Part shown: one piece after another, positions 1 to 34,264 of the stretch | Numbering within the stretch: the first letter of the stretch is position 1 | Layout: each line of letters starts with the position of its first letter | Assembly (NCBI GenBank): GCA_022750155.1 | Contig: JAKIWG010000025.1 | Coordinates: forward strand, 1-34,264 | DNA length: 34,264 bases | Direction of reading: 5' to 3' | Origin: Thermoplasmata archaeon | Lineage (GTDB): Archaea > Thermoplasmatota > Thermoplasmata > Lutacidiplasmatales > UBA184 | Notes under the pieces: model-generated | What the model was told of the DNA's origin: nothing | Database searches by the model: none | What the model saw: the letters and a program-made list of their open reading frames with translations, nothing else | Position numbers and translations under genes: made by a program

Positions 1-141
1 CTTCTCCTCCGGGGTGAAATGGACCCCGGGCGTCTGCTCCCCGTCCCGGAGCGTCTCGTCCCACAGGACGATCGGGTCGGCGAACGCGCGTTCGCCTAGG
101 GTCTCCCGGTGGTAGTCCTCCACCAGTGGAACCTCTGCCAT
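1..141 (-). CDS. Isopropylmalate/homocitrate/citramalate synthase family protein, 5' end only
   Basis: The first 47 codons are in the window, with the ATG at 141-139, and the frame stays open to base 1. Residues 27-36 (WDETLRDGEQ) form the signature of the HMGL-like/DRE-TIM metallolyase family, followed by TPGV and FTPEEK. In this family the R-D pair and nearby residues bind the divalent metal and the 2-oxoacid, and the enzymes condense acetyl-CoA with a 2-oxoacid. LeuA, CimA, NifV/AksA and homocitrate synthase cannot be told apart from this fragment. The gene is divergent from korA. A TATA-like box about 31 nt before the ATG suggests a leaderless transcript. Confidence 0.85.
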   Translation of the reverse strand, partial: MAEVPLVEDYHRETLGERAFADPIVLWDETLRDGEQTPGVHFTPEEK

Positions 142-166
142 GGGAGCGGAGCGACGGGCGGGAGCG

Positions 167-176
167 ACATAACCTT
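167..176 (-). promoter_or_regulatory. TATA box of the isopropylmalate synthase-family gene
   Basis: Read on the minus strand this is AAGGTTATGT, centred about 31 nt before the ATG at 141. This is the spacing expected for archaeal TBP-dependent initiation at or next to the start codon. Assigned by eye. Confidence 0.45.
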
Positions 177-290
177 TCTCGAAGAGCACCGGCCGCACGT
201 TAGCGTACGGCCGTCCCGCGACGGCGAGGTGCGAGCCATCGCCCGCGGGCGACCGAGATTTCGCTCCCCGCCGCACCGGCGGGTTCCCCA

Positions 291-300
291 TTCTTAAATA
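291..300 (+). promoter_or_regulatory. TATA box of korAB
   Basis: TTCTTAAATA is an AT-rich island in GC-rich sequence, centred about 60 nt upstream of the korA ATG. Transcription would start near 322-326, leaving a leader of about 30 nt. I see no convincing Shine-Dalgarno sequence in that leader. Confidence 0.5.
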
Positions 301-356
301 CGGTCGCTCAATCGTTTACCGGCGAGGGCGCAGCGCCGCTCCGCGCCGCATCCACC

Positions 357-2150
357 ATGACCACACCCGCTACGCAAAGCACGACGCACGTCGGGGGCTC
401 GCTCCCCGCCGGCTCGCGCGCCCCCAAGGAGCTCACGGACCTCGCGGTGCTCATCGGGGGCCAAGGGGGCGACGGAACGCTCACGGTCTCCGACCTGCTC
501 GCGCGATACTTCCGAAAGCGCGGTCTGTACGTCTACAGCTCACGCAACGTCCTCTCCCGGATCCGAGGGGGACACGCCGATTCGTCGATCCGCGCGTCCC
601 GCGAGCCGATCGCGGCGATGAAGGCCCGCGTGGACCTGCTCGTGGCGTTCGACAACGAGGCCGTGCAGATCGGGCAACCGGAGCTCGAACCGGACGCCCT
701 CATCCTGTTCGACTCCTCGGTGTTCCAATCCGACCTGCCGAACGCCCTCGGCTTCCCGTTCGCGACCCTCGTGGGGAGCCAGCTCGGCCAACCGATCTAC
801 AAGAACACGGCCGCATACGGCGCGATCTCTGCCCTGATGGGGTTCGACCCCGAGACGACCCGACACGTCATCGAGGAGCGGTTCAAGCGCCGCAGCCCGG
901 AGGCGCTGGAGAAGAACCTCAAGGCGCTCGAGATCGGGCGAAAGGCGGCGATGGAACTTCCCCAGGGGCGCGACCGATGGCACGTCGCGGACGGGGACGC
1001 GCACAACCAGATCCTGACCATCGGCAACCAGGCAGTGGCCCTGGGGTTCGTCGTCGCCGGGGGCCGATTCTTCGCCGGCTATCCGATCACTCCGGCGACC
1101 GAGATCATGGAGTACCTCATGCGATACCTTCCGCCGTTCCATGGGGTCGTCCGGCAGGCCGAGGACGAGCTCGCCGCCATCAACATGATCATCGGTGCCT
1201 CGTACGCCGGGGCGCGCGTGATGACCTCCACGAGCGGGCCGGGTCTCTCGCTCATGACCGAGGGGATCGGTCATGCGGGGACGGCGGAGCTGCCGGTGGT
1301 CGTCGCGGACTGCCAGCGGGTCGGGCCCTCTACGGGCGAGCCGACGCGCCACGAGCAGTCGGACCTCGCCCACCTGGCCCACCTGGGGCATGGGGAGTTC
1401 CCCCGGTTCATCATCGCGCCCGGGACCCTGGAAGACTGCTTCTATCTCACCATCGACGCCGTGAACCTCGCCGACAAGTGGCGGCTTCCCGTGATCCTCC
1501 TCCTCGACCAGGCGCTCTGCCAGAACTCCTCGACGTCCCCACCCCTCGACCTATCCAGGGCCCGGATCGACCACGGGAAGCGACTGACCGAGGCCGAGCT
1601 GGCGGCGCTGACCACCTACAAGTACTATCAATTCACCGAGGACGGGATCTCCCCCCAGGTCCCCCCCGGCACCGTCGGGGCGTTCGCCCAGGTCACGGGC
1701 AACGAGCACGACGAGAACGGGCACGTCTCGGTCAACCCGGTCAACCGCGTCAAGATGATGAAAAAGCGGATGGAGAAGATGGTGCACGCACGGGACGACC
1801 TGCCGCTCCCTCAGTACTACGGGGAGGCTTCGGCCAAGATCGGGTTCATCGGCTACGGCTCCACGTGGGGCCCGATCCGTGAAGCCCAGGAACGCCTCGC
1901 CCTCGCGGGGGTCCAAACGCGCTTCCTGCAGGCCCGCACCCTGTTCCCCGTCCAGACCCACACCCTCGACCCGTTCCTCCAGGGGGTCGACGTCGCCTAC
2001 GTCGTCGAGCACAACTACAACGGCCAATTCGCCCAGCTGATCCGCGAATCGCTCCCGCAGCACCACGCGAAGCTGCGCTCGGTGCTCAAGTACGACGGCC
2101 TCTCCTTCCGCGCGCCCGACCTGGTCGCCCGGGTCCAGGAGGGTCCATGA
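357..2150 (+). CDS. korA: 2-oxoacid:ferredoxin oxidoreductase, fused gamma-alpha subunit
   Basis: The 597-residue protein is the large subunit of a two-subunit 2-oxoacid:ferredoxin oxidoreductase, which oxidatively decarboxylates a 2-oxoacid (2-oxoglutarate or a broad range) to acyl-CoA and reduces ferredoxin. Residues about 23-200 are the gamma domain (GGQGGDGT nucleotide motif, RGGHADSSIR). Residues about 215-430 are the alpha pyrimidine domain with YPITPATE, the variant of the YPITPSTE motif typical of KorA-type enzymes. The C-terminal 100 residues are the transketolase-C-like domain. The stop overlaps the korB start by 4 nt (ATGA), so the two are translationally coupled. Substrate range cannot be fixed from sequence. 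With citrate synthase elsewhere in the window, a role in an oxidative TCA cycle is plausible. Confidence 0.95.
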   Translation: MTTPATQSTTHVGGSLPAGSRAPKELTDLAVLIGGQGGDGTLTVSDLLARYFRKRGLYVYSSRNVLSRIRGGHADSSIRASREPIAAMKARVDLLVAFDNEAVQIGQPELEPDALILFDSSVFQSDLPNALGFPFATLVGSQLGQPIYKNTAAYGAISALMGFDPETTRHVIEERFKRRSPEALEKNLKALEIGRKAAMELPQGRDRWHVADGDAHNQILTIGNQAVALGFVVAGGRFFAGYPITPATEIMEYLMRYLPPFHGVVRQAEDELAAINMIIGASYAGARVMTSTSGPGLSLMTEGIGHAGTAELPVVVADCQRVGPSTGEPTRHEQSDLAHLAHLGHGEFPRFIIAPGTLEDCFYLTIDAVNLADKWRLPVILLLDQALCQNSSTSPPLDLSRARIDHGKRLTEAELAALTTYKYYQFTEDGISPQVPPGTVGAFAQVTGNEHDENGHVSVNPVNRVKMMKKRMEKMVHARDDLPLPQYYGEASAKIGFIGYGSTWGPIREAQERLALAGVQTRFLQARTLFPVQTHTLDPFLQGVDVAYVVEHNYNGQFAQLIRESLPQHHAKLRSVLKYDGLSFRAPDLVARVQEGP

Positions 2151-3025
2151 GCCCGGTCTCGGTCAAGCCCGTCCCTTCCACCTGGTGTCCGGGGTGCGGG
2201 GATTTCGGCGTCCTCGCCGCCGTGAAGAAGGCGCTCGTCGAGGTCGGGGTCCCGACGCACGAGGCGGTCCTCGTCGGGGGGATCGGCTGCTCCGGCGGCA
2301 TCCACAACTTCCTCGAGATCAACGGGATCCATGCGCTCCACGGACGGCTATTGGCGCAGGCCGTGGGGGTCAAGCTGGCGAACCCTAAGCTGACCGTCGT
2401 CGCGGCCGGGGGGGACGGCGACGGCTACGCCATCGGAATGGGCCACTTCATCCACGCGTTCAAGAAGAACGCGTCGATCCTCTACATCGTGATGATGAAC
2501 GAGACCTACGGCCTCACCAAGGGCCAGGCCGCCCCCACGGCCCCGATCGGCTACGAGGGAAACGTCGAACCCCCCTTCGACGCCATCCTGACCGCCCTCA
2601 GCCTCCCCGCCCACAATTTCATCGCCCGCACGTTCTCCGGGGACCCGAAGACCATGACCGCGGTGCTCGTCGAGGCGCTCCGGTTCAACCGGGCGAACCA
2701 GGGCTACGCCTTCGTCGAGGACCTCTCGCCCTGCGTGACCTACAACGACACGTTCAAGGATTGGCGCGAGCGGGTCCTCGACGTCTCCAAGCTCCCGGGA
2801 TACGACCCCACCGACCGCAAGGTGATGTTCCAACTGTGCCTCGACACGATGGAGAAGGGGAAGATCCCGATCGGGGTCATGCATCGCCCCGCGCCGAAGA
2901 CCACCGAGGGCGCCGACTCCCTCGAGCTCAAGCTGCTGCCGGACCGGATCGGTCCCGCGGTCACCGGCATCGAGCTCGCCGACAACCTGGCCGCCTACGA
3001 CAAACTGATCAAGAGCGTCACCTAG
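2147..3025 (+). CDS. korB: 2-oxoacid:ferredoxin oxidoreductase, beta subunit
   Basis: This 292-residue thiamine-diphosphate subunit partners KorA. Cysteines at 14 and 17 (WCPGCGDF) and 48 (GIGCSGG), plus one near 197 (SPCVTYN), match the four ligands of the single [4Fe-4S] cluster in Sulfolobus-type two-subunit enzymes. The GGDGDGYAIGMGH segment, with the downstream Asn and YGLTKGQ, is the ThDP/Mg site. No ferredoxin-like delta domain is present, as is usual for the two-subunit type. The start is fixed by the ATGA overlap with korA. Confidence 0.95.
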   Translation: MSPVSVKPVPSTWCPGCGDFGVLAAVKKALVEVGVPTHEAVLVGGIGCSGGIHNFLEINGIHALHGRLLAQAVGVKLANPKLTVVAAGGDGDGYAIGMGHFIHAFKKNASILYIVMMNETYGLTKGQAAPTAPIGYEGNVEPPFDAILTALSLPAHNFIARTFSGDPKTMTAVLVEALRFNRANQGYAFVEDLSPCVTYNDTFKDWRERVLDVSKLPGYDPTDRKVMFQLCLDTMEKGKIPIGVMHRPAPKTTEGADSLELKLLPDRIGPAVTGIELADNLAAYDKLIKSVT

Positions 3026-3051
3026 GCCGAGAGGCCGCTCCGGGGACTCCC

Positions 3052-4029
3052 GTGAACCGTTCCGCGTCGGCCACCCTGCTCTTGTCGCTCCTTGTCGCCG
3101 GGAGCCTGCTGATCTCGGCACCCGCCGCCGTCGCTCCGCGCGCCCACCCCGCAGATTCCACGGCGGACGGCGCCACGCTGTCGATCACCACCTCCGGCCT
3201 TCTCGCGCTCAACCTCACGTTCAGCGACCCGAACGGGTCGACGCTCCGCTACGCGATGGACGGCAACTTCACTCCGCTCGTGGAGGGCCTGCCGATCAAC
3301 GCGAGCACCCAATCCCGGGTGCTCGGCCAGATCGCCACGCTCGAGTCCACACCGCTCGTCGGGGGGTTCTTCGGGAACCGCGACGGGAGCGTCTCCCCCG
3401 GTGAGGTGACCCTGTTCGAGGGGCTGCTCCATCAGCTGACGGCGGGAACCGGCGGCGTCCTTCCGACCAACACCCTCTCGGTCGCGTCGCTCGCCAACGT
3501 GACGCTCGACGGCGCGCGAGCGTCTGTGAGCGCGTTCCAGTCGGTATCGTTCTCGGGGGCCGAGGGCCCGGACTCCTCGGAGCTTCCCCTCGGCATCTCG
3601 CTCCAGTTCTCCTATCAGTTCGGGGTCTCGGGGACCCAGCACACCCTCGCGCTGTCGATCGGGGGCGCGGGACTCCCCTCGGCGCTCGTCATCCCCACCG
3701 CGCTCGCCTCCGTCTCGTTCTCCACCCCGGGAGGGACGACGATCACCTCGGTCGACGGGCTCTCGGGCGTCTCGACCTCCACCGACCCCCTCGGGTGGGG
3801 GAGCTCGGACGCCTCGGGCACCTACACCCTCTCCGCCAACTCGGTCATCGCGTTCCACTACCAGACGTCGTTCCCGACCGGCGATGTACTGATCGGCGGG
3901 GCCGTCACGGGCCTGGTGGCCGCCGCTGCGTCGCTCCTCCTGCTCCGCCGCCGGCGACGCCGGAAGGCCGCCTCGGCTTCCGGCCCGAAGGCCGAGGAAG
4001 GCGCGGTGGGACCATCTGGATCGGCGTAG
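3052..4029 (+). CDS. Secreted, C-terminally membrane-anchored protein of unknown function
   Basis: The 325-residue protein starts at GTG 3052, 26 nt after korB. It has a signal peptide (residues 1 to about 27: Arg, long Leu/Val/Ala core, then APAAVAPRA). The Ser/Thr/Gly-rich extracellular part is probably beta-strand and carries NLT and NAS sequons. A single transmembrane helix follows at about 279-298 (VLIGGAVTGLVAAAASLLLL), with a run of six Arg as stop-transfer. I recognise no enzymatic motif. Its position after korB may be co-transcription without functional linkage. The 3' end overlaps the conserved start of TiaS by 16 nt in another frame. Confidence 0.8.
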   Translation: MNRSASATLLLSLLVAGSLLISAPAAVAPRAHPADSTADGATLSITTSGLLALNLTFSDPNGSTLRYAMDGNFTPLVEGLPINASTQSRVLGQIATLESTPLVGGFFGNRDGSVSPGEVTLFEGLLHQLTAGTGGVLPTNTLSVASLANVTLDGARASVSAFQSVSFSGAEGPDSSELPLGISLQFSYQFGVSGTQHTLALSIGGAGLPSALVIPTALASVSFSTPGGTTITSVDGLSGVSTSTDPLGWGSSDASGTYTLSANSVIAFHYQTSFPTGDVLIGGAVTGLVAAAASLLLLRRRRRRKAASASGPKAEEGAVGPSGSA

Positions 4030-5324
4030 ACGACACCGACAGCGCCCTCGGCGGCTGCACTACGTTCACCCTCACCGAGCTCGTGCGACGCGCCCTTCGG
4101 GAGGGTGCCGACGTCATCGGCTGGCCCCGGCTCGTCCGGCTCAACCCGAACGTGCCGTGGAAGACGAGGGGGAACGCGGCCCTCGGGGTGCGCCTGGGAA
4201 GGGGTTCCGGGCGTCGCTGGAAGATCGGAGAGATGCCCGAAGGCGCCGTGGAGGCGTTCGAGCGGGGGTCGGAGCTCGAGCCGCGCGCGAGCGACGAGCT
4301 CGAAGCCGCGCTATGGGAAACGATCCGCGCCACTTCGCGCACGGGAGAACCCGGGACCGACCCGGCGATGGTCACGAGTCCCCGGCGTCTGCCCGCGACC
4401 CTCTACTGGAAGGCGGTCCGTCAGGTCGTGCCGGTCCCTACGGCCCGCGAAGCGATCGCTTCCGTGGGCGGGCGGGTCCGCACCCTCGACTCGGGACGGG
4501 GCGTCGTGGGGGCCGCCGCCGTGCTCGCTTGGCCCGCGCGGAAGGCCACCTGGGAACTGATCGCGTACCGAGCTCCGGAGCGGGAGGCGTCGCGGCGGAG
4601 AGTGGACGCCGATTCGGTCCGCCGCACCAGTGCCCGGTTCCCCGAGCTGTTCCTCTGCCACGATCCTCGGACCCGCCGGGTGCTCGTCGCGCCCCACACG
4701 CCCTGCCCGATCCTGTTCGGCCTCCGGGCCCGTCGCCCGGAGCGGCTCGAACGAGCCCGGGTGGGGATCCGGTCCGAGCCCGTCGAACGATGGATGATCT
4801 TCGCGACGAACCAGGGGTCCGGGGACCACCTGGGCGACCTGAGCGGCCGTGAGCTCCAGTCATACGGATCGGGAAGGCTCACCGGGGTAGTCCGGTCGAC
4901 GCCCGAGACCGGTCCCGGCGGCCACGTCCGGTTCGACCTCGAGGAACCCGACGGGTTCCGAACCGCCTGTCTCGTCTTCGAGCCGACGAAGACCCTCCCA
5001 AAGATCGCCCGCCATCTGGCCGAAGGCGACTCCGTTCGGGTCTGGGGAGGCCGGGGCGTCGACCCGGTGTTCCGGGTCGAGGGGATCGAGGTCCGTTCTC
5101 TCTCACCCCGGTGGTCCTCCCCCACGCCCCCCCGGTGCCCGGATTGCCGGCGACCGGCCGCCTCGGTAGGGGCGGGTCGAGGGTACCGGTGTCCGGAGTG
5201 CCGCCGGCGGTTCCCACCCGAGAGCGCCGGCGTGCGCCGGCTCCGGCCGACCCTCGCCCCCGGGGTCTACCACCCCACCCCTTCGGCGCGTCGCCACCTC
5301 CACCCGCTCGCCCCCGAGGCGTGA
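4014..5324 (+). CDS. tiaS: tRNA(Ile2) 2-agmatinylcytidine synthetase TiaS
   Basis: TiaS attaches agmatine to C34 of the CAU-anticodon tRNA-Ile using ATP, so that it reads AUA. The protein opens with WIGVDDTDS and GGCTT, the kinase-like TCKD motif. The ferredoxin-like domain follows, then an OB fold (about residues 290-365, beginning GRLTGVVRSTPE) and a C-terminal zinc ribbon (CPDC ... CPEC), the canonical TiaS order. Length is about 436 residues, normal for the family. No ATG, GTG or TTG lies in frame between 3843 and the conserved start. ATC at 4014 sits where family members usually have Met. A single missing G in the G-run at 4008-4010 would instead allow GTG at 4006, so the start shown is provisional. 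Confidence 0.9.
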   Translation: MWIGVDDTDSALGGCTTFTLTELVRRALREGADVIGWPRLVRLNPNVPWKTRGNAALGVRLGRGSGRRWKIGEMPEGAVEAFERGSELEPRASDELEAALWETIRATSRTGEPGTDPAMVTSPRRLPATLYWKAVRQVVPVPTAREAIASVGGRVRTLDSGRGVVGAAAVLAWPARKATWELIAYRAPEREASRRRVDADSVRRTSARFPELFLCHDPRTRRVLVAPHTPCPILFGLRARRPERLERARVGIRSEPVERWMIFATNQGSGDHLGDLSGRELQSYGSGRLTGVVRSTPETGPGGHVRFDLEEPDGFRTACLVFEPTKTLPKIARHLAEGDSVRVWGGRGVDPVFRVEGIEVRSLSPRWSSPTPPRCPDCRRPAASVGAGRGYRCPECRRRFPPESAGVRRLRPTLAPGVYHPTPSARRHLHPLAPEA

Positions 5325-5364
5325 GCCACCCCGGCGTGCCACGTCGTACCACCCCGGTGGGGGC

Positions 5365-5372
5365 GATTTATA
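5365..5372 (+). promoter_or_regulatory. TATA box of htpX
   Basis: GATTTATA is an isolated AT-rich element about 49 nt before the htpX ATG and 40 nt after the tiaS stop. Transcription would start near 5395. A GGAGG at 5400-5404 then lies in the leader, 13 nt from the ATG, rather far for an ideal Shine-Dalgarno. Confidence 0.55.
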
Positions 5373-5417
5373 CCGCCCGGGAACTCCTCGGGTGGAGTTC
5401 GGAGGCGCGCTTCATCC

Positions 5418-6350
5418 ATGGGAACCGGAGCTCGGACCGCGGTGCTGTTCGCATGCATCATCGGCATCTTCGTCGTCGCCGGGGGCATCCTCGGCCAGTA
5501 CCTGTTCGGCAGCTTCCTCGGGGGTCTCGTAATCGCCCTGATCCTCTCGCTCGCGATCAACCTCGTCTCGTACTTCTTCTGCGACCGGTTCGTCCTCTGG
5601 AGCAACCAGGCCCGGATCGTCACCGCCGCCGAGGCTCCCCGGCTCGCCCGCATCGTCGACGAGCTGGCGCCGAAGTTCGGACTGATCCGGCCGCGGCTCG
5701 CGATCGTGCCCACCCAGACCCCGAACGCCTTCGCGACCGGGCGCGACGCCGAGCACGCCGTCGTAGCCGCGACCGAGGGGATCCTTCGGCTCTGCGACGA
5801 CCGCGAGCTGCGGGGCGTGCTCGCGCACGAGCTGGCCCATGTGAAGGATCGCGACATCCTCCTGATGACGTTCGCCGCGACCCTCGCGGGAGCCATCTCC
5901 TACGCCGCCCAGATGGTCTTCTTCCAGTCGCTCTTCGGCGGCGGGAACGGACGGGGGAACCAGAACATGATCCTCGTCCTCATCGCCGCGATCACCGCCC
6001 CGATCGCCGCGTTGCTCGTGCAGCTCGCCATCTCGAGGTCCCGGGAGTCGCGGGCCGATGAGGTCGGCGCGAGGACGATCGGCGACCCGAACGCCCTCGC
6101 CGACGCCCTCGTGAAGCTCGAGCGCGGGAACCAGGCGAACCCGATGAACGTGGGCTCGCCGGCCTCCTCGAGCCTGTACATCGTCAACCCGTTCCGGGGG
6201 GGGTGGTTCGCCTCGCTCTTCTCTACGCACCCGCCGATCGAGGAACGGATCGCCCGGCTCCGTTCGATGAAGCTCAGCTACGACTACCGACCTTCGGTGG
6301 GCTCCCCGAGGCTCCGCAGCTCGGCCGCCTCCCGCGCAACCCACCCTTAA
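5418..6350 (+). CDS. htpX: HtpX-like M48 zinc metalloprotease
   Basis: This 310-residue membrane protease of the M48B family degrades damaged membrane proteins in characterised relatives. Two N-terminal transmembrane segments (about residues 8-30 and 33-55) precede the catalytic domain. The zinc site is H137-E-L-A-H141, with third ligand E210 in SRESRAD and the conserved D214. Two more hydrophobic segments (about 155-175 and 190-207) lie between the motifs, as in HtpX. The family motif STHPPIEERI is near the C-terminus. It has its own promoter. Confidence 0.93.
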   Translation: MGTGARTAVLFACIIGIFVVAGGILGQYLFGSFLGGLVIALILSLAINLVSYFFCDRFVLWSNQARIVTAAEAPRLARIVDELAPKFGLIRPRLAIVPTQTPNAFATGRDAEHAVVAATEGILRLCDDRELRGVLAHELAHVKDRDILLMTFAATLAGAISYAAQMVFFQSLFGGGNGRGNQNMILVLIAAITAPIAALLVQLAISRSRESRADEVGARTIGDPNALADALVKLERGNQANPMNVGSPASSSLYIVNPFRGGWFASLFSTHPPIEERIARLRSMKLSYDYRPSVGSPRLRSSAASRATHP

Positions 6351-6352
6351 AG
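6347..6352 (+). promoter_or_regulatory. Probable TATA box of the zinc-ribbon gene
   Basis: TTAAAG overlaps the htpX stop codon. A start site about 26 nt downstream (near 6376) falls almost exactly where the next conserved protein begins, consistent with a leaderless transcript. The element could be coincidental because it includes the stop codon. Confidence 0.4.
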
Positions 6353-6377
6353 AGGCGACGAGGGGTATCAACTCCTC

Positions 6378-7511
6378 ACGCTCGAATGTCCCGCGTGCGG
6401 CCTGGAGAACGGCGAAGGCGCCACCGAGTGCACCCGCTGCCACCTCGCGAGCGGCCTGTTCGAATCGGTCCGGGAGGCGCTCGGGGACGCGGCCGCCGAG
6501 ACCCTGTACGTCCGCCTAGTGAACGAGATCCTCTCCGCGGTCGATGAGTCGGGGGACCTCTCCACCTCGGAGGCCGGTCCGGGGCCGGGCCCCGCGCGCC
6601 TCGTCCACCCCCTGCGGTTCCCGGCGATCGGCACCCCGAGGGCGACGGGGGCCCCGGTCGAACGGATCCGGGGCCTCGACGCGCTGCCCGCCCTTCCGGC
6701 GCTTCCGGCGGGTGCGGGGTTCGAGCTCTACCGACATCAGGTCGACGAGTACCTCCAGCTCGCGCGCCGGCAGGGGATCGAGCTGGCGGAGTTCTCCGAC
6801 CGGGCCAAGCGCGCGATCCTGGTCCAGGACCGCGAATCGGTCGAGGTGTTGAGCCGCGAGCTGTTCGTGTTCCTCGCCGCGTCGTTGGGGGAGGAGTTCG
6901 ACGCGGTGTGTGCCCAGCGCAACGAGCTCGCCGCGTTCTTCCCCATCGCCACGCAGGACTCCGAGCTGGACGCCTGCCGGCAGTCGCTGCTCCTCGGCGA
7001 CCTCTCCGGAACCCAGCGTCGCCTGCACCGGGTCGCCTCGGCGCTGGCCGACCTGCAGGAGCATTGGGAGACGGTCCAGATCCTGCTCACCGAGGCCGAC
7101 CTCCTCGCGGGAACGATCCGGGAGCTCGGGGGAGACCCGACCCCCGCGCTCGGACCGCTCGAAGAGGGCCGACGCCTCGCCAAGGAAGGTCAGCGGGAGG
7201 CCGCCGAGCCGCTGCTCGCCCGGGGGACCCACGCCCTCTGGACGGTGCTGACCCCCCTGTTCTCCCGCGAGATGCAGCGGAGCAAGGAGGTCCTGCTGAA
7301 AGCTCGCGAGGAAGGGGCCGACGTCACCCTCGCCGTCGCTTCGATGCGCGAGCTCGCCACGCACCTCCGCCACCGGAATTTCGCGTCGGGGATCATCTCG
7401 TTCCGTCGCCTGAGGGAGTCCGTCGACGGGTTGGTCCAGGCCGCACCCAGCCTCGGCCCCGGCCCCGATCCCCCGCCCGAGGAGAAAGCCTCCCCACCGC
7501 CGGCAGGGTAG
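6378..7511 (+). CDS. N-terminal zinc-ribbon, alpha-helical protein of unknown function
   Basis: About 377 residues. The reading frame opens with a zinc ribbon (LECPACGLENG ... ECTRCHLASGLFE). A Pro/Gly-rich linker follows, then a long helical region (about residues 115-350) rich in Leu, Glu and Arg that may form TPR-like or coiled-coil hairpins, and a Pro-rich tail. No catalytic motif is visible. The first ordinary start is GTG 6519, but that would discard the whole ribbon. The region between the htpX stop and the ribbon contains only near-cognate codons in frame (ACG 6378, CTC 6375 and 6381). I place the start at ACG 6378 provisionally. The gene lies in the same frame as htpX, separated by a TAA. 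Confidence 0.65.
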   Translation, partial: TLECPACGLENGEGATECTRCHLASGLFESVREALGDAAAETLYVRLVNEILSAVDESGDLSTSEAGPGPGPARLVHPLRFPAIGTPRATGAPVERIRGLDALPALPALPAGAGFELYRHQVDEYLQLARRQGIELAEFSDRAKRAILVQDRESVEVLSRELFVFLAASLGEEFDAVCAQRNELAAFFPIATQDSELDACRQSLLLGDLSGTQRRLHRVASALADLQEHWETVQILLTEADLLAGTIRELGGDPTPALGPLEEGRRLAKEGQREAAEPLLARGTHALWTVLTPLFSREMQRSKEVLLKAREEGADVTLAVASMRELATHLRHRNFASGIISFRRLRESVDGLVQAAPSLGPGPDPPPEEKASPPPAG

Positions 7512-7542
7512 GAGCTTTGAGGCCGGCTTCGGTGGCCCGGCC

Positions 7543-8844
7543 GTGACGTTCCCCTCGTTGCGGGGGTTCCGGGACTATCCTCCGCCCGAAGCCGGCGCCC
7601 GCTCGGAGCTCCGAAGCCGGATGCGTGCCGTGGCTCGACGCTGCGCGTTCATGGAGCTCGAGACCCCGAGCGTGGAGAGCCTCGAGCTGTTCAAGGTCAA
7701 GAGCGGCGAGGAGATCGGCCAGCAGGCCTGGGCGTTCACCGACAAGGGTCAGCGCGAGGTCTGCCTGGTCAGCGAGACGACCCCCTCCCTCGCCCGGGTC
7801 TTCGTGGACCGCGCCAAGTCCGAGCCGCTGCCCGTCAAGTGGTTCACCGTCTCCAAGCTGTGGCGTTACGAAGAACCCCAGGCCGGCCGTACGCGAGAGT
7901 TCCTCCAGTTCAACCTCGACATCCTGGGCGTCGAGGGGCCCGAGGCCGACGCGGAGGTCCTGGGCACGGCGTCCCTCCTACTCGACGAGGTCGGGGCGAA
8001 GGGGCTCTACCGGTTCCGGCTCAACGACCGGCGGCTCGCCGAAGGGATCGGCGCGAGCCTTGGGGTCCTCGACCCTCCGAGGTTCTTTCGGGCCCTCGAC
8101 CGGTTCCGCAAACTGTCGACCGAGGAGTTCGACCGGGAACTCTCGGCGTCGGGGGTCGATGCTCCGGGACGCCGCAGGCTGGGCGAGCTGTTGACCGCGG
8201 TGGGGACCGGGGTCCCTGCCGGCCAGGTCGAGGCGAGGTTCCGGAGCCTCCTGGAGTGGCCCCTCGCGGCGCCCGGACCGGCCGGGGTCGCGCGTCTCAC
8301 CGCGCTGTTCCGTCTCCTGCAGAACGCGGGCCTCTCCGAGCTCATCGTGTTCGACCCGACGGTCGTGCGCGGGCTCGCCTACTACACCTCGACGGTCTTC
8401 GAGGCGTACGACGCCTCGGGGGACCTACGGTCCCTGTTCGGCGGGGGGCGATACGACCACCTGGTCGAGCTGTTCGGCGGTCCGGCCACGCCGGCCGTCG
8501 GTCTCGCGATCGGCGACCAGACGCTCGAGCTCCTCCTCAAAGGGCACGGACGATGGCCGGAGGGGGAGCCGCCGCTCGACACGTACGTCGTGGCGGTCTC
8601 CGACGCCGAGGTACCGCTCGCGCTCGAGTGGGTCCAGCGGCTACGACGGGCCGGTCGCTCCGCGGATTCGGACCTGATGGGCCGGTCGATGTCCCGTCAG
8701 CTCAAGGAGGCGGCCCGGCGACGCGCGCGACGCGCCCTGATCCTCGGCCCGCGCGAGATCGAGCGGGGCGTGGTGATCGTGCGGGACCTCACGACGGGGG
8801 TTCAGCAGGAGCGCTCGCCGGATGCGGTGCTAGCACCGGAGTGA
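7543..8844 (+). CDS. hisS: Histidyl-tRNA synthetase
   Basis: The 433-residue class II synthetase charges tRNA-His. Recognition features are the N-terminal RGFRDYPP, motif 2 around residues 106-125 (WRYEEPQAGRTREFLQF, with the ATP-binding Arg), the HisRS-specific histidine site GLAYYTSTVFEAYD, and motif 3 with FGGGRYDHL. The C-terminal anticodon-binding domain ends in a VVIVRDLTTG strand. The GTG start places RGFRDY at the usual distance from the N-terminus. The last 56 nt overlap the 3' end of the convergent nuclease gene. Confidence 0.96.
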   Translation: MTFPSLRGFRDYPPPEAGARSELRSRMRAVARRCAFMELETPSVESLELFKVKSGEEIGQQAWAFTDKGQREVCLVSETTPSLARVFVDRAKSEPLPVKWFTVSKLWRYEEPQAGRTREFLQFNLDILGVEGPEADAEVLGTASLLLDEVGAKGLYRFRLNDRRLAEGIGASLGVLDPPRFFRALDRFRKLSTEEFDRELSASGVDAPGRRRLGELLTAVGTGVPAGQVEARFRSLLEWPLAAPGPAGVARLTALFRLLQNAGLSELIVFDPTVVRGLAYYTSTVFEAYDASGDLRSLFGGGRYDHLVELFGGPATPAVGLAIGDQTLELLLKGHGRWPEGEPPLDTYVVAVSDAEVPLALEWVQRLRRAGRSADSDLMGRSMSRQLKEAARRRARRALILGPREIERGVVIVRDLTTGVQQERSPDAVLAPE

Positions 8845-9586
8845 TCCCCTCGATCGTGGGGCCGTCCCAGAGCAGGATGCCGTCCGGAGAGACGGCGCCG
8901 TCGACGTAGCCGTACCAGTACACGACGGCGCCCTCGCCGAACAGTTCGGTGTACGGGCCGAGCTGGCGCTTGAGGTTCTTGCGGAGCTCGACGTCGTCGC
9001 CGAAGTTCGCCTTCGATTCGATCCACTTGAGCCTCTGGCCGTAGAAGATGATCGGGTGGTCGAGGAGCGCGTCGGGGGTCTTCGTGTACTTCCCGCGGAG
9101 GTCCTCCTCGGTGCGGTACTTGATCCCGTGCTGCTCGAGCCAACGGTAGAGCCTCGCCTCGCCGCGCTTGCCGCGCTCCCGCTGCATCTCCATGCCCCGG
9201 GGGGAGTAGATCGGGTCGGCGGCGAGGAGCTGCTCGACCTCGGTGCGCACCCGCTGGTCCGGGGCCTGCTCCGGGTGGAGGAACGTCTGCCAGACCCGCT
9301 TTCTCGGGATGCCGAGCTCTCCGAGGAGGAGCTGGCCCAACAGGACGGGGGGGAACGACCACTCGTGGGCGATGTCGAGCATCGAGCGGCCGTGCTTCCA
9401 TTGCGAGGCGAGCCGCCCGACCTGTCGCTTGAGCACGTAGAAACGGCGCGTCGCATCCCGGGTCACCCGGTGGGTATGGATGACGAACAGGAGCTCCTCA
9501 TCGAGGTGCTCCTCGTGCGCGACCTTGTGGACATCGTCCGGAGTGGCCAACGAATCGAGGAGGCGTTGGTAGGTTGCGCGGTCCAT
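8789..9586 (-). CDS. TPD-motif protein, archaeal homologue of CDIN1 (C15orf41), putative PD-(D/E)xK nuclease
   Basis: The 265-residue protein starts at ATG 9586. An N-terminal helical region (about 1-120) contains two HTH-like segments (HGRSMLDIAHEWSFPP and the following LLGQLLLGELGIPRKRVW). The C-terminal nuclease-like domain carries E143 (RGEARL), the T170-P-D172 motif and E190-S-K192 (KWIESKANFGDD), matching a PD-(D/E)xK core. The human member of this family, CDIN1, interacts with codanin-1 and is mutated in congenital dyserythropoietic anaemia type I; archaeal members have no established role that I know of. A CTAAAAG element at 9656-9662, seen on the plus strand, is a possible minus-strand promoter. 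The substrate is unknown. Confidence 0.8.
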   Translation of the reverse strand: MDRATYQRLLDSLATPDDVHKVAHEEHLDEELLFVIHTHRVTRDATRRFYVLKRQVGRLASQWKHGRSMLDIAHEWSFPPVLLGQLLLGELGIPRKRVWQTFLHPEQAPDQRVRTEVEQLLAADPIYSPRGMEMQRERGKRGEARLYRWLEQHGIKYRTEEDLRGKYTKTPDALLDHPIIFYGQRLKWIESKANFGDDVELRKNLKRQLGPYTELFGEGAVVYWYGYVDGAVSPDGILLWDGPTIEGITPVLAPHPASAPAEPPS

Positions 9587-9683
9587 GGGGTGGAATCTAT
9601 TCGGCCGGAGAGCGGGTGCGAATCCGAAGGTTCGTTCAGAGGGAGCGGCGGCACCGCTAAAAGCTTTGGCGCGCGCGCACGAT

Positions 9684-10490
9684 TCACTCCCGCCAGTCGA
9701 TCCCGATCGTCCGCAGCGACAGCTTCGGGATGGGGGGCATACGGCGCTTGTGGCGGTTATGGGCCACCCGCGCGGCGATCCGTCGCACCTCGCCCGGATC
9801 GATCCCCGTGGCCGAGGCGATCTCCTCCTCGCTGCGGAGCTCCTCCAGCCCCCGCAACACCCGGTCGAGCTCCGCGTACGGAAGGCCGAGCTCGCCTTCG
9901 TCGGTCTGCCCCTCCCACAGGCCGGCCGTCGGCGGGCGGGCGCGGATCGCCCCGGGGAGCCCCAGCGCCTCGGCGAGAGCCCGCACCTCGGTCTTGTACA
10001 GGTCCCCGATCGGCAGGAGGTCGGCCCCCCCGTCCCCGTACTTGGTGAAGTAGCCGAGCAACAGCTCGGATTTGTTGCCCGTCCCGAGCACCAGGCGGTG
10101 GCCCCGACGTCCAATCGTGTAGAGGAGAAGCATCCGGATCCGCGCCTTGATGTTCCCGACCGACTCGCGGTCGAGACCGGAACCGATCGCTGCGAGTACC
10201 GCCGCCTCGACGGGGGCGATGGGGACCTCGACGCACTCCACCTCCAGCGACCGCGCGTACTCCCGGGTCTCCCGGGTGAGCCCCTCGGCCTGGGCGGCGT
10301 CGGGCAGCAGCACGGCCGTCACGGCCTTCGCGCCGAGCGCATCGCGGGCGAGGCGTGCCGCCAACGCCGAGTCAATCCCTCCGGAGAGCCCGAGTACGAC
10401 CCCGGAGGCACCGGCCCCGGCGACATGGGAGCGCAGGAACTGGTGGATCGTGGATTCTGCGTGCGCGGGCGTTCGGGGAACGAGGTTCAT
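9684..10490 (-). CDS. nadE: NAD+ synthase (ammonia-dependent)
   Basis: The 268-residue enzyme converts deamido-NAD and ammonia to NAD+ with ATP in the last step of NAD synthesis. The ATP-pyrophosphatase P-loop SGGIDS is at 36-41. Further family motifs are GNIKARIRM, GTGNKSE, YFTKYGDGGADLLPIGDLYKTEV and the C-terminal RRMPPIPKL. There is no glutaminase domain, so free ammonia is the likely nitrogen source. The ATG overlaps the stop of the upstream RaSEA gene (ATGA), indicating translational coupling. Confidence 0.96.
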   Translation of the reverse strand: MNLVPRTPAHAESTIHQFLRSHVAGAGASGVVLGLSGGIDSALAARLARDALGAKAVTAVLLPDAAQAEGLTRETREYARSLEVECVEVPIAPVEAAVLAAIGSGLDRESVGNIKARIRMLLLYTIGRRGHRLVLGTGNKSELLLGYFTKYGDGGADLLPIGDLYKTEVRALAEALGLPGAIRARPPTAGLWEGQTDEGELGLPYAELDRVLRGLEELRSEEEIASATGIDPGEVRRIAARVAHNRHKRRMPPIPKLSLRTIGIDWRE

Positions 10491-11506
10491 GCCTCGACCC
10501 CGAGCGCCTCCAGCCGTCCCAGCGACCGATAGTCGGCCCGGCACGCGCAATCGAGCTCGGACAAGCCGTCGAACCGCTGCGAGAGCGAGGCCTCCTCGAG
10601 CGCCGCCAGCACGGCGCGGTCGCAGGTCCGGCAATTGTGCGGGCCGCGGGGAAGCCCCCCCGCGGTGGGGAACGTGACCAGCCTCGTGCTCCCGCGTATC
10701 TTCGCCCCCTCCTGCATGACGTGGACAAGGCTCCACAGCCAGGGGGGCCGGTACCGGCCGCGACGGAACAGCCACTCCACCACGGTTCCGTTCTGGATGT
10801 GGACCGGATTGACCGAAAGCGTGTCGAACCGCGGGGCGGCCTCGGCGATGCTCGCGAGCACGTCAGCGACCGCCTCCTCCTCGGTGAGATACGGGGGCTT
10901 GAGGAGCAGGTAGCCCTTCGAGCGGATGCCGAGCGCGCGGATCCGTTCCGATGCGGCGAAGTACTCCGAGGGCGGCGAACCCTTGTTGATGAGGCGCCGG
11001 AGCACCTCGGGCTGAGTCGACTCGAGCCCTTCGGCGACCTCGAGCTCCCCCGCAAAAGCGTCGCGCAGGGGGGCGAGCGTCGCTTCGGTGGCGAATTCGG
11101 GGAGGGTCTCGAAGAGGATCCGTCGTGCCTTGGCGCCGAAGGTCGCCACGATCGCGCGCCGCGATGCCGGGTCGACCTCGCGGTCGTCGAGGAAGGAACC
11201 GGAGGTGTAGATCTTCACGTACGGTTCCCCGCGATACGCCCGCATCGCATGCTCGAGCTGGGTGGCGAGCTCTCCGGGGGTCGCCGAGCGGCCCAAGGTG
11301 TCCTTGGCGTAGCCGCACATCGAGCAGCCCTTGACGTCAGCCCAGTAGCACCCGCGCGTGCGCAGGATGAGGACGAACGCCCGCACGCGCTCCTCCCCGA
11401 TCGCCTCGTCCTCGGACCAGAGGTTCACGTAGCGGGCCGCGGAATCCGCCATCGCCGGCGGGGGACGACGGTCCCGCGCCACCTCCCGGGCAACGGATCC
11501 CTGCAT
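10487..11506 (-). CDS. RaSEA-type archaeosine biosynthesis radical SAM protein
   Basis: The 339-residue protein matches the family formerly described as radical SAM TIGR01210, now RaSEA. With ArcS it converts the lysine adduct of preQ0-tRNA to archaeosine at tRNA position 15. The cluster cysteines are C53, C61 and C64 (RGCYWADVKGCSMCGY), an unusual C-x7-C-x2-C spacing that is characteristic of the family. The C-terminal part has extra Cys pairs (CRTCD and CAC) that may bind a metal. ATG 11506 is used because it nearly abuts the ribK stop at 11509; an internal ATG at 11452 is also possible. Confidence 0.88.
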   Translation of the reverse strand: MQGSVAREVARDRRPPPAMADSAARYVNLWSEDEAIGEERVRAFVLILRTRGCYWADVKGCSMCGYAKDTLGRSATPGELATQLEHAMRAYRGEPYVKIYTSGSFLDDREVDPASRRAIVATFGAKARRILFETLPEFATEATLAPLRDAFAGELEVAEGLESTQPEVLRRLINKGSPPSEYFAASERIRALGIRSKGYLLLKPPYLTEEEAVADVLASIAEAAPRFDTLSVNPVHIQNGTVVEWLFRRGRYRPPWLWSLVHVMQEGAKIRGSTRLVTFPTAGGLPRGPHNCRTCDRAVLAALEEASLSQRFDGLSELDCACRADYRSLGRLEALGVEA

Positions 11507-11508
11507 CG

Positions 11509-12195
11509 CTACGCCTCCCGGATCTCGACGTCCAGGGGGTCGCCGTCCTTGACGCGGAGCGCCTCGCGCAGCGACACGGCGCAGATGAATTCGACCACAT
11601 CCTGGTGGTGGGTGCGGTCCGGAATGATCAGGTGGGAGAGCGGACCCCCGAGCTCGGAGGGATAGCAGGTCGCGCCCCCGAAGGTCCGTCCGCTCGCCTG
11701 GAACCCGTCGATCCGGACCCCGTTCCAGTGCTTGACCGATCCGACCTTGAGCATGTCCGAGGCCGAGACCCGGACGTTGAGAGTGCCCGGAAACGGCGTG
11801 TAACCCAGGCGCTCGGTGAACTGCACGACGTAGCCGGGCTGGCTCAGGTAGTATCGGCCCTCGCCGAGACCGGAACTGACCGTCCCCCGGAACTGCACCC
11901 GGGCGGGTCCCTCGAAGATTCGACGGTACCCGTGGTACTCCTTGCGCAGGAGATCCACCGCGAGCGGGGTGAGGAGGAGCCGCTGCTTGCGCGCCCCGAG
12001 GGTCCGGGTGAGGTACCCCTCCTTGTCGAGCGCCATCAGGTAGCGGTCGGCCGCCTGCTGGCTCACCCCGATCCGATCCCCTGCCTCGCGGGAGGTGAGC
12101 ACGACGGCAACATGGTCCCCACCGGCCCCGGCGAGGATCTTGAGAAGCTGGACCTCCTCCCCCTTCAGGCGAGGCCGTCGGGGCGGGGTCGACAC
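11509..12195 (-). CDS. ribK: CTP-dependent riboflavin kinase with N-terminal winged helix
   Basis: The 228-residue protein phosphorylates riboflavin to FMN using CTP, the archaeal alternative to the bacterial ATP-dependent enzyme. Residues about 10-85 form a winged-helix domain (SREAGDRIGVSQQAADRYLMAL), as in the HTH-RibK fusions sometimes called RbkR, which also repress riboflavin genes. The kinase domain begins at GTVSSGLGEGRYYLSQ and includes the nucleotide-site motif LGYTPFPGTLNVRV. The start is GTG 12195, 17 nt after the LSm stop. Direct DNA regulation by this protein is an inference from the fusion. Confidence 0.93.
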   Translation of the reverse strand: MSTPPRRPRLKGEEVQLLKILAGAGGDHVAVVLTSREAGDRIGVSQQAADRYLMALDKEGYLTRTLGARKQRLLLTPLAVDLLRKEYHGYRRIFEGPARVQFRGTVSSGLGEGRYYLSQPGYVVQFTERLGYTPFPGTLNVRVSASDMLKVGSVKHWNGVRIDGFQASGRTFGGATCYPSELGGPLSHLIIPDRTHHQDVVEFICAVSLREALRVKDGDPLDVEIREA

Positions 12196-12212
12196 GTGCC
12201 GACACTCCGGGA

Positions 12213-12455
12213 TCAGGCGGCTTTGGCGGCGGTACCCATCGGCGCCTGAAGGCTCACGACGTTCGAGCCCCGCAGGACGACGCGGCCGAGGCGTCGGGTG
12301 ACCTCGTGGGTCTTCTCCTCCACCTCGTCGAGGACGAGATTCATGTGCTCGTCGCCGCCCAGGAGCCGGCCGGCGAGCACGCGGCCGTCCTTGAGCTGGA
12401 GGATGATCTTCTGCTGGAGCATTCGCTCGAGGAGGGCGTGGGGAGGGATGTCCAT
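12213..12455 (-). CDS. LSm (Sm-like) RNA-binding protein
   Basis: The 80-residue protein has the two Sm motifs. Sm1 is ILQLKDGRVLAGRLLGGDEHMNLVLDEVEE (key residues D23-G24, D35, N38), and Sm2 is RRLGRVVLRGSNVVSL with the RG ring residues that contact uridine-rich RNA. Archaeal LSm proteins form heptamers. It is the first gene of the LSm-ribK-RaSEA-nadE operon. A CTTAAG box about 28 nt upstream predicts a leaderless mRNA. Confidence 0.93.
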   Translation of the reverse strand: MDIPPHALLERMLQQKIILQLKDGRVLAGRLLGGDEHMNLVLDEVEEKTHEVTRRLGRVVLRGSNVVSLQAPMGTAAKAA

Positions 12456-12479
12456 CGGGCGACCGACCCGGGTGATTTC

Positions 12480-12485
12480 CTTAAG
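12480..12485 (-). promoter_or_regulatory. CTTAAG TATA box of the LSm operon
   Basis: The palindromic box is centred about 28 nt before the LSm ATG at 12455. Being symmetric, it could also direct plus-strand transcription from about 12509 towards citrate synthase. The same box occurs in the divergent regulator/peptide promoter at 16211. Confidence 0.55.
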
Positions 12486-12500
12486 CCTTTCCGAAAGGCT
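12484..12500. promoter_or_regulatory. 17-bp near-perfect palindrome next to the LSm/citrate synthase promoter
   Basis: AGCCTTTC-C-GAAAGGCT has perfect 8-bp arms around one central base and overlaps the TATA box by two bases. It lies where BRE and upstream factors would sit for the LSm operon, and downstream of the box for plus-strand transcription. An operator is the simplest reading; an RNA hairpin in a citrate synthase leader is the alternative. Confidence 0.45.
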
Positions 12501-12610
12501 CGGGATGGGTCCTCCCGCCGCCCGCGCCCGGCGCAGGACGGTGAACGCGCTCGCCCCGGGGCGACGGCGATGCTATGTCCCCGAGGAAGCTCGCCCGCGC
12601 CGGTGTCCCG

Positions 12611-13741
12611 ATGAGCGCCTCCTCCCGCGGCCTCGAAGGCGTCGTGATCGGCCGCTCGGCGATCACCCTCGTGGAGGGCGAAACCGGTGGTCTGGCCTAC
12701 CGGGGTTTTCGCATCGCGGAGCTCGTGCCCGGCGCGCCGTACGAATCGGTCATCCACCTCCTGCTCTGGGGTGAGCCCCCCTCGGAGCAGCCTCCCTCCC
12801 GGCTCTCCCGTGAGCTGGCGGGCCGAAGGTCGCTCCCCCGGCGGCTGGAGAGCCTGGTGGATTCCGTCAGCCCCGGACTTCCTCCGCTGGAGGCGCTCCG
12901 CACGATGATCTCCGCGATGGGCGACGGTTCGTTCGGCTATCCCCCGACCGTCGAGCAGGTGTTCGACCTCATCGCCCGGACGCCGACGATGCTGACGCGG
13001 TACGTTCGGCGGTCCGCCGGAGAGCGGGCGGTGGCTCCCCGGGCGGACCTCGGACACGTGGCGAACTATCTGTACATGCTCGAGGGGGTCGTCCCCGACC
13101 CGCGAAAGGTCCGCGCCCTGGAAGGGTACTTCGTTCTGTTGGCGGACCACGGGATGAACGCCTCGACCTTCGCGCTGCGCGTGGTGCTCTCGACGAACTC
13201 CGACCTCGTGTCGGCCGCCACCGCCGGGCTGGCCGCGCTCAAGGGCCCCCTCCACGGGGGGGCTCCGGCAAAGGTCTCGGACATGCTCGACGGCGTGGGA
13301 ACTCCAGAGAACGCCGAGAAATGGATCGCCCAGGCGCTGGCTCGCAAGGAGCGCCTGATGGGGTTCGGGCACCGGGCCTACAAGGTCGAGGACCCGAGGG
13401 CCGTGATCCTGAAGCAGATCGCAGGCGAAGTAGCGGACCCGGCCCGTCTCGCCCTCGCCGAACGCGTGGAGTCGGTGGCCCTCGACGCCTTGGAGCGACA
13501 GCGGGCGGGCCGCCGCCTGTACACCAACGTCGAGTACTATGGCGCCGTAGTCCTCGAGTCGGTGGGCCTCCCTCGCGACCTGTTCACCCCGACGTTCGCC
13601 CTCGCACGGACCGCGGGATGGGGCGCCCACGCCCTCGAGCAGGCCGCGGAGAACCGCCTAATCCGTCCGGACGTGGAGTACGTCGGACCGGCCCCTGGCC
13701 GGCGGTGGCCGGAGCGATCGGCCGGCGCCCCTCCGCACTAG
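12611..13741 (+). CDS. gltA: Citrate synthase (or 2-methylcitrate synthase)
   Basis: The 376-residue protein condenses oxaloacetate with an acyl-CoA. It begins with GLEGVVIGRSAITLVEGETG and YRGFRI, standard for archaeal and Gram-positive type I enzymes. The catalytic His motifs GPLHGGAP and GFGHRAYK are present, and the C-terminal catalytic region reads NVEYYGAVVLESVGLP ... FALARTAGWGAHALEQ. I chose ATG 12611, five residues before RGLEG as in relatives; ATG 12575 would add 12 residues. Citrate and 2-methylcitrate synthases are not reliably separated by inspection. With KorAB, a TCA-cycle role is likely. It converges with dnaK. Confidence 0.93.
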   Translation: MSASSRGLEGVVIGRSAITLVEGETGGLAYRGFRIAELVPGAPYESVIHLLLWGEPPSEQPPSRLSRELAGRRSLPRRLESLVDSVSPGLPPLEALRTMISAMGDGSFGYPPTVEQVFDLIARTPTMLTRYVRRSAGERAVAPRADLGHVANYLYMLEGVVPDPRKVRALEGYFVLLADHGMNASTFALRVVLSTNSDLVSAATAGLAALKGPLHGGAPAKVSDMLDGVGTPENAEKWIAQALARKERLMGFGHRAYKVEDPRAVILKQIAGEVADPARLALAERVESVALDALERQRAGRRLYTNVEYYGAVVLESVGLPRDLFTPTFALARTAGWGAHALEQAAENRLIRPDVEYVGPAPGRRWPERSAGAPPH

Positions 13742-13767
13742 ACTCGGCGAACGGGTGGGGCGTCGTC

Positions 13768-15663
13768 CTACGCCTGGCCTTTCCCGTCCCCGGTATCCTT
13801 GTCGACGACCTTGAACTCGGCGTCCACCGGTCCCGGGCCCGAGGGGGCCGTCTCGTCCGGAGGGGCCGCGGGCCCGGGCGAATCGGTCGGCGGTTCCGGT
13901 CCCTCGGAGGGCTTGACGTCCTGGTAGAGCTTCTGGGCGATCGCGTGGAGCGCCTTCGTCAGCTCGTCCACCTGGCGGGCGAGGTCGGTGGTGTCCTTGG
14001 AGGCGAGGGCGGTGCGCAGCGTCGCCACCTTCGCCCGCACGTCGGCCGCGTCGGCCTCGGAGATCTTCGCCTTGTTCTCCTCGAGGACCCGCTCGGCCTC
14101 GTAGCTGAGGGATTCGGCCTTGTTGCGGGATTCCGCGGAGGTGGCCCGCAGCCGGTCCTGTTCGGCGAACTGGGCGGCCTGCTTCAGCATCCGGTCGACC
14201 TCCTCCTTGGTCAGTTTGTTGGAGGCGGTGATGGTGATCCCCTGCTTCTTGCTCGTCGCAAGGTCCTTCGCCGACACGTTCAGGATCCCGTTCGCGTCGA
14301 TGTCGAAGGAGACCTCGACCTGGGGGGTCCCACGCGGTGCGGGCGGGATCCCGGTGAGCATGAAATCGCCGAGGGCGACGTTGTCCGCCGCCAGCGGGCG
14401 CTCTCCCTGGTAGACCTTGATCTCCACCGAGCTCTGGCTGTCGCTGGCGGTCGTGAAAATCTGGCTCTTGCGCGTCGGGATCGTCGTGTTCCGCTCGATG
14501 AGCTTGGTGAACACCCCGCCGAGGGTCTCGACCCCGAGGGAGAGGGGGGTCACGTCGAGCAGGAGCACGTCCTTGACCTCGCCGGCGAGCACGCCTCCCT
14601 GGATCGCCGCCCCCATGGCCACGCACTCCATCGGGTCGACGCCGTGTTCGATGGGCCGCCCGACCTCTTGTTCGACGAGCTTCTGGACGATGGGCATCCG
14701 GGTCGGCCCCCCCACGAGGACGATCCGGTCGACCTGATCCTTCGAGAGCTTCGCGTCCTTGAGCGCCTGCTGCACGGGAGCCCGGCACCGCTCGAGGATC
14801 GGACGGACGAGGTCCTCGAGCTTCGCACGGGTCAGCTGGAGGGCGAGATGCTTGGGGCCGTCCTGCGTGGCCGTCAGGAACGGGAGATTGATCTGGGTCT
14901 CGATCGTCGAAGAGAGCTCGATCTTCGACTTCTCGGCAGCGTCCCGTACGCGCTGCATCGCCATCTTGTCCTTCCGGATGTCGATGCCGCTCTCCTTCTG
15001 GAACTCCGAAGCGACGAACTCCGTGAGCGCGTTGTCCATGTCGGTTCCGCCGAGCTGGGTGTCGCCGCTCGTGGAGAGGACCTCGAACACCTTTTCCCCG
15101 AAGTCCATGATCGTGACATCGAGGGTGCCGCCGCCCAGGTCGAAGACGAGAATCTTCTGGCTCTTGCTGACCTTGTCGAGGCCATAGGCAAGGCTGGCTG
15201 CCGTCGGTTCGTTGATGATCCGGACGACGTCCAGACCGGCGATCGCGCCGGCATCCTTCGTCGCCTGGCGCTGGTTGTCGTTGAAGTAGGCGGGGACGGT
15301 GATGACCGCCTTCTCCACCTTCTCACCGAGAAACGCCTCGGCATCCCTCTTGATCTTCTGGAGGAGGAACGCGGAGAGCTGCTGGGGGGTGTACTCCTTC
15401 CCGAAGACCTGGTAGCGGTGGTCGGTCCCCATCTTGCGCTTGAACGCGGAGACCGTCCCCTCCGGGTTGGACACCGCCTGGCGGCGGGCTGGTTCCCCTA
15501 CGATCAGCTGGCCATCCTTGGTGAAGGCGACGTAGGACGGGAACGCCTTGCCACCGCCCACCGTCGTTCCTTCGGCGCTCGGGATGATGACGGGGCGTCC
15601 GCCTTCCAGAAACGAGGCGGCCGAATTGCTGGTTCCCAGGTCGATTCCGATGATCTTCGTCAT
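13768..15663 (-). CDS. dnaK: Hsp70 chaperone DnaK
   Basis: The 631-residue protein starts [14 protein letters not shown] (phosphate 1 loop). It continues with [27 protein letters not shown], the phosphate 2 motif [15 protein letters not shown] and [10 protein letters not shown], then the interdomain linker [13 protein letters not shown] and the substrate-binding domain. The C-terminal lid ends in a Gly/Pro-rich acidic tail. Length matches bacterial DnaK. Archaeal DnaK genes are understood to be of bacterial origin, usually with grpE and dnaJ alongside. Neither partner flanks this copy, which stands alone between citrate synthase and the HxlR-type regulator. Confidence 0.97.
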
Positions 15664-15741
15664 TGGTGTGGTTCCTCGGGAGAAGGGGTGCGTTGCCTCA
15701 CCCACTCCCCTCGTATTCGCAGTATTGGAATGTATGCACTA

Positions 15742-15748
15742 CTATAAG
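15742..15748 (-). promoter_or_regulatory. TATA-like box of dnaK
   Basis: CTTATAG on the minus strand lies in an AT-rich island about 80 nt before the dnaK ATG. Transcription would start near 15718, giving a leader of about 55 nt, longer than the leaderless starts common here. GTATTC/GAATAC arms flank the region on the minus strand and may be a regulator site. Confidence 0.45.
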
Positions 15749-15859
15749 AATACCACCTATGCTGGTTCTGTGCTGACCCGGCCGGTGGGGGGTCAGCGCG
15801 TCCGGGGCTCCTCGGGCCGAACGGGCCGGGCCGGGATTGGACCTCCGGGGTACGCCAAC

Positions 15860-16189
15860 TCAGTGTGCCTGCCGAAGCCACCCCGCCAGCGGCCGCAGGC
15901 TTTGGTACAATTCGGTTCCCGACGCGGTCAGAGCGTAGACCCTCACAGGGCCTCGTGGGCCTGCGGCGCTGTCTCGCCGGACGAGTCGTGCGCGTTCCAA
16001 CGAGCGCAGTGTCGAGGTCAGCGTCGCAGGGCTGACCCCGGAGAGACATTTCTGGATCGGTCCAAACCGCACGGCGCCGTACTTGCCCAGGAGCGAAATC
16101 ACGCAGACGGCCCACTTCTTTCCGACGACGTCGATCAACCCGATGGGCGGGCACGGGCATTCCAACTCGCCCTCGCAGCACTGCGACAC
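15860..16189 (-). CDS. Cys-rich HxlR-family winged-helix regulator
   Basis: The 109-residue protein matches the HxlR winged-helix family: the N-terminal CP motif, GLIDVVGKKWAVCVISLL, then the recognition region LSGVSPATLTSTLRSLERARLV and a wing. The N-terminus is unusually Cys-rich (C4, C5, C11, C13), with further Cys near 29 and 47, suggesting thiol or metalloid sensing. It starts at GTG 16189, about 25 nt from the CTTAAG box, so probably leaderless, and is divergent from the Cys-peptide/arsC/aquaporin genes. I infer that it is the metal(loid) sensor of that operon in place of a classical ArsR. Confidence 0.85.
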   Translation of the reverse strand: MSQCCEGELECPCPPIGLIDVVGKKWAVCVISLLGKYGAVRFGPIQKCLSGVSPATLTSTLRSLERARLVRRDSAAGPRGPVRVYALTASGTELYQSLRPLAGWLRQAH

Positions 16190-16210
16190 TCTGTCCGTAC
16201 GTAGCGGCGC

Positions 16211-16216
16211 CTTAAG
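16211..16216. promoter_or_regulatory. Symmetric CTTAAG TATA box for two divergent transcripts
   Basis: CTTAAG reads the same on both strands. It lies about 25 nt from the regulator's GTG on the minus strand. On the plus strand it is about 36 nt before the peptide ATG, which has its own Shine-Dalgarno (GAGGT, 16241-16245). I see no second AT-rich element in the 60-bp spacer, so one box may serve both directions. Confidence 0.5.
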
Positions 16217-16218
16217 AG

Positions 16219-16237
16219 CACTTCAGCTATTGAAGTG
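16219..16237. promoter_or_regulatory. Inverted-repeat operator in the divergent promoter
   Basis: CACTTCA-GCTAT-TGAAGTG has perfect 7-bp arms and a 5-bp spacer. It lies directly between the CTTAAG box and the predicted start site of the peptide operon, where a bound winged-helix dimer would block initiation. The HxlR-type regulator is the obvious candidate binder. Confidence 0.6.
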
Positions 16238-16249
16238 ACTGAGGTCCCC

Positions 16250-16372
16250 ATGTCCGAACTCTGTTGCCCGACGCCGTGCTGCCGCATCGCGTGTTGCCGT
16301 ATGCCGTGCTGTGAAACGCCGTGCTGTGACCCGAAGGTCTGCCGACCGGACTGCTGTACGTCGTGTTGTTGA
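16250..16372 (+). CDS. 40-residue metallothionein-like peptide with CC-xxx pentad repeats
   Basis: The short ORF encodes 40 residues, 15 of them Cys. After MSEL the chain is built from pentads beginning Cys-Cys (for example CCPTP, CCRIA, CCETP); one pentad has VC, and the chain ends in two CC pairs. I know of no named family with this pattern; metallothioneins are the nearest functional analogy. A Shine-Dalgarno GAGGT lies 4 nt upstream. The TGA overlaps the arsC ATG by one base (TGATG), so the two are translationally coupled. The DNA is an imperfect 15-nt tandem repeat, suggesting growth by duplication. Thiophilic metal(loid) binding, perhaps arsenite, is inferred from composition and context. 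Confidence 0.75.
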   Translation: MSELCCPTPCCRIACCRMPCCETPCCDPKVCRPDCCTSCC

Positions 16373-16821
16373 TGCCCGCACGGCAGGTCCTCTTCGTCTG
16401 CGTGGAGAACGCCGCCCGCTCGCTCATGGCCGAGAGCATCTTCAACGCGGACCCACCCCCGGGGTGGTCCGCGGATTCTGCCGGAACTCGACCTGCTCTC
16501 GCGCCCAACCCTCGAGCAGCGCCGATGCTCGCCGAGATCGGATTGAAACTGCCTCCGCACCCGCCCCGCGAACTCACCGCGACGATGATCGATTCCGCCT
16601 CGATCCGGGTGACGATGGGTTGCCTGGACGACGCCAGTTGCCCGGCCCGTCTGAAATCGCGGGAGCTTCGAGACTGGGCTCTCCCCGATCCAGGGCGGCT
16701 CGATGACGAGGGGTTTCGAGGAGTTCGGGATGAGATCCGGCGGCGCGTGAGTCTCCTCCACCAGGAAATCGTGGCGATGTCGAGAGGGGAGGACCCCACG
16801 GAGCACGGGGCCGTTCGGTGA
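16372..16821 (+). CDS. arsC: Arsenate reductase of the low-molecular-weight phosphatase (thioredoxin-type ArsC) family
   Basis: The 149-residue protein has the P-loop C10-x5-R16-S (VLFVCVENAARSLMAE). It also has a downstream Cys pair, C84 and C90 (GCLDDASCP), and the general acid D106 (DWALPDP). These positions nearly match B. subtilis ArsC (C10, C82, C89), which reduces arsenate to arsenite by a Cys relay completed by thioredoxin. The extra P-loop Cys of many ArsC proteins is Ala here. ATG 16372 is chosen because of the one-base overlap with the peptide stop. The stop overlaps the aquaporin GTG by 4 nt. A pure tyrosine phosphatase role is unlikely because of the Cys pair. Confidence 0.87.
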   Translation: MPARQVLFVCVENAARSLMAESIFNADPPPGWSADSAGTRPALAPNPRAAPMLAEIGLKLPPHPPRELTATMIDSASIRVTMGCLDDASCPARLKSRELRDWALPDPGRLDDEGFRGVRDEIRRRVSLLHQEIVAMSRGEDPTEHGAVR

Positions 16822-17573
16822 GTCCGAGCCTCCTGTCTCGTCTCGGAGCGGAGCTCGCGGGAACGGCTCTCCTCGTCGGCATCGGCACGGGGGCGATCGT
16901 CGGGGCCGTAGGGACCGGCGGCATCCCGCAATGGCAGATGGCCATCGCGTGGTTCCTCGCGGTGCTCCTCCCGGTCATTTTGTTCATCCGGATCTCGGGG
17001 GCCCACCTGAATCCTGCGGTCACGCTGGCCCTTGCCCTCAGTCGGAGAATGCCTCGGTCGGAGGCTCCGGCGTACGTGGCTGCCCAGATCGCCGGAGCAT
17101 TCCTCGGAAGCACGGCGGTGCTCCTGTCCCTCGGAGACCACGCGCACCTGGGGGCCACCACGCCCTCGATCGAGAACCTTCCGGCGGTGTTCGGGGCGGA
17201 ACTACTGTTCACCGGGGCCTTGGTCGGGTCCGTGTTCGTGCTCGCCGATGCCCGACCGGAGCGGGGTCGTTGGTGCGTGCTGCTTCCCCCCGCCGTGGTG
17301 GGGATTTCGACCTTCTTCATCGGACCGATCACTGGGAGCTCGCTCAACCCAGCCCGTAGCATCGCACCCGCCGTCCTCTCCGGGACCTTCACCGACCTCT
17401 GGGTGTACCTCGTGGCCGTGCCGCTCGCCGCCATCCTCGTTGCCATGCTATGGGGGAGGGGGAATGACGGTGCACCCCCCGCCGCACCAAGAACGAACTC
17501 CGGCGACGAGGGATCCGGCGGGCCAATGGGGGGACCGAAACCTGACGGTCTCTCCGCCCGTCGCCTCCCGTAG
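16818..17573 (+). CDS. Aquaporin/aquaglyceroporin (MIP family), possible arsenite channel
   Basis: The 251-residue protein has six transmembrane helices and both pore motifs: NPA at 65-67 (AHLNPAVT) and NPA at 177-179 followed by the selectivity-filter R180. The hydrophilic Pro/Gly-rich tail after about 214 is longer than usual. Directly after arsC this resembles the AqpS-ArsC arrangement of rhizobia, where arsenite made by ArsC leaves the cell down its gradient through the channel. No ArsB or Acr3 pump is in the window. Arsenite transport here is inferred from context. Confidence 0.9.
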   Translation: MSPSLLSRLGAELAGTALLVGIGTGAIVGAVGTGGIPQWQMAIAWFLAVLLPVILFIRISGAHLNPAVTLALALSRRMPRSEAPAYVAAQIAGAFLGSTAVLLSLGDHAHLGATTPSIENLPAVFGAELLFTGALVGSVFVLADARPERGRWCVLLPPAVVGISTFFIGPITGSSLNPARSIAPAVLSGTFTDLWVYLVAVPLAAILVAMLWGRGNDGAPPAAPRTNSGDEGSGGPMGGPKPDGLSARRLP

Positions 17574-17781
17574 GCACCTTCGGGCCAGGACCGCCGTTTC
17601 GTCGGCGTCGCGAGAGCGCCCCCCCCCGCGGCGTGGACGCATCGGAGCTCCAGCCCTCCGGTGGAACTCGGGATACGTCGCCGAATCCATGATCCCGGCG
17701 CCGTGCCGTTCTGCTGGGGATGCGACAGCGGGCCCACGAGGGGGGAGCGGACGAGGAGCTTCCATCCCCTCCGGGCCGCCG

Positions 17782-17787
17782 TAAAAT
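17782..17787 (+). promoter_or_regulatory. TATA box of the M20 hydrolase gene
   Basis: TAAAAT is centred 27 nt before the ATG at 17811, predicting a leaderless transcript. The preceding stretch from 17574 shows no gene that I can support. Confidence 0.55.
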
Positions 17788-17810
17788 AGCTCCAAGCCCG
17801 TCCGCAAGTC

Positions 17811-19001
17811 ATGCGCGCGTCGAGAGGGCCGTGGGTCACTGAGGCCCGACGGCAGCTCCCGGCAATGCGCACGTGGCGGGCCGCTCTGCACCAGGAACCC
17901 GAGCTCGCGAACGAGGAGGTGCGCACGCAATCCAAGCTGGTCACGGCCCTCGAGGGGCTCGGAATCCGGGCCGAAACCTATCCCCGGTTCACGGGGGTCC
18001 GGGCCGTCATCGGGGCCGACCGGCCCGGGGTCGTCGTGGCCCTGCGCGCGGACATGGACGCGCTCCCGGTCACGGAACAGACGGGGCTCCCGTTCGGGTC
18101 CCGGAGTCCCGGGCGCATGCACGCGTGCGGGCACGACGTCCACATGGCGTGTCTCCTCGGCGCGGCCGCGGTGCTGAAACGAAAGGAGGCGACGCTCCGG
18201 GGTCCGACCGTTCTCCTCTTCCAGCCCGCCGAGGAGGAGGGGACCCGCGGCGGAGCGCTCCCGTTCCTGGAGCACGGAGCATTCACGCGGCCCAAGGTCG
18301 ACTTCGTGCTCGGCCAACACGTGGCTCCCGAGATCCCGCTCGGACACATCGGCTGGAAGAAGGGCGCGATGATGGCCGCGGCCGACCACCTCATCATCCG
18401 AGTTCGGGGTAGGGCGGGGCACGCGGCCTACCCGCACGCGGGGCCGGATGCGGTCCTGACCGCCGCAGAGGTCATCACCGGGCTCCAGGCGATCGTCAGC
18501 CGGATCCGGGATCCGGTCGATCCCGTCGTCATCAGCGTCGGGATGGTCCATGGGGGAACCCGTCACAACGTCCTGCCGGAGGAGGTGGTGCTCGAGGGCA
18601 CGATCCGCACGTTCCGTCCGGAGACCCGCGCGCAGATGGAGCGGGTCCTTCGACGCAGGGTCCGGCACATCGCCCTCAGCAACGGCGCCTCGGCGCGCGT
18701 GACGATCCGCCCCGGCTACCCCGTGACCTTCAACCCCCCCGCCACGACCGAGGTGATCGTCCAGGCCCTCGCGGAGGAGTTCGGAGAGCAGGCGGTCGAG
18801 GAGATCGAACGCCCCGTGATGGGGGCCGAGGATTTTTCCCGATACCTGGAGAGGGTCCCGGGGACTTTTCTGTTCCTGGGCGTGGGGGAGGGCGCCGTGC
18901 CCGCATCCCTGCACTCTCCTACCTTCGCGCCGACCGATTCGGCCCTCGTGCCGGGTTGTGCGGCGCTGCTCGCGGCCACGGCCGGCCTACAAAGGAGCTG
19001 A
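17811..19001 (+). CDS. M20 family amidohydrolase (hippurate / N-acyl-amino-acid hydrolase type)
   Basis: The 396-residue metal-dependent hydrolase cleaves N-acyl or similar amide bonds of amino-acid conjugates in characterised relatives. M20D motifs are LRADMDALPV, MHACGHDVHMA (metal-binding Cys and His), FQPAEEEGTRGG (catalytic and bridging Glu) and GAEDFSRYL near the C-terminus. The lid/dimerisation domain lies between about residues 190 and 300 (GRAGHAAYPHAGPDAV). The substrate cannot be assigned. The next gene begins 2 nt after the stop, so the two are probably co-transcribed. Confidence 0.9.
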   Translation: MRASRGPWVTEARRQLPAMRTWRAALHQEPELANEEVRTQSKLVTALEGLGIRAETYPRFTGVRAVIGADRPGVVVALRADMDALPVTEQTGLPFGSRSPGRMHACGHDVHMACLLGAAAVLKRKEATLRGPTVLLFQPAEEEGTRGGALPFLEHGAFTRPKVDFVLGQHVAPEIPLGHIGWKKGAMMAAADHLIIRVRGRAGHAAYPHAGPDAVLTAAEVITGLQAIVSRIRDPVDPVVISVGMVHGGTRHNVLPEEVVLEGTIRTFRPETRAQMERVLRRRVRHIALSNGASARVTIRPGYPVTFNPPATTEVIVQALAEEFGEQAVEEIERPVMGAEDFSRYLERVPGTFLFLGVGEGAVPASLHSPTFAPTDSALVPGCAALLAATAGLQRS

Positions 19002-19003
19002 AC

Positions 19004-20221
19004 GTGTCGGTGGGTTCGCTTCGCTCGCACTTTCCTGCGTTGCGCGACCGCCCGGATGGGCCGACCCCGGCGTATCTCGATTCGGCGTGCATGAGCCTCG
19101 TCCCGGTCGAGGTCCTCGACGCCATGGAGGAGTACTACCGCGACTATCCGGGGTGCGCCGGGCGCTCGTTGCACCGATACGCCGAGGAGGTCGGGCATCG
19201 CTACGAGGCCGCGCGCGCCGGACTTGCACGATTCCTCGGGGCCGAGAGCCCCGACGCCGTCGTCTTCCTCCGGAACGCCTCCGAGGCGATCAACCTGGTC
19301 GCCCAGGGCCTCGCGTGGAACCCCGGCGACGCGGTGCTCATCTCCGACCAGGAACACAATTCGAATCTCATCGTCTGGCAACGGCTCGCCCAGGAGCGCG
19401 GGATCCGGGTGGAGGTCCTCGACCTCCCCCCCGGGGGAGGGTTCCCGACGGAGGCGTACGAGTCGGCCCTGAAACGCGGGGTCCGGCTGGTGAGCCTGTT
19501 CCATACATCGAACCTCGACGGACGCTCTCTCCCCGTACGGGAGATCGTGGAGCGCGCCCATGCCCATGGGGCGCGCGTGCTCCTGGACGGCTGCCAGGCG
19601 GCACCCCACGTCCCCGTTCACCTGAAGGATTGGGGAGTGGACTACTACGCGGTCAGCGCGCACAAGATGCTCGGCCCCACCGGGACCGGCGCTCTCATCG
19701 GCACCGCTCGGAGCCTCGGGGACCTTCGGCCGCTCCTCGTCGGCGGGGAGACGGTGGAGTGGTCGACGCTCACCGAGCACGAGCTTCGGCCTCCTCCGCA
19801 CCGATTCGAGGCCGGGCTGCAGAACTACGCCGGGGTGCTCGGAGCCCATGCGGCCGTGAAGTTCCTCGAGCAGGCGGGCCTGGACGAGACGCGCGCCCAC
19901 GATGAGGCCCTCAACCGCAAGGTCACGAAGGCGCTCGAGGGGGAGTCACGGGTCCACCTCCTCGGCCCGACGAATCCATCGGATCGGCCGAGCATCTTCG
20001 CCTTCCACCTGGACGGCGTCGACGCGAACGACGCGGCGCTCTTCCTGGACGAGGGCTACCAGGTGCTCGTGCGATCCGGGATGCACTGCGTGCACTCGTG
20101 GTACCGGAAGCGGAACCTCCCGGGGAACGTCCGCGCCTCCTTCTACATGTACAACGACGACCGGGACGTCGACCGGCTCATCGACGGCGTCCGCGAGATG
20201 ATCGAGAAGATCCCCGTCTGA
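19004..20221 (+). CDS. Cysteine desulfurase-like class V aminotransferase
   Basis: The 405-residue PLP enzyme of the SufS/CsdA-like group has PLP lysine K221 in SAHKMLGPTGTG, the NSN motif EHNSNLIVWQ, and a candidate persulfide Cys C362 in RSGMHC. It would take sulfur from cysteine for Fe-S clusters or thiolation, although some relatives act on other substrates. No suf or isc genes adjoin it. GTG 19004 is supported by a strong Shine-Dalgarno (AAAGGAG, 18991-18997) placed across the stop of the M20 gene. The link to the amidohydrolase is unclear. Confidence 0.85.
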   Translation: MSVGSLRSHFPALRDRPDGPTPAYLDSACMSLVPVEVLDAMEEYYRDYPGCAGRSLHRYAEEVGHRYEAARAGLARFLGAESPDAVVFLRNASEAINLVAQGLAWNPGDAVLISDQEHNSNLIVWQRLAQERGIRVEVLDLPPGGGFPTEAYESALKRGVRLVSLFHTSNLDGRSLPVREIVERAHAHGARVLLDGCQAAPHVPVHLKDWGVDYYAVSAHKMLGPTGTGALIGTARSLGDLRPLLVGGETVEWSTLTEHELRPPPHRFEAGLQNYAGVLGAHAAVKFLEQAGLDETRAHDEALNRKVTKALEGESRVHLLGPTNPSDRPSIFAFHLDGVDANDAALFLDEGYQVLVRSGMHCVHSWYRKRNLPGNVRASFYMYNDDRDVDRLIDGVREMIEKIPV

Positions 20222-20240
20222 CCCGGGCGGGAGCTCTCGC

Positions 20241-21056
20241 CTACCGGTACATCGGCGGCGAGGCCGTGGGCGGGCGTTCGGAGTGCCCCTTGTCCTGGGC
20301 GTGGCGCTGGATCGACAACAGCTGCTGCTCGATGCGCTCGGCCTCGTGGTAGAGGGGGACCGGGTCGAGGGGGGTCCGCAACAGGATGTGGTTGATCGTC
20401 TCGATGACCTTGGCCGCGGCGCGGGCGTCCGGGTAGTCGGACTGCGCTTCGGCGAGGAACGTCAGTACGTCGAACCCGCGCCGTCGACCTTCGTTCAGGA
20501 GCACGCCAGCGATGCCGGTGATCACGCCCTCGCTGAACGGCAGCATGTTCGGTTCGACGTAGAGCTCGCGCGCCTTGCGGGTGCTCGCCACGCCGTAGAC
20601 CTTCACGTCGGAGAGCTTCGGTGGCTTCCCCCGGACCGGTTCGCCAAGCGGCTTGTCGACGACGAGCCCCTCGGGAGAGACGAGCATCGAGCAGCGTTGC
20701 TCCTGGACCCAGTCCATGATCGAGATGGCGAGCGGATGGATGATCGACGGGGCGGGGTGGAACTCGGAGACGAACGCCACGATGCGGTCGGCGACGCGGC
20801 CCGCACGGTCGGCCGCCGGACGACCGGCATAGATCCGCACCGGGTGCTGGGGGGAGCCGGCGCGGACGAGGGAGACGGTGGGGAAGGCGGGGGACTCGAC
20901 GATCCCGATCTGCTCCATCTCGAGCGTGTCGATCAGATAGTTCGCCACGATCGAGCTCACGAGGCCCACGGAGGGAAACCCGTCGATGACGATCGCGCCC
21001 TCGACATCGACCCTCTTCAACTCGTAGATCCGGACCTCGTCCGGCCGCATCGGCAT
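20241..21056 (-). CDS. PAC2-family protein (proteasome assembly chaperone-like)
   Basis: The 271-residue protein matches the archaeal PAC2/COG2047 group: GAIVIDGFPSVGLVSSIVANYLID, YAGRPA, the central SEGVITGIAGVLLNEGRRRGFDVLTFLAEAQSDYPDARAA block and a C-terminal helix. Eukaryotic PAC2 helps assemble the proteasome alpha ring; archaeal roles are less settled. It lies 5 nt after the 119-residue gene and is presumably co-transcribed with it. The start is taken at the first of two closely spaced ATGs (residues 1 and 3). Confidence 0.88.
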   Translation of the reverse strand: MPMRPDEVRIYELKRVDVEGAIVIDGFPSVGLVSSIVANYLIDTLEMEQIGIVESPAFPTVSLVRAGSPQHPVRIYAGRPAADRAGRVADRIVAFVSEFHPAPSIIHPLAISIMDWVQEQRCSMLVSPEGLVVDKPLGEPVRGKPPKLSDVKVYGVASTRKARELYVEPNMLPFSEGVITGIAGVLLNEGRRRGFDVLTFLAEAQSDYPDARAAAKVIETINHILLRTPLDPVPLYHEAERIEQQLLSIQRHAQDKGHSERPPTASPPMYR

Positions 21057-21061
21057 GGGAC

Positions 21062-21421
21062 TCAGAGGGACTTCTCGACGATGTTGCCGAGTTCCCGACT
21101 GATCAGGTCGACGATGTCCTTCGTGAGCGCGGCCCGGATGTTCGGGGGGACGGTGGCCATCCCCAGGCGTGCCGTGCACGTCCCCACGCGGATGAGGGCG
21201 GCGTACTCCATCGCCCGCGCCTCCAGCAGTTGGCGCACGGAGTCCTTCAGGTCGTGCGCGAGTTGGGGGTCCTCCTCGAGAGTGCGTTCGATGTGCCGTC
21301 GGATCTCGTCCTTGATGATGTCGCGCGTCGCCTCCCGGACGATCTCCTCCGGCCGCAGCAGGTCGCGGGTGCTTTTCATGAGGGTGTCGATCGGTTCACC
21401 CGCAGAAGGACCGTCCGGCAT
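21062..21421 (-). CDS. Small helical protein of unknown function
   Basis: The 119-residue protein is predicted to be almost all helix and is rich in charged residues (PEEIVREATRDIIKDEIRRH), with a C-terminal stretch of alternating hydrophobic residues. I do not recognise the family. The ATG at 21421 has a TATA-like box about 29 nt upstream, favouring this start over the internal ATG (residue 15). It is the first gene of an operon with the PAC2 protein, so a role with proteasome or chaperone assembly is a guess from context only. Confidence 0.7.
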   Translation of the reverse strand: MPDGPSAGEPIDTLMKSTRDLLRPEEIVREATRDIIKDEIRRHIERTLEEDPQLAHDLKDSVRQLLEARAMEYAALIRVGTCTARLGMATVPPNIRAALTKDIVDLISRELGNIVEKSL

Positions 21422-21446
21422 CGACGCCGAGCATCGGCCTTCGCGG

Positions 21447-21453
21447 GATAAGG
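21447..21453 (-). promoter_or_regulatory. TATA-like box of the helical protein/PAC2 operon
   Basis: CCTTATC on the minus strand is centred about 29 nt before the ATG at 21421, consistent with leaderless initiation. Confidence 0.45.
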
Positions 21454-21519
21454 ATTTGTGCTGAGCGGGTGCGACGAGCGCCGCGGTGAGGCGCGCCGTC
21501 GGCCTTCGCCGGTCAAACT

Positions 21520-21526
21520 CTTTATG
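21520..21526 (+). promoter_or_regulatory. TATA box of tRNA-Ala
   Basis: CTTTATG is centred about 31 nt upstream of the first tRNA base, the usual distance for archaeal tRNA promoters. Confidence 0.55.
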
Positions 21527-21553
21527 CCGACTCCGGTGTGGCCCGACCGCAGT

Positions 21554-21659
21554 GGGCCGGTAGATCAGCCCGGAAGATCGCTACCTTGGCAAGGTAGAGG
21601 CCGCGAGTTCAAACCGCGTTGGGGATCTCCCCCTCCGCCGGAAACTCTCGCCCGGTCCA
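21554..21659 (+). tRNA. tRNA-Ala (anticodon GGC) interrupted in the T-loop
   Basis: The acceptor GGGCCGG (21554-21560) pairs with CCGGTCC (21652-21658) and includes the G3-U70 alanine identity pair, with discriminator A at 21659. The D-stem is GATC/GATC. The anticodon arm CTACC-TTGGCAA-GGTAG gives anticodon GGC. T-stem GCGAG (21603-21607) pairs with CTCGC only at 21647-21651. Between them TTCAAA is followed by about 32 extra nt, so the gene is complete only if an intron is removed from the T-loop. The 3' CCA is not encoded. Confidence 0.88.
21614..21645 (+). other. Predicted 32-nt intron in the T-loop of tRNA-Ala
   Basis: Removing these bases restores a seven-base T-loop (TTCAAA plus T). Equivalent boundaries up to three bases earlier give TTCAACT. 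The insert has a GGGG/CCCC hairpin core (21621-21632), and CCG/CGG (21614-21616 with 21639-21641) pair near its ends, so only an imperfect bulge-helix-bulge can be drawn by eye. The position corresponds to about 59/60 in tRNA numbering. Confidence 0.7.
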
Positions 21660-21733
21660 CTCCTCCGCTCCCGGCCCGTCGGCCGAAGGTTCGTACATTG
21701 TCGAACCCCCCCACCGACATGAAGGCTCACCGA

Positions 21734-21739
21734 TTTATA
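21734..21739 (+). promoter_or_regulatory. TATA box of the HTH-mevalonate operon
   Basis: TTTATA lies about 26 nt before the GTG at 21762, predicting a leaderless mRNA for the regulator gene that heads the operon. Confidence 0.6.
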
Positions 21740-21761
21740 CCGACGGTTTCCTCCGAACTCG

Positions 21762-22439
21762 GTGGACGCCGAGCTGCGCGAGAAGATCGCCGGAGAAGTG
21801 GTGCTCTCCGCACATCCCGGTCGCACGCTGCGCAAATGGCGCGAGGACTTTGCGATCTCCCAACGCGATCTCGCCAAGGCCCTCGCGACGGTGCCCTCGG
21901 TGATCTCCGACTACGAAAGCGAGCGACGGGCGAGCCCCGGCGCCGCGTTCATCCGCCGCTACGTCCAGGCGCTTGTCGACGTTGACCTACACACGGGCGG
22001 AAAGGTCGGTCAGCGCCTCGGGATGCGGCCCCACTCCGAGGGGATCGTCGGGATGCGGGAGTTCTCCGTCGCCGTTCCGCTGAAGGCCCTCTCCGACCAG
22101 CTCGATGCGCGCTCGGTCAGCCGCGTCGACCTGCACCGCGACATCCATGGGTTCACGCTGCTCGACGCGCCCCGCGCGATCCTGTCGATCGACGCGGCGC
22201 ACTTCGTGGAGGTGTACGGCTGGACCACGCAGCGCGCCCTCATCTTCTCCAACGTCAAGTATGGCCGCTCTCCGATGGTGGCGATCCGCGCCCACCCGCT
22301 CAAGCCGGCCGCGGTCTTCTTCTCTGACCCCGGGCGGGTCGACCCGCTCGCGGTACGTCTCTCCGAGCTCGAGAACATCCCGCTCCTCACCACGCCCCTC
22401 GCAGCGGCCGAGGTACTCGAGCGTCTCGAGGAGCTCTAG
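21762..22439 (+). CDS. HTH transcriptional regulator heading the mevalonate operon (COG1709-like)
   Basis: The 225-residue protein has an XRE-type HTH near residues 20-70 ([38 protein letters not shown]), then a domain found in archaeal regulators of this type, with sensory features I cannot identify. It starts with GTG 21762, right at the predicted transcription start. The next gene, HMG-CoA synthase, begins 16 nt after its stop. A similar HTH gene commonly precedes archaeal HMG-CoA synthase, so control of isoprenoid lipid synthesis, probably with autoregulation, is inferred. Confidence 0.85.
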
Positions 22440-22455
22440 CACGGAAGGGATCGAG

Positions 22456-23508
22456 ATGGAAGCGGGAATAGTCAGCTACGGGGCGTACGTCCCCCGCCAC
22501 CGGATCACGCCGACGGAGATCGGGAAGGTCTGGGGGGTCGACGGGGCGGGAATGGGCCTCGGCCTCAACGTCCACCGAAAGAGCGTGCCGGCACCGGACG
22601 AGGACACGATCACGATCTCGACCGAGGCGCTGCGGGCCGCCCTCATCCGCGGGGCGATCGACCCGCAGGAGATCGGGGCCCTGTACATCGGGAGTGAATC
22701 GCATCCGTACGCGGTCAAGCCGTCGGCGACCGTCGTGGCGCAGGCCGTGGGAGCGACCCCGAACCTCACCGCCGCGGACTACGAGTTCGCATGCAAGGCC
22801 GGGACCGCGGCGATCCAGACGTGCCTCGGCCTCGTGGGGGCCAAGATGGTCCGATACGGGGTCGCAATCGGGACCGATACCTCCCAGGGCGCGCCCGGCG
22901 ATGCCCTCGAGTACTCCGCGAGCGCCGGAGGGGCCGCGTTGATCATCGGGCGCGAGCGGGTCATTGCGAGGGTGGAGGACACCGTCTCCTACACCACCGA
23001 CACCCCGGATTTCTGGCGCCGCGAGGGCCAACGGTATCCGAGCCACAGCGGCCGCTTCACCGGGGAGCCCGCCTACTTCCGACACGTGACGGAGTGCGCG
23101 AACCGGATGATGGAGCGGGTCCACTCCAAGGCGTCGGACTATCAGCACGTCGTCTTCCATCAGCCCAACGGGAAGTTCCCCCAGCGGGTCGGAAAGCAGC
23201 TCGGGTTCTCCGAGGCCCAGATGCGGCACGGTCTCGTCACCCCCTACATCGGCAACACCTACTCGGCCGCGGCGCTCATCGGGCTCGCCAACGTCCTCGA
23301 CCACGCGGGCCCGGGCGAGCGGATCCTGATGGTGGGCTACGGGAGCGGGGCGGGCTCGGACGCCTTCGACATCGTCACCACCGAGGAGATCGCGACCTAC
23401 GACCGTTCCTTCGGCCCGCCGGTCGAGCAGTACCTGCACAACGGCGTCGAGATCCCCTACGCGACCTACGCCAAGTTCCGGGGAAAGATCACGATGGGAG
23501 GGGAGTAG
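22456..23508 (+). CDS. Hydroxymethylglutaryl-CoA synthase (archaeal type)
   Basis: The 350-residue enzyme condenses acetyl-CoA with acetoacetyl-CoA in the mevalonate pathway to archaeal isoprenoid lipids. The catalytic residues look intact: E81 ([11 protein letters not shown]), nucleophile C113 (EFACKAGT) and the His of [11 protein letters not shown] near 236. ATG 22456 follows a GGAAGGG ribosome site. It precedes the thiolase homologue by 1 nt. In methanogens the same three proteins (thiolase, HMG-CoA synthase, DUF35) form one complex with a shared CoA site. Confidence 0.95.
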
Positions 23509-23509
23509 G

Positions 23510-24679
23510 ATGCGGGAGGTCGCCATCCTCGGCGTCGGGATGACGAAGTTCGGCGAACTCTGGGACCGCTCCTTCCGGGAGATCGGGATCGAGGCGGGAT
23601 TCCAGGCGCTGGTCGACGCGAAGCTCTCCTCCGGCGACCTGGGGGCGCTCTACCTCGGGAACATGGCGAGCGGCTCGCTCATCGCCCAGGAGCACATCGC
23701 CCCGCTCATCCTCGATTACTCCGGGCTCGGCGCCCACCACCTCGCGGCGGTGCGCGTCGAGGGAGGCGGGGCCTCCGGGGCCCTCGCGCTGCACGAGGGG
23801 TGGCTCGCCGTGGCGAGCGGCGCCCACGATTTCGTCGTCGTCGGCGGCGCCGAGAAGCTCACCGACGTGCCCGACGTCGAGGCGAGCCGGATCACCGGAG
23901 GCACCGCCGACCACGAGTGGGAGGCGGTGTTCGGGGCGACCCTGCCCGGGCTCTGGGCGATGGTCGCCCGGCGCCACATGCACGACTACGGCACGACGCG
24001 CGAAGCGTTCGGGCAGGTCGCCGTCCAGATGCACGAGAACGGGTCGAAGAACCCGAACGCCCACTACCGCAACCGCCTGACCCTGGAGGCCGTGACGCAC
24101 GCCACCCCCGTGGCCGAACCGCTCGGGATGCTCGACTGCGCCCCGTTCTCCGACGGGGCCGCCGCCGTCGTGCTCGGCCCGATGGAGCGCGCGCGCAAGT
24201 TCACCGACACCCCGATCCGCCTCGCGGCGAGCCAGGTCGCCTGCGACTCGATGGCCCTCCACCACCGGCGGGACCTGACGACCGTCGACTCGACGGTCGT
24301 CGCAGCGAAGCGCGCGTTCGCGCAGGCCCGGCGCGCGCCCTCCGACGTCCAGGTGGTCGAGCTCAACGACGCCTACACGATCGGCGCCCTCGTGGCCCTC
24401 GAGGATCTGGGGTTCGTCGAGAAGGGAAAGAGCGGCCCCGCATTCCTGGCCGGGGAGTTCGCCCGGGGCGCTCGCGTGAGCATGAACACCTCGGGGGGCC
24501 TGAAGGCACAGGGACAGCCGTTCGGCGCCGTCGGCGTCGCCCAGGCGGTAGAGATCGTCCGCCAGCTGCGGGGCGAGGCGAAGGAGCGCCAGGTGAGCGG
24601 GGCGAACCTTGGCCTGGCCCACAACCTGGGCGGGACCGGCGGCACGAGCGTGGTCCACCTCATGGAGCGGGTGAACTAG
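23510..24679 (+). CDS. Archaeal acetoacetyl-CoA thiolase homologue lacking catalytic residues
   Basis: The 389-residue protein is collinear with archaeal thiolases: VAILGVGMTKFGELW at the start, NMASGSLIAQEHIAPLI, VVVGGAEKLTDV, and HNLGGTGGTSVVHLM at the end. The catalytic positions differ. The nucleophilic Cys of the usual VEAACASG motif is G87 (VEGGGASG, codon 23768-23770). The His of the HDAF-like motif is N286 (ELNDAYT), and the His of GHP is Q336 (GQPFGA, codon 24515-24517). The frame is otherwise intact, with no sign of decay. It is either a structural partner of HMG-CoA synthase and DUF35 or has another chemistry. It is placed between those two genes as in active operons. Confidence 0.9.
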   Translation: MREVAILGVGMTKFGELWDRSFREIGIEAGFQALVDAKLSSGDLGALYLGNMASGSLIAQEHIAPLILDYSGLGAHHLAAVRVEGGGASGALALHEGWLAVASGAHDFVVVGGAEKLTDVPDVEASRITGGTADHEWEAVFGATLPGLWAMVARRHMHDYGTTREAFGQVAVQMHENGSKNPNAHYRNRLTLEAVTHATPVAEPLGMLDCAPFSDGAAAVVLGPMERARKFTDTPIRLAASQVACDSMALHHRRDLTTVDSTVVAAKRAFAQARRAPSDVQVVELNDAYTIGALVALEDLGFVEKGKSGPAFLAGEFARGARVSMNTSGGLKAQGQPFGAVGVAQAVEIVRQLRGEAKERQVSGANLGLAHNLGGTGGTSVVHLMERVN

Positions 24680-24693
24680 CGGAGGGAGCCTCA

Positions 24694-25191
24694 ATGACGA
24701 TCGCACGTTTCTGGCGAGAGACCCCCCAGCGCTACAACCTGGGCGGGGCGAAGTGCACGGTCTGCCAGACCGTCTACTTTCCCCCGCGCTCGGTCTGCCC
24801 CTCCTGCGCCCAGCACCGCCAGTCGCTCGGCCGGCTCGAGCCGTTCCATCTCTCCGGCGAGGGGGAGGTCGTCACCTTCTCCGTCGTCCACGACGCGGCC
24901 GAGGGGTTCGAGATGCAGGTCCCCTACGTCCTCGCCATCGTCCGCACCAAGGAAGGGCCGCAGCTCACGGGACAGGTCGTCGACGTCGACCCGTCCGAGG
25001 TGAAGATCGGCCTCCGGGTCCGCGCGACGTTCCGCAAGCTGCGGGAAGAGGGCAAGGCCGGCGTCATCCACTACGGGTACAAGTTCACCCCGGCCGACGA
25101 GTGGGACGGCCGCCCCGACGGGCGTTCGACCCCCGCCCCCGTCGCCTCCGAGGTGCAGAGCGCCCCGGTCGGGGGAAGTGCGAGCGCGTGA
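24694..25191 (+). CDS. DUF35 zinc-ribbon/OB-fold protein of the HMG-CoA synthase complex
   Basis: The 165-residue protein has an N-terminal helix (ARFWRETPQRY), a rubredoxin-like zinc ribbon (C21-x2-C24, C35-x2-C38) and an OB fold (GEGEVVTFSVVHDAAEGFEMQVPYVLAIV). DUF35 bridges thiolase and HMG-CoA synthase and supplies part of the shared CoA site in the methanogen complex. GGAGGGA at 24681-24687 is a good ribosome site for ATG 24694. The Pro/Ser-rich tail is dispensable-looking. The stop overlaps the next GTG by 4 nt. Confidence 0.93.
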   Translation: MTIARFWRETPQRYNLGGAKCTVCQTVYFPPRSVCPSCAQHRQSLGRLEPFHLSGEGEVVTFSVVHDAAEGFEMQVPYVLAIVRTKEGPQLTGQVVDVDPSEVKIGLRVRATFRKLREEGKAGVIHYGYKFTPADEWDGRPDGRSTPAPVASEVQSAPVGGSASA

Positions 25192-25970
25192 ATCCGTTCG
25201 GCCCGACCCCCCCGCGCCGTGACCCGGAGAGCGACACCGCCCCGGACGAGGAGTACGCCCGCGCGTACGCCGACGGGTACGGCGAGGGCCTCCGGGAAGC
25301 GTTCCGTGAGTTCCTCTCCCACGCCTCCCGCGGCCACACCGCCCAGGAGCTGCGGATGCTCGTCGAAAGCCGGCTCGCCCGGGTGAAGGAGGACGTCGAG
25401 TTCAAGCGGCGCAGCATGCTGGCCCCGCCCCGCCGGCCCGACTGGGGTTCGCTATTGCGCAGTCCGGCGCCGAGCCCCGCGCCGACGGTGCTCGGGAGCC
25501 TCGCCCAGGCCGCCGCGCCGCGGCCGGGCGGGACCTATCTATGGTGGGAACCGAGGCCGCAACGCTCCATCGAGTTCGTGGCGTCCCACGCGCACCGGTT
25601 CCCCCGCATCGTCTGGATCTCCGTGCACCCGCCGCCCTCCCGACCGGAGCTGCCGGAGGAGCGCCTCACGACGATGCGCGTCGGCCCCCGACTCGCCGGG
25701 TCGGGAACCGCGGACGCCGGTCTCGGCCTCGAGCAGCTCGCCGGCCAGGTCCGCGACGCCATGACCTCCCCGGGGGGCGCGATCGTCTATCTCGAAGCGC
25801 TCGAGTTCATCTCGACGGAGTACCAGACCGAGGGGATGCACGCCCTCGTGAACTTCCTCGTCACGACCGTCTCGGCCAGCCCCTCGGTCCTCGTCGCGTC
25901 GGTCGACCCGGATTCCCTCGCCCCCACCGACCGCAGCCGGCTCGGCCACTCCTTCGGCACGGTTTCGTAG
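25188..25970 (+). CDS. DUF835 domain-containing protein
   Basis: The 260-residue protein has a charged helical N-terminus (about 20-80) with a YARAYADGYGEGLREAFREF repeat-like helix and a Pro-rich linker. A C-terminal DUF835 domain follows, recognised by GGAIVYLEALEFISTEYQTEGMHALVNFL and SPSVLVASVDPDSLAPTDRSRL. DUF835 is common in archaea, often in signalling proteins, but has no defined biochemical role that I know of. It overlaps the DUF35 gene by 4 nt (GTGA), so it is co-translated with the mevalonate genes. A functional link is not established. Confidence 0.8.
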   Translation: MNPFGPTPPRRDPESDTAPDEEYARAYADGYGEGLREAFREFLSHASRGHTAQELRMLVESRLARVKEDVEFKRRSMLAPPRRPDWGSLLRSPAPSPAPTVLGSLAQAAAPRPGGTYLWWEPRPQRSIEFVASHAHRFPRIVWISVHPPPSRPELPEERLTTMRVGPRLAGSGTADAGLGLEQLAGQVRDAMTSPGGAIVYLEALEFISTEYQTEGMHALVNFLVTTVSASPSVLVASVDPDSLAPTDRSRLGHSFGTVS

Positions 25971-25989
25971 GCGGTGGGTCGCGGTACCG

Positions 25990-27177
25990 ATGGAGATCGC
26001 CTTCTTCACCGAGAGCTACCCGCCGATCCGTGACGGGGTCGCGCAGGAGGTGAGCGCCCTCGCCCGCACCCTCACCCGCCTCGGCCACGGGGTCCGGGTC
26101 TACACCCCGGACCGGGGGAGGGGCGCCGTCGGACCCGGTGATCCCGACGACGGGATCCGGGTGGTACGGTCCGGTTCGGTCCCGGTTCCGATCTACGGGG
26201 AGTACCGATGGGCCGTGTTCCCCTTCCGCTCCCTGCGCGGCGAGCGGATCGGCGAGGACGTCGATGTGATCCACCTGCACACTCCCGGCATCATGGGGAG
26301 CGCCGCCTTCCTCGCGGCCCGGCACTTCCACAAGCCGCTCGTCGGGACGTTCCACACGAATGTATGGGCGATGCGCGGCTCCTTTCCCTCGACCCCACTC
26401 GTCCGGATGTTCTTCCGTGCCGCCTGGTGGTACTCCCTCGGGACGTACTGGCGATGCGACACCGCGACCGCCCCGACCACCGAGGCGCGGGACGCCCTCG
26501 TCTCGGCGACCGGCAAACCCTTCCGCCATCCGGTCCTCGTGATCCCGAACGGGATCGAGGTCGACCGGTTCCGCCCGGGCATCGAGCGGCCGGACTGGAA
26601 GGCCCGATGCGGGTTCCCGGACCTGCCGATGGTGACCTACCTCGGTCGCCTCACCGTCGACAAGGGGGTGCACCGGTTCCTCGACGCGGTCCGTGATGCG
26701 TCCGGGGGAGCGAAGTTCACCGCCGTCGTGGCGGGCGTGGGGCCCGAGGAGGCCAGCGTCCGTCGCCGCCTCCGGGAGGACCGCACGCTTTCGGAGCGAA
26801 CCCGGTTCATCGGAGCGGTGGCCGAGGAGGAGAAGGCGGCGCTGCTCTCGCAATCGGCGCTGTTCGTGCTCCCGTCCACCTCGGACACCTCCTCCCTTGC
26901 CCTCCTGGAGGCCATGGCGTGCGGAGTGACCTGTCTCGCGCCGGATATCGGCGGCCCCCGGGAGCTGGTCGAGGACGGGGTGACGGGTCGACTCGTCCCG
27001 GTCCTGTCGCCCGGTGCGCTCGGGCACGCGATCGTCGAGCTCATCGACGACGGAGCGAAGCGGGCGCAGTTCGGTCGAGCGGCCGCCCAGCACGTCCGCG
27101 AGACGGCGTCGATCGAGATCTCCGCCCGACGGTTTATCTCCCTCTACGAGCATCTGTTGTCGGAGAGGAGGGGGTAG
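25990..27177 (+). CDS. GT4 family glycosyltransferase
   Basis: The 395-residue GT-B fold retaining glycosyltransferase transfers a sugar from a nucleotide donor. The N-terminal acceptor domain starts with IAFFTESYPPIRDGVAQEV (glycine-rich loop). The C-terminal donor domain contains VTYLGRLTVDKGVHRFL and DTSSLALLEAMACG, the EX7E motif with Asp in place of the first Glu, a variant I believe occurs in lipid-glucosyl and mannosyltransferase-like members. It lies 19 nt after the DUF835 gene and 1 nt before the next. A role in glycolipid or glycoprotein synthesis is plausible next to isoprenoid lipid genes. Confidence 0.92.
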   Translation: MEIAFFTESYPPIRDGVAQEVSALARTLTRLGHGVRVYTPDRGRGAVGPGDPDDGIRVVRSGSVPVPIYGEYRWAVFPFRSLRGERIGEDVDVIHLHTPGIMGSAAFLAARHFHKPLVGTFHTNVWAMRGSFPSTPLVRMFFRAAWWYSLGTYWRCDTATAPTTEARDALVSATGKPFRHPVLVIPNGIEVDRFRPGIERPDWKARCGFPDLPMVTYLGRLTVDKGVHRFLDAVRDASGGAKFTAVVAGVGPEEASVRRRLREDRTLSERTRFIGAVAEEEKAALLSQSALFVLPSTSDTSSLALLEAMACGVTCLAPDIGGPRELVEDGVTGRLVPVLSPGALGHAIVELIDDGAKRAQFGRAAAQHVRETASIEISARRFISLYEHLLSERRG

Positions 27178-27178
27178 C

Positions 27179-28270
27179 GTGAGCGAGGTCGCCGAAGCAA
27201 CGCTGCAGGAGGTCTCCCGACGCGCCGCCCCGCTCGCGCACGACGCCTATTCCGAGCGGGCCCTCGCCCACGAACTCTCCGAGTACCTGGGCCGACGCCG
27301 GACCGCGCTCGCCCCGTTCACCGTCACGGTGGACGGATCGCCCTACCCGGACCTGTTCACCGCGATGCTGGACCCGAATGCGGAGTTCGCGTCGATGGAG
27401 CTCAAGCTCGTCGACCCTCCGGGACCTGGCCCGGCCTGGGACTATCTGCTCCCGTTCGAGCGGGTGGTGTTCGCGGCGGATGGGTCGGCCGACCTCTACG
27501 TGCTGGATTCGAAATCCTCCCTTCCCCGCCGAGCGATCGCCCGGTTGATCCTGCGGGAGCGATACGCCCCGCGTTCCGAGCAGCAGGACGGGGAGGCCTC
27601 CCGGGGCGCGCTCGCCACGGGACCGGAGACCGGCATCGCCACGCTCCAGCAGTCGACGACCTGGGTGCGCAGGACCGGCGTCGTCCCGTTCGCGGCGGCC
27701 CTGCTGTTGTACGTCTCCGAAGAGCGGATCCGATACGAGCTCGACCTGGTGGGGGAGGCGCTGAGCCCGGATCCCCGGGCCGGACGGCTTCCGCTCGACC
27801 GCCGGGTCAAGCGCTCGGCGAGGGCCTCCCACGGACTCGACGTCCGGATCGCCCGGGGCGAGCTATCGGTCATCGGGGGACGCACGCTCGAGGTCCTGTT
27901 CGAGACCCACGGGCTCACCGCCCTCGACCTCGCCCACGCCTTCGGAGGATTGAAGGAGTTCGGCACCACCGCGCTCGAGTCCCTGCGGGCCCGTCGCTAT
28001 GCCGTCTACGACCGCAGGACCGGGGTCTATCGGCCGCGCCTCGAGGCGTTCCTCTCGACGGAGGAGCGGGTCCGTACCCGCGAGGACGTCCTCCCCCCGA
28101 TGCCCAATCCGCAGCTTCGCACCAGCGTCACCGAGCTCCTGGCGGCCGCCGACGCCCGTGCGACCTGCCCGCTGTGCGGGGATACGCTGCCGCCCGGGCC
28201 CCGCGGTATCCTGTGCGCGCGTTGCCAGGCCGAGGTCAGTGCCGAGCCGGGCCCGGCGGGGTCGATATGA
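27179..28270 (+). CDS. Protein of unknown function with C-terminal zinc ribbon
   Basis: The 363-residue protein starts at GTG 27179, with a GAGGGGG ribosome site overlapping the end of the glycosyltransferase gene. The body is mixed alpha/beta without a motif I recognise. The C-terminus carries a zinc ribbon (CPLCGDTLPPG ... LCARCQ) after a conserved-looking VLPPMPNPQLR segment. It is the last gene of the co-directional run and ends 2 nt before the 3' end of the convergent tRNA-Arg. It may be lineage-specific. Confidence 0.75.
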   Translation: MSEVAEATLQEVSRRAAPLAHDAYSERALAHELSEYLGRRRTALAPFTVTVDGSPYPDLFTAMLDPNAEFASMELKLVDPPGPGPAWDYLLPFERVVFAADGSADLYVLDSKSSLPRRAIARLILRERYAPRSEQQDGEASRGALATGPETGIATLQQSTTWVRRTGVVPFAAALLLYVSEERIRYELDLVGEALSPDPRAGRLPLDRRVKRSARASHGLDVRIARGELSVIGGRTLEVLFETHGLTALDLAHAFGGLKEFGTTALESLRARRYAVYDRRTGVYRPRLEAFLSTEERVRTREDVLPPMPNPQLRTSVTELLAAADARATCPLCGDTLPPGPRGILCARCQAEVSAEPGPAGSI

Positions 28271-28272
28271 AA

Positions 28273-28382
28273 CGGGCCTGTCGGGAATTTCCGTCCCGGG
28301 GCGGGAAACGCCGTCGGGACCTTTGAACCCGAGATTGCTGGCTTAGAAGGCCAGTACTTTGTCCAAGCTAAGCTACAGGCCC
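28273..28382 (-). tRNA. tRNA-Arg (anticodon TCT) interrupted in the T-loop
   Basis: On the minus strand the acceptor GGGCCTG (28382-28376) pairs perfectly with CAGGCCC (28280-28274), with discriminator G at 28273. The anticodon arm CTGGC-CTTCTAA-GCCAG gives anticodon TCT. T-stem TCGGG is followed by TTCAAA, but its partner CCCGA occurs only at 28285-28281, after about 35 extra nt. As in the tRNA-Ala of this window, the T-loop must be spliced. The anticodon loop is uninterrupted and the CCA end is not encoded. A TATA box lies about 28 nt upstream. Confidence 0.9.
28287..28321 (-). other. Predicted 35-nt intron in the T-loop of tRNA-Arg
   Basis: Removal leaves TTCAAA plus T as a seven-base T-loop. 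The insert contains a strong helix, GTCCCG paired with CGGGAC, that could be the central helix of a bulge-helix-bulge. It ends in GGAAA, as does the tRNA-Ala insert. Exact boundaries are uncertain by a few bases because of the A-runs at both ends. Confidence 0.72.
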
Positions 28383-28407
28383 GGACCGTTCCAGACGCGA
28401 ACCGGTC

Positions 28408-28414
28408 CATAAGG
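28408..28414 (-). promoter_or_regulatory. TATA box of tRNA-Arg
   Basis: CCTTATGG on the minus strand is centred about 28 nt upstream of the tRNA 5' end at 28382. Confidence 0.5.
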
Positions 28415-28446
28415 GTTGGGCCGCCCAGCGGAGCCCCGGCCACGAC

Positions 28447-28925
28447 TCATCCCTCATTCGAATCCCGTGCCCGCGATCCGACGAGACTCACCGGGCCTTC
28501 CGACCCCACGGCACGGGCGGGAGAGCGGCCAAAGGCCCTGGCGATCAGGTGCGCGAGACGCAGCGGCTCCGGCCAGTATCCGCGGACGAGGGTCCGCCGC
28601 ACGAGGGCGATCGCGTCGACGCGCCGACAGCCCGAAGCGGAGGCCCAGATCGGCGCTCCGCCGGTCGGTACCGGGAACAGCGGTCGCGATCGTACCAGGG
28701 CCCAACGACGTTCTAAGTCGACCCGGAAGTACGTCCACAGCGCCGACCGGATGCTCGCGAACTCCGGCCGTCGCGGGTCACGGACCCGACCGGCCGGTCC
28801 GTGGCGCGGGAGAGCGCCGCGAGGTCGAGGGGGTTGAACCCACCCAGGGCAAGGCCGTCGACCCCGAATTGCACAACGCTTTCGATCCGCGATCCTCCCA
28901 CCTTGGTTTGGGCCGGATGGAACAT
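28447..28925 (-). pseudogene. DUF99 (UPF0215 / endonuclease dU-like) pseudogene, truncated and frameshifted
   Basis: Reading the minus strand from 28925, one frame gives the family core VDGLALGGFNPLDLAALSRATDRPV. The next gives RPEFASIRSAL, then a region ending in the family's C-terminal motif WPEPLRLAHLIARAF. The two frames join at about 28768-28775 by a one-base shift (just after VTR). The N-terminal half (the GIDDG-type start usual for DUF99) is missing; homology stops near 28890-28925, where a different gene fragment begins on the other strand. The truncation argues for true decay even if the single-base shift were a sequencing error. Confidence 0.75.
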
Positions 28926-29362
28926 GTCCGCGATGGTCGCAAACGGTTCCTACCGGGTCAATCCTACGGCGAACGAAACGATTCGACTAAACACGACCAT
29001 TCCGGCAGGGGGCGCATGGTGCTGGCTGTATTCCGGAGACTACGCCGAGTTTGAAGCCGTGGTAGGTGGAGGGCGTCACCTGGCCCACGCCGAATGGCAG
29101 TTCACGCCTAGGATCGGAAGTATTCACACGGTGAAGATCGCCGTGAGTCAAGACCGGGGCTCCGTCTCGGAGCTCGATATTTCGTCTGGCGGAATGGGGA
29201 ACCGTTGACCCCGGTTTCAGCGGGCTCGTTGCCGACCTCGGGAGTTCGGTCTCCCACGGGGACTCTTCCTGCACGATGTTCGTCGAGCGGATTCCGAATC
29301 TCGATCGTCAACCCTCGGCCGGTACGGCGTTCGGCCCGGACCTTGAACCTTCCAAACCCTGA
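28924..29362 (+). pseudogene. Remnant of a secreted beta-rich protein, frameshifted
   Basis: From ATG 28924 the frame gives a Thr/Asn/Gly-rich, beta-strand-like sequence with NGS, NET and NTT sequons (for example NPTANETIRLNTTIPAGG) to a TGA at 29208. The adjacent frame continues in the same style (TVDPGFSGLVADLGSSVSHG) to a TGA at 29362, joined by a shift in the G-run near 29195-29200. There is no signal peptide: the 5' end coincides with the broken DUF99 gene, so the start of the original gene is gone. I cannot name the family. Confidence 0.5.
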
Positions 29363-29415
29363 GGGTTCCCCAATCGCAACCGGACGGCCTTGCCGCGAGC
29401 GCCACCCACAGTGAG

Positions 29416-29592
29416 TCAGACGACGCGTGAGAGAACGAGGAGGGCCGCTCCGATAACAATGTTCTCGATCGCTTCAGTGGAAAGTCCACCTGCTGCGACA
29501 GTATCGAGGAGCCCGAGGAGTAGTAGGACGACCCCAAGGACCATAAAGACGATCCGAAGGACCGATCGCGTTGCCGCCTCGAGCTGAGCCAT
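29416..29592 (-). CDS. Small two-helix membrane protein
   Basis: The 58-residue ORF starts at ATG 29592: MAQLEAATRS, one strong transmembrane segment (VLRIVFMVLGVVLLLLGLLDTV), a short loop with charges, and a second hydrophobic segment (NIVIGAALLVLSRVV). The minus-strand element TTGTAACA about 24 nt upstream could be its TATA box. No family recognised. The frame extends 37 codons further upstream, but that part looks non-coding. Confidence 0.55.
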   Translation of the reverse strand: MAQLEAATRSVLRIVFMVLGVVLLLLGLLDTVAAGGLSTEAIENIVIGAALLVLSRVV

Positions 29593-29826
29593 GGCGGGAC
29601 ATAGATGGTCTGTTACAAGAGCCAACCGACCGACTCCTGGACGGGACTCTCGTTTCAGCAGCTCTCGCGTGATCTGCCCCGCTCCCGACGAACCGCTTCG
29701 CAAGTACGCCTTCGATTCGATTCGAGTCGGGAAGCTCCCGTCCGTCAGGCGAAGCCTCCTTATTCTCGAGATAGATACGACCTAATCTAGAGCGCACTGC
29801 TGCAGTACACGGTTTTGGGGGTGCAC

Positions 29827-30258
29827 ATGGGTGAACTTTCGGCAGGCGATCGGTCCTCCTCCGCGTACCAAGCAGGGGTGTTTTCGCCGGAGAGGGCGGT
29901 CCGGCTCATCTTCGAGTTCTCAAACCGCGGGATGTACGGCCAAGCCCTGGCCCTCTACATGCCCGACGCCAAGCTAACCGTGGCCGGGGGCGAGAGGCCT
30001 GGGTCGTACGCCGTGGAAGGGTTGGAGTCGCTTATCGAGGTTGCCATCAAGGAATACGGGCAGCCGAGAGTCACGATTGAGGAACTCCACGTATTCGGGT
30101 CGAAGGTCTATGCGGAGACGACTTCCCGGACCGTCCACGACGACGGGAGAATTTCGGAGACTCGAGAAGTGCACATCCTCAAGTTTTCGGGGGAGAAGGT
30201 CGGCGAGCACCGGGTCTTTACAAACGCCGTCGCACCGCTCCGACTCCAAGGGGAGTAG
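29827..30258 (+). CDS. NTF2-like (SnoaL-type) protein
   Basis: The 143-residue protein has the layout of the NTF2/SnoaL fold: an N-terminal helix with LIFEFSNRGMYGQALALYMPDAKLTVAGG, then a central helix and the curved sheet (VTIEELHVFGSKVYAETTSRTVHDDGRISETREVHILKFSGEKVGEHRVF). Members act as small-molecule isomerases, cyclases or hydrolases, or just bind ligands. The function is not predictable. ATG 29827 is preferred; GTG 29821 and TTG 29815 are in frame just before it. It is isolated among remnants. Confidence 0.7.
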   Translation: MGELSAGDRSSSAYQAGVFSPERAVRLIFEFSNRGMYGQALALYMPDAKLTVAGGERPGSYAVEGLESLIEVAIKEYGQPRVTIEELHVFGSKVYAETTSRTVHDDGRISETREVHILKFSGEKVGEHRVFTNAVAPLRLQGE

Positions 30259-30289
30259 CCGCAGAAGAGAATTTTCGCCTGGCCCTTCC

Positions 30290-30409
30290 ATGATCTTCGA
30301 CCAACCAGGGTGGCCCATTCCGGAAAGCTTCCGAGGCGCCGTTTCTCGAATCCTCAACGACGCGGAACCTGCCACCGAGCTCCGCGACCCGGACCCCTCC
30401 CGGACGTAA
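30290..30409 (+). CDS. Possible 39-residue ORF, doubtful
   Basis: A short ORF (MIFDQPGWPIPESF ...) begins 31 nt after the NTF2-like gene in a lower-GC stretch and ends at TAA 30409. The composition is protein-like, but there is no ribosome site, homology or motif I can point to. It is listed because it is the only sensible frame here. Confidence 0.2.
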   Translation: MIFDQPGWPIPESFRGAVSRILNDAEPATELRDPDPSRT

Positions 30410-30994
30410 GAGTCGAGTAGGCGCCCTAGGAGTTGGGATTGCGCCATCGCGAGGCCACGGCGGGGTAAACCTGGGGGACGGGGGAAAGGCCGAACTACGG
30501 CGACCCGAGCCGAGGGGGGCAAGGCGTCCGATTCCCGCACTCGCGAGGGGGCCCCCCCGCCACCCCACCGGACTGAAACGGTCCCGCGCGGCGGGGAGAT
30601 TTCGGGAGGTCCGAGATGGTTCCGGGCGCCGTCGGGTCGACACCGCCGGACGGTCCGGTCGAGGGGTGCACCTCCAAGCTCGCATCCCATCCGGGTTTTC
30701 CCCAAAGACCAACGTGGACCGACACTTCAGCCCAGAAGCAAGACGGTCGGTGAGGCCGCCCGATCCCCCGGCAGATCGACCTGCCTCCTCAGGATGTGCG
30801 AGCGGCTCCACCGCTACATGGTCAAGTGCTAGGACCCGACGTGACTTCTGGCGCCTGCCACTAAGGACGACGCGAGGTGCGATTCCCCGGCTCCTTGGCC
30901 GACCGGGTGTATCGTTGAACCCAACATCCCCGGACGCGTTCCATTTGGTTTTTGGGCCCAGCCGCTCGTGTCACACGCGCCCCCGAGAAAGGGC
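30410..30994. other. Gene-poor stretch, probably decayed or non-coding
   Basis: I see no convincing gene on either strand. The open frames present are Arg/Pro/Gly/Ser-rich shadows of GC-rich sequence. A G/C homopolymer palindrome lies near 30547-30558. Together with the remnants at 28.4-29.4 kb, this looks like an accessory region. Confidence 0.4.
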
Positions 30995-31002
30995 TAATAA
31001 AT
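30995..31002 (+). promoter_or_regulatory. TATA box of the large secreted protein
   Basis: TAATAAAT is the strongest AT-rich element in the area. Transcription would start near 31023-31028, just before the in-frame GTG at 31035. Confidence 0.55.
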
Positions 31003-31034
31003 CAAAAGCGGGTGAGCGTCTGAGGCATCGTAGC

Positions 31035-33887
31035 GTGGGCGGACCGAGGTTCAACGTCCCCACAGGGCCCCGGGCCGACCGACGCAGAGTGCGGATTCTA
31101 GGCGTCATGATTCTCGCGCTTGCCGCCGGTCTTCTAACGGTTCCCGGGCCGTTCACTCTGGCCTCATTGCACACAGCCTTCCCGCCAACTCATCGATTGC
31201 TTCCTTCGGACCTTCGCGCCCCGATGCCGTCGCCCCGAGGCTCGCCGCTGGGGCAAGGACCGCCGTCGACGGCAACCCCTCCCGACGCTTTTGCGGGGAC
31301 GATTTCGCTCTGCAACGGAACGATCATGCCGGCCGCGACCGAGGCGGTCTGCGGCCAAACACAACCGTTCGCCGCCCTCTACGACGCGTCGGACAACATC
31401 ATGTTCGTGGCGAACGCTTACGGCTTCGGGTTCAACGACTACGTCACCGCCTACGACGGTCGGACGGACCGGGTCTTGTATACCATCAGTTCCGGCTGGA
31501 GCCTCGACGCTGGCGTCCCGGGTTCTCTCGGGCTCGATGCGGTCCACGACAATCTGTACATCGCTGAACCGTGGGGGGGACCCTCGAACACGGGCCAACT
31601 CCAGATCGTCAACGCGTCTTCGGGAACCGTTGTGACCACGATCCCGATGAGCCACCCGTACTCGTCCGCGTATGATTCCGACAACCAAGTCATGTATGTC
31701 GGCCGGGGGTCCGGGGGACTCGCGGAGATCAACTCCACCTCGTATCAGTGGTTTGGCAATGTCACGGGCGCTACCGGCTCTGCGGGGCTCCTGTACGACC
31801 ACAAGTACAAGGAGCTCTACGAGTCCAACTACTCCGGCAACACGCTGGACGTGTACTCGCCGGTCACGAGCGCCCACGTCGCTTCGATCTCAGTGGGATC
31901 AGGGCCGGAGGGCCTTGCCCTCGATCCCACCACGGGCCTATTGTACTCCGCAGGCGCGGTGGGGCAGAACGTCAGTGTGGTCACCACCGCGACCCACACG
32001 CTCCTCACCACGATCTATGGGCACGGCCTCTCGTCGCCTCGACAGATCGCTTACGATTCAGCGAACGGGTCGTTGTACGTGGCGGGCTGGGGCTCCCGGC
32101 TGACCGTCATCGCAGGGTCGAATCATTCGTTTGCCGCATCCATTCTCATCGGCTCGCCGGCGTATGCGACCGGCGTGGCGTTCGACACCTACTCCAAGAC
32201 CCTGTTTGTGGGGGATCAGGCGTACGGGGCTCCCATATGGATCGTCGACCCCGTCCACGCCAACGCCATCACGTCGCTGACGGGCATATCCCCGAGGTCG
32301 GCCGCGTACGACGCACGGCATCAGCTGCTGTATGTCGCCGACGCGGCGAACTGCCAGGTGATCGTCGTCAACGTGACTACGGGGCGGATCCACCCGCCGA
32401 TTCCGGCCGGCTGCGACGAGCAGGGTGTCGCCTTCGATCCGAAGAACGGCGAGATCTTCGTGACCAACCTCGGGCCGTCGTACGGCTTCGGCACCGTAAC
32501 GGTGGTGAACACGACGAGTCGGTCTATTGTCGTCACCATCTCCATCGGCTATTACACGACGGGCATCCTGTACGAAGCGAAAGACGACGCGGTGTTCGTT
32601 CTCAGCTACTACAACACTACCGAGATCAACGCCTCGACCAACAAGTGGGTCCGCTCGTTCTCGAGCGCCGGGGGAGGCTACGGGTTCGCGGGAGGGTACT
32701 CGAACGCAATGGCGTTCGACCCCACTCACGACGTCCTCGCGATTGCGGCCGGGTGGGTCGAGGGGCTCAACGTCTCGAACCACACGGTTTTCGCGTCGGT
32801 CGTCATGCACGGGGCGGGGGCGTCCGGAGTCGCGCTTGACCCCGATACCCACGAATTTTACGTCTCAGGATCGGGCACGGGCAATGTCACCGTGCTCAAC
32901 TCGACGACCTTCAAGCCTGTGACCAACTTGACGACGTGCTACCAGCCGAACAGCGTTGCGTTCGATCCCGCGAGCGACGCCGTCTTCGTCGCGTGTCCGG
33001 GACAGAACGATGTGAACCGGATTGACCCGGCGAGTCACTTGGTCGTGGCGGACCTCTCTCTCGGTGCGCCGTACAGCGCCACGAACGCGTTCCCCATGCA
33101 GGTCCTTACAATCGGGAGCCCGGGAACGCTCGCGACGATCAACGCGCGCGGTTCGGTCACGCTGATCTCGACCGTTGCCATGGGTGAGCGCTCGGTTTCA
33201 TTCCTCGAGGCAGGGCTGCCCCTCGGCATGGGTTGGTCAATCCAGTGGGGCGCACTCCATGCCCGTTCGCATACGCCCCTTCTGACCGTTCTTGGCGTGA
33301 CGGGCACGGCTTACCCTTACCGCGTCCACGTCCCATCGGGCTGGACCGCCACGCGCTCGGTAGGCACCTTCTTGGGAAAGCCGTGGGATGCCGTTCAACC
33401 CGTCGGATTCGCACGCAATGCCCCCCACCCGTATGAGGTCACGGTCGGGGCAGGCGGGCTCGCGCCGGGAACCGCCTGGACCGTTTCGGCGGGCTCGCTC
33501 TCGCTCACAAGCACGGAGACGAGCGTACGGTTCCTCCTCCCGAACGGAACATACGCGATCCAGGTGCATCCGATCAGGGGCTACCACGTCAATGGGACGC
33601 CGCCCTCGACTGCAACGGTCAAGGGCGCGAACTCCGCACTCAACGTCACCTTTGTTCGGCTCCTTTACAACCTCACGATCTCCGAGACGGGGCTACCTAC
33701 CGGGACCAAATGGACCGCGTCGGTGGATGGCGCGAGCCAGTCGACCGTGAACGTGTCACTCGTCTTTCAGCTGCCCAATGGATCGTTCGCATTCGCGGTG
33801 CGCTCCAAAGGACACACGGCGAGCCCCGCGTCGGGGACGGTGTACGTCTACGGGGCGGCGGCAACGAAATCAATCGTCTTTACGTAG
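31035..33887 (+). CDS. Large secreted YVTN-type beta-propeller protein with Ig-like repeats
   Basis: About 950 residues from GTG 31035 (GTG 31089 and ATG 31107 are alternatives closer to the signal peptide). An Arg-rich n-region precedes the hydrophobic core VRILGVMILALAAGLLTVPG. I count 13 propeller repeats of the form AFDPxxxxLYVAN, enough for about two six- or seven-bladed propellers. Three C-terminal Ig-like modules follow (starting near VSFLEAGLPLGMGWSIQWG, YEVTVGAGGLAPGTAWTV and NLTISETGLPTGTKWTAS). Many N-x-S/T sequons suggest glycosylation. No C-terminal membrane helix or sorting signal is seen, so it may be released or held non-covalently. A surface-layer or binding role is typical but unproved. 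Confidence 0.85.
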   Translation: MGGPRFNVPTGPRADRRRVRILGVMILALAAGLLTVPGPFTLASLHTAFPPTHRLLPSDLRAPMPSPRGSPLGQGPPSTATPPDAFAGTISLCNGTIMPAATEAVCGQTQPFAALYDASDNIMFVANAYGFGFNDYVTAYDGRTDRVLYTISSGWSLDAGVPGSLGLDAVHDNLYIAEPWGGPSNTGQLQIVNASSGTVVTTIPMSHPYSSAYDSDNQVMYVGRGSGGLAEINSTSYQWFGNVTGATGSAGLLYDHKYKELYESNYSGNTLDVYSPVTSAHVASISVGSGPEGLALDPTTGLLYSAGAVGQNVSVVTTATHTLLTTIYGHGLSSPRQIAYDSANGSLYVAGWGSRLTVIAGSNHSFAASILIGSPAYATGVAFDTYSKTLFVGDQAYGAPIWIVDPVHANAITSLTGISPRSAAYDARHQLLYVADAANCQVIVVNVTTGRIHPPIPAGCDEQGVAFDPKNGEIFVTNLGPSYGFGTVTVVNTTSRSIVVTISIGYYTTGILYEAKDDAVFVLSYYNTTEINASTNKWVRSFSSAGGGYGFAGGYSNAMAFDPTHDVLAIAAGWVEGLNVSNHTVFASVVMHGAGASGVALDPDTHEFYVSGSGTGNVTVLNSTTFKPVTNLTTCYQPNSVAFDPASDAVFVACPGQNDVNRIDPASHLVVADLSLGAPYSATNAFPMQVLTIGSPGTLATINARGSVTLISTVAMGERSVSFLEAGLPLGMGWSIQWGALHARSHTPLLTVLGVTGTAYPYRVHVPSGWTATRSVGTFLGKPWDAVQPVGFARNAPHPYEVTVGAGGLAPGTAWTVSAGSLSLTSTETSVRFLLPNGTYAIQVHPIRGYHVNGTPPSTATVKGANSALNVTFVRLLYNLTISETGLPTGTKWTASVDGASQSTVNVSLVFQLPNGSFAFAVRSKGHTASPASGTVYVYGAAATKSIVFT

Positions 33888-34182
33888 GGTGCGGCGGGCA
33901 GCCGGCGCTCCGGTGGTCGCCCGGTCAAGGAGGCACCGCGAATTTCCTTGGGTCGGCGAGGCGGCGCGCTCGAAACCCCTCTGGACCTTGCGCCAGCCGG
34001 ACCTACCGGCCTGCTAGAAATGGACACGTTGCCCGCGTACGGGCTGCTTTTCAGGAGATTGACCGTTTTCCGCGCCAAAGCGTTTCCCCCGACCCGGGAG
34101 CAGTTTGATGTTCCTCCCCCGGACCCAGCTGCTCGGGGGTCGCGCTTCGGCAAGCATTGTCGCAGGTCGGGTGTTGTGCGGC
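33888..34182. other. Intergenic region after the secreted protein, with an inverted repeat
   Basis: No gene is supported. Imperfect arms GACCCGGGAGCAG (34091-34103) and CTGCTCGGGGGTC (34129-34141) can form a hairpin with 11 of 13 pairs and a 25-nt loop. It could be a 3' processing or termination structure for the converging genes. Confidence 0.35.
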
Positions 34183-34263
34183 CTACGAGACCTTGATTGA
34201 AGAGAGGAGGATTCCCTCACCATTCGACACGGCGTTAATGTAGGCCGAAGTTCCCCCTCCCGT
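34183..34263 (-). CDS. 3' end of a gene entering from beyond the window
   Basis: Twenty-six codons and a TAG (34185-34183) are open to the window edge. The peptide (ending EGILLSSIKVS) is rich in Gly, Ser, Ile and Asn, like the secreted proteins nearby. The fragment is too short to identify and could be chance. Confidence 0.3.
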   Translation of the reverse strand, partial: TGGGTSAYINAVSNGEGILLSSIKVS

Positions 34264-34264
34264 C

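Follow-up and report, generated by a model that had tools for sequence, protein, structure and literature searches.

A cysteine-rich small-peptide gene in the slot before arsC in Lutacidiplasmatales archaea: a candidate arsenite sink

The window analysed here is a stretch of 34,264 nucleotides that constitutes contig 27 of a Thermoplasmata archaeon assembly (2.13 Mb in 51 contigs). Near its middle lies an ars operon, that is, arsC together with an exit for arsenite (in this lineage a MIP channel or ACR3) and an hxlR regulator gene. Between the regulator and arsC sits a very short gene for a cysteine-rich peptide. The features of this region are as follows, with coordinates of the window.

15860 to 16189, minus strand: divergent gene for an HxlR-family regulator with a CCEGELECPCPP N-terminus (Pfam HxlR, 52.5 bits against a cut-off of 20.8).
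16211 to 16216, no strand assigned: TATA-like CTTAAG, a putative promoter element that perhaps serves both directions.
16219 to 16237, no strand assigned: palindromic operator CACTTCA-n5-TGAAGTG.
16241 to 16245, plus strand: Shine-Dalgarno-like GAGGT.
16250 to 16372, plus strand: cysteine-rich peptide gene including its stop codon (40 aa, 15 Cys).
16262 to 16327, plus strand: five CC pairs spaced five residues apart (residues 5-26), delimited by translation, repeat search and comparison of 29 loci.
16322 to 16369, plus strand: C-terminal core CCDPKVCRPDCCTSCC, of the form CDPxxCPPGCCDxC and common to relatives, defined by alignment, codon columns and a regular expression.
16372 to 16821, plus strand: arsC, an arsenate reductase of the low-molecular-weight phosphatase type with Cys10, Cys84 and Cys90 (Pfam LMWPc, 64.7 bits against 23.2).
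16818 to 17573, plus strand: MIP channel of the aquaporin/aquaglyceroporin family (Pfam MIP, 124.9 bits against 25).

Translation of 16250-16372 gave MSELCCPTPCCRIACCRMPCCETPCCDPKVCRPDCCTSCC followed by the stop codon, which bears out the 40-residue, 15-cysteine reading frame proposed in an earlier note on this DNA. Cysteine pairs occur at residues 5-6, 10-11, 15-16, 20-21 and 25-26, so that the pentads described in that note exist as five units with a period of five; past the fifth pair the cysteines stand at C31, CC35-36 and CC39-40, and the period breaks down in the last third of the peptide. The imperfect 15-nt repeat that the note had placed beneath the pentads is weak but real in the DNA (TRF 16274-16311, period 15, 2.5 copies, 73% matches, score 48), and a second repeat search returned 20-nt copies with 75-85% identity. 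The cysteines are encoded by seven TGT and eight TGC codons, and because both codons occur the ORF is not a plain run of TGC. The Shine-Dalgarno-like site has similar counterparts in relatives. At the other end, the peptide's TGA (16370-16372) shares one base with the ATG of arsC at 16372, just as the note had read it, and the start of the MIP gene overlaps the end of arsC in turn. The inverted-repeat operator likewise proved genuine and is kept in relatives. It sits between the TATA-like element and the peptide start codon; relatives carry CTTATG, TTATAA or similar at the TATA-like place.

Arsenate reductase models match the window's ArsC, all of them below cut-off, and the name arsC is therefore taken from the Pfam domain, the cysteine triad and the arsenic partners. 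The triad is that of the disulfide-cascade type of arsenate reductase.

In order to place the peptide among its relatives, short ORFs before arsC were sought as the earlier note had suggested, and 29 loci with a cysteine-rich ORF of this kind, 22-42 aa long, were found in Lutacidiplasmatales, the window included. The genus sample comprised 78 species genomes, 65 of them with this arsC. Eighty arsC places were found in it, of which 70 were taken and the ten weakest left aside; together with 80 loci from database records and five overlapping stretches these gave 95 distinct arsC loci. All six frames of these loci (378.5 kb) were filtered for small ORFs of 20-60 aa with at least six Cys and at least 18% Cys. 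The filter was chosen after examples were known, so the counts are descriptive, and the absence of passing ORFs elsewhere in the loci is an internal control rather than a blind test. Among 3060 candidate small ORFs, 26 passed, and every one of them occupies the slot upstream of arsC and has the orientation of arsC, 25 directly before arsC and one before an arsM-arsC pair; the tie between peptide and arsC that the earlier note had drawn from one locus thus extends across the set. Three further members come from outside the 95 loci: G027:C4 (L239), which is one of the ten weakest places and was inspected later, where the peptide precedes an arsC seemingly split by a frameshift, G458 (L211), and G073 (L113), which has no arsC. 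Two of the 29 loci (L144, L157) belong to one MAG. The peptide also occurs in two other genera of the family (G365 and G458; G463, G464, G466 and G467). A chance open frame in a repeat rich in cysteine codons would be in keeping with the weak 15-nt repeat of the window; against the slot specificity of 26 out of 26, and with start, stop and core common to several species and genera, we find such an origin scarcely credible.

What the 29 members have in common is an abundance of cysteine (5-15 residues, 20-38% of the peptide). Eighteen of them have no Cys run longer than three, and 17 of these match the core expression C-x(2-5)-C-x(0-2)-P-G/D-C/Y-C-x-x-C. The remaining 11 are poly-Cys peptides with runs of 4-9 Cys; the longest run in the window's copy is two. 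The P-G/D-C/Y-C anchor is present in 19 of the 29, one of them poly-Cys, and outside it C(-7) is kept in 17/19, D(-6) in 12/19, C(-2) in 17/19, C(+6) in 17/18 and C(+7) in 11/14. In these 19 members, core residues are kept while synonymous codons change. The five-unit pentad series is found in the window alone among the 29 loci. A shorter series, of three CC units, is present in a single other member of the core type (L163), and the nearest relative by both ArsC and HxlR (G005, L119) has the core and lacks the pentads. The long pentad series is thus local to the window and the cysteine-rich peptide in the slot is general: the pentad cannot stand as the family design that the earlier note had made of it, and what is conserved between relatives is the ORF and its core, with the pentad spacing mostly not shared. 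In one slot (L174, in G053) the frame MPENRGPGPCGPEGGPPGGCDPTP holds only two Cys in the right place and looks like a decayed peptide.

A profile of 12 core-type sequences (alignment A2) found matches in 11 of the 78 genus genomes at E 0.1; nine of these belong to the 20 genomes with a slot peptide, and another, G073, holds the copy without arsC. The profile misses poly-Cys members and others. Its matches in G063 have the look of chance in the one that was inspected. Across 389 genomes of the phylum three matched at E 0.01; at one of these matches (L200, in G078) neither the operator nor a recognised arsenic gene was found. Searching by HxlR instead recovered 47 of 103 family genomes at E 1e-15 and 53 of 400 class genomes at E 1e-20, eight of the latter outside the family. 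In the loci of these eight, some cut by contig ends, neither arsC, arsM nor MIP was detected at E 1e-3, and short CC-rich frames were absent; one of them (L249) contains, at some distance from hxlR, two frames in which Cys is loosely scattered. Outside the family, the phylum-wide profile search, poor in recall, and the class-wide HxlR search thus gave no confirmed peptide, and the poor recall of the A2 profile makes the known taxonomic range a lower bound. A plasmid search with one member returned no match and is a weak test owing to the low-complexity filter of BLAST.

The peptide goes with a particular control region. With at most one mismatch the operator occurs at 32 sites in 28 of the 78 genus genomes, compared with five sites in five genomes for the same sequence read backwards, and 31 of the 32 adjoin hxlR or an arsC/arsM operon. 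One match, in G031:C17, falls inside a HAD-like gene, as judged by eye, and looks like chance. At 44 of the 95 arsC loci there is an operator or hxlR, and 25 of the 26 peptides are among these; at the remaining one (L147) the operator carries one mismatch and escaped the scanning expression, so that all 26 peptides of the set have the operator. The other 50 loci, with neither operator nor hxlR, contain no peptide passing the filter (at one of these, L052, the upstream sequence is lacking). At L020, L147 and L163 peptide and operator are present and hxlR is not beside them. The divergent, Cys-bearing HxlR protein is likely to be the regulator; cysteines occur in the N-termini of its relatives as well.

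Two observations concern HxlR loci of other kinds. At L111 (G043:C88, 1127-1483) hxlR and the operator are present with no recognised arsenic gene in 3.5 kb. The peptide-arsC operon of G043 is on another contig, and no hxlR was found near it. At L251 (G490:C110, about 2063-4372) a distant HxlR relative is divergent to a frame resembling a metal P-type ATPase, as judged by eye, and this branch of HxlR may serve other metals.

The peptide is dispensable and the slot changeable: 19 of the 44 loci with hxlR or operator have no peptide, which means that it is not required. Three of the 19 have arsM in the slot; others have short frames that are poor in Cys or devoid of it (L123, L174, L166), and in L181 (G261:C13) a seemingly SelW/Rdx-like frame follows hxlR and operator, where the cysteine peptide would otherwise be. 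At L186 (G054) what comes after the operator is a C-terminal remnant of ArsM (36% identity over 50 aa, E 3e-6, single comparison), and it looks as though the greater part of that gene had disappeared from between operator and arsC. On the ArsC tree the distribution of the peptide needs at least 14 changes and is clustered, the tree being poorly resolved; on the HxlR tree, where few forks are well supported, it needs at least eight and is again clustered.

The genes around the slot make the arsenic setting stronger than the earlier note had claimed, with arsM or ACR3 in neighbouring slots elsewhere. After arsC, 24 of the 26 peptide loci have MIP and two (G037, G014) have ACR3, and across the genus 16 of the 78 genomes have an ACR3 match above its cut-off, which in every case follows arsC at a distance of no more than about 600 bp. 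ArsM, which converts As(III) by methylation, is encoded directly upstream of arsC in 32 of the 95 loci, four behind the HxlR operator and 28 without operator or hxlR; the ArsM of L118 scores 296.9 bits against a curated cut-off of 263. In Fisher tests that ignore relatedness, arsM occurs in 3/20 peptide genomes versus 27/58 others (p 0.016) and, among the 65 genomes with arsC, in 3/20 with the peptide versus 27/45 without (p 0.001); G073 has arsM, and counting it as a peptide genome gives 4/21. Some ArsM N-termini have CC pairs in a Ser-rich stretch, in a peptide-like style: that of L118 (arsM at 1724-2542) reads CCSSSS...SSCCG, and those of L114, L115 and L117 are similar. ArsB-family permeases exceed the Pfam cut-off in 11 of 78 genomes, the window's included, and are not beside arsC; the operon therefore need not be the sole exit for arsenite.

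Since the peptide usually precedes arsC with an overlap and ArsC has a cysteine triad, its Cys pairs could be imagined to reduce the ArsC disulfide after arsenate reduction, replacing thioredoxin. The ArsC of L014, with arsM in the slot, has the same triad, however, the cysteines of the peptide number anywhere between 5 and 15 and form no fixed CxxC, and G073 keeps a copy of the peptide without arsC. A role as redox partner or thiol donor is very improbable on these grounds.

The proximity to arsC admits another explanation, the main rival, in which the peptide is idle and its ORF is a cis-acting poly-Cys leader: passage of the ribosome would sense the supply of cysteine or thiol and set the translation of the coupled arsC. 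There is precedent in mycobacteria (Canestrari et al. 2020, as cited in PMC9031893 and PMC13236596), where, as cited, a short Cys-rich ORF with contiguous Cys codons likewise lies directly before an operon gene and regulates what is downstream of it. The start of the arsC frame overlaps the peptide stop in 21 of the 27 loci in which arsC is the next gene, and the 11 members with runs of 4-9 contiguous Cys codons resemble known poly-Cys regulatory leaders. The position of the Cys tract varies, however, and no such run occurs in the window. The mycobacterial ORFs are, by the same citing papers, leaderless attenuators, whereas the archaeal starts mostly follow a Shine-Dalgarno-like site (GAGG or GGAG at most 16 nt upstream in 23 of 29) and so appear unlike plain leaderless starts. 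Many archaeal members also have a conserved core, which keeps D, P and G besides C, residues superfluous for a sensor of Cys codons. An overall excess of RNA folding is not seen (mean z 0.28 over the 29 short-ORF regions, -0.02 in controls), although single loci reach -3.4 (L155) and -1.7 (L045).

A leader that acts in cis and shares a transcript with its target would suit the copies that overlap arsC; it does not suit two copies that stand apart from arsC. In G033 (L115) a promoter-operator of its own serves the peptide, and about 100-130 nt past the peptide stop there is another full one, before arsM. These form, at 3240-3640 of L115, a tandem pair of complete modules. In G073 (L113) hxlR, operator and a core-type peptide are present with no arsC after them. 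Because of the promoter-operators of G033, the copy in G073 and the conserved D, P and G of the core, a working peptide is favoured over the leader, which we regard as unlikely but worth keeping in mind; the two can be compatible, and both could hold.

The copy in G073 also means that the ligand could be another soft metal. Under HxlR control the peptide might buffer Cu(I), Cd, Hg or Zn, or damp the HxlR sensor itself. Among 41 arsC-linked HxlR proteins, a Cys at most nine residues before the CPCPP motif goes with the peptide (20/23 peptide loci versus 3/18 others, Fisher p 7.5e-6). The association rests on few independent events, however: three independent pairs on well-supported branches, which is not significant, and with only these three, shared descent may explain it. 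The arsenic setting, with every one of the 26 peptide operons ending in MIP or ACR3, also speaks against another metal, and we hold either role to be improbable.

Comparison with known families offered likenesses and no assignment. No Pfam or NCBIfam model exceeded its cut-off in the 20 of 29 members that were scanned. The earlier note had known of no named family with a CC-pentad design. One does exist, the high-sulfur keratins (PF13885, Keratin_B2_2), with CC-pentad repeats like those of the window's copy; the note was right insofar as the window peptide scores 18.6 bits, below the cut-off of 27, and a match at E 1 or better was obtained for only two of the 20 members scanned. High-sulfur keratin and keratin-associated proteins are animal hair proteins, and the likeness is probably due to chance or convergence. 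The peptides resemble metallothioneins in their very small size, their cysteine content, the context of metal(loid) stress and the scarcity of aromatic or His residues (at most two, none in the window's copy). They differ in having mostly CC pairs, CCxxC and poly-Cys and in being located inside an ars operon, and none of the 20 members matched a metallothionein model (Pfam, NCBIfam) at E 1. The peptide looks as if it were metallothionein-like in its working, yet it matches no known family. Among solved structures the sole match was a knottin-like peptide at E 0.38, taken as chance.

Within ars operons one comparison is with ArsD, an operon product with vicinal Cys pairs in a folded domain of about 120 aa. 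The peptide, with 40 aa in the window, is far shorter, and no ArsD model (Pfam, NCBIfam) matched among the 20 members. The S. meliloti ars operon has ArsR as regulator, whereas the archaeal loci have an HxlR-type regulator and an extra cysteine peptide. Excerpts of PMC6205960 describe ArsD as an As(III)-binding hand-over protein, the S. meliloti pairing of ArsC with a MIP channel (the aquaglyceroporin AqpS), and the binding of As(III) by vicinal thiols.

Taken together, we hypothesize that the ORF specifies a short thiol peptide that stays inside the cell, captures As(III) and is co-produced with ArsC, much as the earlier note had suggested that it may buffer or hand over arsenite, a reading to which we assign a probability of roughly 0.6. 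In this proposal, which is drawn from gene order and sequence conservation, the Cys-rich N-terminus of HxlR would sense As(III) or another thiol stress and release the operator, the peptide and ArsC would be translated in one pass, ArsC would reduce As(V) to As(III), and the vicinal Cys pairs of the peptide would keep As(III) bound pending its exit by way of MIP or ACR3. The peptide would then be a sink for As(III) and possibly also a partner in its hand-over to the channel or permease; the variation in length, in Cys spacing and even in the core would be unusual for a tuned chaperone. The fact that ArsM fills the place before arsC in many sibling loci suggests that a related job is done there in another way.

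Source and sink might also be coupled, such that efficient initiation on arsC is reserved for ribosomes coming straight from the end of the cysteine-rich ORF. This extension is quite unlikely and we offer it as speculation. If it were true, the enzyme that generates As(III) would be made only when there is cysteine to spare, the synthesis of each ArsC would follow that of one or more new sink peptides for As(III), and sink and supply check would be united in one short gene and one translation event.

In the literature searched, going by titles and the beginnings of abstracts, no such peptide was described, and the main text of a paper on Lutacidiplasmatales genomes (PMC9287336) does not contain arsen, heavy metal, metallothionein, ArsC or HxlR. 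HxlR and arsenic do co-occur in that literature; no paper was found in it on HxlR together with arsenite.

Operons for arsenic detoxification are usually described as ones that reduce, export or methylate. According to a 2025 abstract (PMC12093948), no gene for intracellular sequestration had been found within an ars operon. If our reading is true, a conserved peptide in the place of arsM would be such a sequestration gene, in archaea, and one short enough for annotation to miss. HxlR, with its clear and nearly single operator per genome, would be a candidate arsenic sensor.
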